From: Chloroflexota bacterium
GTDB taxonomy: Bacteria; Chloroflexota; Anaerolineae; Anaerolineales; Villigracilaceae
Reading direction: 5' to 3'
Assembly (NCBI GenBank): GCA_016235445.1
Contig: JACRLB010000002.1
Location: 62,001 to 126,000, forward strand
DNA: 64,000 bases
The notes under the pieces were generated by a model that worked only from the letters and a program-made list of their open reading frames with translations, ran no database searches and was not told the DNA's origin. The position numbers and the translations under genes are program-made. Below, piece by piece: positions 1 to 64,000 of the stretch (positions are counted from its first letter, which is position 1; every line of letters starts with the position of its first letter).

Positions 1-945
1 AACATCTTCAAAACCGTAGTTCAGTTATTGAAAGAAACCTATGGCTATACTTATGTCAGCATCTACCTGCTGGAAGATTCAACCCTGAGGCTTGGCGCCC
101 AGGCAGGATACCCGCAAGAACTCATCATCCATGAAATCCCCGTCAACATGGGAATTGCAGGGAAAACCGTCCGCACCAAACAGGGACAGTTCATCCAAAA
201 CGTTCGCGCCGACCCAACCTTTTTGGTTGCCTCCTACGAAGTGCAAAGTGAAATCTGCGTGCCATTACTAAAAAATGACAGTATTTTGGGCGTGCTCAAC
301 ATCGAATCAGATTCCAACCGCCCGCTCACCGAAAAGGACATGCATCTGCTGACCTCCTTCGCCAGCCCCGTAGCCATGGCAATTGACAACGCCCGCCTGC
401 ACGCCAGGGTCACCTCGCTGGTGCTCAAAGACGGCATGACCGGCCTCTTCAACCGCCGCGCCTTCGATCAATTCCTCGAAACCGAGGTCAACCGCGCAGA
501 ACGCTACGGCCACTTGCTTTCGCTCATCATCCTCGATATGGACTCCTTCAAAGAATACAACGACACCTACGGCCACCCCGCCGGGGATGAACGCCTGAAA
601 GCCATCGCCATAATCCTGAATGATAACGTGCGCGACCCAGACGTCGCCGCCCGCTATGGAGGCGAAGAATTCGCCATCATCCTGCCGCACACCACCAAAG
701 AAGGCGCCACCATCCTGGCAGAAAGACTGCGGGAAACCGCCGAAGAACAGGCGCCCGGCGAACCCGGCGACCGCGCATATATCCCCGGATACACCATCAG
801 CCTGGGAGTGGCAACCTTCCCCTACGATGGCGACACAACCGCCGCCCTCCTGCGCGCGGCAGACAATGCCGAGTTGAACGCCAAACGCCTCGGGAAAAAC
901 CGCGTCTGCATTGCTGAAACATCGGAGAACCTCCCCAGTGAATAG
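1..945 (+). CDS. GAF-GGDEF diguanylate cyclase, 5' end outside window
   Basis: Predicted diguanylate cyclase that makes c-di-GMP from two GTP. The frame is open from base 1, so the true start lies upstream of the window. What is visible is most of a GAF sensor domain (to about base 410) followed by a complete GGDEF domain. The active loop reads RYGGEEFAIILP. An RxxD product-inhibition site (RDPD) sits five residues before GGEEF, so both catalysis and feedback look intact. No membrane segment is visible in the part present. The stop overlaps the GTG start of lysA by 8 bases, which suggests co-transcription. The family call is firm; the GAF ligand is unknown. Confidence 0.93.
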   Translation, partial: NIFKTVVQLLKETYGYTYVSIYLLEDSTLRLGAQAGYPQELIIHEIPVNMGIAGKTVRTKQGQFIQNVRADPTFLVASYEVQSEICVPLLKNDSILGVLNIESDSNRPLTEKDMHLLTSFASPVAMAIDNARLHARVTSLVLKDGMTGLFNRRAFDQFLETEVNRAERYGHLLSLIILDMDSFKEYNDTYGHPAGDERLKAIAIILNDNVRDPDVAARYGGEEFAIILPHTTKEGATILAERLRETAEEQAPGEPGDRAYIPGYTISLGVATFPYDGDTTAALLRAADNAELNAKRLGKNRVCIAETSENLPSE

Positions 946-2257
946 ACTTGACCTCTTCCCAGATACAACCAAAATAAACAACGATTCCCTGACAATCGCC
1001 GGGCATTCCCTCGCCGCCCTCGCCGACACATACGGGACTCCATTCTATTTATACGACCGCGCCACCCTGGATAATTCAACAGCAGGATATAAAACCGCAC
1101 TCGCTTCGCACTACCCCGGGCCTGCTTCTGTTACCTATGCAGGGAAGGCATTCCTCTGCATTGCCATCGCGCAATGGACTCAGCCTCACGCCTTGTACGT
1201 GGATTGCACAGGCGAAGGCGAGATCGCCATTGCAATGGCAGGCGGAGCGCCGCGTGAGCATATCCTCGCGCATGGCGTCAACAAATCCATCGCCGATCTA
1301 AACTCCGCAATTCAACATGCCGGCACAATCGTTGTGGACAATATCTTTGAACTCAATCGGGTCAAGGAGTTAATCCCAAATCCCCAATCTCCAATCTCCA
1401 TTCCTCAACCCCCAATCCCCAACCTCTGGTTGCGCCTCCTCCCAGGTGTGACGGTAGCCACCCACCACACCCACACCCAGACCGGACAGCACGAAAGCAA
1501 GTTCGGCATGACCCGCGAAGAGATTCTCGAAGCCGCGCAATTTTGCAAAGATCACAATTTACCTTTGAACGGAATCCACTTTCATCAAGGTTCAAATTTC
1601 CGCGATGCAAGCCCGCTGAAATCGGCAATTGAATTGGGGCTTGACCTCGCCAAAGAAATTGGCTTTGAGCAAGATTGGCATTTCAGCCCCGGCGGCGGAT
1701 GGGGCGTGGCCTATCACGAGGATGAACTTCCACAGCCTGATGTAAATGAGTACGTGCGCGTGATCGCAGAGAATGTGATCGCGGGCTGTCAGGCTCACGG
1801 ACTCCCTCTCCCCCATTTGCATTTGGAGCCTGGGCGCAGTTTGGCGGCGCGGGCGGGCGTGGCGGTTTACAGGGTGGGCGCAGTCAAAAGACGCGGCGAC
1901 AAAGTTTGGATATTAACCGACGGCGGCATGACAGATAATCCGCGACATGCAATGTATGGGGCGAGATACTCTTGTTTGCCGGTATCAGGCCCGGGCGGGG
2001 AGAGAAGCGAGGTGGTTTCCATCGCGGGGCCGTATTGCGAGTCGGGGGATGTGGTCATCGAAGATTTGCCCATGCCAAAAATCCTGGCTGGCGATTTGAT
2101 CGCGATTCCAGTTTCGGGGGCGTATCAGTTGAGCATGGCGTCCAATTACAATGGGGCGAGGAAACCAGCGGTGTTGTGGCTGGAAGATGGCGCAGTCAAG
2201 TTAATTCAAAGGCGGGAGACAGTGGATGACCTTTTGCGGCGCGACGAAGGTCTGTAG
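938..2257 (+). CDS. lysA: Diaminopimelate decarboxylase
   Basis: PLP-dependent decarboxylase of the alanine-racemase fold; the last step of lysine synthesis (meso-diaminopimelate to lysine) is the likely role. Lys70 in VTYAGKAF is the expected PLP lysine. The HxHQGS stretch, the GGGWG phosphate loop, EPGRSL and the CESGD motif near the C-terminus are all present. I chose GTG at 938, after a GGAG about 10 bases upstream and overlapping the previous stop, rather than the TTG at 911. Residues about 146-163 are an odd Pro/Ile/Gln-rich run encoded by a low-complexity CCAATCTCC-type repeat (1374-1427), in frame and apparently tolerated. Another meso- or D-amino-acid decarboxylase of the same fold cannot be fully excluded. 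Confidence 0.88.
   Translation: MNRLDLFPDTTKINNDSLTIAGHSLAALADTYGTPFYLYDRATLDNSTAGYKTALASHYPGPASVTYAGKAFLCIAIAQWTQPHALYVDCTGEGEIAIAMAGGAPREHILAHGVNKSIADLNSAIQHAGTIVVDNIFELNRVKELIPNPQSPISIPQPPIPNLWLRLLPGVTVATHHTHTQTGQHESKFGMTREEILEAAQFCKDHNLPLNGIHFHQGSNFRDASPLKSAIELGLDLAKEIGFEQDWHFSPGGGWGVAYHEDELPQPDVNEYVRVIAENVIAGCQAHGLPLPHLHLEPGRSLAARAGVAVYRVGAVKRRGDKVWILTDGGMTDNPRHAMYGARYSCLPVSGPGGERSEVVSIAGPYCESGDVVIEDLPMPKILAGDLIAIPVSGAYQLSMASNYNGARKPAVLWLEDGAVKLIQRRETVDDLLRRDEGL
1374..1427. repeat. CCAATCTCC-type low-complexity repeat inside lysA
   Basis: An imperfect iteration of CCAATCTCC/CCAATCCCC lies in frame within lysA. Similar strings occur between genes at 42515-42552 and, on the other strand, at 51665-51705. 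It adds about 18 residues to LysA in a region that is normally short. Confidence 0.7.
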
Positions 2258-2360
2258 TTTCATTCAACTCACCATGGAACTTTTAACGCGAAGCCGCGAA
2301 GGAAAAGCCAGTGAGTTATACTGTGCGCGGTTACAAATTGCGGTTTTCTGCCGCCCGTTT

Positions 2361-2467
2361 CGCGGGGATAAATCCCCTGCTCAGTACATGCAAGTCCGCT
2401 AAAGCGGACTCAAACCAGTCGGCTTCAGCCGACTTCAACGTACTGAGGCAGGGCTTCAGCCCGCCGA
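2361..2467. repeat. Palindrome-rich interspersed repeat, copy 1
   Basis: Begins with GGGGATAAATCCCC and contains stacked small palindromes (AGTCGGCTTCAGCCGACT and AGTCCGCTAAAGCGGACT). A clear second copy lies at 40524-40622 with the same order: GGGATAAATCCC, CTCAGxACATG, AGTCGGCTTxAGCCGACT, then a final GGACT or GGGCTT arm. No ORF. It fills the space after lysA. Confidence 0.75.
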
Positions 2468-2514
2468 ATCCCTGTTGAATAAAAGCGCAGTTCCTGACCG
2501 CGCCCAGTATATTC

Positions 2515-2774
2515 ACTCACCTTACGCAAAAATCTTGGCTCATGTGTAGACTCAGTACGAAAAGCAAAACGCGAATTATGCAAATCGGGCGAATGACGCG
2601 AAAAATTCGAGTCATTCGTTGAATTCGCGGCATTCGCGTTAAGATTTTTGACGGGTTGCCAATCGCCTGCACACTCCTTACACATGAGCCAAAATCTTAT
2701 GACCCCGAAGGGGTGTCATAGCTCGTAAAATCAATATCATCCCTTCGGGATTGAACGCTGCGTAAAGTGAGTTA
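2515..2774. repeat. Inverted-repeat element (ACTCACCTTACGCA ends) containing a nested MITE
   Basis: ACTCACCTTACGCA at the left end is mirrored by TGCGTAAAGTGAGT at the right end. The same ends bound a 144-bp element at 59454-59597. The left part is interrupted by a second element (2537-2690). The right terminus supplies the stop codon of the HD-GYP gene (TAA at 2774-2772, minus strand), so insertion has set the 3' end of that gene. Confidence 0.7.
2537..2690. mobile_element. MITE family B, copy 1 (154 bp)
   Basis: Perfect terminal inverted repeats of at least 12 bp (GGCTCATGTGTA ... TACACATGAGCC) are flanked by an exact 8-bp direct repeat, AAAATCTT, at 2529-2536 and 2691-2698. This is the signature of a transposed non-autonomous element. 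The interior is made of GAATTCGCG-type palindromic segments and has no ORF. A related copy lies at 30690-30842 in the opposite orientation. Confidence 0.85.
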
Positions 2775-5700
2775 TTCAATTTCCAACGAGAAAAACGCTT
2801 CCACAATATATGGGTCAAACTGTTTGCCTGCGCGTTCGAGAATGTAGTCGCGGGTTTTTTTCTTTGACCAGGCCTTGCGATAGGGGCGGTCTGAAGTCAG
2901 CGCGTCCCAAACATCTATGATCGAGAAGATGCGGGCAGAGAGGGGAATCTGTTCGCCTTTCAATCCGCGCGGGTAGCCTGCGCCGTTCCAGTATTCGTGA
3001 TGGCAATAGGGAATCTCGATGGCGGGTTGTAAAAATGTGATGGACGAAAGCATGTCGTGGGCGTATTGTGTGTGCTGCTGCATAATGGTGCGTTCCTGCG
3101 CGGTGAAGGGACCCGGTTTATGCAGGATCGAATCAGGGATTCCCATTTTGCCAATGTCGTGCAGGAGCGCGCCGCGGCGGATGTGTACGATTTCATTTTC
3201 AGGGATTTCGAGGGCCTGGGCGAGTTTCAAAGTTAACTCGGTGACGCGGCGGGTGTGGCCTTCGGTGATCTCATCACGAAGTTCGAGCGCGCGCGCCCAG
3301 CCCGCCAGAGTATTGTCATACGCGAAGGCAAGTTCATCAGCGTGTTGAAGGGTCTGATCGAAAAGGATGGCGCGCTGAATTGCGTTGCCGGCGTTCTCGG
3401 CTAGGGCGGTCAGCAGGCGGATTTCCCTTTCAGCAAAGATGCGCGGCATTTCCGACCAAATGTGCATTACGCCAATAATTTTTTCCTCGGCGCGAAGCGG
3501 CAACGAGATACCGCATTTTATACGCTGAAAGCGTTCCTGTTCCCCTTCCAAAATAAAAATGACCGGGTCTTTCCAAATATCTTCAGTAACATAGATTTCA
3601 CCTGTTGTGGCAACGCGGCCTGTGATTCCCTGGTTGAGAGAATGCCGCAGACTCGTTTCATCAGAGAGAGGCGCATTCGAGGCGGCGTTTGCAGAATACC
3701 AGCCGTACGATACATATTCGCCGCTCTCAGAATCAAGCAGGAAGATGGAGGCGTGAGTCCCATCCACAGCGCGGAGCGAATGCGATGCCAGGATCGGAAT
3801 CGTTTCGTTGACGTTATGCGCAGTCCGCAATGCGGAGGAGGCCGCGGCAAGTATTTCAAGCTCCATGGCATGGCGGCGGAGATGCTCTTCGGCGCGCTTG
3901 CGCTCGGTGATATCCACCATCACGCCTTCAATGTATTGCACGTTGCCTGCATCATCTTCCACGCCCACGCCCCATTCATCCACCCAGCGCCATTCGCCAG
4001 ATTTATGGCGAATGCGATAGGTGATATGAAAAGACCCCTGATTGGCAAATGCAATTTTAGCCGTGGAAGGCAGGGGAATATTCACCAGGTCGTCTGGATG
4101 ATACAGATCAAAGAAGCTAAGCCCGTTTTCCAAAAATTCTGTTTTAGGGTAGCCGCTAAGTTCTGTAATGGCATCGTTCAAATACAGGAAGGTATAGCGG
4201 TCATCGTTTTTACATAAATAAACAACACTGGGAATATTTTCAGCCAGCGCGCGGAATTTTCTTTCGCTTGCCTTGAGCGCGTCTTCAGCCAGTTTACGCT
4301 CGGTGATATTACGTATGATGCCTTCAGTGCTAATTGGCTGTCCAGCAGCGTCAAAGATAGCGCGCGCTGTGATTGAAACGAAGACTATATTTTCATCCTT
4401 CCGCTTGAGGCGCACTTCAAAGTCGTTGACCGATCCCGTCTCTTCAATCACCGCAACCAGAGCGTCATAATCTTCCGGGAAGGCATAGAATTCCGTAACA
4501 TTATGTCCAATGACTTCCACTTGCTTATACCCTGTCTGCTTTTCGACAGAGGGACTTATGTTAGTGAGAATGCCATGATAATCTGTCTGGTAGTGCATAT
4601 CTTCAAGGTTTTCATAAATTCGCCGATATTTTTCCTCGCTTTCTTGCAGCGCGATATTCATCCGCTTGCGCTCGGTAATATCGCGGTAATTGACAACGAT
4701 CCCCGCCACATGCGGATCATCCAGCATATTGTGACCAGTGACTTCAAAATGACGCCACTCCCCATCCTTGCTTTTAAGGCGATACTGCGTCGTTCGGACC
4801 GCGCCCGGAATGGATGCGCCTTCTGAGAAAGTTTCCAACACCCTGGGCAGGTCATCAGGATGAATATACTTGAACGCGCTTCCTCCCGTAATTTCCTCGG
4901 CGGTGTACCCCGTCAGGCGCTCCTCCGAAGGGGCAACGTAACGGACAATTCCCTCTCCATCCACAATCGCCACACCCTCGGCAGAATTTTCGATCAGCAC
5001 ACGGAAATACGCCTCGCGCTCTGCAAGAGCTTGCTCGGCCTGTTTGCGTTCGGTAATCTCACGATAATTTATAACAACACCGCGCACATGGGGGTCATCA
5101 AGCATATTGTGACCGGTCACTTCATAGTGACCCCAAACGCCGTCCTTGCGTTGGAGGCGATATTCCCTGGTAATAATCGCGCCGGGGGTTTGTATCCCTT
5201 CGTGAAAAGCCTTGACAAGGCCGGGCAAATCATCGGGATGGATGTAACGAAACGCGCTTTGTCCGATGGATTCTTCATAGTTGTAGCCAGTCAGAGTTTT
5301 TTCCTTCGGAGTCAGGTAGCGGAATTTCCCTTCGGCATCCAGGATCGCCACCCCTTCAGCGGCATTTTCGATGAGAGCGCGGAAATACGCCTCGCTCTTA
5401 GCCAATGCTTTTTCTGCAAGTTTGCGTTCGCTGATATCGCGGACAATGCCCTGCAAAAATCCATTGGGCAGCATTCGGGCGCTGATCTCAACCGGTATCG
5501 GAGAACCGTCCTTCCGTTTGAGCAGGCGCTCGACGATCAATATTTTTCCAGCGCGTAAGTCGTCAATCCGAAACGGAACTGCGGATAATTCTTCCGAAAA
5601 CAGAATATCATCCATGCGCATCGCCAGCAGTTCTTCGCGCGAATAGCCCAGCATGGCGCATCCGCTGGGGTTCACATCCACATAACGGCGCTCGGCATTT

Positions 5701-7970
5701 GCAAGGAAGATGCCGTCCGAGGCCTGTTCAACCAGGGTACGGTAGCGGGTTTCGGAGGAACGCAGGGCATTCACAAGGTTTGCGTTTTCAATGATGGAGG
5801 CGGCATGCCCGGCCATCGCTTTTGCAAGCCGAATCTCCGCCGGGGTAAATACGCGGCGGCGGCGGCTTTCCCAAAGCTCGATATCGCCGAACAACTGTCC
5901 ATGAGCCATGATCGGCACAAACAGCATGGATTTGATTCCGTAAAATGCAAATTGCTCGCGCTCAACGGGCGTCATCTCTTCATCATCCACATGCGTCATG
6001 ACCACTTCGCCTTCCTGCATGGCGCTCATGATGGTTGCGTAATCGCTATTGAAATAGACCTGCCCCAAATCCGGGTGAACTTCGGAAGCCGATGCCTCCC
6101 CACCCCAGTATTCCGCCACCACCTGCATGGTGGCGCTAGCCATATTTACCTCCATGATATTGCCGCTGGTGGCTTGCAAAGCCTCCGTCATGTGGCGCGC
6201 AAGTTTCGCAAGCAATTCGGGCGGATCCATGATGCTGGCGGCCATATCCTGCGCGGCGGCATACAATTGTTCGAGTTCGGCGGCTTTCGTTCGAATATCG
6301 GCATCGAGGCCGGCCTTCACCATCGAAAGAGCAATTTGCCTGGCGGCCTGCTCTGCCAGTTCAATTTCATTCGCGGAAAAATAGTGGCGTTCGCGAAAGC
6401 CAAACACAAGCGTGCCCAGCTTGCGGCCGCTCGCAATGAGCGGCAGACCCAGGGCCGAATGGGCCGGGAATAGCTCGGCAAGATGCAGGCTGATGTGAAC
6501 TGAATTTCTTATATCCTCCACCGCCAAAACATGGCCGCTCTCCAGAATGGAACGGCTGAATATTTTGTCGCCGGGTTTTACGTTTGGGTAAAGCGAAAGC
6601 GGGTCTTTGAACATCTCGGAACTGATAAATTTCCCAGGTCCCTGTGCGCTTTCATCCCAAAGTGAGAAATAAAATCCATCCGCGCTCAAGGCTTTTTCAA
6701 GCCCTGCAATGAATTTTTCAAGCATGGCTTCGAGGTTTGGCGTTTCAAGTGTGGTTTGAGTAATTTCATTCAGGAGCGTCTGATGGCGGGCATAGGTCAA
6801 TACCCGCTGTTCTGATTCTATTTTTTCGAGCGCATAGGCCAGGTCATCCGCCAGTTCAGTCAACAAATTGATTTCTTCCCTGTCAAATATGCCGGATGGA
6901 GACGGATGCACCACGGTTAGAACGCCAAAGATACGCGCTTCCCGAACGATGGGTAATGTCAGTGAAGAGCGGAGCGGGTATTTCTTCAAGAGCGGGCAGG
7001 AAGAGCAGGGATCGTTTTCGGCAGGCTCGACAAGGAAGGGCTGTTTGGAACGAAGCGCCGCGGCCACGCAGGAAGGTCCGCCTCCCTCTCCATCCAGCCG
7101 AACAGTGAATAATGCCGCATCGATCGTTTCCCCGGCAGATGCGGCCAACTTGAGCGTGATACAGTCTGCCGCCAGCAGGCTGATCCAGGAAAAAATATAG
7201 CCGCGCTCGGCAATAAGAATCTCACAGGCTCGCTGAAGCATTCGCGCGGCATCCTGTTCACGAACGATAAGTTGGTTAACATCGCTCAGCGTGCGCAGGA
7301 GACGGCCAAGGCGTTGCTCGCGCGCCAGAAGTTCACGCGACCTTTCGAGATTCCGTCCCAAAACCCCCAACAAGTATGTGATCGATATCAAAATGGCAAT
7401 GCTCAAAACCAGGAAAACCGCCGTGCCGCTCACCCAGGCGCCGACATCCACCGAGTTGACCTGGCGCGCAGGCGGGACAACTATGAACCCATTCACCTGA
7501 AACCAGCCAACCACGATCATCGTAGCCATGCTGACAAAGAATGCCGTCAAACTGTAGCGAAGGTCAAAGAAAACCGCTGAAAGAATGATAAAGGCAAAGA
7601 GAAAAATTCGCCCGTCACCGCTGAAGGAGGATTGAACCAGCCCAATGCTCCCGAGCGCGTACAAAATAAAAAGCAGGCTTCCCGCGCGGATGATGAAGGG
7701 CAGTTTACGGGCAAATGTGATGGCCGCAAGCAGGGCTGTCGCGCCTACATAAACGGTTAATGTTGCCGCAACAAAAAACAGCGGATTGGGGGTAATCTCT
7801 GCCTCTGCCTGGTATGTGTGGTAAACATTATTAATCCCCGCCAGCAGACCGATCATCCAAATGGCCAGTATTCCGCGTAAAATCCCCTCCAAAATATACT
7901 CGCGCCATTCTTGAAGGTTACGCGAGGTAAATGGATCAAATGATGAAGTGGGAGGTGAAAAAGGTTTCAT
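2772..7970 (-). CDS. Membrane multi-GAF/PAS HD-GYP phosphodiesterase
   Basis: Predicted c-di-GMP phosphodiesterase of 1732 residues. Domain order as read: about six membrane helices (residues 25-205), three GAF domains (about 225-720), five PAS domains (about 725-1330), a fourth GAF (about 1345-1500) and a C-terminal HD-GYP domain. The metal motif LLHDIGKMGIPD and the signature HHEYWNGAGYPRGLKG are intact, so hydrolysis is likely. PAS2 and PAS3 are nearly alike (both carry a YIHPDD ending), pointing to internal duplication. The last codons run into a repeat element whose terminus gives the stop. It opposes the diguanylate cyclase at the window start functionally. Signals sensed are unknown. 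Confidence 0.92.
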   Translation of the reverse strand: MKPFSPPTSSFDPFTSRNLQEWREYILEGILRGILAIWMIGLLAGINNVYHTYQAEAEITPNPLFFVAATLTVYVGATALLAAITFARKLPFIIRAGSLLFILYALGSIGLVQSSFSGDGRIFLFAFIILSAVFFDLRYSLTAFFVSMATMIVVGWFQVNGFIVVPPARQVNSVDVGAWVSGTAVFLVLSIAILISITYLLGVLGRNLERSRELLAREQRLGRLLRTLSDVNQLIVREQDAARMLQRACEILIAERGYIFSWISLLAADCITLKLAASAGETIDAALFTVRLDGEGGGPSCVAAALRSKQPFLVEPAENDPCSSCPLLKKYPLRSSLTLPIVREARIFGVLTVVHPSPSGIFDREEINLLTELADDLAYALEKIESEQRVLTYARHQTLLNEITQTTLETPNLEAMLEKFIAGLEKALSADGFYFSLWDESAQGPGKFISSEMFKDPLSLYPNVKPGDKIFSRSILESGHVLAVEDIRNSVHISLHLAELFPAHSALGLPLIASGRKLGTLVFGFRERHYFSANEIELAEQAARQIALSMVKAGLDADIRTKAAELEQLYAAAQDMAASIMDPPELLAKLARHMTEALQATSGNIMEVNMASATMQVVAEYWGGEASASEVHPDLGQVYFNSDYATIMSAMQEGEVVMTHVDDEEMTPVEREQFAFYGIKSMLFVPIMAHGQLFGDIELWESRRRRVFTPAEIRLAKAMAGHAASIIENANLVNALRSSETRYRTLVEQASDGIFLANAERRYVDVNPSGCAMLGYSREELLAMRMDDILFSEELSAVPFRIDDLRAGKILIVERLLKRKDGSPIPVEISARMLPNGFLQGIVRDISERKLAEKALAKSEAYFRALIENAAEGVAILDAEGKFRYLTPKEKTLTGYNYEESIGQSAFRYIHPDDLPGLVKAFHEGIQTPGAIITREYRLQRKDGVWGHYEVTGHNMLDDPHVRGVVINYREITERKQAEQALAEREAYFRVLIENSAEGVAIVDGEGIVRYVAPSEERLTGYTAEEITGGSAFKYIHPDDLPRVLETFSEGASIPGAVRTTQYRLKSKDGEWRHFEVTGHNMLDDPHVAGIVVNYRDITERKRMNIALQESEEKYRRIYENLEDMHYQTDYHGILTNISPSVEKQTGYKQVEVIGHNVTEFYAFPEDYDALVAVIEETGSVNDFEVRLKRKDENIVFVSITARAIFDAAGQPISTEGIIRNITERKLAEDALKASERKFRALAENIPSVVYLCKNDDRYTFLYLNDAITELSGYPKTEFLENGLSFFDLYHPDDLVNIPLPSTAKIAFANQGSFHITYRIRHKSGEWRWVDEWGVGVEDDAGNVQYIEGVMVDITERKRAEEHLRRHAMELEILAAASSALRTAHNVNETIPILASHSLRAVDGTHASIFLLDSESGEYVSYGWYSANAASNAPLSDETSLRHSLNQGITGRVATTGEIYVTEDIWKDPVIFILEGEQERFQRIKCGISLPLRAEEKIIGVMHIWSEMPRIFAEREIRLLTALAENAGNAIQRAILFDQTLQHADELAFAYDNTLAGWARALELRDEITEGHTRRVTELTLKLAQALEIPENEIVHIRRGALLHDIGKMGIPDSILHKPGPFTAQERTIMQQHTQYAHDMLSSITFLQPAIEIPYCHHEYWNGAGYPRGLKGEQIPLSARIFSIIDVWDALTSDRPYRKAWSKKKTRDYILERAGKQFDPYIVEAFFSLEIE

Positions 7971-8028
7971 GAATTTGCTCGGATTATACAGTTCAAAAAC
8001 ACCAATTTCACATTAGTGTTTCTGACTC

Positions 8029-8190
8029 GTGTGCATGCAAAGGTTGTCATGGGAGGTAGATTGTTCGCTGGGCTGTGAAAACCCCTCACCCTGCCCTCTC
8101 CCTCGGGGAGAGGGGGGAGTCGACACCGCGAAAAGTCTTCATACTTGGGGTGAGGGAAAAGGGAAATGCTGACAACCTTTGCGTTCATAC
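8029..8190. mobile_element. MITE family A, copy 1 (162 bp)
   Basis: The outer 21 bp at each end are inverted repeats with three mismatches (common core GCAAAGGTTGTCA). An exact 9-bp direct repeat, TTCTGACTC, lies at 8020-8028 and 8191-8199. The interior has a second inverted pair (CCCTCACCC / GGGTGAGGG) and a CCCTCTCCC / GGGAGAGGG hairpin, so the single strand would fold completely. No coding capacity. It sits 59 bp upstream of the HD-GYP start. Two other full copies lie at 17827-17986 and 39246-39407. Confidence 0.9.
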
Positions 8191-8253
8191 TTCTGACTCT
8201 CCCTGAATGTAGGTCGGATTACCAATCCGACTTACGCCGTACCGCCAGATGTG

Positions 8254-8946
8254 TTACGGCTCCCACACGTAATGGACAAGCGCAGTGATGGCTGGCTTGT
8301 CGGCAAGGTTCTCCATGCCAACGGCCCAGGTTTGCCAGTCGAGCTGGCCGAACTCGTCTGTGCCGGGGAAGTAGACGGAGTAATAATTCATGCCGGGGTA
8401 GGGCCATTCAGGGATGTAGGTTGCGCCGCCCGTTTGCAGTTGACTGCAAACGATCAATGAATTTGGCGTGAAGACCTGTTGCAACGCCGGCAGGATAATT
8501 TCCTGGAACGAGCCAACGGTGGGTTCGCCGCTTCCAAAGGATAAGCCCCAATCAGCCTGGAAGGTGGTTTCAAAAACGAACTTCGCATGTTCCACATCAT
8601 AGTTAATCACGTTGCCGTTGCGGTAATATCGAACCGCCATGCCATTGGATGGGGAAACAAGAGAGGCAAGCAGGGCGCCGTCTTTGGCGGCAACGGCTTT
8701 GCTCAGAGAGTTGATCAACCCTGTGCCGCGGATGTCGGCGCAAAATTCGGGGGGCTGGGTTGGGATGGGCGTCTGGGTGAAAACGGGGGGCTGTGTCAGC
8801 GTGGGGATGGCAGTGAATGTTGGAGAGGTAACCAATGCAGGTTGGGGAGTATCAGTTGGCAGGGCGGTGGGAGGCGGAGGCTCATCCACAGGAACGGCGC
8901 AGGAGGCGAGAGTCAACAGCAACAACGATAAAAGTATGCGTCTCAT
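8254..8946 (-). CDS. Lipoprotein with Pro/Thr-rich linker, function unknown
   Basis: I placed the start at the ATG of MRRILLSLLLL, preceded by AAAGGAAG at SD distance. The upstream in-frame ATG at 8991 lacks this. A hydrophobic signal ending in the lipobox LASC predicts lipid anchoring outside the membrane. Residues about 20-70 are a Pro/Thr-rich spacer typical of this lineage. The rest (about 160 residues) is an extracytoplasmic domain with Trp and Tyr-rich strands. I recognise no family. The upstream gene pair ends at a terminator, so this gene probably has its own promoter. Confidence 0.8.
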   Translation of the reverse strand: MRRILLSLLLLTLASCAVPVDEPPPPTALPTDTPQPALVTSPTFTAIPTLTQPPVFTQTPIPTQPPEFCADIRGTGLINSLSKAVAAKDGALLASLVSPSNGMAVRYYRNGNVINYDVEHAKFVFETTFQADWGLSFGSGEPTVGSFQEIILPALQQVFTPNSLIVCSQLQTGGATYIPEWPYPGMNYYSVYFPGTDEFGQLDWQTWAVGMENLADKPAITALVHYVWEP

Positions 8947-8991
8947 TTTTCTTCCTTTCACAATCCAAAATCTCCCGATTTTGGATTTCAC

Positions 8992-9024
8992 AAAAAACTG
9001 GCGGGGTATCCCGCCAGTTTTTTG
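8992..9024. terminator. Rho-independent terminator
   Basis: Stem CTGGCGGG / CCCGCCAG with a GTAT loop, bounded by A6 on the left and T6 on the right, so it can act in both directions. It directly follows the stop of the small partner gene at 9027 on the minus strand and closes the NACHT locus. Confidence 0.9.
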
Positions 9025-9026
9025 TA

Positions 9027-9443
9027 TTATTTTGTTCCCGCGGCTGTTTCTTCCGCCGCTTTTTTGATGATGCGTTTGACCACCTCTGCCACACCGCCCA
9101 CTGGATTCTTTAAAGTTTCAAAAGCTATTTCGGCAATTTCGGGAGCCATGCGTTTGAGGCTGCGAAAGCGGCGCGCGAGAAAAGTTTCATCAGGCGTTGG
9201 TTCTTCGAGCGCGGTTTGAATCTCCTGCAACTCGGCCTTCAGGTCACTCTTCTCCTCGGCTTTGATCTCTTTTTCCGCATCGAGTTTTTTGTATATCTCC
9301 TCGAACAAAGGCGCAATGTTTATCGATTGATTGGAAACCTTGTTGTTGTTTCCGACAACGATATTACTGCCTTGCACACTGCCGCCGATGACGATGCTGT
9401 GATCTCCGGCGCTCAACCCGTTTTTTTTATTTTTAGCCGTCAT
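9027..9443 (-). CDS. Small partner protein of the NACHT ATPase
   Basis: 138 residues, no family recognised. The first 35 residues hold GDHSIVIGGSVQGSNI, closely matching GDQSIAVGGSVTDSAI at the same place in the neighbouring 877-residue ATPase. An Asn-rich VGNNNKVSNQ turn follows. Residues about 45-80 are a charged coiled coil (KKLDAEKEIKAEEKSDLKAE). The last 45 residues are predicted amphipathic helices ending in lysine and alanine. It starts 17 bases after the ATPase stop, so it is surely in the same transcript, and a strong terminator follows. A homotypic adaptor or effector role for the shared module is inference from the shared motif and linkage only. Confidence 0.82.
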   Translation of the reverse strand: MTAKNKKNGLSAGDHSIVIGGSVQGSNIVVGNNNKVSNQSINIAPLFEEIYKKLDAEKEIKAEEKSDLKAELQEIQTALEEPTPDETFLARRFRSLKRMAPEIAEIAFETLKNPVGGVAEVVKRIIKKAAEETAAGTK

Positions 9444-9460
9444 ATTTTCTCCGATATAGT

Positions 9461-12094
9461 TTAGACATCCCTCGGCGCGATCACCACACGAAAGCCGAGA
9501 TCATCATTGAACATGAGCGGAATAGACCAGTTGCAAAACGACGAGCGCGCAAACCACTGGTAGCCGATCCACGACCCGCCGCGCACAATGCGGTATTTTT
9601 TGTCTTCATCGTACCACGAGCCTGTCCATTCCCAAACGTTGCCGCTCATGTCCCACGCATCCGTTGGGCTGACGCCCTGCGGAAACGTGCAAACCACGGT
9701 GGTGCCACCCAGCCCCGAGCCTGTCGAGTCGCTGTCCCAGGTATTGGCGGCCGCTTTATCGAAGCCTTCGCCCCATGGATATTCACTGCCGTGGTCTCCC
9801 CTTGCGGCGCGTTCCCATTCATCATCACGCGGCAGGCGGATGGTGTAGCCCTCCGGCACAGCCACGATCTTTTTGGCAAGCCATTTGCAATAGGCCTGCG
9901 CTTCATACCAGCTCACCCCCACCACCGGCACAATCGGGTTGCTCAGTTCGATGTTATGCCAGTAATAAGGCATGTTGCGTTTTGCAAGCGGACGATGCTC
10001 CAGCCAATCCCGCGAGACAGCTTCCATCGTGCGCGAGTCATATTTTCCGGTGCGCCACTCCCAGCCTTCTTCGCTCCAAAATTCGCGGGTCTGGTATCCA
10101 TCCTCTTTGACGAAGCGGGCATACTGGATGTTGGTGACTTGATATTTGCCGATGAAATACATGTACGGGATTTCTCTCGCTTCTTTCTTAACCCCGGCCT
10201 GATACTCACCAGCAGGCACTTCCACAAACCGATCCAGGTCACCGGGCCGCCAGCCAAGCCGCCCCAACAGCAAGCCTGCGTGCCTTCGTATCTCGGGCCG
10301 AATGCCGCCGCCCTGCATGGTGACCACCAAAGATTGAGTAACATGTTCCTTGCTCTGCAAAGGGACGCCGCCCGGCCAGGTATCCAACACGGCATCGCCA
10401 GCCAGCACAACCGCTTCACCGACGGGGCCGGGTTGTTGGTCCACCAGCGCTTCCACAACTTCACCGGCAACCTTTGGCAGTTGCTGGCGAATGCCAAGAT
10501 AGCCGATGGTGAGCAGGGTTACTTCACGCCAGGCCTGCTCCCCCACATGCTGTGAAAGAGTCTCGATAATCGGCGCAGAGTTCCCCTGTCCTTTCAATGC
10601 AAGCGCAACGGCGGCAAGGTATTCTTCAAAGGTCAGGTGAATGAATCCATATTCGCCCGGCCCGCGCTCCAAAAGGACGGCGGCATGATCATGCACATCG
10701 GTCAGAAATTGGCGCGCGGCCTGGTGCGGCGATGGGTCGCCGCGTTCCAGAAAAAGCTCCTCCAATTTGCGGCGCATGTCTTCACGCCCCACCAGGCCAA
10801 CCCCAGGGCTGACTTCGTGCATCCACAACGCCAGAGGCGCAAGGATGCGGATCGTTTGAATCTCGTCGATGTCGCGCCCGGGCGCACGTCCGCTGATACT
10901 GCGGGCGCGATTCCAGGTGGAAAGCAAAGTGTTTACATATTGATCGTAGAGTTGCACACGGCGTTCAGGCAGGGATACGCCCTGCCGTTTCATCAACGCA
11001 AGAATGGTGAGCAGTAATGGCGTGGATGCAAGTTGCCGCACGCCGGGGTTTTGTTGAATGGCATCCAGCAGTTCGCGGCGGTCTGTTTCAGCGTCGGCGC
11101 GGGCAACGGCTGTGTTGCCCTGCGCCTGTTTTTCGAGGGCGGTTGTCCAGTGCCCCACGAATTCCTCGATCTCATCCTCTTCGAAATCAACGATGGTACA
11201 TTCCACCAAATCCTCTGTCGAGGGACGCACGGCTCGATACCCAACCACGCGGCTGGTGAGCACGAACTTATTTCCCTCACGGCGATGAAACGCGAAAAAA
11301 TCCACCACGCGCTCGACCACAGTGTTACGCATGTTCAAATCACGGACTTCATCAAGGCCGTCCAGCAAAATCAACGCCCGCCCGGCTTTGAGCGCTTCAT
11401 GCAGCATGGGGCCTACCGGCAAATCCGCGCCGATGCCGTCAAAATATTCGACGATGAAATCATCCAGACGAATATCGCGGGTTTGGAGCGCATTCGCAAA
11501 AGCGGCCAAAGGCAAAAGGATGGGCAGGAAATCATCCAGCCCGATCATTTGTCCCTCTCCGCGGGCAAGGCGCAGAGCCAGATATTTTACAAAGGTGGTT
11601 TTCCCGGCTCCGGGGTCTCCGAGCACGATCACGCCAGAATGTTTTTGCAACACATCCAAAAGTGGGACGGGGTCTCCAAAGTGAAGGAGTTCCTGTTCAT
11701 GGTCGGTGATTTCGCGCCCGGCCAGGCTGAGATCGCGCTTCCATGTGTCGCCTTCGGGAAGCTCCATGCGCGCCTTGAGCGGAACGTACAGATCGAGCAG
11801 TTTTAATTTGAGTGGAACGCGGTCTGAAACCCCCATGCCTTTCATGCTGAGGTAATAATGGCGGTCGGTCAGGTAATTGAGATATGCCGCAGTGGATTCC
11901 CGAATCGTCTCGGCTGGCAGAGCAGGCTGAAGGTCCCGCCAGAAGCGGTCTGCCAGCACAATCGTCTGCCCATGGATGATGGCGCTGTCCGTCACACTGC
12001 CGCCGACGGCAATACTCTGGTCGCCTGCCTGTATTTCCGTTTCAGGTTTTGTTTGTTTGGTGTTTTTTTTGGGGGGGGTTCTTTTTTCGGTCAT
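9461..12094 (-). CDS. NACHT NTPase with C-terminal non-catalytic FGE-like domain
   Basis: STAND-class ATPase of 877 residues, a type found in bacterial conflict and immune systems. Residues about 20-40 are the GDQSIAVGGSV module. The NACHT domain follows (about 150-480) with Walker A GDPGAGKTTF and Walker B ALILLDGLDEV, and then a helical arm. The C-terminal part, from about residue 620, is a formylglycine-generating-enzyme/SUMF1-type domain (GNVWEWTGSWY, RIVRGGSW, DLGFRVV). The two catalytic cysteines of true FGEs are missing: the loop reads GGSWIGYQWFARSS. It therefore probably binds ligand or target rather than modifying sulfatases. Codons 6-11 form a C8A8 tract. Expressed ahead of the small partner. 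Function as an antiviral or self-recognition sensor is inferred, not shown. Confidence 0.9.
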   Translation of the reverse strand: MTEKRTPPKKNTKQTKPETEIQAGDQSIAVGGSVTDSAIIHGQTIVLADRFWRDLQPALPAETIRESTAAYLNYLTDRHYYLSMKGMGVSDRVPLKLKLLDLYVPLKARMELPEGDTWKRDLSLAGREITDHEQELLHFGDPVPLLDVLQKHSGVIVLGDPGAGKTTFVKYLALRLARGEGQMIGLDDFLPILLPLAAFANALQTRDIRLDDFIVEYFDGIGADLPVGPMLHEALKAGRALILLDGLDEVRDLNMRNTVVERVVDFFAFHRREGNKFVLTSRVVGYRAVRPSTEDLVECTIVDFEEDEIEEFVGHWTTALEKQAQGNTAVARADAETDRRELLDAIQQNPGVRQLASTPLLLTILALMKRQGVSLPERRVQLYDQYVNTLLSTWNRARSISGRAPGRDIDEIQTIRILAPLALWMHEVSPGVGLVGREDMRRKLEELFLERGDPSPHQAARQFLTDVHDHAAVLLERGPGEYGFIHLTFEEYLAAVALALKGQGNSAPIIETLSQHVGEQAWREVTLLTIGYLGIRQQLPKVAGEVVEALVDQQPGPVGEAVVLAGDAVLDTWPGGVPLQSKEHVTQSLVVTMQGGGIRPEIRRHAGLLLGRLGWRPGDLDRFVEVPAGEYQAGVKKEAREIPYMYFIGKYQVTNIQYARFVKEDGYQTREFWSEEGWEWRTGKYDSRTMEAVSRDWLEHRPLAKRNMPYYWHNIELSNPIVPVVGVSWYEAQAYCKWLAKKIVAVPEGYTIRLPRDDEWERAARGDHGSEYPWGEGFDKAAANTWDSDSTGSGLGGTTVVCTFPQGVSPTDAWDMSGNVWEWTGSWYDEDKKYRIVRGGSWIGYQWFARSSFCNWSIPLMFNDDLGFRVVIAPRDV
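12063..12078 (-). repeat. C8A8 homopolymer tract at codons 6-11 of the NACHT gene
   Basis: On the coding strand eight C are followed by eight A, sixteen bases downstream of the start codon; an A6-type run also lies just before. Slippage by one base in either run would frameshift almost the whole protein. This is the layout of contingency loci, though slippage is not shown here. Confidence 0.75.
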
Positions 12095-12179
12095 GCCCGG
12101 TCTCGTTGGTTAAAGGCAGTATACAATAATTCGAGTCAACCGGTCTTTACCAAATTGAAAGGTAGTTTGTAACTGCTCA

Positions 12180-12285
12180 GGCAAGCACCTGCGCGTTCCC
12201 TGCCCGCCTTGGACGTAAACGTCCAGGCTATCTTTACAAAGCCGCCTAAAGGCGACTAGGCTTTAGCCTACGGCGGAGCAAAACG
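12180..12285. repeat. Small palindromic repeats upstream of the NACHT gene
   Basis: Contains GGACGTAAACGTCC, GCCGCCTAAAGGCG and AAGCCTAGTCG-type arms resembling the palindromes at 2361-2467. No coding sequence is seen. Together with the next element it fills the 460-base space between the NACHT and FIST genes. Confidence 0.5.
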
Positions 12286-12295
12286 CCCGAGTAGT

Positions 12296-12485
12296 TTGAC
12301 AATGTCACATTTCAAAACCTTTACCACAAAGTCCACAAAGGGGCACAACACTTGCGCCGCACTGCGTTTGTTGCAGTGCAGGTGAGGAGAGCAAAAGCCT
12401 AAATAAAAACGAAGGTTTCCTTCGTGTTACTTCGTGCCCTTTGTGGTTTTGTACTTTGGTTTCAGTCTTAATATGACATTGTCAA
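12296..12485. repeat. Inverted-repeat element family I, copy 1 (190 bp)
   Basis: The ends read TTGACAATGTCA and TGACATTGTCAA. A 6-bp direct repeat, AGTAGT, flanks it (12290-12295 and 12486-12491). The interior carries CCACAAAGTCCACAAAGG and GAAGGTTTCCTTC motifs. Other copies are at 61819-62069 and, truncated, at 63307-63435. Confidence 0.8.
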
Positions 12486-12510
12486 AGTAGTTCCGATAGT
12501 TTTCCATTAA

Positions 12511-12540
12511 AAAAAGCCCGCCTGTGCAGGGCGGGCTTCA
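12511..12540 (-). terminator. Terminator of the kinase-FIST operon
   Basis: On the minus strand GAAGCCCGCC, a six-base loop and GGCGGGCTT are followed by a T-run. It lies 16 bases past the FIST stop, as expected for the end of the 17739-12556 transcript. Confidence 0.9.
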
Positions 12541-12555
12541 AATTTCCAAATTTGT

Positions 12556-13713
12556 CTATTTTTGTTCAGCTTCGCCAAAAACGATCACGACGATGTGCTG
12601 GTTCAAAAATTTTGGCGCGGTTCCCTGGGTTGAAATAACCTGCCCCAGGGTATACCCGCCGGCAACGGGAACATGCTTTCCTAAAATTTCCTGTACCGCG
12701 GTGATCTCTGCGCCGGGCTGTGCTTTTAACAGCATTTGCCAGGCAACGTCCACAAGCACGAGCGCAAGGGCGGGTTTGGCATTGCCAAGTTGTAACAAAG
12801 CCTGCTGTGTAGCCTGCCTTGCCGCGCGTTCACAGGCGGCGCGGCTTCCCACCAGCAAAAAGGCGTCAATGCCATCGCGGATGGTTGCATTCATGCGGAA
12901 ACTACCATCCGCCTCCACGCGGATCGGCGCACGCACCACAAGGCTTTCACCCTGCTCCACACCCAGCGGGTATAACCGCGCAAGATGGCTTAAAGGTGGA
13001 AAGGCCCAATCCCGCGCGGGATAGCCGAAAAGGCTTGAATACGTTTCCGAAGCGGGGCGGCCATCCAAAGTACGGAGCCAAAACCCGCGCGAGCGTGTTA
13101 CGCGAAACTGGTTGCCAACCGGGTCCCAGCCATGATCGTACCCAACCCCTATTTTCAGGTTTCCACGCAGAAAAGCCGCAACCAGGCCGCCCGTCCCCGT
13201 CTGACTGCCCGTCATTTGATAGGTGTTACCGGTGTGCAAATCACCGCTGGAAAGCGCGCCAGTGGCATTTAATTCGGATGTGATCCCGCCACAAAACTGC
13301 TCGGCGTCACCGTTGAACCCGTCCGCAAAAAATAGCATGGACTGTCGTTCGACCCGCGCCGACACATGCTGCTCAACCTTTGCGGCTGTTTCCCGCCCCG
13401 ACTGGGCATAGCCCGGAAACCAGAGCGTATCCGCTTCAAAGCCGCCGCTGAGCAAAGCCACCGTCACAGCATGAGGATGATGCCCATCCCCGGTCAACCC
13501 GGCGGGCGAACTGAAACCGATCATGGGCAGATCCCCCAGAAGGCTGGTAACGCCGTTCAACACCTCGCGCGGCTGGTATTGATGAGAGGCAATCACCAGG
13601 GCAAGCCCAGGCGTATTTGCGCCCAGTTGATTCAATGCCTTGTGCGCGGCCTTTAAACCAGCTTCGCGGCCATCCAGCGCCTGCGCAAATCCTACGGATG
13701 CATTCATTGTCAT
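12556..13713 (-). CDS. FIST-domain sensor protein
   Basis: 385 residues with a FIST N domain (about 30-200; DLPMIGFSSPAGLTGDG) and a FIST C domain (about 220-370; ending VPVAGGYTLGQVISTQG). The family is thought to bind small ligands and to work with signalling proteins. It starts 9 bases after the stop of a large histidine kinase, behind a GAGGT SD site, so the two form an operon and very likely one signalling unit. No membrane segment is seen. The ligand is unknown. Confidence 0.9.
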   Translation of the reverse strand: MTMNASVGFAQALDGREAGLKAAHKALNQLGANTPGLALVIASHQYQPREVLNGVTSLLGDLPMIGFSSPAGLTGDGHHPHAVTVALLSGGFEADTLWFPGYAQSGRETAAKVEQHVSARVERQSMLFFADGFNGDAEQFCGGITSELNATGALSSGDLHTGNTYQMTGSQTGTGGLVAAFLRGNLKIGVGYDHGWDPVGNQFRVTRSRGFWLRTLDGRPASETYSSLFGYPARDWAFPPLSHLARLYPLGVEQGESLVVRAPIRVEADGSFRMNATIRDGIDAFLLVGSRAACERAARQATQQALLQLGNAKPALALVLVDVAWQMLLKAQPGAEITAVQEILGKHVPVAGGYTLGQVISTQGTAPKFLNQHIVVIVFGEAEQK

Positions 13714-13722
13714 ACTACCTCA

Positions 13723-16700
13723 TCACCCTTCAGCAACCGGGATCGTGAAATGGAATACTGTGCCCTTGCGGAATTCACTCTCGAACCAGATACGCCCGCC
13801 CTGCATTTCAACCAGGCTTTTGGTGATGTTCAAACCCAGCCCTGTGCCGGGCGCCTCACGCGCCTTGGGGTCATCAGAGCGGAAGAATTTCTGGAACATT
13901 TTTTGCTGGTCTTCCGAGTTCATCCCAATCCCATTATCTTTTACCCACAGGTGAATCACCCGCGGCGCGCCATCTTCATCCCAATAGTTTTCAGACTCCT
14001 CCACGCCCACCTGAAGCAATCCGCTTTCCGGGGTGTATTTGTAGGCGTTGCTGAGCAGGTTGGTAAGCACCTGCCCAACGCGAATACGATCCGCCCACAT
14101 GAGCGGGAGATTTTCGGGGATGACAATCTCCAATATCTGTTTTTTATCTTCGATCTGACGTTTCATGGTTCGGGAAACTTCATCCACAAGATCGGCGGCG
14201 CTGGCGGCTTTATATTCCAGGCGCAACCGCCCCGCTTCGATCTTGGAGTTGTCGTTCAAATCTGAAACCAGCGTAGACATGCGCTCGACGTTGGACTTGA
14301 TCGTGTGCAGGAAGTTCGTCTGCATTTCGTTGATCTGCCCCACCGCCCCGCCAGCCAGCAACTCGGTGTAGCCTTTGATGGAGGTCATTGGGTTCTTTAA
14401 TTCATGCGCCACAAAAGAGACAAAGTCGCTTTTGGCAAGGTTCGCGCGCTGTACCTCGCCATACAACTGCGCGTTGGAAATGGCAATCGCGGCATGGTCT
14501 GTCAGACGGGTGAGGAAATCAATATCCACCTGCGAGTCAATGATGCTTTCCAGGTATAACAGGCCGATCACGGTCGTTTCACGGCGGATGGGAATGACCA
14601 TTTGGGTGTGAGAGGCAACCAACAGCTTGTCTTTCGAAGCGGCAACCGTCAACTGCTGAGGCACACCCGTATCCACAGCCTTGAACATGGCGGGCAATTC
14701 CACTTTCATTGTTTGATCGTGCAGGCTGGCGATGTAATCATCAAACCCAACATGAGACATGACGCGAAGTTTCGCCTCTTCCAACATGCCGATCAACCCA
14801 GCTTCTGCGCCGGATTGTCTCAGCGCCCAATCCAGGGTGATGCGCATGGCGCGATCCATTTCAAGGCTGGCGTTCAACTCGCGGTCAATCCTCTGCATCA
14901 CCGAGAGTTCCTCCACGCGGGCGGCAAGTTCCTGGTCTGTCAGGGTATAAAGGCGGGCATTTTCAATCGCAACCGCCGCCTGGCCTGCAAAGGCGGTGAG
15001 CAGGGTCTGATCATCCTGCACAAATGGGAGACCGTCGCGGCGGTTGATCACTTCGACCACGCCGGTGACATGGTCTTTTACCTGCAACGGAACGGCCATC
15101 AACGAACGACTGACAAAGCCAGTCTGCTGGTCTACGCCTTTGAAGCGTGAATCTGAGCGTTGATCTTCATTTTCGATCACAGGGCCGCGGGATTGCACAG
15201 CCCGCCCAACGATGCCAGTGCCCGGCGGCAAACGTTTGCCAACCAGGTTTGTTGCCACAGGGCCTACGGTCACCCGGAAAACAAGTTCGCCGGTCTGGTC
15301 GTCCACCAAAAATAAACTGCCTGCCTCACAATTCAAGATCCCAACCGCGTTTTCAAGGATGTTTTGCAGGAGGGGGTCGAGATCAAGCGTGGAGGTTAAT
15401 TGACGTGTGATTTCGTTCAACGTGGAAAGCTGGTGGGCGCGTTGTTGAGTCTCTTCCAGCAGGCGGGCTTTGACAATGGCGCCGGCCGTCTGGTCTGCAA
15501 TGGCTTGCAGTAATTCGAGCTGGCCGCGTGTGTACACAATGGCGCCATCGCGGCTGGCAACGCTCAACGCGCCAATGGATACCGCGCCCGCATTCAGCGG
15601 TACGCCCATCCAGGCAAAAGCATTTTCAAGAACGGAGGTATATCCGCGAGCCTGACATTCACGCAGGTAATCCTGTGTGATGATTGGGCGACTCTTACGG
15701 ATCACTTCCGGTCCCAGGCCTGTGGTCTTCGAAAATGGCAGGTTTTCCCGCTCTTGAATTCTCTCGTTATTTTCAAGGCAAAAGCCGTAATAGAAATAAT
15801 CGCTGTCCTTGTTATACAAGGTGATATGAAAATGCGAGGTGGGGATGATCTGCGCGGTTTGGGCGTAGATCAGTTCGAGCACATCGTCAAAGGTAAGGGT
15901 CACGTTCACACCCTGAGAAACGCGGGTAAGCGCGTTCATTTCCAAAATTCGGCGCTCGAGATGGGCAACGGTCTGCACCCGTTCGATGGCAATGGAAGCC
16001 TGGTCGCAGATGTTTTCAAGGAATCTCAGGTCACGCGGGGTATACGGCTGGCCGGATAAGCGCGACCCCAAGGCCAGCCAGCCATTGGGACGTTCCTTGC
16101 CGGGCAATACAATGAAGAGCCGCGCTCCAAGCAATGCGAGGCGAGACTGTTCCGATTGCAGAGATGCGGGCAATACGGCTGTGTTGTCCAGGTACAGTGG
16201 CAGGCGTTCCGTTTCAAAATAACGCGCCAGCGGACTCGCGGCTGTAAAGCGGATGTCGCTGGTGGAACGTCTGTTTGCGCCGGGCAAGGCAGAGAAAAAG
16301 TCGTTGAGTGAATCGTATGTATAGACGTGAATCCTGCTCGGGGTCAGGGTGGAGGCGATCTGCTCGCTCAGGATCATGCCGATGGTGTTGAGGTCCAATG
16401 CAGTGGTGAGCCTGTGAGAGAAATCCTCCAGTTGTTCTGCAAAAGCGCGCTCGCCGCGAAAGAAGATCGTGTCGACTGTATTTTGCAAACGCGTGCGAAG
16501 CGGTTCCAGCAGGATCGCGATTAAAAAGATATAGCCGCCCACCAAAAAGGCATTGTTTGCGGGCAAATTGGGGTTGAAGAACAAGCCCGCGCCTGTCACC
16601 AGCAGGGCATACCCCACCATCACCACCAGGCTGAGGGTGACATACATGAATCCGCGGCGGACAAAATCATCCGTTCGCAGGAAGCGGAAACGCAAAATGG

Positions 16701-17739
16701 TATAGCCGATGACCAATGGGAATATGGTAAGGAAAAGAAAAAGATACGGTGAAAAATTGATTGGGTTAATGAAACTTGCTCCCAACCAGATACTTATCGG
16801 AACGAAGGCAATCAGAGCGCCAAAAAGAATGGCGCGAGACTGGGTCTTTACCACTGGCGATTGATCATAAAATGTGTGATACAGGTTTACACCAAGATAG
16901 AAAATCACGCTGACAAATATGAAACCATAAATTAACTGCCAACTGCGGATGTAATCTGTGGGGCGGTCAAAATTAAACACATTCGGCAGGGCTATGGCAA
17001 CCAGGACCAAGCCAATGGCAACTCCTATCCAGCGCAAGTAGGGACGGTTGATGACAAAGCGCGGTTCCGTTGGAAAGACAAGCGCGAGGTTGATCAATGC
17101 GCCGCCTGCCAGCCCGCAAGCCAGCGTCCACGCGAGTGTAAATTCGTGGGTGGTGATCAGGTTGAAATATGCGCCTGTAACAATGGCAAGGGAGGATGTG
17201 AAAAGGGAGAATGCGCGGCCAGCCGATTCGTTGCGGCGGAAGCCGAAAATCCACAAACTGACGGCAAGGAAGATTGCGCCTAATGCCGAGGGGACGATGA
17301 AATAAAGCGTACGGCTGGATTCCGGGAATGGGTATAGTGTGATATCGAAAGTGCGTTCTTCCCCGCTCGTTAATAGAACGGTGGCTTTAACATTTTCCCC
17401 GGGCACACGCTCCTGCAAAATATCCCTGGCATCACCCGATGTACTCACGGGCGTTCCGTTAATGGAAATCAACCGATCCCCCAGGCTTACTTCCTTGTAC
17501 AATGCCCAGGCAGGTTCAAACTCCTGCGGGCCGGTGCCATTGAAGACCAGGGTGTGCTCATAAAACGCGCCAATGAACGGCTGTTGAAGCCAGCGGTTTG
17601 CGAAGAAGAGGCCGCCTAAAAAAATTATGGCCGCCGCCGCCTGATACCCAAACACGATCCACTGCAAGATGCGGCCAATCAGGGCGCTATAACGTTGAAA
17701 ACCAAGCTGTTCATTTCTTTGCAGGCTTTGCGCAATCAT
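13723..17739 (-). CDS. Giant membrane histidine kinase (PDZ-like, 4 GAF)
   Basis: 1338 residues. A first membrane helix (about 28-50) is followed by an extracytoplasmic PDZ-like segment (about 80-140; SLGDRLISINGTPVS), then about seven more helices (to about 425), four GAF domains (about 445-1090), a HisKA domain with H-box VAHELKNPMTS, and an HATPase with NAYKYTP, DNGIGM and GTGLGLNI. All kinase motifs are intact. No receiver domain is fused and no response regulator lies next door; the next gene in the operon is the FIST protein instead. A PDZ insertion in the sensor region suggests detection of exposed protein ends in the envelope, but that is inference. Confidence 0.92.
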   Translation of the reverse strand: MIAQSLQRNEQLGFQRYSALIGRILQWIVFGYQAAAAIIFLGGLFFANRWLQQPFIGAFYEHTLVFNGTGPQEFEPAWALYKEVSLGDRLISINGTPVSTSGDARDILQERVPGENVKATVLLTSGEERTFDITLYPFPESSRTLYFIVPSALGAIFLAVSLWIFGFRRNESAGRAFSLFTSSLAIVTGAYFNLITTHEFTLAWTLACGLAGGALINLALVFPTEPRFVINRPYLRWIGVAIGLVLVAIALPNVFNFDRPTDYIRSWQLIYGFIFVSVIFYLGVNLYHTFYDQSPVVKTQSRAILFGALIAFVPISIWLGASFINPINFSPYLFLFLTIFPLVIGYTILRFRFLRTDDFVRRGFMYVTLSLVVMVGYALLVTGAGLFFNPNLPANNAFLVGGYIFLIAILLEPLRTRLQNTVDTIFFRGERAFAEQLEDFSHRLTTALDLNTIGMILSEQIASTLTPSRIHVYTYDSLNDFFSALPGANRRSTSDIRFTAASPLARYFETERLPLYLDNTAVLPASLQSEQSRLALLGARLFIVLPGKERPNGWLALGSRLSGQPYTPRDLRFLENICDQASIAIERVQTVAHLERRILEMNALTRVSQGVNVTLTFDDVLELIYAQTAQIIPTSHFHITLYNKDSDYFYYGFCLENNERIQERENLPFSKTTGLGPEVIRKSRPIITQDYLRECQARGYTSVLENAFAWMGVPLNAGAVSIGALSVASRDGAIVYTRGQLELLQAIADQTAGAIVKARLLEETQQRAHQLSTLNEITRQLTSTLDLDPLLQNILENAVGILNCEAGSLFLVDDQTGELVFRVTVGPVATNLVGKRLPPGTGIVGRAVQSRGPVIENEDQRSDSRFKGVDQQTGFVSRSLMAVPLQVKDHVTGVVEVINRRDGLPFVQDDQTLLTAFAGQAAVAIENARLYTLTDQELAARVEELSVMQRIDRELNASLEMDRAMRITLDWALRQSGAEAGLIGMLEEAKLRVMSHVGFDDYIASLHDQTMKVELPAMFKAVDTGVPQQLTVAASKDKLLVASHTQMVIPIRRETTVIGLLYLESIIDSQVDIDFLTRLTDHAAIAISNAQLYGEVQRANLAKSDFVSFVAHELKNPMTSIKGYTELLAGGAVGQINEMQTNFLHTIKSNVERMSTLVSDLNDNSKIEAGRLRLEYKAASAADLVDEVSRTMKRQIEDKKQILEIVIPENLPLMWADRIRVGQVLTNLLSNAYKYTPESGLLQVGVEESENYWDEDGAPRVIHLWVKDNGIGMNSEDQQKMFQKFFRSDDPKAREAPGTGLGLNITKSLVEMQGGRIWFESEFRKGTVFHFTIPVAEG

Positions 17740-17826
17740 AATGTCAGGATTTTACACTACATCAAGACCATTGGTGTATGCTACTTTCATAACAAAGAAG
17801 CAAAGAAGAAGGAAAGGGGTCTCATG

Positions 17827-17986
17827 GTATGCACGCAAAGGTTATTAGGGAAGACAGGTTGTTCGCTACGCTGTGCCCCCCTCACCCTGCCCTCTCCCTT
17901 TGGGAGAGGGGGAATTCAACACGGCGAAAAGCCTTCATAATTGGGGTGAGGGAAAAGGGTAATGCTGATAACCGTTGCATACACAC
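17827..17986. mobile_element. MITE family A, copy 2 (160 bp)
   Basis: Same order of motifs as the copy at 8029-8190, with more substitutions. The ends GCAAAGGTTATTA and TGATAACCGTTGC are still inverted repeats. Flanks TCTCATG and TCTCACG may be a decayed target duplication. It lies between the ribF stop (17990) and the kinase start (17739), abutting ribF by 3 bases. Confidence 0.8.
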
Positions 17987-17989
17987 TTC

Positions 17990-18907
17990 TCACGAGAGAA
18001 TGGCGCGGGTCTGCTTTACATCGTCATGGATTTTTTCGACCAGCGCTTCCACCGAAGTAAATTTCAACTCGTCCCGCAGGCGGGCGACGAATTCCAATTG
18101 CAGGGTCTCGCCGTAAATGTCGCGGTCGAAATCAAGCAGGTAGGCTTCGAGGCTGGGGACCTGCCGTTCGGGAGTGAAGGTTGGGTTAAGGCCGATGTTG
18201 GTTGCCGCCATCAATTTCTCTGCGCCCAAATGCGCCCAGCAGGCATAGATGCCGTTGGGCGGCATGACCTTCCCTTTGGGGTAATCAATGTTTGCGGTTG
18301 GGAAGTTGATGGTCTTCCCGCGCCCTTCGCCGTGGATGACTTCGCCGCCCAGGCGATAAGGATAGCCAAGCAATTTTGCAACTTCGGTGATGTTGCCTGT
18401 GGATACGAGTTTGCGGATTTCTGTGGAGGAGATCACGCCGCTTTCGTCGCTGAGGGCTGGTACCACCTCGACGGTGTATCCCAGTTCCCGGCCGATTTCT
18501 GACAGGCGCGCGGCATTGCCTTCGCGTCCCTTTCCGAGGGCAAAGTCGTACCCGATCAGCAGGTGGCTGAGACCGAGAGTCTCTTTCAGGTGAGACATAT
18601 ATTGATGGGCAGTGGCAGTTGACAGGTCCGTTGTGAAGCGTTGGGTGATGACCACATCCACGCCAAGCGCGGCGAGCAAGTCTGCGCGTTCATCGGGTGT
18701 GGTCAGGCATCGAATCTCCCTGCCGGTTAATACGCTGGCGGGGTGCGGGTCGAAGGTCAACACAACGGCTGGGGCGTAGTGCGCGTGCGCATCGCGGATG
18801 AGTTTGCGGATGATCTCGCCATGCCCGCGATGGACACCGTCAAAGACGCCGATGGTGAGCCATGAATTTTGAAAGGATGCTGTTTCGAGGGAATGATAAT
18901 GTTGCAT
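17990..18907 (-). CDS. ribF: Bifunctional riboflavin kinase / FAD synthetase
   Basis: Converts riboflavin to FMN and FMN to FAD. The 305-residue length is usual. The N-terminal nucleotidyltransferase half has GVFDGVHRGH and LLIGYDFALGKGREG; the C-terminal kinase half has RLGGEVIHGEGRGKTINFPTANI. It is the last gene of the nusA-infB cluster, in the common truB-ribF order. A hairpin with a U-run lies directly before its start, and no FMN riboswitch is seen there. Confidence 0.97.
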   Translation of the reverse strand: MQHYHSLETASFQNSWLTIGVFDGVHRGHGEIIRKLIRDAHAHYAPAVVLTFDPHPASVLTGREIRCLTTPDERADLLAALGVDVVITQRFTTDLSTATAHQYMSHLKETLGLSHLLIGYDFALGKGREGNAARLSEIGRELGYTVEVVPALSDESGVISSTEIRKLVSTGNITEVAKLLGYPYRLGGEVIHGEGRGKTINFPTANIDYPKGKVMPPNGIYACWAHLGAEKLMAATNIGLNPTFTPERQVPSLEAYLLDFDRDIYGETLQLEFVARLRDELKFTSVEALVEKIHDDVKQTRAILS

Positions 18908-18917
18908 AGTTATAAAA

Positions 18918-18940
18918 ATGCCGCCATGTTATGGCGGCAT
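18918..18940 (-). terminator. Hairpin with U-run between truB and ribF
   Basis: ATGCCGCCA / TGGCGGCAT stem, followed on the minus strand by TTTTTATA, just 10 bases before the ribF ATG. It looks like an intrinsic terminator or attenuator that lowers read-through into ribF. Confidence 0.65.
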
Positions 18941-18946
18941 GATAAT

Positions 18947-19067
18947 GTCATTGCGAGGAGGGCGCTCTTCCCGACGAAGCAATCTCAATCATCGTAACGG
19001 AGATTGAGATTGCTCACCGCACTGGCGTACGGCGCAAGTGTCGGGCAAAGTGCGCCCTCGCAATGAC
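18947..19067. repeat. GTCATTGCGAGG palindromic repeat, copy 1
   Basis: Ends GTCATTGCGAGG and CCTCGCAATGAC, with an inner GAAGCAATCTC / GAGATTGCT pair. Sister copies lie at 48369-48490 and 57374-57470. This repeat type is common in unrelated bacterial genomes. Non-coding, between truB and ribF. Confidence 0.85.
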
Positions 19068-19074
19068 GTGTTAA

Positions 19075-19998
19075 TTAATCCGAAGTAAAGAAGACTTTCT
19101 TTGGCTGCCATTCGGGAGCGCCGTCTTCGCCGGTGACAAGTTCCATCAATGCCACGAGTTCGCCCTGCGTGCTTACGCCGCGGACTTTGGTGATTGCCGG
19201 TTCACCGACTACTTTTACACGATGCCCGTGGCGCACGCCTTCGACTTCATCCGGGTTGAGTTCCACGGCGGGCCAATCGCCAAGCGCTTCGGCGGCGGGG
19301 ATGAGGTATTGATACCAGTTGCCGGCGGTGAAGGCTTCCTGTAATTTTCGCAGAGGCACTGAATCGCGCAGAGAGAAGCGTCCGCTTTTGGTGCGGCGCA
19401 GGCCAACGAGATACGCGCCACAGCCCAGCTTGATGCCGAGATCATTCGCCAGCGAACGGACGTAGGTGCCGGAGGAACAATGCACATCGATCACCACTTC
19501 GGGCGGAGTCCATTCAAGCACTTCCAGGTGATGCACGGTGATCTTGCGCGGTTCGAGATCGACCTCTTCGCCTTTGCGCGCCATTTCGTAGGCTTTGCGT
19601 CCTGCCACTTTGACGGCAGAGTAAGGCGGGGGAGTCTGTTCTATTTCGCCTACGAAAGTTTTGAGCGCCTCTTCAAATTGGGCTTCGGTGACGTCGAGCG
19701 GGTCGTTCGATAAAGTGACCTTGCCCTCGGCATCGAAGGTATCGGTGGAGCCGCCCAAACGAATGATGGCCTGGTAACGTTTGTCTGAGGCTGAGACATA
19801 TTCGCTTAATCGTACTGCGGGTCCAACGAGAATAACGAGCACACCGGAAGCGCGTGGGTCGAGCGTTCCGGTGTGTCCCGCGCGGCGCAGACCTGTTCCG
19901 TTTCGAATCGCCTGGACTACATCATGGGATGTCATCCCGACAGGTTTATCCACAACAAGCGCGCCAGAGATAGCGTTCTTAATATCTTGACTGTTCAT
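19075..19998 (-). CDS. truB: tRNA pseudouridine-55 synthase
   Basis: Makes pseudouridine 55 in the T-loop of tRNAs. The catalytic motif HTGTLDPRASGVL holds the active Asp; the KxxG and YxxxR stretches (AYEMARKGEEV, GTYVRSLA) are present. Length 307 fits the family. AGGAGG lies about 8 bases before the ATG. It is in the usual rbfA-nrnA-truB-ribF order. Confidence 0.97.
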   Translation of the reverse strand: MNSQDIKNAISGALVVDKPVGMTSHDVVQAIRNGTGLRRAGHTGTLDPRASGVLVILVGPAVRLSEYVSASDKRYQAIIRLGGSTDTFDAEGKVTLSNDPLDVTEAQFEEALKTFVGEIEQTPPPYSAVKVAGRKAYEMARKGEEVDLEPRKITVHHLEVLEWTPPEVVIDVHCSSGTYVRSLANDLGIKLGCGAYLVGLRRTKSGRFSLRDSVPLRKLQEAFTAGNWYQYLIPAAEALGDWPAVELNPDEVEGVRHGHRVKVVGEPAITKVRGVSTQGELVALMELVTGEDGAPEWQPKKVFFTSD

Positions 19999-20094
19999 CT
20001 AAAATATTCCTCCTGAATCTATTTACGATTCAATTATGACATAAATATCTGAATTTGCAATGAGCATTTTAGTTCTATTAATATTCTTTAATTC

Positions 20095-21051
20095 CTACAG
20101 GCTTAACAATTCGCGGGTCTTTTTTAGGACTTCCTTTTGGACTTCGCTCAAACTTCCCTCGATGTCTGCTCCTGCGGCAGCGGCATGGCCCCCGCCTTGA
20201 AAGTGTTTTGCAACTGGTGATACATCCACACCCGGCGCCAGCGCACGCCAGGAAATCTTTACGTGATTATTATTTTGTTCTACGAAAACCATTCCAACCT
20301 TGTTCCCGTCGATGGCAGAGATCATGTTGATGAGGTCTGCGTCATCGTTGCCACCATAGCCCGCAGACTTGCGGTCTGCAATGGTGAGGGTTCCCCACAC
20401 AATGCCGTGTTTGTTTTCGAGGCTGGAGAGTCCGGCGCCCCAATACTTTGCGGCTGAGAATGTCTTGCGTACCAGGGCGCGCATGTAGATTTCAGGCATA
20501 TCCACACCGGATTCCATCAATGTGGCGGCCTGCCTGAGCGATTCAGGAGTGGTGTTGGAGGTGCGGAAGCCAAGCGTATCGGTGATGACCCCGGTCAATA
20601 AGGCGGCGGCGACGGGCTTTGTGATTTTCAATCCCCACTCGGGCAGGTGATTGGTGAGGATCGCGGCTGTGGCGACCTCGTCTGCTTCGATCAGGTTGAG
20701 TTTTCCAAATTTTTCATTGGTGACGTGATGGTCGATGTTGATGTCAGGCTGGCCAAAGTTTTCAAAGACTTTCCCCACGCGTTTGAAATCGGCGCAATCC
20801 ACGGTGATGAAGGTGTCGTGGTCTTTGCCTGGTTCCTTCTGAATGAGTTCACTGCCTTCAAGGTATTTGAAGGATGAAGGCACACCATCCACAAGGATCA
20901 TTTGCACGGATTTGCCCGCATCGCGCAGGGCCAATCCCAATCCAAGCAGGGAGCCGATTGCATCCCCATCCGGCCGGACGTGCGAAGCAATGACAATTTT
21001 CTTCGCTACGGCTAATCTGTTTTTTATCTCCCCTGTGAGTTGATGATCCAC
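20095..21051 (-). CDS. nrnA: DHH/DHHA1 phosphoesterase (nanoRNase / pAp phosphatase)
   Basis: 318 residues. DHH motifs SHVRPDGDAIGS, VDCAD and NIDHHVTN supply the Mn-binding residues, and GGGHAAAAG marks the DHHA1 domain. NrnA-type enzymes degrade 2-5 nt RNAs and dephosphorylate pAp. The start is GTG with GAGGA upstream. The position between rbfA and truB is standard in many Gram-positive and Chloroflexota operons. Confidence 0.92.
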   Translation of the reverse strand: MDHQLTGEIKNRLAVAKKIVIASHVRPDGDAIGSLLGLGLALRDAGKSVQMILVDGVPSSFKYLEGSELIQKEPGKDHDTFITVDCADFKRVGKVFENFGQPDINIDHHVTNEKFGKLNLIEADEVATAAILTNHLPEWGLKITKPVAAALLTGVITDTLGFRTSNTTPESLRQAATLMESGVDMPEIYMRALVRKTFSAAKYWGAGLSSLENKHGIVWGTLTIADRKSAGYGGNDDADLINMISAIDGNKVGMVFVEQNNNHVKISWRALAPGVDVSPVAKHFQGGGHAAAAGADIEGSLSEVQKEVLKKTRELLSL

Positions 21052-21106
21052 TATTTCTTATCCTCTTTTGATTTACGATTTACGATTAAGACTTACACAT
21101 TCATCA

Positions 21107-21457
21107 TCATTTCTTGTTTCTTAACCCTGCCAATATCTTTTCGATATGGTCTGCGTGTTCCGGGGTTGGGTCCCAATGGAATCTTAATTTGGGAAACGCG
21201 CGCATCTCCACTCTCGAAGCGAGAGTCCGCCGGATAAAACCGGAGGCAGCTTCCAGCCCCGCAAGAACGTCGGGGGCGCGTGAAGCTCCTTCCACTGCCG
21301 AGACATAAACGTCTGCAAAGGCGAGTTCCCGGTCTATCTTTACGTCTGTTACAAAGATTTGTTTCAGGCGCGGGTCGTTGATCTCGCGGATGAGCATCTC
21401 CGCGAGTTCCTGTTTTACACGATCTGCAATGCGTTGTAATCGAATTCCTGAAGGCAT
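21107..21457 (-). CDS. rbfA: Ribosome-binding factor A
   Basis: 116-residue KH-like protein for maturation of the 30S subunit. RLQRIADRVKQELAEMLI at the N-terminus and RASRAPDVLAGLEAASGFIR are typical. It lies after infB as usual, but a 208-base repeat-filled gap separates them. The SD is weak. Confidence 0.95.
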   Translation of the reverse strand: MPSGIRLQRIADRVKQELAEMLIREINDPRLKQIFVTDVKIDRELAFADVYVSAVEGASRAPDVLAGLEAASGFIRRTLASRVEMRAFPKLRFHWDPTPEHADHIEKILAGLRNKK

Positions 21458-21525
21458 AGGCGATTTTTGATTTACGATTTTTGATTTACGATTTTCAATT
21501 GATGGTCGAAACCGCGATTAGGAAC

Positions 21526-21660
21526 TTAGAAGTTAAATCCTTGCTTTTTGTACAAGAATTTTTTGAACCACGAAGGGTCACGAAGGTTTTTTTAGGTTTT
21601 CCTTTGTGTACCTTCGTTACCTTTGTGGTTGAATTCCTTTTTGGTTTCGGCTTGTCCGAG
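21526..21660. repeat. Interspersed repeat between infB and rbfA
   Basis: Starts with AACTTAGAAGTTAAATCC, contains CCACGAAGGGTCACGAAGG and its rough mirror, and ends with TTTTTGGTTTCGGCTTGTCC. The same borders occur at 31970-32249. No coding sequence. It interrupts an otherwise tight operon. Confidence 0.65.
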
Positions 21661-21665
21661 TTAGG

Positions 21666-23438
21666 TTATTCCACAACGTAACAAACCAGCATGTCGCCGG
21701 GTTGAATGTCGTTGAAGCTCTTGAAGCCCACTCCGCATTCAAAGCCCTGACGAATTTCTTTGACGTCTTCTTTTTCATGACGCAGGGAGGAGAGATCGCC
21801 CTCGTAGACAATATCTGTACCGCGGTAGAGACGTACCTTCGCGCCGCGTTTGAGTTCGCCGTCGGTTACTTTACAGCCTGCAACCCTGCCAAATTTTGAA
21901 GCGGTAAACACTTGCAAAACCTGGGCGCGGCCGAGGGTTCTTTCCACAAGTTTGGGTTCGAGCATACCCTTGAGGGCTTTTTCGATATCCTCGGTCATGC
22001 GGTAGATGATCTCGTACAGGCGCAGGTCCACGCCTTCTTTTTCAGCCATGCGGCGGGCGTCCACATCGGCCTGCACGTTGAAGCCGATGATAATCGCTTT
22101 TGACGCAGACGCAAGCATGACATCATTATTTCCGATGTTGCCTGTTTCAGCGTGCAGGATGTGCAGGCCGATCTCACCTTCGCCAAGTTTATTCAACTCA
22201 TTGACGATGGGGTCCAGCGAACCCTGCACATCGGCTTTGACGATGAGATTAAGTCCCTTTGCCTCGCCCGCCTGCACGTTTGCGAACAGGTCTTCCAATG
22301 AGACTTTCTTGCGCATCTGAGATTGTGTCTTGATGGCCTCGAGCCGTTCTGCCACAATGGAGCGCGCTTCTTTTTCCGTCTTCACAACCTGGAAAAGATC
22401 ACCAGCGGAGGGAACGTCGCTAAGTCCCATAACAGCCACAGGCGTGGAAGGACCCGCTTTCTTGATCGGCTTGCCTTTGTAATCGGTGATCGCTCGTAAT
22501 TTTCCGTGAGCGGTTCCAGCCACAACGTTGTCGCCAGATTCGAGGGTGCCATTCTGAACCAGCAAGGTCGCCAGCACGCCTTTGGATTTATCCAACTCGG
22601 CTTCGATGACCGTGCCGATCACTTTTCCATTCGGGTTGGCTTTGATATCGTTGCTGTCTGCCACGAGCAAAATACCTTCGAGCAGGTCTTCGATGCCCTG
22701 GTTTTGTTTTGCTGAAACGGGCACAACCATGGTACTGCCGCCCCAATCGTCGGGGACGAGTTCCATTTCCGCCAGTTGTTGTTTGACGCGGTCCGGGTTT
22801 GCATTTGCCTTGTCGATCTTATTCAAAGCCACCATGATCGGCACACGCGCCGCCTTCGCATGGGCAATCGCTTCTCTTGTCTGTGGCATCACGCCATCGT
22901 CTGCCGCAACCACCAGCACCACAATATCCGCGCCTTGTGCGCCGCGCGCGCGCATTTGAGTAAACGCGGCATGGCCGGGAGTATCGAGAAAGGTGATGAG
23001 GCGTCCCTTCTTCTCCACCTGATACGCGCCAATGTGCTGGGTAATGCCGCCTGCCTCGCCTGCCGCCACTTCCGTGGAACGGATCGCATCCAACAGGCTG
23101 GTCTTGCCGTGGTCAACATGCCCAAGGATCGTCACCACCGGGGGACGCGCCTTCAATTGTGCGCCGTCTTCACCAGCAATCATCTGACGCCAGAGTGGCA
23201 CTTCGCCTGCTTCCTCTTTCGCCGCCAGTTCATCCGAGGCTTCGAGAACCGCCTCGAAACCATACTCACCAACCACAATTGCCGCTGTGTCAAAATCCAC
23301 AGTCTGGTTAATGGTTGCCATCACACCATTGGTCATCAATTTTTTGATCAGGTCAATCGGGCTTTTTTCGATCTTTTGCGCCAGATCGCGAATCACGATA
23401 TGGGCGGGTAATTCAAGTTTGTTACCGTTACTGCTCAT
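21666..23438 (-). CDS. infB: Translation initiation factor IF-2
   Basis: GTPase that places initiator tRNA on the ribosome. G-motifs [21 protein letters not shown] and SAK are intact. At 590 residues it is a short form: the N-terminal IF2N helical domain begins almost at once and the long charged extension of E. coli IF-2 is absent. AAGGAGGTGG precedes the ATG at ideal spacing. Confidence 0.98.
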
Positions 23439-23543
23439 AGGCCACCTCCTTCTCGAATTGTGGATTCAATACTACAAATCCACATAGTTCTCAATTCCCC
23501 AACAAGGAGCCTGTCAGCGAGTGGCTAACCGTTCACATGGCTT

Positions 23544-23873
23544 TTACTTGTTGGTCTCCGCATCCTGCTGCGGCAAAGTATTCATAAAGTTTTCCAATTC
23601 ACTGCGGTCTTCCGCAGTGAATTCTGCTTTGAGCGCATGGGCCAAAGCTCCCCTCATACCGCGCACCCAGCATTCGCGGCGGTCATGCATGTACGCGCCC
23701 CTGCCAGCCAGTTTACCGGTCAGGTCCACGCGCACCCCCTCCGCAGTACGGACGATCCTCAGCATTTGCCTTTTCGGCAACACTTCGCGGCATCCCACAC
23801 AGGTGCGTTGGGGTACATGCTTTACACGTTGGGCAGGTTTCTTCTTCACCTTCGATTCATCCCCCTCCCCCAA
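23544..23873 (-). CDS. ylxR: YlxR family RNA-binding protein
   Basis: 109 residues with the YlxR core RTCVGCRE, LRIVR and GRGAYMHDRRECW. It is found between nusA and infB in most bacteria, as here. The start is uncertain: the frame opens with TTG at 23873, and GTG nine codons in is the alternative. It starts 21 bases after nusA. Role: possible nucleoid-associated or RNase P-modulating factor in other species. Confidence 0.9.
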   Translation of the reverse strand: MGEGDESKVKKKPAQRVKHVPQRTCVGCREVLPKRQMLRIVRTAEGVRVDLTGKLAGRGAYMHDRRECWVRGMRGALAHALKAEFTAEDRSELENFMNTLPQQDAETNK

Positions 23874-23894
23874 AATGGAGGAGGGAATAAATTT

Positions 23895-25757
23895 CTACCA
23901 ATCGCCGCCAGCTTCATCGCCGCGTTTGTGTTTCTTGCGGCCAACAACCGCGCCAAGGTCTTCATCGAACTCCAACGCCACACCCTTCTTCTTGACCTTC
24001 TTGCCTTTTTTCTTATCGTCCGATTCATCTTCGACCGCCGGGGTCTGGAAGATTTCAGGCTTCATCTTGAACAAATCTTCAAGTGAGACGCCATCCTTGG
24101 CGTTCTCATCTTCCGCTTCCTCGACGACTCGCTTCGCGTTCGCTTCTTTCTTGCCTTCGCCTGCTTTCTTCGCCTCAGGCATTTCTTCCGCTGGAGCAGT
24201 CTCCACCGCCGCCGCCTCAACAGCCACAGGTTCTTCAACCTTCACAGGCTCCGGCTCAGGGAAGGACAAAGCCCCCAGAGTCTCTTCGATATTCTGAATA
24301 GCTTTGGAACCAATGCCCGCCAGCCCAAGCACTTTGTTGGCGTCGGTCTTCATCGCAAACATCAGGTCGCCAATATTTTCAAACCCAGCTTCAGTGAGGA
24401 TGTTGAAAATATGTTCCTTGATTCCAGCCTGATCGAGAGGCATGGTAAACGCCGCGGCGGGGATTTCGGCACGCGCGCTGGATGTGCGTTCTTCCACTTC
24501 GCGGGCGGCTTCTTCCTTGATCTGAATCGTACGGCGTTCCACACGGTCCACGAACTGACCAAGAGCCGTATATTCTTCGGGAGTGATCGGGCGGCTTTCC
24601 GCCTTCTTCGCGAGGATTTCCTGAATCTGCGGAGTCTGCTCCACAGCCACAGGCAACATCGCCGCGAGAGACGCATCCCCCTGTAATTTGTTGAGTGAAT
24701 CGCCAGCCGCTTCGCTGAGAGATTTAATGTCAATGCGCCAGCCGGTCAACTTCGCGGCGAGGCGGGCATTCTGTCCATCACGCCCGATGGCGAGGCTCAA
24801 TTGATCCTCGCCCACCACCACCGTGGCAGTGCGCGCGCCTTCATTATCCACCAGGTAGACGCCGTTCACACGAGCCGGGCTGATGGCTTTGGAAATATAA
24901 ACGATGGGGTCTTGATCCCATTGGATAATATCGATCTTTTCGTCGTGCAATTCTTTTACGATAGCTTGAATACGAACGCCCTTGATCCCCACACAAGCGC
25001 CCACAGGGTCAATGCCCGGCTGGGTGGCCGAGACAGCCACTTTTGCGCGCGCGCCGGGCTCGCGTGAGATCGCGCGGATCTCCACGATGCCGTGATAAAT
25101 TTCAGGAACTTCATTCTCCAGCAAACGGCGCAGGAAGTTGCGATGCGCGCGAGACAGAACAATCTGCGGGCCGCGCGTGCCATCCTTCACTTCCATCACC
25201 ACCGCGCGGATGCGGTCGTGCAATTTCAAACGCTCGCCGGGGATCTTCTGGTTATTCGGCATCACACCTTCGGCCTTCATATCCAGCCCGATGGTAATAC
25301 CCTGTGCATTGATAGCCTGCACCAAACCCGAAACGATCTCGCCAACCTGCCGCTCGAAATACTGCATCTGATTCGAACGTTCCGCCTCGCGGATGCGCTG
25401 TTGAATTACCTGACGCGCAGTTTGGGCCGCCACACGGCCAAAGTCTGCGGGCGTGGTTTCAACGATGAGCATGTCACCCGCTTGAACTTCGGGGTTGACC
25501 TTGCGAGCCTCATCCAACATCACTTCGGTGCGCGCATCGATGACGCTGTCTTCCACCACTTCCTTCTCGGCGTAGACCGTCACGATCCCGGTCTCGGAAT
25601 CCAGTTTTGCTTCCACATGTTGTGCCGTGGACGCGCCCACCGCGCGGCGATAGGCAGATACCATCGCCGATTCAATCGCTGAAACGACAATGTCCTTTGC
25701 CAGTTGTTTTTCTTCAAGCACTTCATTGAAAGCCAATGCGAAATCGTTTTTAGCCAT
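23895..25757 (-). CDS. nusA: Transcription termination/antitermination factor NusA
   Basis: 620 residues from [10 protein letters not shown], chosen over an ATG ten codons upstream because GGAGCAGG lies at SD distance. NusA N domain (about 1-125), S1 (about 130-200), KH1 and KH2 (about 200-345; GACVGIKG and [11 protein letters not shown]). It is longer than usual. A helix-hairpin-helix segment (about 455-520) is followed by an acidic, alanine-rich and then lysine-rich tail of about 100 residues. rimP, usually just upstream, is missing: a divergent methyltransferase is there instead. A leader hairpin (25792-25814) precedes it. Confidence 0.96.
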
Positions 25758-25791
25758 ACTGCCTGCTCCATTGCTCCTATTTAACAAACAA

Positions 25792-25814
25792 AGAAGTGGG
25801 GGCTACCCACTTCT
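25792..25814 (-). promoter_or_regulatory. Leader hairpin upstream of nusA
   Basis: Perfect 9-bp stem AGAAGTGGG / CCCACTTCT with a five-base loop; the minus strand continues CTTTGTTTG. It lies about 35 bases before the nusA start and could be an attenuator on which NusA acts on its own operon. That role is inference. Confidence 0.55.
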
Positions 25815-25881
25815 CGGTGTCTTCTTTATTGGGTTGTCCTTACCGCCAAAATTTTAGCATAGAGACTGTGAAGGCGCAAGG

Positions 25882-25887
25882 TATAAT
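25882..25887 (+). promoter_or_regulatory. -10 TATAAT, leaderless-type start
   Basis: Exact TATAAT ends 7 bases before the methyltransferase ATG. Transcription would begin at about the start codon, and no SD site is present. Confidence 0.6.
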
Positions 25888-25894
25888 CTCGGCC

Positions 25895-26689
25895 ATGAAT
25901 GAAAGAGACATGCAAAAAGCCGCACTGCGCGGTGAACCTTCCTATGTATGGCGCGACGGACAGCAACGCCGCCTTGAGATGATTATAAAATTTGCCGGGG
26001 AACGCATTCACAGACGAGTCCTTGAAAATGGCTGCGGGGTGGGAATGTATGTGGAAAAAATCTCCGCCCTCCCGAAAGAGCATCGGGACGATGTGAGCGG
26101 AGTTCCGAGCGATCTTCGAGGAACGCAGTCGAAGGGCTATGTGATCGGATTGGAATATGATTTTGAGCGCGCCCGCGATGCCAAAGTCAACTCGACGAAG
26201 ATCATCAATGCCGCAGGCGAATCCCTCCCGCTTCCTTCTTCGACCTTTGACCTGATCCTCAGCCACGAAGTGATCGAACACGTACAGAGTGACCGCTCCG
26301 CGATTGCCGAGATGGTGCGCGTGTTGCGGGTGGGTGGGCGCGCAGTGATCTTTTGCCCGAACCGCGGCTACCCCTTTGAAACGCACGGAATTTTTTGGAA
26401 GGGGAAATATTATTTTGGCAACAAGTTGTTCGTGAATTATCTGCCGCGCACCCTGCGCGATAAACTTGCTCCGCACGTGCGCGTGTATTCACGACGCGAC
26501 ATGCAAAAATTATTTGACGGCCTGCCCGTGAAATTCATCGAACGCACGATCATCTTCGGCGCGTACGATAATATCATTGCACGTTTTGGAGCATTCGGAA
26601 AATTCCTGCGTGCGGTCCTGCAATTTCTTGAAGCCACGCCGTTGAAAGTATTTGGCCTGTCTCATTTTTGGGTGGTGGAGAAGGTATAA
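25895..26689 (+). CDS. SAM-dependent class I methyltransferase
   Basis: 264 residues from the ATG at 25895. Motif I is ENGCGVGMYVEKIS and the family motif DLILSHEVIEHV is clear, followed by LRVGGRAVIFCPNRG. Substrate unknown; UbiE/COQ5-like small-molecule or lipid methylation is possible. An odd stretch (about residues 64-82, RDDVSGVPSDLRGTQSKG) between the first strands is encoded by an interspersed repeat (26084-26139) inserted in frame. Transcribed divergently from nusA. Confidence 0.85.
   Translation: MNERDMQKAALRGEPSYVWRDGQQRRLEMIIKFAGERIHRRVLENGCGVGMYVEKISALPKEHRDDVSGVPSDLRGTQSKGYVIGLEYDFERARDAKVNSTKIINAAGESLPLPSSTFDLILSHEVIEHVQSDRSAIAEMVRVLRVGGRAVIFCPNRGYPFETHGIFWKGKYYFGNKLFVNYLPRTLRDKLAPHVRVYSRRDMQKLFDGLPVKFIERTIIFGAYDNIIARFGAFGKFLRAVLQFLEATPLKVFGLSHFWVVEKV
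26084..26139. repeat. In-frame interspersed repeat in the methyltransferase gene
   Basis: The GAGCGGAGTTCCGAGCGATC and AACGCAGTCGAAGGGC segments resemble the CTTCGAC...CGCTCAG repeats at 36030-36065 and 43441-43470. It adds about 19 residues without breaking the frame. Confidence 0.6.
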
Positions 26690-26690
26690 T
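26685..26690 (+). promoter_or_regulatory. -10 TATAAT overlapping the methyltransferase stop
   Basis: Exact TATAAT, 6 bases before the ATG at 26697. It predicts a leaderless transcript for the small-protein/nucleotidyltransferase pair. Confidence 0.55.
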
Positions 26691-26696
26691 AAAGCC

Positions 26697-26894
26697 ATGC
26701 AACGAACACTCGGCATTAAGAAAGTTGTCAGAAAAGCCAAACTAACCGACAAGAAATCAGACTCCGCCTACTGGAGAAAGCAGTCTTATTCCGCGCGGCT
26801 TGCCGCTTTGGAAGAAATACGACGGGAGTACCATCACTGGAGGTACGGTGCTGAACCAGGATTTCAAAGAGTTTATACAATCGTTAAACGATAA
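26697..26894 (+). CDS. Small putative antitoxin partner of the nucleotidyltransferase
   Basis: 65 residues, basic. The pattern YWRKQSYSARLAALEEIRREY followed by a short PGFQRVYTIVKR tail resembles small proteins often found just upstream of nucleotidyltransferase genes. Its 3' end overlaps the next gene by 47 bases in another frame, so translation is probably coupled. An antitoxin role is inference from this arrangement. A leaderless start is supported by the -10 box. Confidence 0.65.
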   Translation: MQRTLGIKKVVRKAKLTDKKSDSAYWRKQSYSARLAALEEIRREYHHWRYGAEPGFQRVYTIVKR

Positions 26895-27285
26895 CGGGGT
26901 GCGCTATCTTGTGGTGGGAGGATATGCTGTAGCATTGCACGGCTACCCCCGCTACACAAAGGATATCGATATTTGGGTGGAAATGACCGCTGAAAACGCC
27001 TCTAAAATCATGAAAGCGCTCGATCAATTTGGGTTTGGTTCATTGGGAGTGAAGGAGGCAGACTTTACCGTTTCCGATCAAATGCTCCAATTGGGCTACC
27101 CACCGGAACGAATCGACATCCTGACGACCCTGCCGGGGGTGGAGTTTTCAGAGTGCTACCCGTCTCGTACTATCGTAGAATTGAATGGGGTTTCCGTTAA
27201 TTTCATTGATCTTGAAAACCTCAAGAAAAACAAAAAAGCAACCGGCAGACATCAAGATTTAGCTGATTTGGAAAATCTGGAATAA
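26848..27285 (+). CDS. Nucleotidyltransferase-fold protein (AbiEii/DUF6036-like)
   Basis: 145 residues. YLVVGGYAVALHGYPRYTKDIDIWVE gives the GG-Y-A-H and DxD signature of a minimal nucleotidyltransferase; the rest carries ERIDILTTLPGVEF, another metal-side strand. The start is GTG directly behind GGAGGT. The upstream 65-residue gene overlaps it. Such proteins act as toxins or as AMPylating antitoxins in TA systems. Which role applies here cannot be read from sequence. Confidence 0.8.
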   Translation: MLNQDFKEFIQSLNDNGVRYLVVGGYAVALHGYPRYTKDIDIWVEMTAENASKIMKALDQFGFGSLGVKEADFTVSDQMLQLGYPPERIDILTTLPGVEFSECYPSRTIVELNGVSVNFIDLENLKKNKKATGRHQDLADLENLE

Positions 27286-27310
27286 AGATTTTCAGCTTGT
27301 CACATTTTCA

Positions 27311-27342
27311 AACCTCCGAGGTCTTCGAGACCTCGGAGGTTT
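27311..27342. terminator. Hairpin between convergent genes
   Basis: AACCTCCGAGGTC / GAGACCTCGGAGGTT, a long stem with a TTC loop, lies exactly between convergent stops at 27285 and 27346. It could terminate in both directions; the U-run is weak. Confidence 0.65.
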
Positions 27343-27345
27343 GCT

Positions 27346-27768
27346 TTATTCACCTTCATCGCTCGCCGCGCCCGGCTGTTCCACCCGCACGATCTCGCCG
27401 TGGTAATTGATTATCACTTTGAAACCCATCATGCCGAGATAGGCGCGCATATCTTCGGGGATGCCGGTTTGCATGAGGGACTCGAATTGCTTGTCTATAT
27501 TTTTCAATTGTTGTTCGATGATGGCTTTGGAGAAGGGGTCTTCCTGCCCGAGCATTTTCGCGGCCTGCTCCGAGATGAGGTCTTCACTGCCTTTCATCAT
27601 CTCAGCCATTTGAGCGAGCACGGCGCGGTCCACCTGCCCGGCAGGGATGTGGCGTTTGAAGCCGTCGTCGTTTACAACATAGCAGGGGTCGCTTCCAATA
27701 AAAGCGAATTCAGCAGGGCGGCCTGCTTCATCGATTACGAGTCCGGCGAAAAGGGGAGTGTTGGGCAT
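27346..27768 (-). CDS. Conserved hypothetical protein
   Basis: 140 residues, no family recognised. The N-terminal third is beta-rich (LFAGLVIDEAGRPAEFAFIG), followed by an acidic helical middle with methionine-rich helices and a final beta pair (GFKVIINYHGEIVRVE). No signal peptide or membrane segment. It lies 77 bases after the LURP-like gene on the same strand, so they could share a transcript. Confidence 0.7.
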   Translation of the reverse strand: MPNTPLFAGLVIDEAGRPAEFAFIGSDPCYVVNDDGFKRHIPAGQVDRAVLAQMAEMMKGSEDLISEQAAKMLGQEDPFSKAIIEQQLKNIDKQFESLMQTGIPEDMRAYLGMMGFKVIINYHGEIVRVEQPGAASDEGE

Positions 27769-27845
27769 ATTTATTTATTTTCTTTCTTCTTTCCTCTTTT
27801 TGTCATGAAAGATGAAAGAAGAAAGATGCGTTCCGCAATATTGAA

Positions 27846-28421
27846 CTAACTCTGTCTTCCCTCGACAGCCGCGAGGAGAATACCAGCGGCGATGCCGAGA
27901 CGGCGGTCCAGTTGATTGGCGGTATCCATGCTGAAATCCAAATTCAATTGATACGAGAATGGGTTGAAGTTCTGTTTGAGGTCTGCTACGCGGGTTGCGC
28001 CAACGGTAATATCGTAATTCTGGGGAATAAGGTTGGTGAGGAAGCGGCGCAGTAATGCCAGCCCCATGCTGTCTTCGAATAATTTGCCGATGACGTTGTC
28101 GCCGACATCGAGAATTTCCCATTCGTCGCGCAGGATGGAGGCGAGTCCCTTGCGGCGGAGAGCGCCGATCTTCTGGCCACTGGCGCTGTCCACAACATCG
28201 TAGGCGGCGGAGAAGTCTACGATCTGTCGGGCTTTGATCATCAATACTTCCTGCGTTTTGCTTTCATCGGAATAGACGCGGATATCTTCTCGCAGTTTGA
28301 ACATCTTCTGTTCGCTGAACAGAACGAGCTGTTCGTTCGGGGCGTAAAAGCGGAATTTGCCTGCGAGCGCAAAGACCTGTCGTTTGAGCAGATATTGGTT
28401 GTACTGAAAAGTTGGGTTCAT
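27846..28421 (-). CDS. LURP-one/scramblase-like (tubby-fold) protein
   Basis: 191 residues. Repeated strands with LFSEQKMFKLREDIRVY, VLMIKARQIVDFSAAYDVVD and GALRRKG match the LURP-one-related (DUF567) beta-barrel with a central hydrophobic helix (LGIAAGILLAAV at the C-terminus). The molecular function in bacteria is not known. No signal peptide. Confidence 0.72.
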   Translation of the reverse strand: MNPTFQYNQYLLKRQVFALAGKFRFYAPNEQLVLFSEQKMFKLREDIRVYSDESKTQEVLMIKARQIVDFSAAYDVVDSASGQKIGALRRKGLASILRDEWEILDVGDNVIGKLFEDSMGLALLRRFLTNLIPQNYDITVGATRVADLKQNFNPFSYQLNLDFSMDTANQLDRRLGIAAGILLAAVEGRQS

Positions 28422-28459
28422 TTCTTATCCTTTATAAAATTGATATGAGACTGTGTGCA

Positions 28460-29482
28460 TTAAACAACCTGAACACGAGTTCCTTGACCAGGCAGGTTGA
28501 CGTAATCTTCATTCGAGGGGACGACAGGGCTGGTCCAGCGATAGACCCATTTGGAGACGCTGGAAGGAAGGTTGACACAGCCGTTACTGCGCGGATGTCC
28601 ATAATCATTGTGCCAGTAGGTTCCATGAAACGCGTGGCCTGAGCCTGTAAAGAAGGAAACCCACGGAACGCCGGGCAGGCTGTAAATGTTGGCAACGGCA
28701 TCGCCGAAGTTGGTCATGTGAATGGATGGGCCTTTATGATAGGTGAACCACTCGCCGACGGGAGTGTCCGTGCCGCGTTGTCCGCTGGCACAGCGGACGG
28801 AAAGCACCATTTTTTCACCTTCAAAGGCAGTGACCATTTGTGTGGCAATATCCACATGCAGGAGTTTCTGTTCGTTGGGAACTTCTGGCGAGAGTTGGGT
28901 CAGTTCCTCGTCTGGGATGAGGCGCAGATTATAGGATGGGATATAGAATGATTTTTTGAGGATGTTGTCGTAGATCTCATACCAAACGCTTTTTTCTTCG
29001 CGAGTGACAATAACCTTTTTTACCCAGTGGGTCGTTTCATAGTAGATGCGATGTGCGTTTTTGGCGTAGGAATATGGTCCAAGGTATGTCAGGCTCATGG
29101 GAACGCAAACCTCTGCCAGCTTGCCTTCCGCGGGAATTTCGTAGACGGCTTTTTGATATTTCGTTTCAACTGGCATAATAACCGCCGAGTGTACGTAGCC
29201 GCCTTCGACTTGGTACCAGGTTGTGTTATACGGATTCTCTTTGCTTTCGCCCTGAACTTCCCCCAGCAGATCAATAACCTTATCCTTACCAAGCAATTCA
29301 ATGCTGTTTGCATTGAAAGCGGGCGCATCCTGAATGGGGACGCCGCTCCATAGGGCGAGTCCTTGCGAGGCGGGGGGAGCGGCCAGGGCGTGGCTGATGC
29401 CCAATTCGGAGAGAGCAAGCCCGAGCGCGCCTGAAGCGGACAGTTTTAAAAAGTCACGGCGGGAAAGTTGAGAGATGGTCAT
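28460..29482 (-). CDS. L,D-transpeptidase with Tat signal (1)
   Basis: 340 residues. The N-terminus SRRDFLKLSASGALGLALSE is a twin-arginine signal. The C-terminal YkuD domain has the catalytic motif HGTYWHNDYGHPRSNGCVNL, with Cys, His and Gly in place. It would cross-link or remodel peptidoglycan in the exported compartment. The region between (about 60-200) holds SH3-like segments (TTWYQVEGGYVHSA) that may bind wall. First of four such genes in a row. Confidence 0.93.
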   Translation of the reverse strand: MTISQLSRRDFLKLSASGALGLALSELGISHALAAPPASQGLALWSGVPIQDAPAFNANSIELLGKDKVIDLLGEVQGESKENPYNTTWYQVEGGYVHSAVIMPVETKYQKAVYEIPAEGKLAEVCVPMSLTYLGPYSYAKNAHRIYYETTHWVKKVIVTREEKSVWYEIYDNILKKSFYIPSYNLRLIPDEELTQLSPEVPNEQKLLHVDIATQMVTAFEGEKMVLSVRCASGQRGTDTPVGEWFTYHKGPSIHMTNFGDAVANIYSLPGVPWVSFFTGSGHAFHGTYWHNDYGHPRSNGCVNLPSSVSKWVYRWTSPVVPSNEDYVNLPGQGTRVQVV

Positions 29483-29585
29483 AAATCAATTCTAATCATA
29501 AAGGTTGAGAGGAAGTTTAGAGAATATGCTTTTGGTACTGCAATATGGCTCAACTTGCGCCGAGACGGCGCAAGGAGCATCTGTA

Positions 29586-30623
29586 CTACGCAATGATCTC
29601 AACTTTTGTTCCCACGCCGCCGAAGGAGAATTCCTTGTTGGTGGAAACTTGCGGAGAGGTCCAGCGGTAGAGCCATTTTGCGGCATTGGATGAAAGATTG
29701 ATACAGCCATGCGAGCGCGGCCTGCCGAAGTCGTTGTGCCAGAAAGTGCCGTGGAAAGAGATGCCGCTTTCGGTGATGTATTGCACCCAGGGCACGCCGG
29801 GCAAATCGAAGCCGCTGGCGGCAATATCACCTGCGGCCATGTGGCGCGAGGGACGTTTGTAGAATGTGACGAAGTTGCCTTGCGGCGTGGTGTAGGTTCC
29901 CACCCGCAAGATGCCGCCCGTGGATGCGGTAGTCACGAAGACGGGAAGATTATTTTCATACGCGATGACAATCTGCTGATCGAGCCGCACTTGTATTTTT
30001 TTATCCTTGTTTGGAACTTCGGGAGAGATCGGCGCAAGCTCTTCCGCGGTCATCATGTGGATGTGTTCTGCGCGCGCATAATACAACTTGTCCCATTTAT
30101 CGTCGCGCACCTGATACCAGACCTGCCCATCTGCGTTGGTCGTCACACCTTTGACCCAGTGTGTGGTTTCATAATACATGCGGTAGGCAACATCGGATTC
30201 GTTGTTTGGCTCTTCGTGCGCATCGGTGTACGGGACGCTGATCTCAGCCAGCAAACCATCTTTGGAGATTTCCATTTGCGGAGCGTTGAGAATGGTTCGC
30301 ACGGGATGGATCTCGCCAGAGTAGACGTAGCCTTCTGGATTATCTTCCGCGCCGACTTGATACCAAATGCGATTATGCGCCTCCACATCGTCGCTGACGG
30401 CTGTGTTGCTGATCCTAAAAACCGCATCCCGCTGATAGAACCTGGCCTTCTCGGCTTTCCTGGATGGAAGTTTATACACCCAGACGGTGCGCGTGGTCAC
30501 ACGCCCTTGTTGTTCGGCAAAGGGATCGTTGATATCAAAATCGAGCGGAGGCGCCAGCAACCCTGCCAGCCCCAAGCCGCTCAATTTCAAAAAGTCTCTT
30601 CGAGATAGGTTTGGTGAATTCAT
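29586..30623 (-). CDS. L,D-transpeptidase with Tat signal (2)
   Basis: 345 residues, same build as its neighbour: Tat signal SRRDFLKLSGLGLAGLLAPP, an SH3-like middle (RIWYQVGAEDNPEGYVYSGE), and a YkuD domain with FHGTFWHNDFGRPRSHGCIN. The two are clearly duplicates that have diverged. 103 bases separate them, so separate promoters are possible. Confidence 0.93.
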   Translation of the reverse strand: MNSPNLSRRDFLKLSGLGLAGLLAPPLDFDINDPFAEQQGRVTTRTVWVYKLPSRKAEKARFYQRDAVFRISNTAVSDDVEAHNRIWYQVGAEDNPEGYVYSGEIHPVRTILNAPQMEISKDGLLAEISVPYTDAHEEPNNESDVAYRMYYETTHWVKGVTTNADGQVWYQVRDDKWDKLYYARAEHIHMMTAEELAPISPEVPNKDKKIQVRLDQQIVIAYENNLPVFVTTASTGGILRVGTYTTPQGNFVTFYKRPSRHMAAGDIAASGFDLPGVPWVQYITESGISFHGTFWHNDFGRPRSHGCINLSSNAAKWLYRWTSPQVSTNKEFSFGGVGTKVEIIA

Positions 30624-30689
30624 TTCTTGAGTCTATTTCAAAACCTTTTTAAACACAAAGGGCACAACGGAACACGAAGGAAATCTTTT

Positions 30690-30842
30690 GGCTCATGTAT
30701 AAGGAGTGTGTAAGCGATGGCATCGTATCAAAATTCTTAATGCGAATGCCGCGAATTCAACGAATTGCGCGAAAAATTCGCGTGATTTGCCCGATTTGCG
30801 TACTTCGCGTTTTGCCTTTCGCACAGAGTCTACACATGAACC
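30690..30842. mobile_element. MITE family B, copy 2 (153 bp)
   Basis: Same element as at 2537-2690 in opposite orientation, with ends GGCTCATGTAT and TACACATGAACC. Flanks AATCTTTT and GATCTCTT match at 6 of 8 positions, a decayed target duplication of a similar sequence to that at copy 1. It lies within a longer run of CACAAAGGGCAC/CTTTGTGG repeats (30640-30899) between two transpeptidase genes. Confidence 0.8.
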
Positions 30843-30908
30843 GATCTCTTTCTTTTTGCCCCTCTTTGTGCCACTTTGTGGACTTCGTGTTTAAAGCTTT
30901 CGCTCTTC

Positions 30909-31886
30909 CTAATAATGCACGTTCACCACAGTCCCAACATTGGTGAAGTTATAAATCCATTCCGCGTCGGGGATGGTGAGATTCACACAGCCATGACTCA
31001 TCGGCGTGCCAAAATTATTGTGCCAGTATGTGCCGTGAAGTCCATAGCCTTTATAAAAATACATAATAAAAGGCACATCAGGCAGGTAATACCCAGACCC
31101 AGACATGGCCGCCGAACGCAGTTTGATCCATATCTTATATTTCCCCGTCACAGTGGGCGTCTGCCATGTGCCAGTGGAAACCACAAATGAGTTGACAAGC
31201 GTATCGCCTTCATAGGCATACACGCGCTGTTCCGAAAGATTGACATCGATCCAATGCTCGCCGCCAGAACCTGTCACTGCCGGGGGAACGTACGCTACAG
31301 AAGTCGGCACAGCCACATATTCAGGTGTGGGCGTATCAGGGACGATCTCTGCCGAGATCACGCTCGAGTCACTTGCCAGTTGCGGCACGGAAGTTGCAAC
31401 AGCAGGCTCAATAAAAGGCGTGTTGGTCGGCAGAATAACAACATCCACCGCAGGCGCCGCGATCTCTGGCAGGGCTGTATCCACAGCCGCAGGGATTGAA
31501 GTAAATGTAGCCGTTGGCTGAATGGCCTCCGCCACAGACGCTTGCAACACGGCAGGCGTATACGTCGGCTTGGCAATATCCACCTGCGCAAAGGATTGGG
31601 CGGGCGCTCGTTGCACTTCCTGCGGGGCAGATGAAAGACTCAAAATGGAAGCCAGCACCGGCGAATTGACAGCCGACCAGGCCGCGAACACAAAGACCGC
31701 GCACCCCACCATGATTAATAAGATTGGAAGGATTAAACTCTTTTTCTTTTTGCTTTTTCCACTCTTTGCCACGCCTCGTGCTGGACCGTTGGCCTGCCTG
31801 CCATTCCCCGAACCACCGCCACCCTGCGGCATTTTCCCATTTTGTTGCGCCATGGAATCGCGTAGTTTTGAAAGAGGGTCATTCAT
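30909..31886 (-). CDS. L,D-transpeptidase, membrane-anchored (3)
   Basis: 325 residues. A cytoplasmic Gly/Lys-rich head (about 1-48) is followed by one membrane helix (about 50-70) and a Pro/Thr/Ala-rich spacer (about 85-200). The C-terminal YkuD domain has GLHGTYWHNNFGTPMSHGCV. It is anchored by a helix rather than exported through Tat, unlike copies 1 and 2, so it may act at a different depth in the wall. Confidence 0.92.
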   Translation of the reverse strand: MNDPLSKLRDSMAQQNGKMPQGGGGSGNGRQANGPARGVAKSGKSKKKKSLILPILLIMVGCAVFVFAAWSAVNSPVLASILSLSSAPQEVQRAPAQSFAQVDIAKPTYTPAVLQASVAEAIQPTATFTSIPAAVDTALPEIAAPAVDVVILPTNTPFIEPAVATSVPQLASDSSVISAEIVPDTPTPEYVAVPTSVAYVPPAVTGSGGEHWIDVNLSEQRVYAYEGDTLVNSFVVSTGTWQTPTVTGKYKIWIKLRSAAMSGSGYYLPDVPFIMYFYKGYGLHGTYWHNNFGTPMSHGCVNLTIPDAEWIYNFTNVGTVVNVHY

Positions 31887-31969
31887 GTTTCACCTTTGGG
31901 AAAATCCACTGCTAAATACGACGATAAATATTATAAACCTTTATTGTCCTGCTTTACGAACTTACGAAC

Positions 31970-32249
31970 TTAGGAACTTAGCAGTTAAATCCTTGCACAA
32001 AAAAAGAGTATTTTAAACACAAAGGACACGAAGGCCACAAAGGAAAAACTTTCTTTATTTGTTAGGATTTACGCAGAACGCTTTTTTGTCCGCTAATCTA
32101 CGCCAATCCACGCGAATTTTTTAAAGGATTAGCGTAAATTCGTGGAGATTAGTGGACTCTATCAAGGTTTTGCGTAAGTCCTGTTTGTATTACTTCGTAC
32201 CTGGTGTCCTTCGTGGTTAAATCCTTTTTGGTTTCGGCCTGTCCAAGTT
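31970..32249. repeat. Interspersed repeat with a nested 119-bp element
   Basis: Starts AACTTAGCAGTTAAATCC and ends TTTTTGGTTTCGGCCTGTCC, as at 21526-21660. It is split by the inverted-repeat element at 32064-32182. No gene in the 506 bases between the two transpeptidase genes; repeats account for most of it. Confidence 0.65.
32064..32182. repeat. Inverted-repeat element family D, copy 1 (119 bp)
   Basis: Ends AGGATTTACGCAGAA and TTTTGCGTAAGTCCT. An identical-length copy, in the other orientation, is at 54486-54604. The interior has CTAATCTACGCCAATCCACG and its mirror, so it is one long imperfect hairpin. Target duplications are not evident. Confidence 0.8.
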
Positions 32250-32383
32250 AGGGCTTACGCAAGGCCACAAAAACTGCCGCGAATTTACCCTACGGGCACG
32301 GTTCGCGAATTGCATGATTATTTAAGAAATTCGCGAAAATTCGTGTAATTCGCGGCTAACAGATTTTGAACTGCGTAAGGCAG
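32250..32383. repeat. Inverted-repeat element family E, copy 1 (134 bp)
   Basis: Starts AGGGCTTACGCA and ends ACTGCGTAAGGCAG, with GAATTCGCGGCTAA inside. Related copies at 52960-53264 (with a nested element) and 55740-55821 (82 bp). It ends 9 bases beyond the stop of the following transpeptidase gene. Confidence 0.75.
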
Positions 32384-32392
32384 GATAAATAG

Positions 32393-33154
32393 CTACCGTT
32401 GAATTTCAACCGGCGTACCAACCTCGGCCCAGTCATACAGCAATTGAGCCTCGTACGTACCCAGCACCACGCATCCATACGAAATGGGTACGCCGAGATA
32501 GCCAGCCCACAACTGCCCCCCATTCGAGAGAATCGGCAGGGCATGGATTCCATTCTCCAGACTACCCGCCCAATAAATGCCGAGCCAGTTGGGCATCCAA
32601 ATATTCCAGGTGGCGCCATACGCGTTTGGGATTTTGTCCAGCACGCTGAAACTGCCCGCGCGGGTGGCATTGTTCATCCCAGTGGACGAGACAAAGCTGA
32701 ACACCAGCGCATCGCCTTCATAGACATACATGTGCTGTTCAGAAATATCCACCAAAATGTATTTGTTCCCCCCGTAAGAGACAGGCTCCTGCCCGGAACC
32801 AGACTGCAACACAGGCGCAACATACTCGCTCGCGGGCGTATCCACCACGATCTCCGCCTGTATCAATATTTCTGGAGCATTTGTCGGCGTTTGGGATGGG
32901 AGGGCAATTTCTATCGGAAGTGAAAAATCCGTTGGGAGTGCGGTTACCGTGGGCAGTGCCGTGTACGTGGGCTTTACGATCTCTACAAACGCAAAGGAGT
33001 TGGCGCGGGTTGCGGTGAAAACAGGCTCATTCAGCCCCAACGCCAGGGAGGATGTCCCCGTCCATGCCGCAATGCCAGCCGCAGTAACGATCAGCGCCAT
33101 GATAAATACTGGATACAGCCTGCCTTTGCGCCGAGGAGATGTTGATTTGCTCAT
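32393..33154 (-). CDS. L,D-transpeptidase, membrane-anchored (4)
   Basis: 253 residues. One membrane helix (about 14-38), a Pro/Thr linker (about 60-115) and a YkuD domain (about 130-253). The active-site motif is PISYGCVVL with Cys present. The usual HGT ahead of it is IHALPILSNGG here, a more divergent form (His kept). Its ATG overlaps the stop of the amidase gene (ATGA), so the two are translationally coupled and presumably work together on the wall. Confidence 0.9.
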   Translation of the reverse strand: MSKSTSPRRKGRLYPVFIMALIVTAAGIAAWTGTSSLALGLNEPVFTATRANSFAFVEIVKPTYTALPTVTALPTDFSLPIEIALPSQTPTNAPEILIQAEIVVDTPASEYVAPVLQSGSGQEPVSYGGNKYILVDISEQHMYVYEGDALVFSFVSSTGMNNATRAGSFSVLDKIPNAYGATWNIWMPNWLGIYWAGSLENGIHALPILSNGGQLWAGYLGVPISYGCVVLGTYEAQLLYDWAEVGTPVEIQR

Positions 33155-34005
33155 GGCGTCAACGTGGGTAAGGCTGTCGGCAAAACGCTTTCATTATTAA
33201 TGAAACACAAAATTCCTTGCGTAACCCCCTCAGCCACGCGGTCGGTTTGTTTGGTGAGAATCTCACGGTCAAGATTCAAAAATCCCGTCTCGATAATGGC
33301 GGTGATGGTGTTCGGATCAATTTCAGAGAAGGCATGATACCCGGTCATATCCGAGGTGATACTGTTGGCATGGAAAGTCAAACCTGTCACCTGCTGATAG
33401 CGATCCGTCAGGCAGGCCGTCAGGCGTTGGGCGCGGTTCACGTCGCGAGTCTCCAGCGAGGCCGCCACTTTGAAGCCCGTCGCTTCATCATTGATATATT
33501 CACAAGAATCATTATGAATGGAAACCAACGCCACCGCGCGATAGCCGTTCAAGCGTGTGTCGAACTCATTGAGCAAATCCACCTGATAGCCCCTCGCCAC
33601 CAAACTTTCACGCACCAGGGTCGCAATCGAAAGATTCACATCCACTTCCGTTAAATCCGCTTCGCCGTTTTCGTCCAAACAAGCCGCGCCCGAGTCATTG
33701 CCCGTGTGGCCTGCCACAATGCCAATGCGTAACTGCGGCTGGGGCGTGGTAACAACATTCGGCGCGGTCTGAGGCGTGAGGATCAAAAGCATCTGCTCCT
33801 GCAAATTGCCGGCAAAGAAACTGTTCGGAGTCCATGCGGTAAAAAGAGTCGCAAGCAAAATGGCAATGCCCAGCGTGGATGCAAACGCATTCGGTGTGCG
33901 CGGTTTTCTCGGGCGGCGGGGCGGTCTTTCTTTTGTAGATTCCATGATATTCGGTACCGCGATTTTTATATCGCACTCGGTTGCGGAATGAATTCCGCAT
34001 TGCAT
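33151..34005 (-). CDS. N-acetylmuramoyl-L-alanine amidase (Amidase_3)
   Basis: 284 residues. One N-terminal membrane helix (about 42-62), then an Amidase_3 domain. The zinc ligands fit IVAGHTGND, LTEVDVN and VSIHNDS, and the catalytic Glu fits AIIETGFLNL. It cleaves the sugar-peptide bond of peptidoglycan. The start at 34005 has AAGGT at SD distance; an ATG 20 codons in is an alternative. It is in an operon with the transpeptidase at 33154. Confidence 0.9.
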   Translation of the reverse strand: MQCGIHSATECDIKIAVPNIMESTKERPPRRPRKPRTPNAFASTLGIAILLATLFTAWTPNSFFAGNLQEQMLLILTPQTAPNVVTTPQPQLRIGIVAGHTGNDSGAACLDENGEADLTEVDVNLSIATLVRESLVARGYQVDLLNEFDTRLNGYRAVALVSIHNDSCEYINDEATGFKVAASLETRDVNRAQRLTACLTDRYQQVTGLTFHANSITSDMTGYHAFSEIDPNTITAIIETGFLNLDREILTKQTDRVAEGVTQGILCFINNESVLPTALPTLTP

Positions 34006-34014
34006 AATCTTACC

Positions 34015-34980
34015 TTAAATCTCGAACAATTTTTTCATCGGTTTCAAACTGGAAACAGGCAGGCATAAATTTTTTACGCGGGTGTGCTCGTATTGAAACA
34101 CTTTTGAATTCGGCGCAAGCGCAGTTGCGCGCCGACCAAACTCTTCATACGAAAGACAACCCGCCAGAAAAATCTCCAGGCCGTAGACCCAAATATTCCC
34201 CCACTCCGCTGGCAAAATCACATGCGCCTCTTTGATCGCCTCACATTTGATTCCAACCCGCGCATCGGCCATGCGGCGGATGTGAACACTCGTCAGCGAA
34301 TAAAAAGATTCAGCCACCGCGACTTTTGTTTTCGGCGGCAGACTGATAACCCCGCGCTTCATTTCCCGCCCCTCATCCTGCCCGTTGATTTCGACCAGCA
34401 GTTCCTCCGCTGAATCAGATTTCAGAGTCAGCGCCCCCAGCGGATTCCAGTGAGGCGGTTTGCGCCACGCTTCAGGCATGGCGTGGACAAGGTAATGCGG
34501 TTGCTTCGTTTCAATGGCTTTCTTGAGGTCGGCTTGCGAGGCGGCGATGAGACCCGCTAAAAATCCGAAAATATAAATATCGTTGCGGAGATGACCATCG
34601 CCAGCATGTTGGTCCGCAGGGACAAGCGCGGGCGCGCTCAACAACACAGACGGGTCGCGGCGCATCTCTGCAATTTGACTGCGATGCGAGATGAGATAGG
34701 ATTTCACGTCACACCTGCGCCCGCCGAGAGACACATCATACCGCTCACGGTCTGTGAAGGGAGCGGAGGCTTTTACTTCAAAGGGAATGTTCTGCTGGGA
34801 AAGATGCCGCCGAAAAGCAAGTTCCACCACCACGCTGGCAACGGAACGGCGCAGCCTGTCATACGGCGAAACCCCTGCGCGGTCGAAAGAATGAGTCAAT
34901 GAACGCAGAGCGTACGCAATTCCGCCTTCGGTCAGGTCAGGGGTGTAGGGCAGGCGCAGGAGGTTGGCGGGGGTGAGCAT
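34015..34980 (-). CDS. Predicted PD-(D/E)XK-type protein, function unknown
   Basis: 321 residues from the ATG of MLTPANLLRLPYTPDL. The frame runs further upstream, but that part is a translated GTTATCAGTGAGCAG repeat and unlikely to be native. The only recognisable feature is YDVSLGGRRCDVKSYL, which has the spacing of a PD-(D/E)XK nuclease core, with PFEVKA ahead of it. The C-terminal half has WVYGLEIFLAGCLS and no known domain. It stops 10 bases before the amidase start. A nuclease assignment is tentative. Confidence 0.6.
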   Translation of the reverse strand: MLTPANLLRLPYTPDLTEGGIAYALRSLTHSFDRAGVSPYDRLRRSVASVVVELAFRRHLSQQNIPFEVKASAPFTDRERYDVSLGGRRCDVKSYLISHRSQIAEMRRDPSVLLSAPALVPADQHAGDGHLRNDIYIFGFLAGLIAASQADLKKAIETKQPHYLVHAMPEAWRKPPHWNPLGALTLKSDSAEELLVEINGQDEGREMKRGVISLPPKTKVAVAESFYSLTSVHIRRMADARVGIKCEAIKEAHVILPAEWGNIWVYGLEIFLAGCLSYEEFGRRATALAPNSKVFQYEHTRVKNLCLPVSSLKPMKKLFEI

Positions 34981-34982
34981 GG

Positions 34983-35055
34983 GGGCGGTGGGCAGTGAGC
35001 AGTTATCAGTGAGCAGTGGGCAGTTATCAGTTATCAGTGAGCAGTTATCAGTTGC
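34983..35055. repeat. GTTATCAGTGAGCAGT iterated repeat
   Basis: Six or more near-copies of CAGTTATCAGTGAGCAG. Similar strings occur at 37183-37215, 47820-47900 and 54399-54445, always between genes. Here they lie in frame ahead of the 34980 gene, which makes its annotated N-terminus unsafe. Confidence 0.75.
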
Positions 35056-35249
35056 AAATGGAACGCTGGGGGATTTTTCCGCCCTGCTTGATAATAATTG
35101 TACGTTATCCCTTTTTGTGAAGCAAGGATTTCTGTACCGCAATATTCATGTTGCGAGTGTTTTTGAAGTAAAACCATCACTCGCAAGATAAATCTCCCTG
35201 GCACTGACCGCCAGGGCAAGTGTGCGGTACGGAAAGAGCCAAAAGCTAA

Positions 35250-36083
35250 TCACGGAATGAGAGTCTGCGTTGGCAGAATGTAATCCACGCTTTGGATGGT
35301 GAGGTCGGAGAAGGAGACGACGGCGGGGGTTTCTCCCACAGAGCGGACAAAGACGCCGATGGAACCGCTGGGGAAGCTGGGGTCGGTGATGCTGAATTGA
35401 AAACGTCCGTTCAAGAAGAGGCGCATTTCCCTGCCCACTGCCCACACCCCAATGCGGACTTGGCCCGGTGCGCCCGGGGGCACGTCTCCGCTGGGGAGGG
35501 GTTGCTGCAAAACCAGCCGCGTCCCGCCGCTGACTCGTTCGGCGCGGACAACGCCATTGCAGGCTAAAACAAAACGATAATAGCTGGATGCGCTGGCGCG
35601 GATGAGGAGGCCGTAGCTGTCTTCGTTGCGGCAGAGGCTGGGGCGGGCGGTGATCTCGGCGTAGTAGTCGTTGAGCACGAGGTCATTCCTGAGGCTGAGC
35701 ATGTAGACCTGGCTTTGCACCGAGAGAATGAGATGGTTATTTTTTATATCTGCGCTGGCCTGGTTGGAGGCGGCGATGTTCCACAGAGATGGGTCGGAGA
35801 AATCGTCGGTGACGATTTGGCTGCCGAGGCCGGGGCGCATTTCGGGGGTGGGGGCTTTGGTGGATAAAGCTATCAGCGTGGGGGTTGCCGAGGGTGGGAA
35901 CCAGTTTATGGTCGCGGTGGGAAGCGGGGTTTCCGTCGCAGTGAGGGGAACGGGCGTGGCGAGGATCACATCCAGTTGGGAGCAGGATGTGATGAGCATC
36001 GTCATTGCGAATAATATCCATGTGAGGCGCTTCGACTTTGCTTGCGCTCCGCTCAGCGCGAAGGGTGAAAAAATCATATTCAT
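35250..36083 (-). CDS. Lipoprotein with LamG/concanavalin-like domain
   Basis: 277 residues. Signal and lipobox FAMTMLITSC; Pro/Thr-rich spacer (about 45-85); then a beta-sandwich domain (about 88-265) with VTDDFSDPSLWNI at its start and VRIGVWAVGREMRLFLNGR, the DUF1080/LamG-like pattern of surface carbohydrate or ligand binders. The first 18 residues are encoded by an interspersed repeat (36030-36065), so the real start may have been replaced by insertion. Confidence 0.8.
   Translation of the reverse strand: MNMIFSPFALSGAQAKSKRLTWILFAMTMLITSCSQLDVILATPVPLTATETPLPTATINWFPPSATPTLIALSTKAPTPEMRPGLGSQIVTDDFSDPSLWNIAASNQASADIKNNHLILSVQSQVYMLSLRNDLVLNDYYAEITARPSLCRNEDSYGLLIRASASSYYRFVLACNGVVRAERVSGGTRLVLQQPLPSGDVPPGAPGQVRIGVWAVGREMRLFLNGRFQFSITDPSFPSGSIGVFVRSVGETPAVVSFSDLTIQSVDYILPTQTLIP
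36030..36065. repeat. CTTCGAC...CGCTCAG repeat at the 5' end of a lipoprotein gene
   Basis: GCGCTTCGACTTTGCTTGCG and CTCCGCTCAGCGCGAAGGG form an imperfect palindrome of the same class as 43441-43470. In frame with the signal peptide. Confidence 0.65.
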
Positions 36084-36154
36084 TTGGTGACATCAATTCT
36101 TTTAATATGTCGTAAAATTAAGTGAACATCATTCTAGCATATCAGGAGTAGCCG

Positions 36155-37168
36155 ATGAGCGAGAAGCAAGTGCTGGTGACGGGTGCGTGCGGTGAAATTG
36201 GGCAGGCGCTCGTGCAGGAATTATCGAAGAAGGGCGGGTATCGAATTGTTACATCGGATATGATGCCCCTGCCAGATTCGATCAGAAATCTTTCGGCGGA
36301 GCATGTGCAAGGGGATTTGGTTTACAAGGTAAAAACTTTTTACGATTATGATTTCGATATTATTTTTCACCTTGCGGCTTCGCTTTCGTCGAAGGCAGAG
36401 ATCGCCACGGAAGAGGCGCATCGCATCAACGTGGAGGGGACGATGCAGTTGTTGATGCTGGCGGCGTACCGTTCGGAGAAGTATGGCAAGTCGGTGAAGT
36501 TTTTGTTTCCGAGTTCGATTGCCGCGTTTGGGATGCCGACCCTCGATGCAAAGAATGGGGCGGGCGCGGTGAAGGAGGAGGATTGGGATAACCCGCACAC
36601 GATGTACGGATGCAATAAATTGTATTGCGAAAAATTGGGGATGTATTACAGCAAGTTCTACGGCCAGAAACATTTGGATGAGAAGCCCCCGGTCATGCTG
36701 GACTTTCGGGCGATTCGCTTCCCAGGCCTGATCTCGGCCTTTACATTGCCCAGCGGCGGCACCAGCGACTACGGTCCCGAGATGCTTCATGCGGCGGCGC
36801 AGGGGAAGGCCTATCCGTGCTTCGTGCGCGCGGATACGAAAATTTCGTTCATGGCCATGCCCGATGCGATCAAGTCGCTTTTGATGATTATGGATGCGCC
36901 GCGCGAAAAATTGACAACGAATGTGTACAACGTGGCGGCCTTTGCCATCACTGCCGAGGAATTCCGCCTGCGCGCGGTGAAGGCGTTTGCGGATGCAAGC
37001 ATCAGCTTTGAGCCGAATCCACGCCGCCAGGGGATTGTGGACTCGTGGCCCGAAGATGTGAATGACTCACGCGCCCGCGCCGATTGGAACTGGAAGCCTG
37101 ATTATGATGTGGACCGTTTCTTCGATGATTATTTTTTGCCTGAGATTCGGAAGAGGTATGGGAAGTAG
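36155..37168 (+). CDS. NAD-dependent epimerase/dehydrogenase (extended SDR)
   Basis: 337 residues. Nucleotide motif TGACGEIGQ and catalytic YGCNK (YxxxK), with PSSIAAFG upstream providing the Ser. The sequence resembles L-threonine-3-dehydrogenase/epimerase-like SDRs; the precise substrate cannot be set. AGGAG precedes the ATG. A hairpin terminator (37249-37287) follows about 80 bases downstream, so it is probably monocistronic. Confidence 0.87.
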   Translation: MSEKQVLVTGACGEIGQALVQELSKKGGYRIVTSDMMPLPDSIRNLSAEHVQGDLVYKVKTFYDYDFDIIFHLAASLSSKAEIATEEAHRINVEGTMQLLMLAAYRSEKYGKSVKFLFPSSIAAFGMPTLDAKNGAGAVKEEDWDNPHTMYGCNKLYCEKLGMYYSKFYGQKHLDEKPPVMLDFRAIRFPGLISAFTLPSGGTSDYGPEMLHAAAQGKAYPCFVRADTKISFMAMPDAIKSLLMIMDAPREKLTTNVYNVAAFAITAEEFRLRAVKAFADASISFEPNPRRQGIVDSWPEDVNDSRARADWNWKPDYDVDRFFDDYFLPEIRKRYGK

Positions 37169-37248
37169 GGGAGGGAAGTGAGGAGTGATCAGTTGTCAGT
37201 GATCAGTGATCCGTTATTGTCTACCGCACAAATATGAGTATTTTCAAT

Positions 37249-37287
37249 AATCAAAACGGGATGGTGAGAAGCCGTCCCGTTTTGATT
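37249..37287. terminator. Terminator-like hairpin
   Basis: AATCAAAACGGGA and TCCCGTTTTGATT form a 13-bp stem with an inner partial pairing. It fits the end of the SDR transcript. Confidence 0.75.
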
Positions 37288-37346
37288 CCACCGTATCCAT
37301 CCAGGCAATTTGTGTCATAATGATATTGAGGTTAAGGAGGTTCGCC

Positions 37347-37748
37347 ATGGAAAAGAAAAATACGCTCTCGAAAATTCTCTCCATCGTCGGGACAGCGCTG
37401 GTGTGGATTCCGATCCTCGCGCCAGTTATCTTTGGGTTCGTTTCCCTGGTCATGGACGGCATCTATCGCTTTGACTATCTCATGCCCGCAGAATTGGGGA
37501 TCTTAGTCTTCGTCGGCGGAGCCTTGCTCCTGTGGGGAGCGATCCGCGCCAAGTCACGGCAGGGGATTATTGCCTGGGGACTCGGCATCGCGGCTGGCTC
37601 AATCTCCATCTTGAATGCATTCGGAGATGTAGAGCCAGGCAGTTTGAAATGGGCAATCGTGGTCGGGTTGCTAATCGCTTATTCGCTGGCGATTGTGGTA
37701 ATGGGCGTCGGCGGGGTTTTGTTGTGGAGAGATTTGTTTAAAAAATAA
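37347..37748 (+). CDS. Four-helix membrane protein, unknown function
   Basis: 133 residues from MEKKNTLSK, behind AAGGAGG. Four hydrophobic helices (about 12-38, 45-65, 70-90, 98-125) with a short basic C-terminal tail. No conserved motif recognised. Genes on either side are unrelated. Confidence 0.75.
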   Translation: MEKKNTLSKILSIVGTALVWIPILAPVIFGFVSLVMDGIYRFDYLMPAELGILVFVGGALLLWGAIRAKSRQGIIAWGLGIAAGSISILNAFGDVEPGSLKWAIVVGLLIAYSLAIVVMGVGGVLLWRDLFKK

Positions 37749-37816
37749 TTCCCGCAATGAATTGTGGGTGACGGGCAAAGGTTTTTTATCACTGCACTGA
37801 AGGAGATGGTATCCAT

Positions 37817-38200
37817 ATGAGTCCAACACGCATGTCACGAATAGAGTCGGCGATTCGCATTGTGCTTGAGTTCAATGAGGCCTTCAACCGTCATGATGTA
37901 TCAGGAATGATGCAGTTGATGAGCGATGATTGTATTTTCGAAAACACGGACCCTGCTCCCGATGGGACCGTATACTCCGGGAAGGAATCTGTCACTCAGT
38001 TTTGGCAGGATTTCTTCCGTGAGTCGCCCGATGCCCACATCGAAGTCGAGGAGATTTTCGGCTTTGGCAGGCGCTGTATTATGCGCTGGAAATACAATTG
38101 GGTGGATGCGGCGGGAAAAAAGGGACATGTGCGGGGAGTTGATATATTCCAGGTGAAGGGCGGTTTCATCTGCGAAAAATTATCCTACGTGAAGGGATAG
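37817..38200 (+). CDS. SnoaL-like / NTF2-fold protein
   Basis: 127 residues with the NTF2-like order: VLEFNEAFNRHDVSGMMQLM, DDCIFENTDPAPDGTVYSG, then HIEVEEIFGFGRRCIMRWKY and GVDIFQVKGGFICEKLSY. Such cone-shaped proteins bind or isomerise small molecules or have no known activity. GGAGATGG lies upstream of the ATG. Confidence 0.85.
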   Translation: MSPTRMSRIESAIRIVLEFNEAFNRHDVSGMMQLMSDDCIFENTDPAPDGTVYSGKESVTQFWQDFFRESPDAHIEVEEIFGFGRRCIMRWKYNWVDAAGKKGHVRGVDIFQVKGGFICEKLSYVKG

Positions 38201-38400
38201 ACCGCATTGGGATACACCCCTCCCACTCGCTTCGGGGACAATATGACAAGGGTCGTGACTGCCTGCCTCAAGACTATTTCTCAACTCTTTTTTGGACACG
38301 GACAATACGGGATAAACTGAAATTCACGGAAGAAACCGCCCAGCCCAAAAATTATCTTAATCAGGGTGAGGCCCCACACCCCATCAACGTGGGCGGTTTA
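38201..38400. repeat. Degenerate repeat region (AAAATTATCTTAAT...GTGAGG)
   Basis: The motif CCCAAAAATTATCTTAATCA with GTGAGGCC and CAACGTGGGCGG recurs at about 39482-39535 and 40700-40910. Non-coding as far as I can see; it lies at the edge of the toxin-antitoxin zone. Confidence 0.5.
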
Positions 38401-38424
38401 TCATTACATTTCCTGCTATAAAAG

Positions 38425-38457
38425 CAAAACTCCGAAGTCAATTAACTTCGGAGTTTC
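38425..38457 (-). terminator. Terminator of the HEPN-MNT operon
   Basis: AAACTCCGAAGT / ACTTCGGAGTTT stem with a CAATTA loop; the minus strand continues TTGCTTTT. It lies 8 bases past the HEPN stop. Confidence 0.85.
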
Positions 38458-38464
38458 AAAATTA

Positions 38465-38860
38465 TTACTCAGATTCATTTTGACTTTCCATATACTTTTT
38501 CGCATCCATCAGAAAATCCCTTGCATGATTGATCATATCAGCAACAATACTTTCGCTGATTCCTGTATCCACTCCATAATCTCCAGAAATGCGTTTATCA
38601 AATCCATCTCGAAGCCAGCGATGATATTTCGGATCGAGCGCTTTTGTCTTTGCAAAGTTCTTTCCATACGCCGCAATGACTTGACCATGCTGGTTAAGCT
38701 TAAGATCGAATTCGTTATATAGCAAAGCCTCGGCGACATAGAACATGGCATAATAAGCGCGTCCAGCCGCAATCTCCGCTTTCCCCATATTCGTCAATCC
38801 TTCTGCGGCTTCGATGGCATCCAACGCCTTGTCCAGTAATTTGCTGGCGTATTCTTTCAT
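38465..38860 (-). CDS. HEPN-domain protein (HepT-like toxin candidate)
   Basis: 131 residues, all-helical HEPN fold: ALDAIEAAEGLTNMGKAEIA, GRAYYAMFYVAEALLYNEF and KLNQHGQVIAAYGKNF. The RAYYAMFY stretch is typical. Its ATG overlaps the stop of the nucleotidyltransferase by 4 bases. HEPN proteins of such pairs are RNases neutralised by the MNT partner; a clear RX4-6H motif is not obvious here, so activity is uncertain. Confidence 0.87.
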   Translation of the reverse strand: MKEYASKLLDKALDAIEAAEGLTNMGKAEIAAGRAYYAMFYVAEALLYNEFDLKLNQHGQVIAAYGKNFAKTKALDPKYHRWLRDGFDKRISGDYGVDTGISESIVADMINHARDFLMDAKKYMESQNESE

Positions 38861-39195
38861 GCAGACACTCCCTCTTTATGAATGTTGTAAAGCAGGGGTC
38901 TTTCATTCGCTGAATTCTTCCACTGTATTTCCTTGATAAAGATACAACTGACTGTGGTGTCATACTCCAAAGAAACATCGCTTGCCAACTGGCTGATTTT
39001 CTTCTGCTCGTTCCAATAATCCCTGTAATCTTCTAACAGAATCATCACATCCACATCCGAGCCTTGACGGTAATCTCCGCGCGCATAGGACCCGTACAAG
39101 TAGACGGCTTTCAACTTATCCCCATATATGCGGACAAGCCCTGCCTTCAACTCTTTCATCAGTTTTCTGATACGCAGTGGAACTTTTCTGTTCAT
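38857..39195 (-). CDS. MNT-type nucleotidyltransferase (antitoxin partner)
   Basis: 112 residues. YLYGSYARGDYRQGSDVDVM gives the GSX10DXD active site of minimal nucleotidyltransferases. In MntA-HepT systems this enzyme AMPylates the HEPN toxin. The 4-base overlap with the HEPN gene and the shared terminator make them one module. Confidence 0.9.
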   Translation of the reverse strand: MNRKVPLRIRKLMKELKAGLVRIYGDKLKAVYLYGSYARGDYRQGSDVDVMILLEDYRDYWNEQKKISQLASDVSLEYDTTVSCIFIKEIQWKNSANERPLLYNIHKEGVSA

Positions 39196-39245
39196 GCTCT
39201 TATTTTACCTTTTTTCCACCCTGTTGCATCGGGGTTTAATCTGCC

Positions 39246-39407
39246 GTGTGCATGCAAAGGTTGTCAGGGGAGGTTGATTGTTCGCTGGGCTGTAAACACC
39301 CCTCACCCTGCCCTCTCCCTCAGGGAGAGGGGGGAGTCGACACGGCGAAAAGTCTTCATACTTGGGGTGAGGGAAAAGGGGAATGCTGACACCCTTTGCT
39401 TGCACAC
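39246..39407. mobile_element. MITE family A, copy 3 (162 bp)
   Basis: Nearly identical to the copy at 8029-8190 and of the same length. An exact 8-bp direct repeat, AATCTGCC, flanks it (39238-39245 and 39408-39415). High identity to copy 1 suggests recent movement. It lies upstream of the MNT-HEPN operon, with the gap to 39532 otherwise made of degenerate repeats. Confidence 0.9.
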
Positions 39408-39532
39408 AATCTGCCCCACCCTGCGGGTAGAAAAAAACAGCCCCTCCTGAACCCACAGGGTGCTACGCAAAGGGACAAGTCGACTAGCTCATAATTCGTC
39501 TCAATCAGGGTGAGGCCCGCTCTGCTCAAAAA

Positions 39533-39787
39533 TTATTTTGCAGCCGTTAATTCTTCGCGCACCACCCGCCGAAGAATGACTTCAATCGGCTCTTGTTGAC
39601 TTGTAATATGCTCGCGCAAAGCATCATTGACAAGGGTTTGGTAACTCCCGCCACCAGCCGCATCAACCTGATTACGAAACCATTCCAGAATATCATCATC
39701 AATGCGGATGGTGATTCGGGTTTTTCCTTTCGCCGCAGGGAGAACCGCCCCGCGTTTGCCTTTGCTAAAGTTAGGCTTGTTCTTCAT
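39533..39787 (-). CDS. Ribbon-helix-helix DUF4415/BrnA-like protein
   Basis: 84 residues. TRITIRIDDDILEWFRNQVD and SYQTLVNDALREHI are the BrnA/DUF4415 antitoxin core, a DNA-binding RHH fold. Usually it pairs with BrnT, but here its ATG overlaps the stop of a PIN-domain toxin gene (4 bases) and no BrnT is present. It would be the third gene of an AbrB-PIN-RHH operon. Confidence 0.87.
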   Translation of the reverse strand: MKNKPNFSKGKRGAVLPAAKGKTRITIRIDDDILEWFRNQVDAAGGGSYQTLVNDALREHITSQQEPIEVILRRVVREELTAAK

Positions 39788-40236
39788 TCCACAAAATCAT
39801 CCAACACAAGAATATCAATCAACTCTTGTAATCTCGACAATCTCTTGTCGTTTGTCAAAAATGCCTTTGCCCCAAAGTTGAGACTCGCGGCAACCTGCAA
39901 TGCATCAGGCGGAGCGATATTGTACTTCGCACGCAATTGAGCGGCGGCACGTGCAACATTCCGATCCACATCCACAATGGACAAGTTTGGAAAATGCACC
40001 AGAACAGCCTCATATTCTCGCGCCGCTGATTCACGCCCTAACTGCCACGGGCGGACAGTGATCTCCATTAATGTGATCGTGGATGTTACCCCCTGCCACT
40101 TTCCTTTTTCAATCCCGTTGATGGTGACCTGAGCCAGTGGCCCGTACCGTTCGTTATTTTCAAGGAAATAAATAAAAATGGACGTGTCCAGTCCAATGAC
40201 TTTTGCTTTTGCTAATCGCTTGCTGAATTCGTCCAT
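39784..40236 (-). CDS. PIN-domain ribonuclease (VapC-like toxin)
   Basis: 150 residues from MDEFSKRLAK; an in-frame ATG 16 codons upstream lies inside the antitoxin gene. VIGLDTSIFIYFLENN holds the first acid, TLMEITVRP the second, and NIAPPDALQVAASLNFGAKAFLTND the last two acids. It is therefore a complete PIN active site, predicted to cleave RNA. It overlaps the AbrB gene by 25 bases and the RHH gene by 4, which means coupled translation of all three. Confidence 0.9.
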   Translation of the reverse strand: MDEFSKRLAKAKVIGLDTSIFIYFLENNERYGPLAQVTINGIEKGKWQGVTSTITLMEITVRPWQLGRESAAREYEAVLVHFPNLSIVDVDRNVARAAAQLRAKYNIAPPDALQVAASLNFGAKAFLTNDKRLSRLQELIDILVLDDFVE

Positions 40237-40466
40237 GCGCCGCGCTCCCCGTTGAGATATTTTTCGACATCCACGCCTTTCCAAATTTCGCCATGCAGAC
40301 CTTGTAGATAATCGGCATAGCGTTTGGGCTGTGGAATCAAAACGATCACGCCGTCTTGCACATCTACAAGCAGAAGATCCCCTTGCTTGATGTTTAGTTT
40401 CTTGCGTGCCATTTGCGGGACAGCGATCTGATATTTCGAACTAACTTTTACAGTGGTTGTGGTCAT
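40212..40466 (-). CDS. AbrB/MazE-family antitoxin
   Basis: 84 residues. VKVSSKYQIAVPQMARKKLN and KQGDLLLVDVQDGVIVLIPQ form the swapped-hairpin SpoVT-AbrB fold; the C-terminal GLHGEIWKGVDVEKYLNGER is the usual toxin-binding tail. AAGGAG precedes the ATG. A perfect inverted repeat upstream (40477-40506) is the likely operator for autoregulation. Confidence 0.9.
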   Translation of the reverse strand: MTTTTVKVSSKYQIAVPQMARKKLNIKQGDLLLVDVQDGVIVLIPQPKRYADYLQGLHGEIWKGVDVEKYLNGERGAWTNSASD

Positions 40467-40476
40467 AAATCTCCTT

Positions 40477-40506
40477 GCTAAGCAAAAATGCTTATTTGCT
40501 TAGCAT
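40477..40506 (-). promoter_or_regulatory. Operator-like inverted repeat of the AbrB-PIN-RHH operon
   Basis: TGCTAAGCAAA and TTTGCTTAGCA arms (11 bp, perfect) with an 8-base spacer lie just upstream of the SD site. This is the expected place for binding of the antitoxin complex. Confidence 0.7.
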
Positions 40507-40523
40507 TTTACCACAGCCTTCGC

Positions 40524-40622
40524 TTCGGGATAAATCCCTGGCTCAGCACATGGAAGCGTTTCGCGCTGAGTCGGCTTGAGCCGACTTCCACGAACTGAGG
40601 TAGGACTTTAGTCCGTACCGCC
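40524..40622. repeat. Palindrome-rich interspersed repeat, copy 2
   Basis: Second copy of the element at 2361-2467 (GGGATAAATCCC, CTCAGCACATGGAAG, AGTCGGCTTGAGCCGACT). Downstream of it, to 40945, are degenerate repeats with AAAATTATCTTAATGAGG and no gene that I can support. Confidence 0.75.
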
Positions 40623-40945
40623 CCCGCGAACCAAAAACAAAACCCCTCTCCCGTCTACCACTCGCTAGGCTTCGGGTACTATGTCCCTAAAGGGGAGAAG
40701 CTAGAACCTTCCTCAAACGAAACGTTGATTAGGAAATTCGACAACTTTATCACACAGAAAAGAAGACAAAAAATGCCCTCTCCATTTGGAAAGGGACAAG
40801 TCAACATGCCGATTATGACGCTAATTAGGGAGAGGTCCGCCCACCCCAAAAATTATCTTAATGAGGGGATGCCCTCACACTCTATCCACGTTGATAATTT
40901 CTCTGTTTTGTAGAGCCCACTAAAAAATTGCACGACAATAACAAA

Positions 40946-42460
40946 CTATAACTTTCCTGATTGCCAATCTGAAAGAGTTTCAGTGCCATTCACTTTTACT
41001 AACTTTATATCTAAAGCCTCTTCTGGTAGCAAGACATTTATCGCGGCTTCAATTTCCTGAACTCTCATTTCAACAAAACCAGTTGTATCCCTTTTCATGG
41101 GGCCAGTTTTTATTTTTTCTCCAAACAATTCCACATAACTGTCAGGTGTATCTAGCACAAGATGAATTGGCTTTCCTTGCTTATGTAAATCCAGCAACAT
41201 TTTCAAACCATCTCCCTTAAGCCCTAAAGACATTATGCTGTCTGTGTAATGAACCTCGCCATGCTCAACAATTTCAAAAAGTTCAAGGATTGCGTTCGCG
41301 TCTTTTCGCGAGATTCCTTCATTTGGAATCCTAACGAAATGTCCTGTTTTGTCTTGAATAACACACAGCTTTTGAACTAAATCAGAAAATATTGGATCGA
41401 TAACCTCGAGATTCGCAGATGGGAAATCTGTGGAAGTAGATTGATTTATATCGTGAAATTCCACTCGCAACTTTCCGCCAAGAACCATTGCTTTTGCAAA
41501 ATTAAGAAATCCCATAATTTCATGTGGTTCCCCTCCTACATGGCGAAAAAGGAAAGTTAAGCTTCCTTGAGATACATCTCCTTCCCTACGCATACTAAGG
41601 GTAAGTAGCAGAGGACATGAAGTGTGTTCGTTGCTAAATTTTATAAATTCTGTTCCAACTCGAATTGGTTTGAACTCTAAGTTTAAGAGTGATACTGTTT
41701 TCCCCTTAGTAGGAATAATCTTAAATGAAATAGGCACTGGACGATCATGCGAAATTTCACCTATATGTATCTCTGCATTTTTTAGGTCAAACCCTCCAAA
41801 CCATGTTTCCCACCAGTCAGAAAACTTTAATTCTTGAATTACATCCCCTTTTATAGTGACTGGCTCTCCTTCCTTTATGTGTAAATCAAAAGCTTTCTGA
41901 AGGTTCATGCCATCTGGGGTTTTAGGAAAAGCTAGCTTCATGTTTATTGATAGGTCTTTTCCAAAAGAAATTAAGGGATATACCTGTTTCCCGATTTCGA
42001 CCTTTAATCTTCGTAGACCTTCATCGCTAGTGTTGTTTTTCCATGGGACATAAACTTGCACATCTGACTTGTTTTTCCGCCACTTGGGGTTATTTTGATC
42101 TAGATATGAAATCATATCTTTTACAAGACACCACCGCCCTTCTCGGAGAATAACATCCCAAATAACAAGAGCTACGGGAAGAGAAAAAGATTTCCAATGT
42201 TTTAGGTCTTTTACTTTTAGTGGATATACCAGATAATCATCTTTTGTTTTTCGTGACGCTAAATTAGTGACACTTTTCTCTTGAATATAGAAATTTACTC
42301 CTGTATTTTGACCGTCATGGTAAATATCAACAATAAAATCTTCACCTAAATCAGGAGATGGTGAAGTACAGTGCCAGCCAAAATCAATTAATCTTTCGGC
42401 TAGTTGATGCCGACTTTTCTGTTCTTGTTCTAATTGAATAGAGGATCGTCTGTTACCCAT
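40946..42460 (-). CDS. DUF4365-type N-terminal domain protein, function unknown
   Basis: 504 residues. The first about 170 residues resemble DUF4365: DLGEDFIVDIY, then NFYIQEKSVTNL and PVALVIWDV, a probable PD-(D/E)XK fold with a Q-x-K core. The remaining about 330 residues are beta-rich with no known domain. Base composition is clearly more AT-rich than its neighbours and codon use differs (many TTT, AAA, ATA), which suggests horizontal origin. DUF4365 proteins often sit in defence islands. No partner gene is visible. Confidence 0.7.
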   Translation of the reverse strand: MGNRRSSIQLEQEQKSRHQLAERLIDFGWHCTSPSPDLGEDFIVDIYHDGQNTGVNFYIQEKSVTNLASRKTKDDYLVYPLKVKDLKHWKSFSLPVALVIWDVILREGRWCLVKDMISYLDQNNPKWRKNKSDVQVYVPWKNNTSDEGLRRLKVEIGKQVYPLISFGKDLSINMKLAFPKTPDGMNLQKAFDLHIKEGEPVTIKGDVIQELKFSDWWETWFGGFDLKNAEIHIGEISHDRPVPISFKIIPTKGKTVSLLNLEFKPIRVGTEFIKFSNEHTSCPLLLTLSMRREGDVSQGSLTFLFRHVGGEPHEIMGFLNFAKAMVLGGKLRVEFHDINQSTSTDFPSANLEVIDPIFSDLVQKLCVIQDKTGHFVRIPNEGISRKDANAILELFEIVEHGEVHYTDSIMSLGLKGDGLKMLLDLHKQGKPIHLVLDTPDSYVELFGEKIKTGPMKRDTTGFVEMRVQEIEAAINVLLPEEALDIKLVKVNGTETLSDWQSGKL

Positions 42461-42555
42461 ATGAATGTATTTTAGCTGATATTTAACAATAGACAGCCCG
42501 CCACATCCTCAGACCGTCCCAATCTCTAATTCTCCAATCTCCAGTCTCTACCCCT

Positions 42556-42597
42556 TCGCGAATCGACTCACCACCTTCGCCGCCGTGGCGGGACGAT
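42556..42597 (-). pseudogene. Duplicated 3' end of gcvT
   Basis: 42 bases match 43061-43102 (the end of the GlyA-GcvT gene) with few, mostly silent changes. Read on the minus strand they give RPATAAKVVSRFAK and an in-frame TAG. The two copies flank the orphan MNT gene as direct repeats, like the ends left by an element integrated at a gene 3' end. Confidence 0.75.
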
Positions 42598-42599
42598 TC

Positions 42600-42959
42600 T
42601 TAATCGTTGCTGAATTCATAAATTACCTTGCCCTCTTTTAGCACATCCCGCAGGAAGGAGTCGCCCATCTTCACGCGCTCTGCCAGATACTTTAGTGTGT
42701 GGACGATCAAATCCAGCCCGAATCTATATTCAATTTGCTGGCAAATCTGAATGGCTTGCTGTACCTCCCTAAGTGGTGTATCGATCACAACCAGTATGTC
42801 CACATCACTTTCAGGGCGTGGATTTCCGCGTGCGTACGAACCAAACAGGATGATTTTTTTCGGCTTGAATTTTTCCACAATTTGCTTTACCACCTGATTA
42901 ATGGCTTTTTGTGGAATGCGCTTGCGCTTGTTAATTGTTGGAACATCTACTACAACCAT
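42600..42959 (-). CDS. Orphan MNT-type nucleotidyltransferase
   Basis: 119 residues from ATG 42959; an upstream ATG at 42986 is possible, but a TATAAT at 42967-42972 would place transcription after it. IILFGSYARGNPRPESDVDI is the GSX10DXD active site. No HEPN partner follows: downstream lies only the gcvT remnant. More AT-rich than the flanking glycine gene. Either it lost its partner or it works with one elsewhere. Confidence 0.82.
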   Translation of the reverse strand: MVVVDVPTINKRKRIPQKAINQVVKQIVEKFKPKKIILFGSYARGNPRPESDVDILVVIDTPLREVQQAIQICQQIEYRFGLDLIVHTLKYLAERVKMGDSFLRDVLKEGKVIYEFSND

Positions 42960-42966
42960 GTCAATA

Positions 42967-42972
42967 ATTATA
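42967..42972 (-). promoter_or_regulatory. -10 TATAAT, leaderless-type start
   Basis: Exact TATAAT on the minus strand, 7 bases before the MNT ATG. Confidence 0.5.
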
Positions 42973-42991
42973 CAGCCACTTTCCAACCAAA

Positions 42992-43024
42992 AGCGGCGGA
43001 CTTTCCTCTCAGAAAGCCCGCCGC
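42992..43024 (-). terminator. Terminator of the glyA-gcvT gene
   Basis: Minus strand: GCGGCGGGCTTTC, a short loop and GAAAGTCCGCCGC, then CTTTTGG. It lies 29 bases past the stop of the fusion gene. Confidence 0.85.
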
Positions 43025-43052
43025 CTAATTACCAATCCCTAATTACCAATTA

Positions 43053-46000
43053 CTAAAGTTTCGCAAACCGACTCACCACCTTCGCCGCCGTAGCGGGACG
43101 ATCCATCAGTTCACCCTGAGCCTGTCGAAGGGCCGCTCCTTGGTGAATCAAAATCGGCGTGCCTTCCTTTGCATACTCAAAATTCAAATACGCCTGACCT
43201 GTGATGAAGCGCTGTCCATCAATGGCGCAGGATGTGACGAAGCCAATGCGTTCGCCGTTGGCGTTTACCACGGGGTCGCCGTTGTGCGCCATGCGCACGC
43301 GCTGTTCGTCGAAGGTGAAGCGGATGACAACACCTTTGCGTTCTTTCTCGCGCGCCACATAAGCATCCCGACCGATGAACCACGGCTTGTACGGTTTTAC
43401 GTACGAACCGAATCCACCTTCCGCAACGCCAAGGTCGCGTCCTTCGACTGCGCTATCGCTCCGCTCAGGACGAGAGCCTTTACCCATTTCGTGCCCGTAC
43501 AACGGCAAGCCCGCTTCCGTCCTCAACGAATCTCTCGCGCCCAAACCAATTGGCTTGACTCCAAACGCCTCGCCCGCTTTCATCACCGCGTTCCAAAAAT
43601 CAACAGCGCGCTCAGGGTGGACGAATAATTCAAACGCCATCTTCTCGCCTGTATAGCCCGTGCGTGAGACGATCAGGTCAAAATTACCAATTACTGCATC
43701 ACATAACTCCGTCCTTTTCAACCCAATTACTTTTCTTCGCGTTTCATCGTCCACACCCATCGCGAGCAAGATGTCACGACTTTTCGGACCCTGTAATGCA
43801 ATGTCAACACGCATATCCTTCCCCGCTTTCGGGTCGCGCAAGTTGCGGATGTCCGCTTCATAGCCGTACGTCCGCGCCCATGGTCGGCCATTGTCAATTT
43901 TCACTTTGCCATCGCGCACACTTTCGAGCCATGTGCGATCCTTGTCATCGTTGGAAGCATTTACGACAACAAGATAATTATCCCAGCCGCGGCGATAGAC
44001 GAGCGTGTCGTCTATCACGTCCGCATCGGGCGTGAGAAAATGCGAATACAAAGACTCGCCCGGCAGAAGCCCGCCGCAGTCATTGCCGCAGACCGTATCG
44101 AGGAACGAAGCCGCATCCGCGCCGCGCACATCGTACACGCCCATGTGCGAAACATCGAACAAGCCCGCCGCATTGCGCGTGGCAAGATGCTCCTCGAAAA
44201 TTCCCGTGTACTGCACAGGCATTTCCCAACCAGCGAATGGGACCATTCTGCCGCCGCTCGATTTATGGACATCATACAACGCCGTGCGCTTTAGTGGACT
44301 CTCAGACTCATTCCACTCAAAAGGCGGCAGCGCCTCACCCTTTAACTGTGGGTTGACTCCAACAAACCAGGGCTTGACTCCACCCTGAAGCGGGGGAACC
44401 GTAGCCGAGAGTTTGGTTTTCACTTCATTCACCACAAAAGCGCCTGGCATTCGCTTCGCGCTGAAATCCTTTGTCCCATCCACATTGAAGGATGTGTATC
44501 CATCCGAAAGATCCCTCAGCCATGTCGCCACTGCCGAAGCGTTTTTCACAGGCACTTGCAATTGATAGGTGTTGTTATCCACGTTCTTCAACAAACCCTT
44601 CACAGTGCCCTTTGGTGTGGCAATGGATGTAACTTGAGTCTTACCCTTCTTCAATGCCGAGAGATCAGAAGACACCGCGAAATCCAACACCTGACGAATG
44701 CGCTGTCCGCTTAATTCGTACACTCCGTAGGACAATTTGCCAAATTGTCCTACATCATCAATGTAATAGAAATGAGGATAGCCATTCTTCGTCGGCTTGA
44801 AGTCAATGCCTGCGGAAGTTGCCAGCTTGCGGATCTTCAACTTGGCTTCGTTCAACACGTTGAAATCCAACTTGGCTCTGCGCTGTTTGCCTTTTTTGAC
44901 CGTGTCCACAGAATGCGGCGCGCAAGCGATGAGCACATCCGCCATGATATTTGCCAACTCGCGAGTCTTCTTCTCGTCAAATCCGCGCTGGGTGATCCAC
45001 GGCGTGCCGAGACGAATACCGCTCGGATCCATCGAGTTCTTGTCACCTGGAATGGTGTTGCGGTTGACCACCACGCCGACGATGTCCAAAATGCGTGAGG
45101 CCTGGTCGCCGCTTAGTTTGGTTCCATCTTCGCCAACGATACTGGTGCAATCGACATTGACGAGATGTGTGTCTGTGCCGCCGAACGGGACGCGCAGTCC
45201 ACGCTTGGTAAATTGGTCAGCCATGGCTTTTGCATTTTTAAGAGTCTGTGCCTGGAGTTGTTTAAACTGTCTGGTCTGAGTCAACTTGAAGGTTAAAGAA
45301 AGAGCCGCGAACACGTTCACATGCGGGCCGCCCTGTTCGCCAGGGAAGACGGCTTTGTCAATCTTCTTCGCAATCGCCGCATCCGTTGTCATCAACACCG
45401 CGCCGCGCGGACCGTCAATCGATTTATGCGTCGTAGACATGACCACGTGAGCGTATCCGATGGGGGAAGGCACAACGCCCGCCGCCACCAGCCCGCCGAT
45501 GTGCGAAATGTCCGCGAGGAAATACGCGCCCACTTCGTCCGCGATCTCGCGGAACTTCTTCCAATCAGGAACCCATGAATAGGATGAATAGCCGGCGATC
45601 ATCAACCTGGGTTTGTTATCCAATGCCAATGCGCGGATCGCGTCATAGTCAAGTTTCTCGTTCTGGTTAATCGTGTAATGCACGGCCTTGAACCACTTGC
45701 CCGAGCGGTTGACCGATGAGCCGTGAGAGAGATGTCCGCCGTGCAGGAGGTTGAGTCCCATCACGGTATCGCCGAGATTCAATAAAGCCTGATAGACCGC
45801 ATTGTTGGCGGGGCCGCCAGACAACCCTTGCACATTTACATAAATTTGGTCGGCTGAGAATCCGTTGGCGGCGAAGGTTTGCGCGGCGCGGCGGCGCGCG
45901 AGGGCTTCAACTGCGTCTGCATATTCGACGCCCTTGTAATAGCGCGGGTCACTGTTGCGGCGGTAATTGCCGAGGCGGGCAGGGTAATCGAGAATGTCCT

Positions 46001-46214
46001 CATCATCCATCCAGCGCGTATCTTCATCGGGATAGCCTTCCGCATAGATATTCTGGAATGCGGAAGACAACGCCTCGCGCACCGCCATCGGAGCGGTTGA
46101 TTCAGACGCGATCAGAATCAACTTGCGATACTGGCGCTCCGCTTCGAGCTGGGTTAATTCATAAACATCGGGGTCGAGTTTTTCAAGCGAACCACGGAAC
46201 AAATAATCGGGCAT
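43053..46214 (-). CDS. glyA-gcvT: Serine hydroxymethyltransferase - aminomethyltransferase fusion
   Basis: 1053 residues joining two folate enzymes of glycine metabolism. Residues about 1-490 are SHMT (PLP lysine 264 in STTHKSIDGPRG; GYPDEDTRW near the N-terminus). About 490-640 is a linker with no clear domain. About 650-1053 is the T-protein of glycine cleavage (FDVSHMGVYDVRG, IALQGPKSRDIL, GLGARDSLRTEAGLPLYGHE). Both make or use methylene-tetrahydrofolate, so the fusion could channel it. Three short repeats lie in frame (44727-44753, 43441-43470, 43114-43132). GcvP and GcvH are not in the window. Both halves look functional. Confidence 0.95.
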   Translation of the reverse strand: MPDYLFRGSLEKLDPDVYELTQLEAERQYRKLILIASESTAPMAVREALSSAFQNIYAEGYPDEDTRWMDDEDILDYPARLGNYRRNSDPRYYKGVEYADAVEALARRRAAQTFAANGFSADQIYVNVQGLSGGPANNAVYQALLNLGDTVMGLNLLHGGHLSHGSSVNRSGKWFKAVHYTINQNEKLDYDAIRALALDNKPRLMIAGYSSYSWVPDWKKFREIADEVGAYFLADISHIGGLVAAGVVPSPIGYAHVVMSTTHKSIDGPRGAVLMTTDAAIAKKIDKAVFPGEQGGPHVNVFAALSLTFKLTQTRQFKQLQAQTLKNAKAMADQFTKRGLRVPFGGTDTHLVNVDCTSIVGEDGTKLSGDQASRILDIVGVVVNRNTIPGDKNSMDPSGIRLGTPWITQRGFDEKKTRELANIMADVLIACAPHSVDTVKKGKQRRAKLDFNVLNEAKLKIRKLATSAGIDFKPTKNGYPHFYYIDDVGQFGKLSYGVYELSGQRIRQVLDFAVSSDLSALKKGKTQVTSIATPKGTVKGLLKNVDNNTYQLQVPVKNASAVATWLRDLSDGYTSFNVDGTKDFSAKRMPGAFVVNEVKTKLSATVPPLQGGVKPWFVGVNPQLKGEALPPFEWNESESPLKRTALYDVHKSSGGRMVPFAGWEMPVQYTGIFEEHLATRNAAGLFDVSHMGVYDVRGADAASFLDTVCGNDCGGLLPGESLYSHFLTPDADVIDDTLVYRRGWDNYLVVVNASNDDKDRTWLESVRDGKVKIDNGRPWARTYGYEADIRNLRDPKAGKDMRVDIALQGPKSRDILLAMGVDDETRRKVIGLKRTELCDAVIGNFDLIVSRTGYTGEKMAFELFVHPERAVDFWNAVMKAGEAFGVKPIGLGARDSLRTEAGLPLYGHEMGKGSRPERSDSAVEGRDLGVAEGGFGSYVKPYKPWFIGRDAYVAREKERKGVVIRFTFDEQRVRMAHNGDPVVNANGERIGFVTSCAIDGQRFITGQAYLNFEYAKEGTPILIHQGAALRQAQGELMDRPATAAKVVSRFAKL
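43114..43132. repeat. CCCTTCGACAGGCTCAGGG repeat in gcvT
   Basis: 19 bp, an exact reverse complement of 50272-50290 inside leuS. It encodes RQAQGE-type residues near the GcvT C-terminus, outside the conserved core. Confidence 0.85.
43441..43470. repeat. CCTTCGAC...CGCTCAGGA repeat in gcvT
   Basis: Imperfect palindrome in frame; it encodes RPERSDSAVEGRD between the conserved GHEMGKG and the glycine-rich GFGSY segment. Confidence 0.7.
44727..44753. repeat. Palindromic repeat in the fusion linker
   Basis: 27-bp palindrome GTAGGACAATTT-GGC-AAATTGTCCTAC (given for the minus strand). It adds VGQFGKLSY to the region between the SHMT and GcvT parts. Confidence 0.8.
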
Positions 46215-46364
46215 GGAAAAATCTCCTAGGAAACAGAATCAGGTTTGAGATTAAGTATGAAGCGCGCAGGTCGAATTGTAGGACGTTCCAGAGGAAGGGT
46301 CAAGTGAGGAAAAATAAATTATTGGAATATCTGTCTGAGCCATATTTTTTAGGACAATTGGGTC

Positions 46365-46393
46365 TTGAATTCACCAGGTAATACCTGTACACT
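46365..46393 (+). promoter_or_regulatory. Promoter TTGAAT-17-TACACT of the histidine kinase gene
   Basis: A -35 TTGAAT (46365-46370), 17-bp spacer and -10 TACACT (46388-46393). The -10 ends 6 bases before the ATG at 46400, so the transcript should start at or next to the start codon. Confidence 0.7.
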
Positions 46394-46399
46394 GACACT

Positions 46400-47659
46400 A
46401 TGCCTACTCTTTCAAAGACCGGACAACTCAAAGACCTTGAGGGCCGCCATAAATTGCTTTTGCGTCTCGTCGAATTAAGCGTGACGTTAAATTCCACGCT
46501 CGACCTCGATGAACTGCTTCAACTGATCACTGCAACCGCCACCGAGTTGCTGGAATGTGAAGCCGCATCCATTCTTTTGTATGATGAAAAAAACCCGCGC
46601 TTGTACTTCGCCGCCGCCACGGGGTCGAACCCTGCGCAACTGGCTGAGATCCCCGTGCCCATCGATAACAGCCTGGCAGGGACGATCTTCCGCACGAACC
46701 AGCCGCTCGTGCTGAATAATGCAGAACAGGACCCGCGTCATTATTCACTGGTTTCCGATCACATCAAATTCAAGATCAATACATTGCTCGGCGTGCCCAT
46801 GCTCATCAAAGACCGCACCATGGGCGTGCTCGAAGCGGTGAATAAAAAAGATGGCGGCTTCACCGACAGCGACGTGGCGATTCTATCCGTCACTGCGGCA
46901 CATGCCGCCATCGCCATCAACAACGCGCGTTTGTTGAAAGCCACGAAGCAGGCCCTGGAGAAGGTCAAAGTAACCAATCAGATCAAGAGCAATTTTCTTT
47001 CGCTGGCATCTCACGAACTACGGACTCCGCTGGGCATCATCATCGGCTATTCAACTTTTCTGCAGGAAAGCGCCAGGGGAGATTCGTCGGATCATGCCAA
47101 CCAGGTGTTGGGCGCGGCGGCTCAAATGCGTTCACTGCTCGATCAAATGAATAACCTGACTCTGCTCCAGGCCGACGAGATGGAAATGCGGCCGATGAAG
47201 ATATCCATTCAGGATGTATTGCATTTTGCGTTGGATGAGATCAAGTACTTCGCCGCTCGTCGTGACCTGCAACTGGTTCTCGCCTTTGAGGAGAATCCCA
47301 TCTTTGTGAATGTAGACGCCGAAAAAACAACCCTGGCATTCGTGAACCTGATCAATAATGCCATCCGTTTTTCAAAGGAAGGAAGCGAAATTACCATTGG
47401 CGCGGTTGCGCGGGATAAACAGGTGATGGCGTGGGTGCAAGATCGCGGCATTGGCATCCCTGTGGATAAATTGCAAAAGATATTCGAAGAGTTTTACCAG
47501 ATCGAACCGCCCAACACTCGCAGGTACGGCGGGCTTGGCATTGGGCTCACCATTGCCAAAGGTTTGATCGAAGCGCAAGGCGGGAAGATATGGGCAGAGT
47601 CTGAGGGAGAAGGGCTGGGTTCGACATTCAAAGTGACGTTGAATGCAATGCAAGAATAG
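46400..47659 (+). CDS. Soluble GAF histidine kinase
   Basis: 419 residues: GAF (about 20-175; SILLYDEKNPRLYFAAATGS), HisKA with LASHELRTPLGI, and HATPase with NLINNAIRFS, QDRGIGIP and GLGIGLTIAKGL. No membrane segment. Divergent from the glyA-gcvT gene. No response regulator is adjacent. The GAF ligand is unknown. Confidence 0.93.
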   Translation: MPTLSKTGQLKDLEGRHKLLLRLVELSVTLNSTLDLDELLQLITATATELLECEAASILLYDEKNPRLYFAAATGSNPAQLAEIPVPIDNSLAGTIFRTNQPLVLNNAEQDPRHYSLVSDHIKFKINTLLGVPMLIKDRTMGVLEAVNKKDGGFTDSDVAILSVTAAHAAIAINNARLLKATKQALEKVKVTNQIKSNFLSLASHELRTPLGIIIGYSTFLQESARGDSSDHANQVLGAAAQMRSLLDQMNNLTLLQADEMEMRPMKISIQDVLHFALDEIKYFAARRDLQLVLAFEENPIFVNVDAEKTTLAFVNLINNAIRFSKEGSEITIGAVARDKQVMAWVQDRGIGIPVDKLQKIFEEFYQIEPPNTRRYGGLGIGLTIAKGLIEAQGGKIWAESEGEGLGSTFKVTLNAMQE

Positions 47660-47694
47660 CCATATGCCAGATTGAAATTTTCCATCACACTTCA

Positions 47695-47723
47695 TTGACA
47701 TTCCGAAATGCCTCAGGTAGAAT
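47695..47723 (+). promoter_or_regulatory. tRNA promoter TTGACA-17-TAGAAT
   Basis: Perfect -35 and near-consensus -10 with a 17-bp spacer, about 18 bases upstream of the first alanine tRNA. Confidence 0.85.
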
Positions 47724-47741
47724 ACGCTTCGCCTTGAATAT

Positions 47742-47814
47742 GGGCCTGTAGCGCAGTTGGGAGCGCGCCTCAATCGCACTGAGGAGGCCAGGGGTTCGAA
47801 TCCCCTCAGGTCCA
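47742..47814 (+). tRNA. tRNA-Ala(CGC)
   Basis: 73 nt with a full cloverleaf. Anticodon loop ATCGCAC gives CGC. The acceptor stem GGGCCTG / CAGGTCC has the G3-U70 pair that defines alanine tRNAs. T-arm GGGGTTCGAATCCCC. The 3' CCA is not encoded. Confidence 0.95.
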
Positions 47815-47900
47815 CTAGGCAGTGAACAGTCATCAGTAATCAGCCTGAACCACTGTCGAAAACTGATCACTGGTCACTCTTAAAAACTGATTACTGAAAC

Positions 47901-47973
47901 GGGCCCATAGCGCAGTTGGGAGCGCGTCTCAATGGCATTGAGAAGGTCGAGGGTTCGAATCCCTCTGGGTCCA
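47901..47973 (+). tRNA. tRNA-Ala(GGC)
   Basis: 73 nt. Anticodon loop ATGGCAT gives GGC; acceptor GGGCCCA / TGGGTCC again has G3-U70. CCA not encoded. A CAGTxATCAG repeat fills the 86 bases between the two tRNAs, which otherwise share the upstream promoter. Confidence 0.95.
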
Positions 47974-47981
47974 CAAACAAA

Positions 47982-48013
47982 AGACCTGACAGGTTTTCAA
48001 AACCTGTCAGGTC
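47982..48013 (+). terminator. Hairpin after the alanine tRNAs
   Basis: AGACCTGACAGGTTTT / AAAACCTGTCAGGTCT, a long perfect stem. It may end the tRNA transcript, but the U-run is missing and this palindrome type is also a common dispersed repeat. Confidence 0.5.
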
Positions 48014-48019
48014 TGATAA

Positions 48020-48358
48020 AAGTCATGGCAGGAGTAGTAGGTCAACCCGTCAGCGAGTTGGGAGAGTGAGGTGGAAGCCCAGCGCCAGTGTCCACGGGGC
48101 ACTATCACCCACTAAAAAGGATGTAAAGACCGAACTCGCCTGTCTCTCGCAAGAGGACCTGGATGGTGAACCGCGATAACCCCGCGAGTAGTCATCCACG
48201 GGCAAGCCCGTTACAGCGACAAAGAGCGTTTGAAAGTTGATAGGTAGAATGTTGAAGGCAAAGCCTGCAACCTGTACCCTTCAAACTTTTCAACCGAATC
48301 TGGGTGGTACCGCGGAGAATACTCTTCGTCCCTGATGTGGATGAAGGGTTTTTTGTTT
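48020..48358 (+). promoter_or_regulatory. T-box riboswitch of leuS
   Basis: The T-box core AATCTGGGTGGTACCGCGG (48297-48315) matches the canonical antiterminator bulge that pairs with uncharged tRNA CCA. It is followed by a terminator, CTTCGTCC / GGATGAAG then T6 (48324-48354). Upstream stem I elements are visible: GGAGTAGTAGG, GAGAGTGAGGTGGAAGCCC, and GAACTCGCC on the 3' side, where CTC (48135-48137) is the probable leucine specifier codon. Uncharged tRNA-Leu would allow read-through into leuS. The gap to leuS (about 440 bases) is unusually long because repeats have entered it. Confidence 0.88.
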
Positions 48359-48368
48359 AAGTCGACAT

Positions 48369-48490
48369 GTCGTTGCGAAGGCAATGTTCTTTTGCCCGAA
48401 GCAACCTTGGTATTGAGTTGGAGGTTGCTTCGTCCCGATAAGAGCATTCGGGATGGTATCGGGGAGAACAAAAGCCCTCCTCGCAATGAC
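48369..48490. repeat. GTCATTGCGAGG palindromic repeat, copy 2
   Basis: Ends GTCGTTGCGAAGG and CCTCGCAATGAC; inner GAAGCAACC / GGTTGCTTC. It lies in the leuS leader between the T-box terminator and a short ORF. Confidence 0.8.
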
Positions 48491-48513
48491 ATAAAATAGA
48501 AATGGAGGCTCGT

Positions 48514-48600
48514 ATGAAAAATATAAAAATCTTTTGGAAGCAAGGTCCATTACTTGCGGGGCTTCCTGGAAGTCAAAGGTTGAAAGCTGAAGGTTTGTAA
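48514..48600 (+). CDS. Short leader ORF between T-box and leuS
   Basis: 28 codons, ATG with GGAGG seven bases upstream, TAA at 48598-48600. Five of 28 residues are leucine (KQGPLLAGLPGSQRLKAEGL). Without the MITE that follows, its stop would be only about 33 bases from the leuS start. It could be a leader peptide, a decayed gene start or chance. No family recognised. Confidence 0.4.
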   Translation: MKNIKIFWKQGPLLAGLPGSQRLKAEGL

Positions 48601-48604
48601 ACAT

Positions 48605-48763
48605 GGCTTTACCGTTTTTAACGGGACAACTATTGCCAACTAAAAAATCTGCCGCGAATTTCGCTAATTCACGCTAATTTTCAAACCAATTTGCGAAAAT
48701 TCGCGTAATTCGCGGCAAAAGGTTTGTTGTTTGAAATTCAATCCCGCCAGAAACGGGAGAGCC
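48605..48763. mobile_element. MITE family F, copy 1 (159 bp)
   Basis: Ends GGCTTTACCGTTTTTAACGG and the mirror of GGCTCTCCCGTTTCTGGCGG. An exact 8-bp direct repeat, GTAAACAT, flanks it (48597-48604 and 48764-48771). It sits 37 bases before the leuS ATG, inside the T-box-controlled leader. A second copy is at 53043-53202. Confidence 0.9.
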
Positions 48764-48799
48764 GTAAACATAAATTCATCTTGTAACAATGAGGCAAGA

Positions 48800-51664
48800 A
48801 TGGCAACTATAAAAAAGAAAAGTGACACAAAGAAAATAGCTTCTAAGAAGAAAGCCGTGGTTAAAAAAGTTGTTGCTAAAAAAGTGAAAACTGTAAAGGT
48901 AAAGCCTGCGGTGAAGAAAACTGCGGCGAAAGCAACCGTAAAGAAATCCGCTCCGAAGCCTGCCCAAAAGAAAAAAACCACGATGGCGATTGAGCCAGTG
49001 AAGAAAATGGCTGTGGTTGTTAAAGAAGAAAAGCCGAAGGCAATCGTGCCTGTCAAGGCAGAGAAAAAGACTGAGTCTACACCTGCCCGTCACGATCAAT
49101 CCTTTCAGCCGCAGGCAATGGAGAAGAAGTGGCAGGAAAAATGGGACGCGGACAAGTTATATCGCTCGGTGATCGATGAGAGCAGGCCCAAGCATTACGC
49201 CTTGACCATGCTCCCCTACCCCAGCGGCGACCTGCACATCGGTCACTGGTATGCGATGACCCCGTCTGATGCGCGCGCGCGATACATGCGTATGAAAGGC
49301 TACAACGTACTGTTCCCGATGGGCTTCGATGCGTTCGGTCTGCCTGCGGAGAATGCGGCCATCAAGGACGGTGTGCATCCCATGAAGCGTACCTTCCAAA
49401 ATATCGAGCGGATGCGTACGCAGATGCGTTCGATGGGAGCGATGTTCGATTGGGAACGTGAGATGATCTCTGCCGCGCCCGAATACTACAAGTGGACGGA
49501 ATGGTTTTTCATCCAGTTGTACAAGGCTGGCCTGGCCTACCGCAAAATGTCTGCGGTGGACTGGTGCCCGAACTGCAATACCACGCTGGCGCGCGAACAG
49601 GTCTGGGGCGATGACCGTCATTGTGAACGCTGTGGCACGCCTGTCATCAAAAAGAATTTGGATCAGTGGTTCTTCAAGGCCACGAAGTACGCGGATGAAT
49701 TACTGCGCTTCGATGGCATTGACTGGCCGCAGACAGTGAAGACCTTGCAGACGAATTGGATTGATCGGAGTGAAGGGGCGGAGGTGCAGTTTCAGATTGC
49801 GAGTGAGAAGGAATTAGGAAATCAGGAATTAGGAATGAGGAATGAGGATTCTATAATTCCTAATTCGCAATCCCTAATTACTGTTTTCACCACCCGTCCG
49901 GACACGTTATGGGGCGCGACGTTTATGGTCTTCTCGCCTGAACATCCGTTGGTGGATGTGATCACTACGGAAGAAAATAAAGCTGCTGTCAACGAATACA
50001 AAGCGCAAGCCGCACGCCAAACGGAAATTCAACGCGGCGCAGTGGATAAGGAAAAGACGGGCGTGTTCACAGGCGCGTATGCCATCAACCCCGTCAATCA
50101 GGCGCGTATTCCAATTTGGATCGCGGATTATGTGATGATGTCTTACGGCACGGGCGCGATCATGGCTGTGCCCGCGCATGACGAACGCGATTTTGCATTT
50201 GCCAAAAAGTATGAACTGCCGATAGTTTTTGTGATCCAGCCTGAGGTTAAGGATGAAGCGGATAAAGATGACCCTTCGACAGGCTCAGGGCAAGCGAATG
50301 CCGCTTACACGGGATCAGGCATAATGGTCAACTCAAATCAGTTCAACGGGACGAAGGTCAACACAGAAAAAGGAAGAAAGAATCCTGGGATTGCGAAGGT
50401 GTTGGATTGGATTACGGAGCAGGGTATCGGCAAAGAGTCGGTCAACTATCGTTATCGCGATTGGTTGATCTCGCGCCAGCGTTATTGGGGCGCGCCGATT
50501 CCGATGGTGCATTGCGATGTGCATGGCTGGAACCCTGTGCCCGACGATCAATTGCCCGTGCTGTTGCCCGAAGATGTGGAATGGAAGCCGACGGGTGAGT
50601 CACCGTTGAAATTGCATCCGACCTGGAAGCATACGACTTGTCCTGTTTGCGGCGAGGCGGCGATTCGTGAAACCGATACGATGGATACCTTCATGTGTTC
50701 GTCGTGGTATCACTTGCGTTATTTGTCGCCGAAGTATGATAAGGGCCCGTTCGATGAAGCCGAGTACAACTATTGGATGCCTGTGGATACGTACACGGGC
50801 GGCATCGAACACGCCACCATGCATTTGCTCTACACGCGTTTCTTCCATAAGGCCTTGCGCGATATCGGTATTGTCGAAGGCCACGAGCCGATGATGCAAT
50901 TGCGCAATCAAGGCATGGTGTTGGGTGAAGACGGCGACAAGATGTCGAAGAGCAAGGGCAATGTGATTGCGCCCGATGTGCTGGTGAATAAATACGGCGC
51001 GGATACGGTGCGCGCCTACATCATGTTCTTCGCGCGTTGGGAGATGGGCGCGCCGTGGGACTCGCAGGGCATCGAAGGAGCCGCGCGTTGGGTGCGCCGC
51101 GTGTGGACTCTGTTTACGGACCCTTCGACGACCAAGCAGGACGCGTCCGACTCCCCCGAAACTGCCACTGAAGAAACCAAAAAGAATCTACGCCGACGGG
51201 TTCACCAGACCCTGCGCAAAGTGACGCGTGACTTCGAGAGTTTTGAATTCAACACCATCGTGTCATCCTTGATGGAGTTGATGAATGAAATGTACAAGGC
51301 GCGTGAAGCAGGCGCGGCTGGTAGTGACGTGTGGAAGGAAGCGCAGGAAATCTATTTGAAGATGATGGCTCCCGTCACTCCGCACATCGCCGAAGAATTG
51401 TGGGCACAGTTGGGCAAGCCGTACTCCATCCACACACAAGCCTGGCCCACCGTGGACGAAGCCGCTACGAAGGAAGACTCCATCGAGATTCCCGTGCAGA
51501 TCAACGGCAAGGTGCGGGACGTGGTCATCGTCCCGGCCGATGCGAGCGAAGATCAAATCCGCGCCGCGGCGTTGGCATCTGAAACTGTCCAGAAGTATTT
51601 GGAGGGCAGGGAGCCAAAGAAGGTGATCGTGGCAAAGGGACGGTTGGTGAGTGTGGTGGTGTAG
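48800..51664 (+). CDS. leuS: Leucyl-tRNA synthetase with Lys/Ala-rich N-terminal extension
   Basis: 954 residues from ATG 48800 (GAGG upstream). The conserved enzyme starts near residue 97 (SFQPQAMEKKWQEKWD), with PYPSGDLHIGHW (HIGH) and GDKMSKSKGN (KMSKS), and the CP1 editing domain between them (TTRPDTLWGATF). The first about 95 residues are a Lys/Ala/Val-rich, histone-H1-like tail (KKKAVVKKVVAKK, KPAVKKTAAKATVKKSAPKP), probably an added nucleic-acid-binding arm. Two repeats lie in frame: about residues 336-360 (49806-49880) and about 491-497 (50272-50290). Regulated by the T-box. Confidence 0.96.
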   Translation: MATIKKKSDTKKIASKKKAVVKKVVAKKVKTVKVKPAVKKTAAKATVKKSAPKPAQKKKTTMAIEPVKKMAVVVKEEKPKAIVPVKAEKKTESTPARHDQSFQPQAMEKKWQEKWDADKLYRSVIDESRPKHYALTMLPYPSGDLHIGHWYAMTPSDARARYMRMKGYNVLFPMGFDAFGLPAENAAIKDGVHPMKRTFQNIERMRTQMRSMGAMFDWEREMISAAPEYYKWTEWFFIQLYKAGLAYRKMSAVDWCPNCNTTLAREQVWGDDRHCERCGTPVIKKNLDQWFFKATKYADELLRFDGIDWPQTVKTLQTNWIDRSEGAEVQFQIASEKELGNQELGMRNEDSIIPNSQSLITVFTTRPDTLWGATFMVFSPEHPLVDVITTEENKAAVNEYKAQAARQTEIQRGAVDKEKTGVFTGAYAINPVNQARIPIWIADYVMMSYGTGAIMAVPAHDERDFAFAKKYELPIVFVIQPEVKDEADKDDPSTGSGQANAAYTGSGIMVNSNQFNGTKVNTEKGRKNPGIAKVLDWITEQGIGKESVNYRYRDWLISRQRYWGAPIPMVHCDVHGWNPVPDDQLPVLLPEDVEWKPTGESPLKLHPTWKHTTCPVCGEAAIRETDTMDTFMCSSWYHLRYLSPKYDKGPFDEAEYNYWMPVDTYTGGIEHATMHLLYTRFFHKALRDIGIVEGHEPMMQLRNQGMVLGEDGDKMSKSKGNVIAPDVLVNKYGADTVRAYIMFFARWEMGAPWDSQGIEGAARWVRRVWTLFTDPSTTKQDASDSPETATEETKKNLRRRVHQTLRKVTRDFESFEFNTIVSSLMELMNEMYKAREAGAAGSDVWKEAQEIYLKMMAPVTPHIAEELWAQLGKPYSIHTQAWPTVDEAATKEDSIEIPVQINGKVRDVVIVPADASEDQIRAAALASETVQKYLEGREPKKVIVAKGRLVSVVV
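49806..49880. repeat. GGAATTAGGAAT-type repeat inside leuS
   Basis: GGAATTAGGAAATCAGGAAT and, inverted, ATTCCTAATTCGCAATCCC. It adds KELGNQELGMRNEDSIIPNS between two conserved parts of the enzyme without breaking the frame. Confidence 0.8.
50272..50290. repeat. CCCTTCGACAGGCTCAGGG repeat inside leuS
   Basis: Exact reverse complement of 43114-43132 in gcvT. It encodes DPSTGSGQ in the editing domain region, just before the conserved YTGSG segment. Confidence 0.85.
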
Positions 51665-51705
51665 GGATTGGAGATTGGAGATTGGGGGTTGGAGATTGGA
51701 AATTG

Positions 51706-51752
51706 GGAAAAGTCTCTGAGAGTCGTGAGATTTTCAGGGATTTTTTGTTTAA
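51706..51752 (+). terminator. Weak terminator after leuS
   Basis: TCTCTGA / TCAGGGA pairing followed by TTTTTTGTTT. Preceded by a GGAGATTGGAGATTGG repeat (51665-51705). The stem is imperfect. Confidence 0.45.
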
Positions 51753-51888
51753 ATTTAGACGTGGCTTGTCCTAATAATCACTTACCAAATTTCCGTATCA
51801 GTCGTACAATTCCACCTAACATAATTGCAAGGTTGCTTTAATTATCCCAAGCGTTGATATAAATCATTCAATCAAGAAAGGCGGGCTT

Positions 51889-52932
51889 ATGAGAAGGGGC
51901 TTTTTGTTTTTTCAATTTAATCAGGGTATCGCTTTGGGTATCTTCCTATTGGCTATCTTTGGAACAGGTCTTACCGGATGTGCGCCACCGAGTTTAGGAA
52001 GTAATTCAAGGCCAGTTATTTGCACACCGCAAGCGTCCAATGTAAATATTTATAGGGTAACGCCAGTTTCAGCGCCTGAGACAAATGGCACCGTATCAAG
52101 TGGGGTCACAAGTGTGACCACGGACTTGACGCAAGAGCAGGTACTCGCCTTGTTAGCACAGCCACAGCAAGGATTATCAGGTTCACCCATAAATTACAGC
52201 GCCTTTGGAAACCTGATTACAGAGACAAAAAACTGGTCGGATATCCAGACCATAAAATTGGACAATTCGAGTCAGGCACAGATCATTGTTACGTTTCTAA
52301 GCCCGCAATTGATCCAGGCTATCTACTACAATGATGTGCTCAGCAACGGCGGAGACGCCGTCCCAAATGCCCAGCCTGCATTGGACGCTGTTGCCAATCG
52401 CGATGAACTGATATTCTTTGTCGGAGTGATTACGACCACCAACAATAACCTCAACACAGTCTCCCACAAAATACGAATACCTATTCAAGAAATGGTGATC
52501 GTGAATTCCGAAGACGTGACAGCATCCCCACTGCGCGATGATCACAACCTCGCCCAGGAGATCAACTCTTCGTACGAACCCGTCTTTGGATACCTGACGT
52601 ATCCCATTGCCATGGAAAACGGGATTGAGTGTCATTGGATACTCAACCCGGCTTACAACAAAAAAATTATCATCATGGTTCCCAACATCTATGTAGATGG
52701 GATTTCCGTTGGTTCATATACATGGGATATTCCATACTCGTCTTTATTCAAATCAGGGCTTCCGCCAACATCCCAACCCAATATGGCATTTGACTCGAGT
52801 CAGATGTCCAGCTCGCTCACGCCGCCCAGCCCGATGGAAAGTCTCTTGATCCCGAATGGCTCGAAGGAAGCTGCCTTCTGGCAAACCTATGCAAGATTTC
52901 TCTGGAAGCAGATCATGGTCGGGTTTTATTAG
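51889..52932 (+). CDS. Lipoprotein of unknown function
   Basis: 347 residues. Signal helix with lipobox GTGLTGC at about residue 31. The mature part is beta-rich with no recognised domain (VTTDLTQEQVLALLAQPQQG, then NLITETKNWSDIQTIKLD). An AAAGGCGGG site precedes the ATG. The neighbours give no hint of its role. Confidence 0.78.
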   Translation: MRRGFLFFQFNQGIALGIFLLAIFGTGLTGCAPPSLGSNSRPVICTPQASNVNIYRVTPVSAPETNGTVSSGVTSVTTDLTQEQVLALLAQPQQGLSGSPINYSAFGNLITETKNWSDIQTIKLDNSSQAQIIVTFLSPQLIQAIYYNDVLSNGGDAVPNAQPALDAVANRDELIFFVGVITTTNNNLNTVSHKIRIPIQEMVIVNSEDVTASPLRDDHNLAQEINSSYEPVFGYLTYPIAMENGIECHWILNPAYNKKIIIMVPNIYVDGISVGSYTWDIPYSSLFKSGLPPTSQPNMAFDSSQMSSSLTPPSPMESLLIPNGSKEAAFWQTYARFLWKQIMVGFY

Positions 52933-52959
52933 GAGAGGGAGCTGGTAAATAGAGAATAC

Positions 52960-53264
52960 AGGGCTTATGCAAAACCCCAAGAATTGCCGCCAATTTACCC
53001 TACGGGCACGATGTCGCGAATTCGCACGAATTATCAAAAAAAGGCTCTCCCGTTTCTGGCGGGATTGAATTTCAAACAACAAACCTTTTGCCGCGAATTA
53101 CGCGAATTTTCGCAAATTGGTTTGAAAATTAGCGTGAATTAGCGAAATTCGCGGCAGATTTTTTTAGTTGGTGATAGTTTTCCCGTTAAAAACTGTAGAG
53201 CCAAAAAAAATTAGCGGGAATTCGTAGCAATTCGCGGCTAAAGATTTTAAACTGCGTAAGTCCT
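52960..53264. repeat. Inverted-repeat element family E, copy 2, split by a MITE
   Basis: Ends AGGGCTTATGCA and ACTGCGTAAGTCCT as in 32250-32383. The middle is interrupted by the family F element (53043-53202). With that removed the remainder is about 145 bp. It fills most of the space between 52932 and 53365; no gene is seen there. Confidence 0.8.
53043..53202. mobile_element. MITE family F, copy 2 (160 bp), nested
   Basis: Ends GGCTCTCCCGTTTCTGGCGG and the mirror of GGCTCTACAGTTTTTAACGG. It is the same element as 48605-48763 in reverse orientation, and is flanked by runs of seven to eight A on both sides, consistent with an 8-bp target duplication. Inserted into a family E element. Confidence 0.85.
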
Positions 53265-53351
53265 GGAATATTGAAAGCTCCTGCTTGGGATGCGGCTTGA
53301 GCTTGCCGACAGTTTTGCGCCATCCCCCTGTGATTCCCTCCCCGTATCGAA

Positions 53352-53357
53352 TAAAAT
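53352..53357 (+). promoter_or_regulatory. -10 TAAAAT, leaderless-type start
   Basis: Seven bases before the ATG at 53365; no SD site. Confidence 0.4.
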
Positions 53358-53364
53358 ATTGGGC

Positions 53365-54399
53365 ATGTCCACACCGCGAAAACTTCTAACCATCTTTGAC
53401 AAAATCCTGATCGCTGGCACCGCCCTGGGGGTGTTGGGGATTTGTGTATTAATAAGCGCGTTCATTTACATCTGGTATATCCCGCCGAAGCCAGCCCCAA
53501 CCCCGTTTGTGAGTTTGCCGTTGAATTCTCCCGCGGCTACCGTGCCGCCAACGAATGAATCGGGGGGCGCCCTGCCAACCTTGGTTTTCTCACCAACTCC
53601 CAGTGTAGGGGTCGAGGCGTCTCTCGTCGGCAGGATCGTTTTCACCTGCTATGTCAAGCAGATCGACCAAATCTGTTTGATGAATGCGGATGGAACAGGC
53701 CGCAAGCAAATTACAGAAGCGGAAGCGACAGCCTTTTACGCGTCCATCTCACCCGATGGGCAGACGATTTATTTCTCTTCGCGCCGCACTGGAAGTTTCG
53801 AGATCTATTCCATTAATACCAGCGGCAAGGATTTTAAACGCCTCACGCGCGTATCGGGCAATTTCTATGCCCCCGAGCTTTCTCCAGGCGGACAGTGGAT
53901 CGTGATGGCAAAAGAAGACGATGGCATTTGGCTGATGAAGCCTGACGGCACAAACCCGCACGCCATCACCGACGCCGACGACATTGACCCCACCTGGTCG
54001 GCTGATGGTTCGATGATTGCCTTTGCATCCTCACGCGCGGGCACGCGGCAGTTGTTCGTGATGAACGCAGACGGTTCGAACATCCGCCAGGTGACGGACT
54101 TAAAAGATATGGGCGGGCGCAGTTCCTGGTCACCTGATGGAACGCGGCTTGCCTTTTACGCAGGCCCGCAGGGCAACCGCAATATTTACATCATCAATGT
54201 GGATGGGACGAATCTGGTGCAGTTAACCAACGGCGGGGATAATCTCGGCCCAAGCTGGTCCCCCGCTGGGAACTGGATCGCCTTCGCCTCCTTTCGAGAT
54301 GGCAACAACGAAATTTACATCATCCACCCTGACGGGACTGGCGCGAAAAATTTAACGAACGATCCGATTTCCGATTGGCAGCCAAGGTGGGGGAAGTGA
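53365..54399 (+). CDS. Membrane-anchored TolB-like beta-propeller protein
   Basis: 344 residues from MSTPRKLLTI (an upstream in-frame ATG at 53290 has no support). One N-terminal membrane helix (about 15-40), a Pro/Thr/Ser spacer (about 42-85), then six PD40/WD40-like blades, each with the pattern W-SPDG-xIAFxSxR-xG-xxIYxxNxDG. Faces outside. Such propellers bind proteins or peptides; no enzyme motif. The partner is unknown. Confidence 0.88.
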   Translation: MSTPRKLLTIFDKILIAGTALGVLGICVLISAFIYIWYIPPKPAPTPFVSLPLNSPAATVPPTNESGGALPTLVFSPTPSVGVEASLVGRIVFTCYVKQIDQICLMNADGTGRKQITEAEATAFYASISPDGQTIYFSSRRTGSFEIYSINTSGKDFKRLTRVSGNFYAPELSPGGQWIVMAKEDDGIWLMKPDGTNPHAITDADDIDPTWSADGSMIAFASSRAGTRQLFVMNADGSNIRQVTDLKDMGGRSSWSPDGTRLAFYAGPQGNRNIYIINVDGTNLVQLTNGGDNLGPSWSPAGNWIAFASFRDGNNEIYIIHPDGTGAKNLTNDPISDWQPRWGK

Positions 54400-54485
54400 G
54401 TGACGAGTGATGAGTAATCAGTGATCAGTGATCAGTAGTCAGTGGAGTGGACTGCTTCGCGAGGCAGTTCGCTCTTTTTTGTTTC

Positions 54486-54604
54486 AGGGCTTACGCAAAA
54501 CCTTGATAGAGTTCACTAATCTCCACGAATATACGCTAATCCTTTTAAAAATTCGCGTGGACTGGCGTAGATTAGCGGACAAAAAAGCATTCTGCGTAAG
54601 TCCT
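54486..54604. repeat. Inverted-repeat element family D, copy 2 (119 bp)
   Basis: AGGGCTTACGCAAAA and TTCTGCGTAAGTCCT ends; same length as 32064-32182 and in reverse orientation. Together with a GTGATCAGTGATCAGT repeat (54399-54445) it fills the space after the propeller gene. Confidence 0.8.
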
Positions 54605-54724
54605 ATTTAATGCATTAACCACGGAAGGTAAAGAGTTCACACATCGTCCCGATGTTCTTTCGGGAGAGATTTTTAAAAGTTTTTCTCGGCGCTCTTATTA
54701 CCCTGTGGGCTGTGGCAAAAGCTT

Positions 54725-55237
54725 TTAACCCTTCCACGGTCTGAGACGTGGAAGCCAGCGCGGGACATGGTTTTTGTAGTTGAAGTAGCTTTCGCCAAAC
54801 CGTTTTTCCAACCCTGGTTCTTCTGAAAAAATAAAATAGACGTGGTTGATGAGGATGAAAACCCCTGCCCAAAGACCGATGATCCATGAACCCCAAAATA
54901 AGGATTGCCCGATCAACATCATTGCCACACCGCTGATCATCGGGTTGCGGACGTGGCGATACGGGCCAGTTACCACAAGTTTTTGCGTTGGGTCCCACGG
55001 AGCCAGCGTCCCCTGGCCGAAGAGCGCGAACAGGTTGACGCACAACACGAACAAAGTGAACCCAACCCAAACCAACAAAGCCCCTGCGATGAAACCCGTC
55101 CACGCCAGGGTGGATGCCGTTCCAAACCAGCGGCTGTCAAAATTTGCAAAGGCCTTGAACAGCCATGCAGGGATGGCGATCACTGCCATGAACGGCAGTA
55201 ATAAAATGGCAAGGATATGACGCAGGGGCGTGAACAT
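54725..55237 (-). CDS. Isoprenylcysteine/PEMT-type membrane methyltransferase
   Basis: 170 residues, four to five membrane helices. The C-terminal signature VVTGPYRHVRNPMISGVAMM followed by EEPGLEKRFGESYFNYKNHVPRW is that of the ICMT/phospholipid methyltransferase family, which uses S-adenosylmethionine in the membrane. In bacteria the substrates are lipids or amines and cannot be fixed here. It starts 9 bases after the stop of the next gene upstream, so they are probably co-transcribed. Confidence 0.87.
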   Translation of the reverse strand: MFTPLRHILAILLLPFMAVIAIPAWLFKAFANFDSRWFGTASTLAWTGFIAGALLVWVGFTLFVLCVNLFALFGQGTLAPWDPTQKLVVTGPYRHVRNPMISGVAMMLIGQSLFWGSWIIGLWAGVFILINHVYFIFSEEPGLEKRFGESYFNYKNHVPRWLPRLRPWKG

Positions 55238-55246
55238 GCTGGTGAG

Positions 55247-55708
55247 TTATGCAGTGGGATTCAAACTGCGCGGCTTCAAATTCCGCCCGCTGATCCATGC
55301 GCCGACAGCGGTGGCAAGCGCCGAAAGCAGAAAACTCACCAAAACCGCCGCCTCGAAACGCCCTTGCACAAGAACATTCAGAATGACGATATCCAGAGCA
55401 AGGATACTTAGCCGAAATGACTCAGGGATAAAAATTCCAAAAATAAGCCCAAGGAATGCGCCAAAGACCATGCCGCTATATGCGCCCGTGCTAACCCCGC
55501 CCGTTTCCCCCGCAGTGCGGACGGTGAGTACACCCGTCAGCGCGCCCGTCACCACGCCGAGGATGATGCCAAGCAAGGCGCCGAATTGCACGCCGCTCCA
55601 CATTCCGCTCAATACGCCGGTAGCCGCCCCAAGCGCCCCGCCGAAGATCCCCCCCAGCCATGCACCAAAGAAAACGCTTTTCGAATAAAGGTTGTTATTC
55701 CTGTTCAT
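55247..55708 (-). CDS. Glycine-rich membrane protein, unknown function
   Basis: 153 residues from MNRNNNLYSK; the open frame upstream of this lies in a repeat. About five helices rich in Gly and Ala (GAWLGGIFGGALGAATGVLS) resemble glycine-zipper proteins. C-terminal basic tail. In tandem with the methyltransferase gene. Confidence 0.72.
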   Translation of the reverse strand: MNRNNNLYSKSVFFGAWLGGIFGGALGAATGVLSGMWSGVQFGALLGIILGVVTGALTGVLTVRTAGETGGVSTGAYSGMVFGAFLGLIFGIFIPESFRLSILALDIVILNVLVQGRFEAAVLVSFLLSALATAVGAWISGRNLKPRSLNPTA

Positions 55709-55739
55709 GTTGCCGCCTTTTCTTGAAATAAGATATTCA

Positions 55740-55821
55740 AGACTTACGCAAGACCACAAGAACAAATTTCGCGAAAATTCGTGTAATTCGCGGCTAAAAG
55801 ATTTTGAACTGCGTAAATCCT
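55740..55821. repeat. Inverted-repeat element family E, copy 3 (82 bp)
   Basis: Short form with an internal deletion; ends AGACTTACGCA and ACTGCGTAAATCCT. Flanks GATATTCA and GATATTGC match at 6 of 8 positions, a likely decayed target duplication. Upstream of folE. Confidence 0.75.
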
Positions 55822-55911
55822 GATATTGCATATTGTACCCGCTGGGGTTTGGGCGCGCTCCCTCAAATCAGATACAATCGGGGTATTCCATACATTTACT
55901 GGAGTGAAAAA

Positions 55912-56547
55912 ATGCATGATCCTGAACTGAACGAAGATTTCGATGAACGCCCGCCCTTTAATGAAGAGATCCATACCGAAGCCGTTGAAAACGCCGTCCG
56001 TGCGATGCTGGCCGCCTTTGGCGAAGACCCACAGCGCGAGGGACTGGTGAACACGCCCAAGCGCATTGCCCGCATGTACCCTGAATTGTTAAGCGGCTAT
56101 CGGGTCGACCCTGCTAAACTGGTCAATGGCGCGCTCTTCAAAGTTGATTATGACGACATGGTCATCGTGCGCGATATTGAATACTTCAGCCTGTGCGAAC
56201 ATCACATGCTCCCATTCATGGGACGCGCCCACGTCGCCTACATCCCCAGCGGACAGGTGATCGGCCTCTCGAAGATTCCCCGCATCGTGGATATGTTCGC
56301 CCGCCGCCTGCAAGTGCAGGAACGCATGACCCGCCAGATCGCCGATTTTATCCACGGCTTGCTCAAGCCGCAGGGCGTGGCCGTGGTGGTGGAAGGATTG
56401 CATCTCTGCGCGATGATGCGCGGCGTAAAAAAGCACGACGCCCGCATGACCACCTCCTCGATGCTGGGCAGTTTCCGCAAGAGCATCAACACCCGCCAGG
56501 AATTTTTAGATCATCTCAATCGCGGCGCGGAGCCATTGCGGATATAA
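55912..56547 (+). CDS. folE: GTP cyclohydrolase I
   Basis: Converts GTP to dihydroneopterin triphosphate, the first step of pterin and folate synthesis. 211 residues from the ATG behind GGAGTG. Zinc and active-site motifs [18 protein letters not shown] and LHLCAMMRG are intact, with [20 protein letters not shown]. Its 3' end overlaps the 3' end of folK, on the other strand, by 32 bases. Confidence 0.97.
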
Positions 56548-57010
56548 CCACATCCGCGCGCTTCTCGATCCAAACGGACGCCTGCCCGGCAAACCGGGAT
56601 AATTTTTCCCCGCCGACAGGATGTACGAAATCTGGAATCAATTCTGCCAGCGGAATGATAACAAAAGCATACTCCCAAAATTCTGTGTTGAGCGGCGTTT
56701 CATCGAAGAGCACGATGTCGATGTCAATCGTGCGCGGCGCGTTTTTCTCCGAACCGCGGATGCGCCCAAGTTTCGCTTCGATGGGGCGGATGATTTCTTC
56801 CTTCAATTCAACGGGTTGAAGCGGGGTCAAAAATAAAACACAGGCGTTCAAAAAATTAGGCCCGTCAAAACCAACCGACTCGCTTTCCCAAACGCTGGAT
56901 ACAGCGGCAACCTTGCCAACCTCCCCCAGCAATTCGATTGCCTTCGGGAGATTTTTTTCCGCGTCGATGTTCGAGCCGAGGCTAAGATAGGCTTGATGCA
57001 GATTACTCAT
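56516..57010 (-). CDS. folK: HPPK, 6-hydroxymethyl-7,8-dihydropterin pyrophosphokinase
   Basis: 164 residues from [14 protein letters not shown], whose ATG overlaps the folB stop by 8 bases. The HPPK signature appears as [20 protein letters not shown], with the two Asp that hold Mg-ATP. Makes the pyrophosphorylated pterin for folP. Translation coupled to folB. Confidence 0.95.
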
Positions 57011-57359
57011 CTCGCTTGCGTTCGATTTCCACACCGACCGATTTTGCAAAACGCACTGCGCCTGGCTTTTCCACGCGCACGATGGCTTTCCGCACGCTGG
57101 CCTGTTCCAAACAAATTTTTACCAAATCATTTGCCAGCGCTTCCACCGTCAGCCGCGCGGCAGATTCAGCGTGAGCTTGAATCTTTTTCGCCAGCGCGCT
57201 GTAATCCACGCAGTCGTTGATGTCGTCGCTTTCACCCGCGCGCGAAGCATCCGAAAACACCGTCACGTTGATCAAAATGTCCTGCTTCGTTACACGCTCC
57301 CAATCTCGAATACCGATGATGCCGCGCACGAGCAAATCTTTGATGAAGGTTTTGTCCAT
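57003..57359 (-). CDS. folB: Dihydroneopterin aldolase
   Basis: 118 residues. IKDLLVRGIIGIRDWERVTKQ and VDYSALAKKIQAH, ending [16 protein letters not shown]. Cleaves dihydroneopterin for folate synthesis, upstream of FolK in the pathway and in the same transcript. Confidence 0.95.
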   Translation of the reverse strand: MDKTFIKDLLVRGIIGIRDWERVTKQDILINVTVFSDASRAGESDDINDCVDYSALAKKIQAHAESAARLTVEALANDLVKICLEQASVRKAIVRVEKPGAVRFAKSVGVEIERKRDE

Positions 57360-57373
57360 GAATTCTCCAGTTC

Positions 57374-57470
57374 GTCATTGCGAGGGCGATGCTCTTTCGC
57401 CCGAAGCAATCTCGCTCGCCGTGTCGGGGATTGCTTCGTCGCGAAGAGCAAGAGCGCTCCTCGCAATGAC
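57374..57470. repeat. GTCATTGCGAGG palindromic repeat, copy 3
   Basis: Ends GTCATTGCGAGG and CTCCTCGCAATGAC; inner GAAGCAATCTCG / GGGGATTGCTTCG. It separates folB from the FolM-like gene. Confidence 0.85.
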
Positions 57471-57477
57471 GGGTAAT

Positions 57478-58239
57478 CTAAATCAAATGCCTTCCGCCAT
57501 CCACGTGGATGATTTCTCCGGTGATGTAGGATGGACCGCTCAATAAAAACAACAACGCCTCTTCGACTTCGCCCGCCTCGCTCCACCGTTTGGCTGGTAC
57601 GCTTTCTATTATTTTTTCCCCCGCTGACGGTTCATCTGATGGCGGCAGGATCGCGCCAAGCGCCAGCCCATTGACGGTGATGCGCGGGGCCAATGCCACC
57701 GCAAGAGACTTTGTCATTGCGGCGAGAGCGGCTTTGCTGACGGTGTAGGGGAAGTGATCGGCGGCGGGGCGCAGGGCGCGCCAGTCTAAAATGTTGACGA
57801 TGCGGCCTATTGCCAGATTGCTCTTGCCGCCGTCCTCGGCGGCGGGAGCGAGCAGGTGTTTTGCAAATGCCTGGCTCAACAAAAATGGCGCGGTCAGGTT
57901 GATGTTGAAGTGGCGATTCCAATCTTCGAGGGATGTGGTTTGGAAGGAGAGCGGCTCGAAGATGGCGGCGTTGTTGACCAGCGCGTAGAGCGGGGAAATG
58001 TCATTCGCTGAGGAAATGAGTCTCGAAACAGAATCAGGCGTCCCGAAGTTGGAGGCGAGGATGTGGGCGTTTCGTCCGATTGACTCGATCTCATCCTTCA
58101 CCTGCTTTGCTTCTTCATCCGAATGCGCATGGTGGAGGATGATGTCCGCTCCAGCGCGGGCGCAGGCGAGGGCGAAGAGACGGCCAATGCGGCGGGCGGC
58201 CCCGGTGATGAGGATGGTTTTTCCGTTCAGGCTGGGCAT
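57478..58239 (-). CDS. FolM-like pteridine reductase (SDR)
   Basis: 253 residues from MPSLNGKTILITG; the frame upstream of this has no signal. The cofactor motif is TGAARRIGR, the Arg-containing form seen in FolM and PTR1. The active site reads NILDWRALRP then YTVSK, with Asp where classical SDRs have Ser, again as in PTR1/FolM. It would reduce dihydropterins to tetrahydropterins. The adjacent phenylalanine hydroxylase needs such a cofactor. Confidence 0.82.
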   Translation of the reverse strand: MPSLNGKTILITGAARRIGRLFALACARAGADIILHHAHSDEEAKQVKDEIESIGRNAHILASNFGTPDSVSRLISSANDISPLYALVNNAAIFEPLSFQTTSLEDWNRHFNINLTAPFLLSQAFAKHLLAPAAEDGGKSNLAIGRIVNILDWRALRPAADHFPYTVSKAALAAMTKSLAVALAPRITVNGLALGAILPPSDEPSAGEKIIESVPAKRWSEAGEVEEALLFLLSGPSYITGEIIHVDGGRHLI

Positions 58240-58246
58240 CGTTGCG

Positions 58247-58252
58247 ATTGTA
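58247..58252 (-). promoter_or_regulatory. -10 TACAAT, leaderless-type start
   Basis: On the minus strand 7 bases before the FolM-like ATG; no SD site. Confidence 0.45.
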
Positions 58253-58383
58253 TCATCATCAAACTTGACAAGGTTTATCCTATTCTTGACTTCCGTTTTT
58301 GGAGGTGATAACATCGCTGATGCGTTGAAGAAAGTATTGATGTTTGCGTTCTCCAAAATCCAATTTGAGAAAGGCGCTAAATC

Positions 58384-59403
58384 ATGACCATGAATCAAAA
58401 CGTACCGGGCTACACGGGGGATATTGCCGAACAGCACGTTGACCCATCCCATGAATATTCAACTGAAAATCAGGAGATTGTTTTTTCGAAAGAACAGCAC
58501 GCCATTTGGGCGGATTTGTTTGCGGGAATTCACCAGCCGTATTTGCTGGAGCATCTTTGCAGTGAATATTTGGCTGGGTTGGAATTTTTGCAACTCGATC
58601 CGCAGTGCATCCCGACAGTGGCGCATCTCATCGAGCGCATTACGCCGCGTACGGGCTGGCACATCGAGCGGACGATTGTCCGTTACACGATGGCGGATGA
58701 TTGGTACAGGAAATTTGCCCAGCGCATTTTTCTGATTACGGATTACCTGCGCACGCGTGACCAGATGGAGTTTACGCCAGAGCCTGATATGTTCCACGAT
58801 ATTTTCGGTCACCTGCCTTTTCTGACTCAGGAATTTTATGCGCGCATCGAAGATAAGTTTGCGCCCGCGTACATAAATGCCACGCAGGAGGAACGGGAAG
58901 TGATCAAACGGCTGGCGTGGTACAGCACGGAGTTTGGGCTGGTGGTGCAGGACAACCGCTTCAAGGTTTTTGGTGCGGGGATCATCTCCGGGCGCAAGGA
59001 ACTGACGCGCACGATCATGGAGTTCTACCGCCTCGGGCGCGACAATGTGATCGATTACAGCAAGGATGCGTTCGAGCAGTTACAGCATCAATTCCATGCC
59101 AGCAAGAACAACCTGTACCGCATCATCGACGGGGTGAATGCGCTTCACCAAAAGGGACAGATGTCTTCCGAGTCTCAGGGCTGGAATGTGGTTTATTCGA
59201 TGTACGACAGCCTGGGCATCGCGCGCGAGGGAATCTTCGGCGGCGAGGTGATTCTGGTTCCGTTCGATGTGGAGACGATTGCGAGAATCCCCAAGACGGT
59301 ATATGCCTTTAATCCGATGCTCTTTGTCTGCGAGTCTTTGGAGCAGATGGACGGAGTTCTGGATTCGTACTTGAAGCCAATTTCGATGCGGGCCAAAGTT
59401 TGA
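58384..59403 (+). CDS. phhA: Pterin-dependent phenylalanine-4-hydroxylase
   Basis: 339 residues. Iron ligands His-His-Glu are found in EPDMFHDIFGHLPFL and WYSTEFGLV. Converts phenylalanine to tyrosine using tetrahydropterin and oxygen, so the organism meets oxygen at least at times. No regulatory ACT domain. Divergent from the FolM-like reductase. Longer than the 270-residue proteobacterial PhhA, mostly at the C-terminus, where a segment of about 70 residues resembles the animal and Gram-positive forms. Confidence 0.93.
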   Translation: MTMNQNVPGYTGDIAEQHVDPSHEYSTENQEIVFSKEQHAIWADLFAGIHQPYLLEHLCSEYLAGLEFLQLDPQCIPTVAHLIERITPRTGWHIERTIVRYTMADDWYRKFAQRIFLITDYLRTRDQMEFTPEPDMFHDIFGHLPFLTQEFYARIEDKFAPAYINATQEEREVIKRLAWYSTEFGLVVQDNRFKVFGAGIISGRKELTRTIMEFYRLGRDNVIDYSKDAFEQLQHQFHASKNNLYRIIDGVNALHQKGQMSSESQGWNVVYSMYDSLGIAREGIFGGEVILVPFDVETIARIPKTVYAFNPMLFVCESLEQMDGVLDSYLKPISMRAKV

Positions 59404-59453
59404 TTTTTTTTGTATACGGATGAGACGGACTACACGGGATAAGACGGATTGTT

Positions 59454-59597
59454 AACTCACCTTACGCGCCCTCACCCTACCCTCTACCCTTACGGGCACA
59501 CGTCCCGAAGGGAGAGGGGACTCCCTTCCCCTTCGGGGGAAGGGTTGGGGAAAGTGCCCGTTAGGGTATGAGGGAGAGAAACGGCGTAAGGTGAGTT
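59454..59597. repeat. Inverted-repeat element with AACTCACCTTACGC ends (144 bp)
   Basis: 14-bp perfect terminal inverted repeats AACTCACCTTACGC / GCGTAAGGTGAGTT. The interior has CCCTCTACCCTTACGGGCAC and other arms pairing with GTGCCCGTTAGGG. Same ends as 2515-2774. It is the only thing seen between phhA and the 59697 gene. Confidence 0.8.
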
Positions 59598-59696
59598 ATT
59601 AAAAGATTTTCCGTGAAGTGTAGTCCGTGTGCAAAACCCTTCGGAATCGAATAAAATTGAACAGACGTTACAACAAGCTGGCACAAGGAGCGTATC

Positions 59697-61778
59697 ATGA
59701 CAGGGACGTTGAATTTCCAATGGCAGAATGAATTTTTGTGCAAGACCATTTATCCCATGCGGGAGACAAAACTGCGCGACTTTCTGATCTTCTATAAGGA
59801 AGTTGATCTGTGGGCGGAATACAGGAACAAGGATATTTCCACGCTCAAAGCGGATGTGGCGGAATACGAACAAGGCATGGAAAACGCGCGCATCGCGGAC
59901 TTCAAGTTGTATTCGAGCCTGCGCGAATATTTTATGCTGGCCGATGTGAAGGGCTATTTCGTCAAGTACAAACCCATCGAAGAAGAGGCGATGGCGCTGA
60001 TTCAAAAGAATCACGCGCTATTTGTCTCTTCCTGGCCCAAGGATATTCGCGGTGAGCGTACCTTCATTCTGAGCCGCATCGAGTCTTTCAAAACACAGCT
60101 TGGTTTTCTGCGCGACCGCATCCGTTATTTACAGCGCCAGCTCGAGGGGATGGCGGCGGAGCATCCCAACCGCGCTAAAGTGGAGACCGAATTCAAGCTC
60201 AAGAATGAATCCGCACTGCCGATGGTGCTGGAAGAGATGGAAAAATTGCGCCAGTTCGAGGAAACCTACAACAAACTCGAAGGCCCCAAACTGGAATGGT
60301 ACAAACTCACGAAAGCCGACCCAAATTACAAGACCACTGAAAGTGAATTCCTCGTCAATTACGATCCGAAAGTTCCTGTCACGGTTAAGGATATTGTCCG
60401 CTTGAAGGTGGAGCAGTTTGCGAAGACTCTCGAAAACAAAACGCAGTATCAATTGCTGGCGGATATCCGCGCGCGTTTCGAGAAGGGACCCAAACGCTTC
60501 CCACTTTGGCTGCAATACATGGTTGTCCATTTTTCAGGGATGCGCTACAAGTCTGCGCATGGCTCATGGGCAGACCCGAAAGACTTGCTCATCCGTTTGC
60601 GCGTTGAAGAAGTAAAGAAGGCGCAAGCCGCGCTCAGCGATGCGGACGTAGCCGCAAAATGCACGGAGAAGATCGTTCAATACGAAGGCGCAGGCGCGAA
60701 CAAGCCCGGTCTCGCGGCGGCCAGTGACAAGTCATGGAAGGATAAAGTGTCCATGCACATGCAGGGGGTCAAAGCCAATGGGCCGAAGACCAAGCGCGCT
60801 GGCCTCGCGGCGTTGGTGGAAGAAGAGGCCCGGTACGAGTTCATGTCCATGACGACCGATCAGGCCCTCACGAAGTTGGAGGCGATGAAAAGTCAATTCC
60901 CAGACTGGGCGTGGAAGATGATCGTCATGCTTACATCCCTGCGAGTCAATCACGTCACCGATGCGAATTGGGAAACCTTCACCCCTGAAGAGGATAAGCT
61001 CCGCTTTGCAGACATGGCCTACTATCCCATCTTTAGCAAGTGGGCTTCGGATAATACGGGCATGTGGCGCCCCGAGCATGGACGGACGCAGGAGATCATT
61101 GTCACGCGCGCGGTTTGCAACGAAACTGCGGAACATGCCCAGCACATCCGCGGGCATCTCCCGCCCGGTGGGTTGACCGATAATGCGGCGCGATACGTCA
61201 AACTTTCTGCGGAGAAAGCGCCTGGCTCATATTTCATCCACGCCACGGGTGCGGAACATTACACACAGGGCGCGAGTATCTTTTGGCTGAGATATGTCAA
61301 CAGCGAGCCGAGCGTTTGGCAGATTCCCAAAGCGACTCAGGATTCGAATGGCGTGGGGTTGGTTCCCGCGGAATTCATGGGCAAACGCCCACAGCCCAAA
61401 GGCGGCAAGAATGCCGCGCCGATTGCCGTGCCGTGGGAATACAAAGGCGGCGGCATGACCCGCACTCGCACCACCATCGACGCTGAGAAAAAGAAGGCGA
61501 CACAAAACCAGTGGCTGCGCTGGATCCATGAAGCGACTGTCATCGAAGTGACGGACACCGCCGATGGCACGTATGTGTACACGTTTGAAACATCCCTGCC
61601 CGATGACTTCCGCGGCACTTCCTGCCTCGGCATCTTCCGCAACAGCTTACGCTGGAATCTCGCGGATGGCGATGAGGATAATTACAACCGCTCCTTTGTG
61701 GGCTACGCTCCCGAAGGGCAGGTTCCATTGGAGAAGTTGAAAGTGATGATGGATTGGAATAAGATTATTTTGAAGTAA
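59697..61778 (+). CDS. Large protein of unknown function (693 aa)
   Basis: I do not recognise any family. It starts with ATG behind AAGGAG. Residues about 1-230 are charged and helical, with coiled-coil character around 100-210. About 230-450 is helical (WLQYMVVHFSGMRYKSAHG; WKMIVMLTSLRVNHVTDANW). About 450-690 is mixed and Trp-rich with GTYVYTFETSLPDDFRGTSC and RNSLRWNLADGDEDNYN. No signal peptide or membrane helix. A terminator follows, so it is monocistronic. Composition matches its neighbours. Confidence 0.85.
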   Translation: MTGTLNFQWQNEFLCKTIYPMRETKLRDFLIFYKEVDLWAEYRNKDISTLKADVAEYEQGMENARIADFKLYSSLREYFMLADVKGYFVKYKPIEEEAMALIQKNHALFVSSWPKDIRGERTFILSRIESFKTQLGFLRDRIRYLQRQLEGMAAEHPNRAKVETEFKLKNESALPMVLEEMEKLRQFEETYNKLEGPKLEWYKLTKADPNYKTTESEFLVNYDPKVPVTVKDIVRLKVEQFAKTLENKTQYQLLADIRARFEKGPKRFPLWLQYMVVHFSGMRYKSAHGSWADPKDLLIRLRVEEVKKAQAALSDADVAAKCTEKIVQYEGAGANKPGLAAASDKSWKDKVSMHMQGVKANGPKTKRAGLAALVEEEARYEFMSMTTDQALTKLEAMKSQFPDWAWKMIVMLTSLRVNHVTDANWETFTPEEDKLRFADMAYYPIFSKWASDNTGMWRPEHGRTQEIIVTRAVCNETAEHAQHIRGHLPPGGLTDNAARYVKLSAEKAPGSYFIHATGAEHYTQGASIFWLRYVNSEPSVWQIPKATQDSNGVGLVPAEFMGKRPQPKGGKNAAPIAVPWEYKGGGMTRTRTTIDAEKKKATQNQWLRWIHEATVIEVTDTADGTYVYTFETSLPDDFRGTSCLGIFRNSLRWNLADGDEDNYNRSFVGYAPEGQVPLEKLKVMMDWNKIILK

Positions 61779-61780
61779 AG

Positions 61781-61811
61781 AACAGGCCGCGCTTTCGCGC
61801 GGCCTGCTTGT
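61781..61811 (+). terminator. Terminator of the 693-residue gene
   Basis: CAGGCCGCGC-TTTC-GCGCGGCCTG then CTTGTT, 5 bases past the stop. Strong stem, short U-run. Confidence 0.8.
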
Positions 61812-61818
61812 TACTAAT

Positions 61819-62069
61819 TTGACAATGTCACATTAATACTGAAACCAAAGTACAAAACCACAAAGGCACGACACTTGCGTCGTGCGGCTTAAGCCGTACC
61901 AGTGCAGGTGAGTGTCACAAAGGAAACCTTCGTTTTTAGCCTTTTGCTCTCCTCACCTGCACTGCAACACACCTGCCCTGGCGGGCGGTGCCAGGGAACG
62001 CAGTGCGGCGCAAGTGTTGTGCCCCTTTGTGGACTTTGTGGTAAAGGTTTTGAAATGTGACATTGTCAA
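61819..62069. repeat. Inverted-repeat element family I, copy 2 (251 bp)
   Basis: TTGACAATGTCACA and TGTGACATTGTCAA ends with a 6-bp direct repeat, ACTAAT, on both sides (61813-61818 and 62070-62075). It is inverted relative to copies 1 and 3. The longer interior includes a CCCTGGCGGGCGGTGCCAGGG palindromic arm pair. Confidence 0.85.
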
Positions 62070-62099
62070 ACTAATTGGGAATCAAGATGGGGAAAGGAA

Positions 62100-63236
62100 C
62101 TACTTCAAAAACTCTTCAAAATTTTCTCGTTTAATAACCTGCACAGTTGCGTCCGGGTATGCCTCTAAAAATGTGCGTTTCGTGGCGGCTTTAATTTCTC
62201 CCGTGCCCCATTTGAATTCGTGCGCATCCAATCGTCCTGCGTGCTCTTCGATGTAATCTATTTCCTTTTGGTCATACGTCCGCCAGAAATAAGCATTGAC
62301 CGAACGCCCCGCCAGTTGATTCGCCTTACGCCGTTCCACCATCAGGAAGTTTTCCCACAATTGTCCCGCATCATTCCGAATGGAAATGGGATTCAGATTT
62401 TGAATCAGGCTGTTCCGCACACCGTTATCGAAGAAATAATAGCGTGAGTTTTTGGTCACTTCCTTGCGCAGGTTGCGCGAAAACCCGCCCACCCGAAAGA
62501 TCACAAACACTTTTTCAAGCAGGTCCAAATACCGCTCCACAGTATCGCGGCTTAATCCAAGGCTGGTGGCAAGTTCCGATAGTGAAACTTCCTGGCCAAT
62601 TTGGAAAGCCAGCAAACGTAACAGGTCAACAATTTTTTCGGGACGTCGAATCCCTTCCAGTTCCAGAAGGTCACGATATAGATAGGAGCCAACCAATTCA
62701 CCCAGCAGGCGCTCGCGCAAAACAAGGTCTTCCGTTGTGGCAATCACAGGATACCCACCCCATACCATCCATTGTTCCAGTTGGTTTCGAGTTTCCAATG
62801 TTCCAAGGGTCTTACTCAATTCTGGGTAACTGAGCGGATATAACGTGAAAGTCAGCTTGCGTCCTGTCAACGGCTCGCTGATCTTGTTGGCGAGTTCAAA
62901 CGAAGCCGACCCAGTCGCAAGGATGGTTACGTTGGGGTTGTTGTCGATCAGGATTTTGAGATTCAATCCAATTTCAGGTACGCGCTGTGCTTCATCAATA
63001 ACCAAAAGTTCAGCATCCCCCAATACCTCCTTTAGCGTTTTCAAATCCTGGCTGGCCAACGCTTCACGGTAGAGCAATTCGTCAGCATTAACAAACCGCG
63101 TCCGCAGTGAGGTGGAGGCGAGCAAATCTTTCGCCAGCGTAGTCTTCCCTGCCTGTCGTGGGCCATAAAGCACCAAAACCTTGCCCCGAATCAGGTTTTT
63201 CTGGATTTCCTCAAGGAGTAACCGCTGAATTTTCAT
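62100..63236 (-). CDS. AAA-family ATPase with DUF4143
   Basis: 378 residues. Walker A VLYGPRQAGKTTLAK, Walker B AELLVIDEAQRVPE, arginine-finger-like TGSASFEL. A winged-helix segment follows (SLSELATSLGLSRDTVERYL) and then the DUF4143 domain with a PD-(D/E)XK-like end (KEIDYIEEHAGRLDAHEFKW). The family is widespread and its function unclear; links to mobile DNA are common. Inverted family I repeats lie on both sides. Confidence 0.92.
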   Translation of the reverse strand: MKIQRLLLEEIQKNLIRGKVLVLYGPRQAGKTTLAKDLLASTSLRTRFVNADELLYREALASQDLKTLKEVLGDAELLVIDEAQRVPEIGLNLKILIDNNPNVTILATGSASFELANKISEPLTGRKLTFTLYPLSYPELSKTLGTLETRNQLEQWMVWGGYPVIATTEDLVLRERLLGELVGSYLYRDLLELEGIRRPEKIVDLLRLLAFQIGQEVSLSELATSLGLSRDTVERYLDLLEKVFVIFRVGGFSRNLRKEVTKNSRYYFFDNGVRNSLIQNLNPISIRNDAGQLWENFLMVERRKANQLAGRSVNAYFWRTYDQKEIDYIEEHAGRLDAHEFKWGTGEIKAATKRTFLEAYPDATVQVIKRENFEEFLK

Positions 63237-63306
63237 AAATTCATTATACTACACCCTCTGAATTTACAGTTCCCCCAACCCGCCCCTTCACCTACCAATT
63301 ACTACT

Positions 63307-63435
63307 TTGACAATGTCACATTTCAAAACCTTTTACCACAAAGTCCACAAAGGGTCACAACACTTGCGCCGCACTGCGTTCCCTGGCACCGCCCGCCAGG
63401 GCAGGTGTGTTGCAGTGCAGGTGAGGAGAGCAAAA
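63307..63435. repeat. Inverted-repeat element family I, copy 3 (truncated)
   Basis: The left end TTGACAATGTCACATTTC is preserved, after ACTACT; the right end is missing. It continues into CCAATCCTCC low-complexity sequence up to the sigma factor gene. Opposite orientation to the copy at 61819-62069. Confidence 0.75.
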
Positions 63436-63503
63436 TGCTAAAACCCATCCCCAATCCTCCAATCCTCCCACAACCTGCAACTTCCCCCCACCGACTCCTG
63501 TAT

Positions 63504-63509
63504 TACACT
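63504..63509 (+). promoter_or_regulatory. -10 TACACT, leaderless-type start
   Basis: Six bases before the sigma factor ATG at 63516; no SD site. Confidence 0.45.
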
Positions 63510-63515
63510 TTAGCC

Positions 63516-64000
63516 ATGAATGCGCCATCAGACCGCGACCTGATTCTACAAGCCCGTCGCGGCGAGGCGGCGGCGTTTGGCGAGCTTGTCACGCGCTATC
63601 AAGTCAACGTGTTCAATGTCTGTTACCGCATTCTGCATGAGCGCGGCGAAGCCGAAGACCTCGCGCAGGAAGCATTTATCCGCGCCTATGACCGCATCCA
63701 CACCTTTGACATCGAGCGCGAATTCGGCCCGTGGATTCGGCGGGTGGCGGCCAACCTGTGTCTCAACCACATCGAAGGGCAAAAGGTCACAGCCGAGTTG
63801 GACGATGAACGGGATGCCGATCCAACTCAAAGGCCAGAATCAATTGTCGAGTTAAAGGAACGAAGCGAACAAATTCGCAGTACGCTCGCATCCCTGCCCG
63901 CTCATTATCGCATCGTCATCGAACTGCGGCATTATCAGGAAATGCCCTACGAAGAAATCGCCGCGCACCTGAACATCCCATTGAGCGACGTGAAGAGTCA
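63516..64000 (+). CDS. ECF RNA polymerase sigma factor, 3' end outside window
   Basis: 161 residues visible, open at the window end. Region 2: LVTRYQVNVFNVCYRILHER, AEDLAQEAFIRAYDRI and FGPWIRRVAANLCLNH. Region 4: LASLPAHYRIVIELRHYQEM, then PYEEIAAHLNIPLSDVKS, the start of the DNA-binding helix-turn-helix. RpoE-like. The anti-sigma factor, if linked, lies beyond the window. Confidence 0.93.
   Translation, partial: MNAPSDRDLILQARRGEAAAFGELVTRYQVNVFNVCYRILHERGEAEDLAQEAFIRAYDRIHTFDIEREFGPWIRRVAANLCLNHIEGQKVTAELDDERDADPTQRPESIVELKERSEQIRSTLASLPAHYRIVIELRHYQEMPYEEIAAHLNIPLSDVKS

Follow-up and report, generated by a model that had tools for sequence, protein, structure and literature searches.

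How do short dispersed repeats come to lie, in frame, inside conserved enzymes? The question is raised by a window of 64,000 nt, the whole stretch of DNA that was analysed (G000:C4:62001-126000), in a genome of 4.13 Mb on 55 contigs with 98.28% completeness. The initial annotation had read eight short segments of this window as dispersed repeats translated within proteins and had likened them to Rickettsia palindromic elements. The genes and repeats concerned are the following:

911-2257, plus strand: lysA ORF (diaminopimelate decarboxylase), Pfam Orn_Arg_deC_N; start probably at 938 according to the gene caller
1372-1427, plus strand: AATCYCC heptamer array, in frame as IPNPQSPISIPQPPIPN; from TRF (period 7 at 1372-1422) and the alignment
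25796-26689, plus strand: methyltransferase ORF, Pfam Methyltransf_11
26072-26139, plus strand: composite repeat, a CATCGGGACGATGTG element and a GAGCGGAG..CGCAGTCGAAGG element, net 20 inserted residues
35250-36083, minus strand: lipoprotein ORF (LITSC, lipobox recognised by eye), no Pfam match, true start uncertain
36030-36065, minus strand: TTCGAC..GCTCAG-type element located at the lipoprotein N-terminus or immediately before it
43053-46214, minus strand: GlyA-GcvT fusion ORF of 1053 aa, Pfam SHMT and GCV_T, with full-length fusion matches
43114-43132, minus strand: CCCTTCGACAGGCTCAGGG 19-mer, in frame (ALRQAQGE), adding about 8 residues net close to the C-terminus of GcvT
43441-43470, minus strand: TTCGAC..GCTCAG element (RPERSDSAVEG), in a GcvT loop with other inserts in relatives
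44727-44753, minus strand: 27-bp GTAG..CTAC palindrome (VGQFGKLSY), between the SHMT and GCV_T domains
48731-51664, plus strand: leuS ORF, identified by Pfam, with 1h3n as homologue
49806-49880, plus strand: AGGAATT heptamer array with flank, in frame, LeuS loop 1, editing domain, residues 359-384 (TRF 49809-49848)
50272-50290, plus strand: CCCTTCGACAGGCTCAGGG 19-mer, in frame (DPSTGSGQ), LeuS loop 2, residues 514-520

All eight segments were found, and the ORF is kept open in each. The segments in the window measure 19, 27, 30, 36, 54, 56 and 75 bp. We consider it likely that they represent in-frame insertions of several unrelated families of short dispersed repeats, of which selection retains the frame-keeping, stop-free copies in permissive loops.

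Orthologues were searched in 61 genomes including the source genome, and the best 30 loci per search were aligned. The named relatives derived from the LeuS search are mostly Anaerolineales and other Chloroflexota MAGs; the closest one in that search was Hainich-H51-bin274 with 90% identity in the best segment. In LysA, the repeat sequence at 1374-1427 is missing in all 29 other aligned rows. The loop with the AATCYCC array is 7 residues longer than in many relatives and clearly shorter in 27 of the 29 rows, with other long sequences in G005 and G001; it is made of AATCTCC units in the window genome and of ATTACCA units in G016. The methyltransferase insert of 20 residues lies at about 26072-26131, slightly to the left of the range first given (26084-26139), and is missing in 24 of 24 orthologues; a second copy of the repeat at 26069-26095 is found at 54640-54666. 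In GlyA-GcvT, the 19-mer is missing in the 26 rows that reach the site (three of 29 rows end short) and the repeat at 43441-43470 in all 27 covering rows, several of which hold other inserts in this loop. The 27-bp palindrome is missing in 29 of 29 rows, and its region is net 5 residues longer than in most relatives; G033 and G034 hold another palindrome there, and G034 carries the 19-mer at a further site of the fusion protein. Both LeuS inserts, placed within the editing domain by Pfam, are likewise missing in 29 of 29 aligned rows; at the position of the array (49806-49880), G031, G036 and G016 have other period-7 inserts.

The claim that LysA, the methyltransferase, GlyA-GcvT and LeuS contain in-frame repeats therefore stands: repeat-free homologues exist for the enzyme inserts, and the repeats are missing at these positions in the aligned relatives, with the exception of one LeuS locus, L163, discussed below. 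A check of five loci in the relatives for in-frame stops revealed none within the aligned gene in four of them; in the fifth, lysA of G036, a stop was present at the extreme N-terminal end, away from the repeat. The inserts of LeuS, LysA and TrpC have no counterpart in the solved homologues aligned with them, and the same is true of the TTCGAC insert of MutS; the PDB alignments listed for GlyA-GcvT cover the SHMT part only. No distant orthologue with the same segments appeared among the solved-homologue alignments listed. An origin of the inserts as ancestral protein sequence is rejected on their absence in the aligned relatives and solved homologues.

The lipoprotein was a different case. Its element at 36030-36065 is a true repeat, common to one relative (L261) and substituted by a different repeat in some others. 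A translation as the lipoprotein N-terminus, as first proposed, is doubtful because the gene caller places the gene start downstream of the repeat, at 35999. The lipoproteins of L262, L265, L266, L268 and L275 have SLRG- or RRSN-like peptides upstream of the lipobox; that of L262 is presumably derived from a ATTGCGAGG-type repeat.

The abundance of the repeats was assessed in a sample of 864 kb, consisting of the window plus 40 further stretches of its genome, each 20 kb long (20.9% of the genome, five contiguous blocks), in which a simple hexamer model predicted 709 genes. Three classes of repeats were distinguished: period-7 tandem arrays, TTCGAC..GCTCAG repeats and 27-bp GTAG..CTAC palindromes. 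TRF (score of at least 40) detected 220 tandem arrays, of which 121 had a period of 7 or its multiples up to 42; ten order-2 shuffled samples, the chance control, contained 10-25 arrays each, with 0-5 of such periods. The commonest units among the 121 arrays were AATTACC (26), AATGCAG (12), AATCTCC (7) and AAAGAAG (7). Under a strict definition, with at least 50% identity kept at a shift of 7, 114 arrays were retained; the seven dropped ones had 14- or 21-bp periods, some of them being 7-residue protein repeats. At least 80% of their length lies in predicted genes for 41 of the strict arrays, which occur in 31 of the 709 genes, and the other 73 lie outside. The TTCGAC..GCTCAG family has 31 loci, 21 of them in genes; 32 starts were counted compared with 0-4 in the ten shuffles. 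Two copies of the 19-mer CCCTTCGACAGGCTCAGGG are present in the window against 0.03 expected (at most three mismatches), and 14 genome-wide, with no match for the reversed control. The leuS and gcvT copies lie in opposite orientation, as had been noted. A table of all 12-mers with at least five copies contained too much noise at 12-13 bp to enter the statistics.

The ATTACCA unit is bound to the lineage. Three units with at most one mismatch were present in 10 of 301 Chloroflexota genomes, eight of them in the source family, with 74 matches in the source genome, 124 in G113 and none in four of the seven genomes of the same genus that were searched. The presence of several unrelated families rules out a single family resembling the Rickettsia palindromic elements.

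If short repeats insert into genes and intergenic DNA alike, purifying selection would remove the copies that shift the frame, bring in a stop or strike the protein core. The survivors, be they heptamer tandem arrays, TTCGAC..GCTCAG elements or GTAG..CTAC and CTCTCCC palindromes, would contribute a few residues to permissive loops, either as additions or as replacements. The copies were classified by a window-based coding score on either side of each element. Among the 34 strict heptamer arrays between coding flanks, 24 are in frame, seven change the frame and three contain a stop; the remaining 80 of the 114, including 16 in predicted genes, lack a coding signal on both sides. The ten exceptions touch gene ends or fall between neighbouring genes. 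At five such junctions, nine neighbour proteins were scanned with Pfam, and the four full pairs proved to be separate proteins, the partners matching different Pfam families or each being a full copy of its own. Of the TTCGAC loci (n = 31), 15 are in frame and one contains a stop at the end of a gene; the other 15 do not lie between coding flanks. Two of 14 GTAG or CTAC hairpins and four of 95 other hairpins were in frame, the remaining 12 and 91 not lying between coding flanks; six of seven CTCTCCC hairpins also lacked such flanks, and the seventh changes the frame 18 bp before a gene end.

The density of heptamer arrays in genes is 0.10 of the intergenic density, and that of TTCGAC elements 0.39 when counted by gene overlap; the latter value supersedes one of 0.20, obtained with elements without coding flanks counted as intergenic. 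In-gene heptamer copies are rare in comparison to intergenic ones, and where a coding signal is present on either side they keep the frame, apart from the exceptions at gene ends and junctions. In 36 of the 41 in-gene cases, the strict array lies more than 30 bp inside the gene. Of these 36 internal arrays, 30 have a unit consensus free of stops on the coding strand and six one with a stop, compared with an expectation of 54.8% stop-free from the 73 intergenic arrays at random orientation (binomial p = 0.0003). All period-7n arrays before the strict filter yielded similar values (33 of 40 versus 41 of 75, p = 0.0002; density 0.11).

Since 7 is not a multiple of 3, an array of at least three units gives the same 7-residue cycle in all three frames. 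A heptamer array would accordingly be open or closed as a whole on a given strand, and a change of 21 bp would keep the frame. The seven-codon reading in every frame is a matter of arithmetic and not a measurement; it fits the outcome of the stop test. This suggests why coding DNA tolerates period 7. As a tentative extension, the heptamers of this Anaerolineales lineage might be regarded as frame-neutral loop makers that enter permissive enzyme loops and change in 7-residue steps, a genus-wide natural insertion scan in which unrelated repeats resample each loop.

Genes in which heptamer arrays were also detected include those for TrpC, MutS, argininosuccinate lyase, a Mur ligase-like protein, a P-type ATPase and a molybdopterin oxidoreductase. 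The TrpC insert is located directly before the conserved LLRKDF motif, and its arrays differ in length among the window genome, G016 and G002. In G012 (L301), a second site of TrpC holds an insert made of a CTCTCCC palindrome, TPTPLPMGEGQGVR. In MutS, the TTCGAC insert is shared or resembled in two congener rows, L314 and L327. A separate loop of this mismatch repair protein at residues 389-409 or thereabouts (L313-L331) reaches a period-7 score of at least 0.5 in 14 of 19 congener rows, with CAGTNAT-type units where sequence was shown; in two rows it is longer by 7 residues. Among 11 order-level rows, period 7 was seen in one, the outgroup L338, with a score of 0.61. An AAAGAGG-like array seen by eye in the MutS of G018 (L328) was discarded at a period-7 score of only 0.36. 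The array at residues 127-137 of ArgH was discounted as proof of insertion, as it brings no length change relative to the solved homologue; the MutS heptamer loop adds no length either, so that replacement or chance is possible at these two places.

Loops of this kind could also grow in place, by local slippage on chance near-duplications in low-complexity sequence and without any movement of repeats. Length differences of 7 or 14 residues were found in several orthologue sets, namely in LysA, in MutS (L330 and L331 versus L313 and L317) and in TrpC (L285 versus L286 and L303), and a polymerase-slippage origin of the 7-nt length has been proposed, according to the accessible text of that report (PMC4679880). 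Slippage in place does not account for identical units at many loci, such as the 26 AATTACC and 12 AATGCAG arrays mentioned above, nor for the TTCGAC and GTAG inserts, which are not tandem. The units in one loop vary among species, and the differences in MutS L316 and L318 are not multiples of 7, as is also the case in LeuS. Local slippage is therefore rather unlikely as the main explanation.

The loops of LeuS were compared across 80 named loci. Loop 1 holds a CAGTTAT-type array in the nearest relative (L155) and several others, a GGTCAAC array in L170 with a peptide identical to that of G016, and a CTCTCCC palindrome in L162. Loop 2 holds a near-copy of the 19-mer in L163 and a perfect hairpin with a 14-bp stem in L170. 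Palindromes occupy it elsewhere, GTAG-type ones in L169 and L187 and a CTCTCCC one in L180 and L183. L173 contains GTAGGGCAGGATAGTATCTTGCCTTAC, which by eye closely resembles the palindrome that adjoins the Y1 transposase gene of L023; the L173 loop is shorter than usual, which indicates that the palindrome replaces the loop. Among 25 LeuS inserts of at least 6 residues, three had a period-7 score of at least 0.6 and five a hairpin of at least 8 pairs, values reached by fractions of 0.001 and 0.005, respectively, of random pieces of the same length. On a quick tree of 81 rows, calculated with the insert columns excluded and with loop state defined by length alone, the long state of loop 1 is found in 21 of 80 rows and takes at least 14 long/short changes; that of loop 2 is found in 9 of 81 rows and takes at least eight. 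A repeat class could be assigned by eye to 13 of the 21 long loop-1 rows.

The occupation of the same loops by different repeats across species is the strongest point of the analysis and goes beyond the initial annotation. It is the pattern that follows if only copies in permissive loops survive. The tree also bears on gene exchange, by which a few ancestral inserts would have spread by recombination and been lost elsewhere, so that parallel insertion would be overcounted. Both window LeuS inserts are common to one of the 80 loci, L163, which is not a neighbour of the window LeuS on the tree and thus fits exchange or loss as well as insertion; one palindrome type of loop 2 occurs in L170, L171 and L199, which also stand apart. 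Yet the identity between L163 and the window LeuS around the inserts is no higher than in the rest of the gene, and unrelated repeats within one loop cannot stem from one insert. We regard exchange as an unlikely source of the overall pattern.

An AlphaFold2 model of the window LeuS, the one protein modelled, was calculated from a 52-sequence alignment and had a mean pLDDT of 75.4. Values below 50 were confined in the insert regions to residues 360-379, between the strands 346-356 and 382-387, and 508-520, between the strands 502-504 and 530-532. Both inserts thus fall into low-confidence loops of this model, in agreement with disordered or unmodelled loops; low pLDDT is also expected from missing homologues and does not by itself establish surface exposure. 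The LeuS N-terminus (window 48731-49096) forms a Lys/Ala-rich extension of about 120 residues with a pLDDT of about 30. In L181 (JAKOVF010000277.1), about 50 extra residues including ILFFDEAE are present in frame in LeuS loop 2; the segment reads like a fragment of an AAA+ ATPase.

Insertion followed by selection for frame draws on the observed identity of the repeats, their absence in relatives, their frame, the avoidance of stops, the loop position in one LeuS model and the repeated occupancy of loops. The elements would have moved between loci, and the inserts are presumably translated and close to neutral. A retention for function, for instance in tuning enzyme activity or mRNA structure, could be suspected from the MutS loop with period 7 in 14 of 19 congener rows. 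Its form is variable, though; the inserts of different species have unrelated sequences, many relatives lack inserts altogether, and the density of copies is lower within genes, which makes a functional role highly improbable. An assembly artefact of metagenome bins has even less to recommend it: most of the named genomes are MAGs and repeats commonly cause misassembly, but the inserts are in frame and flanked by intact conserved sequence, and inserts of the same kind occupy the same site of TrpC, MutS and LeuS in other genomes. We judge this explanation extremely unlikely.

How the elements might have moved is hinted at for one class. The 864 kb contain 11 GTAG..CTAC hairpins, of which eight are 27-28 bp long and three lie in genes, and the 27-bp palindrome GTAGGACAATTTGCCAAATTGTCCTAC at 44727-44753 has just three other loci in the genome within three mismatches. 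The GTAG tag by itself is not significant and was discounted as evidence because other tetramer tags give 3 to 24 hairpins in the same scan. Six Y1_Tnp matches were found in the genome. A Y1 transposase, a 224-residue ORF at L023, sits between the GTAG palindromes GTAGCGCAAATTGTCAATTTGCGCTAC and GTAGGGCAAGATAACATCTTGCCCTAC, and the match at L019 has GTAG-tagged hairpins on one side; at the remaining four matches neither flanking nor one-sided GTAG hairpins were found. The palindromes may thus be moved by a Y1/RAYT transposase, and the context of L023 and L019 lends weak support to RAYT-type mobilisation of the palindromes alone. No mobiliser was found for the TTCGAC elements or the heptamers. 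At window positions 12286-12491, 61811-62079 and 63299-63443, repeats of roughly 150-200 bp look MITE-like by eye, with TTTGACAATGTCACATT close to their ends.

Known heptamer repeats include the STRR sequences of cyanobacteria. The small dispersed repeats of Nostoc, reportedly described by Elhai in 2008, are said to be about 20-30 nt long, and the present repeats resemble them in size and dispersal. In the parts of the reports available, TAACTGA heptamers of Beggiatoaceae and cyanobacteria are stop-free in the reverse reading, LSVISYQ, and their insertion into coding sequence was concluded to succeed mainly at the protein periphery (PMC4679880), while GGGAATC-type heptamers of Xanthomonas and Nostoc are biased to non-coding regions (PMC4692102). 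As far as these accounts go, the present arrays agree with them in being period-7 arrays of many copies that are mostly intergenic (73 of 114 strict ones), in having the related units TCAGTTA and GGGGATT and, as with TAACTGA, in being stop-free on one strand with the translation LSVISYQ. Unlike the reported heptamers, whose coding copies are described there as few or at protein ends, most in-gene arrays of the present sample (36 of 41) are more than 30 bp away from either gene end.

REPs of the GTAG and CGTC types, with RAYT transposases, have been reported from within the genes of several species, among them repair genes and tRNA-related ones; the accessible sections suggest that insertions in linkers or loops are possibly neutral and place different REPs at about the same recB site in two Xanthomonas species (PMC3733652). 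The latter case, as presented there, is a precedent for the shared sites seen here. The GTAG palindromes resemble these REPs, to the extent they are described, as short intragenic palindromes with a GTAG tag and a Y1 transposase nearby, and differ in being few and symmetric 27-mers, with heptamer arrays supplying most of the in-gene copies counted. Rickettsia palindromic elements, as summarised in part in a secondary source, are 105-146 bp long, lie in frame within conserved proteins and are thought to be tolerated (Ogata 2000, via PMC2229807). The present repeats are similarly dispersed and in frame inside conserved genes, here with orthologues that lack them. In contrast to the 105-146-bp palindromes of that account, they are about 19-75 bp long, belong to several unrelated families and are mostly tandem heptamers.

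What had been proposed, the survival in proteins of repeats that keep the frame, is borne out by repeat-free orthologues, solved homologues, the in-frame counts and the low-confidence positions of the LeuS loops. The comparison with Rickettsia palindromic elements holds only as an analogy: the system may be said to work like these elements without being one of them. In-gene REPs and heptamer repeats are already known separately, and the lineage shares parts of all the systems compared. A literature search covering few subscription journals returned no report of in-frame repeats in Chloroflexota proteins, of frequent interior heptamer arrays in conserved enzymes or of unrelated repeats at the same loops over many species. 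An uncultured Chloroflexota lineage far from Rickettsia thus has repeats that would feed core enzymes, with the same loops comparable over dozens of species. The ways in which short repeats turn into protein, and the choice of loops in LeuS, MutS or TrpC that accept foreign sequence, become open to testing.

Further repeats were observed around leuS. An inverted repeat of 122 nt with 100% complementarity flanks the leuS region (window 48642-48763 and 53043-53164). Two genes for tRNA-Ala, with the anticodons cgc and ggc, lie at window 47742-47974; they are 82% identical and 85 bp apart, with a period-24 repeat at 47851-47896 between them.
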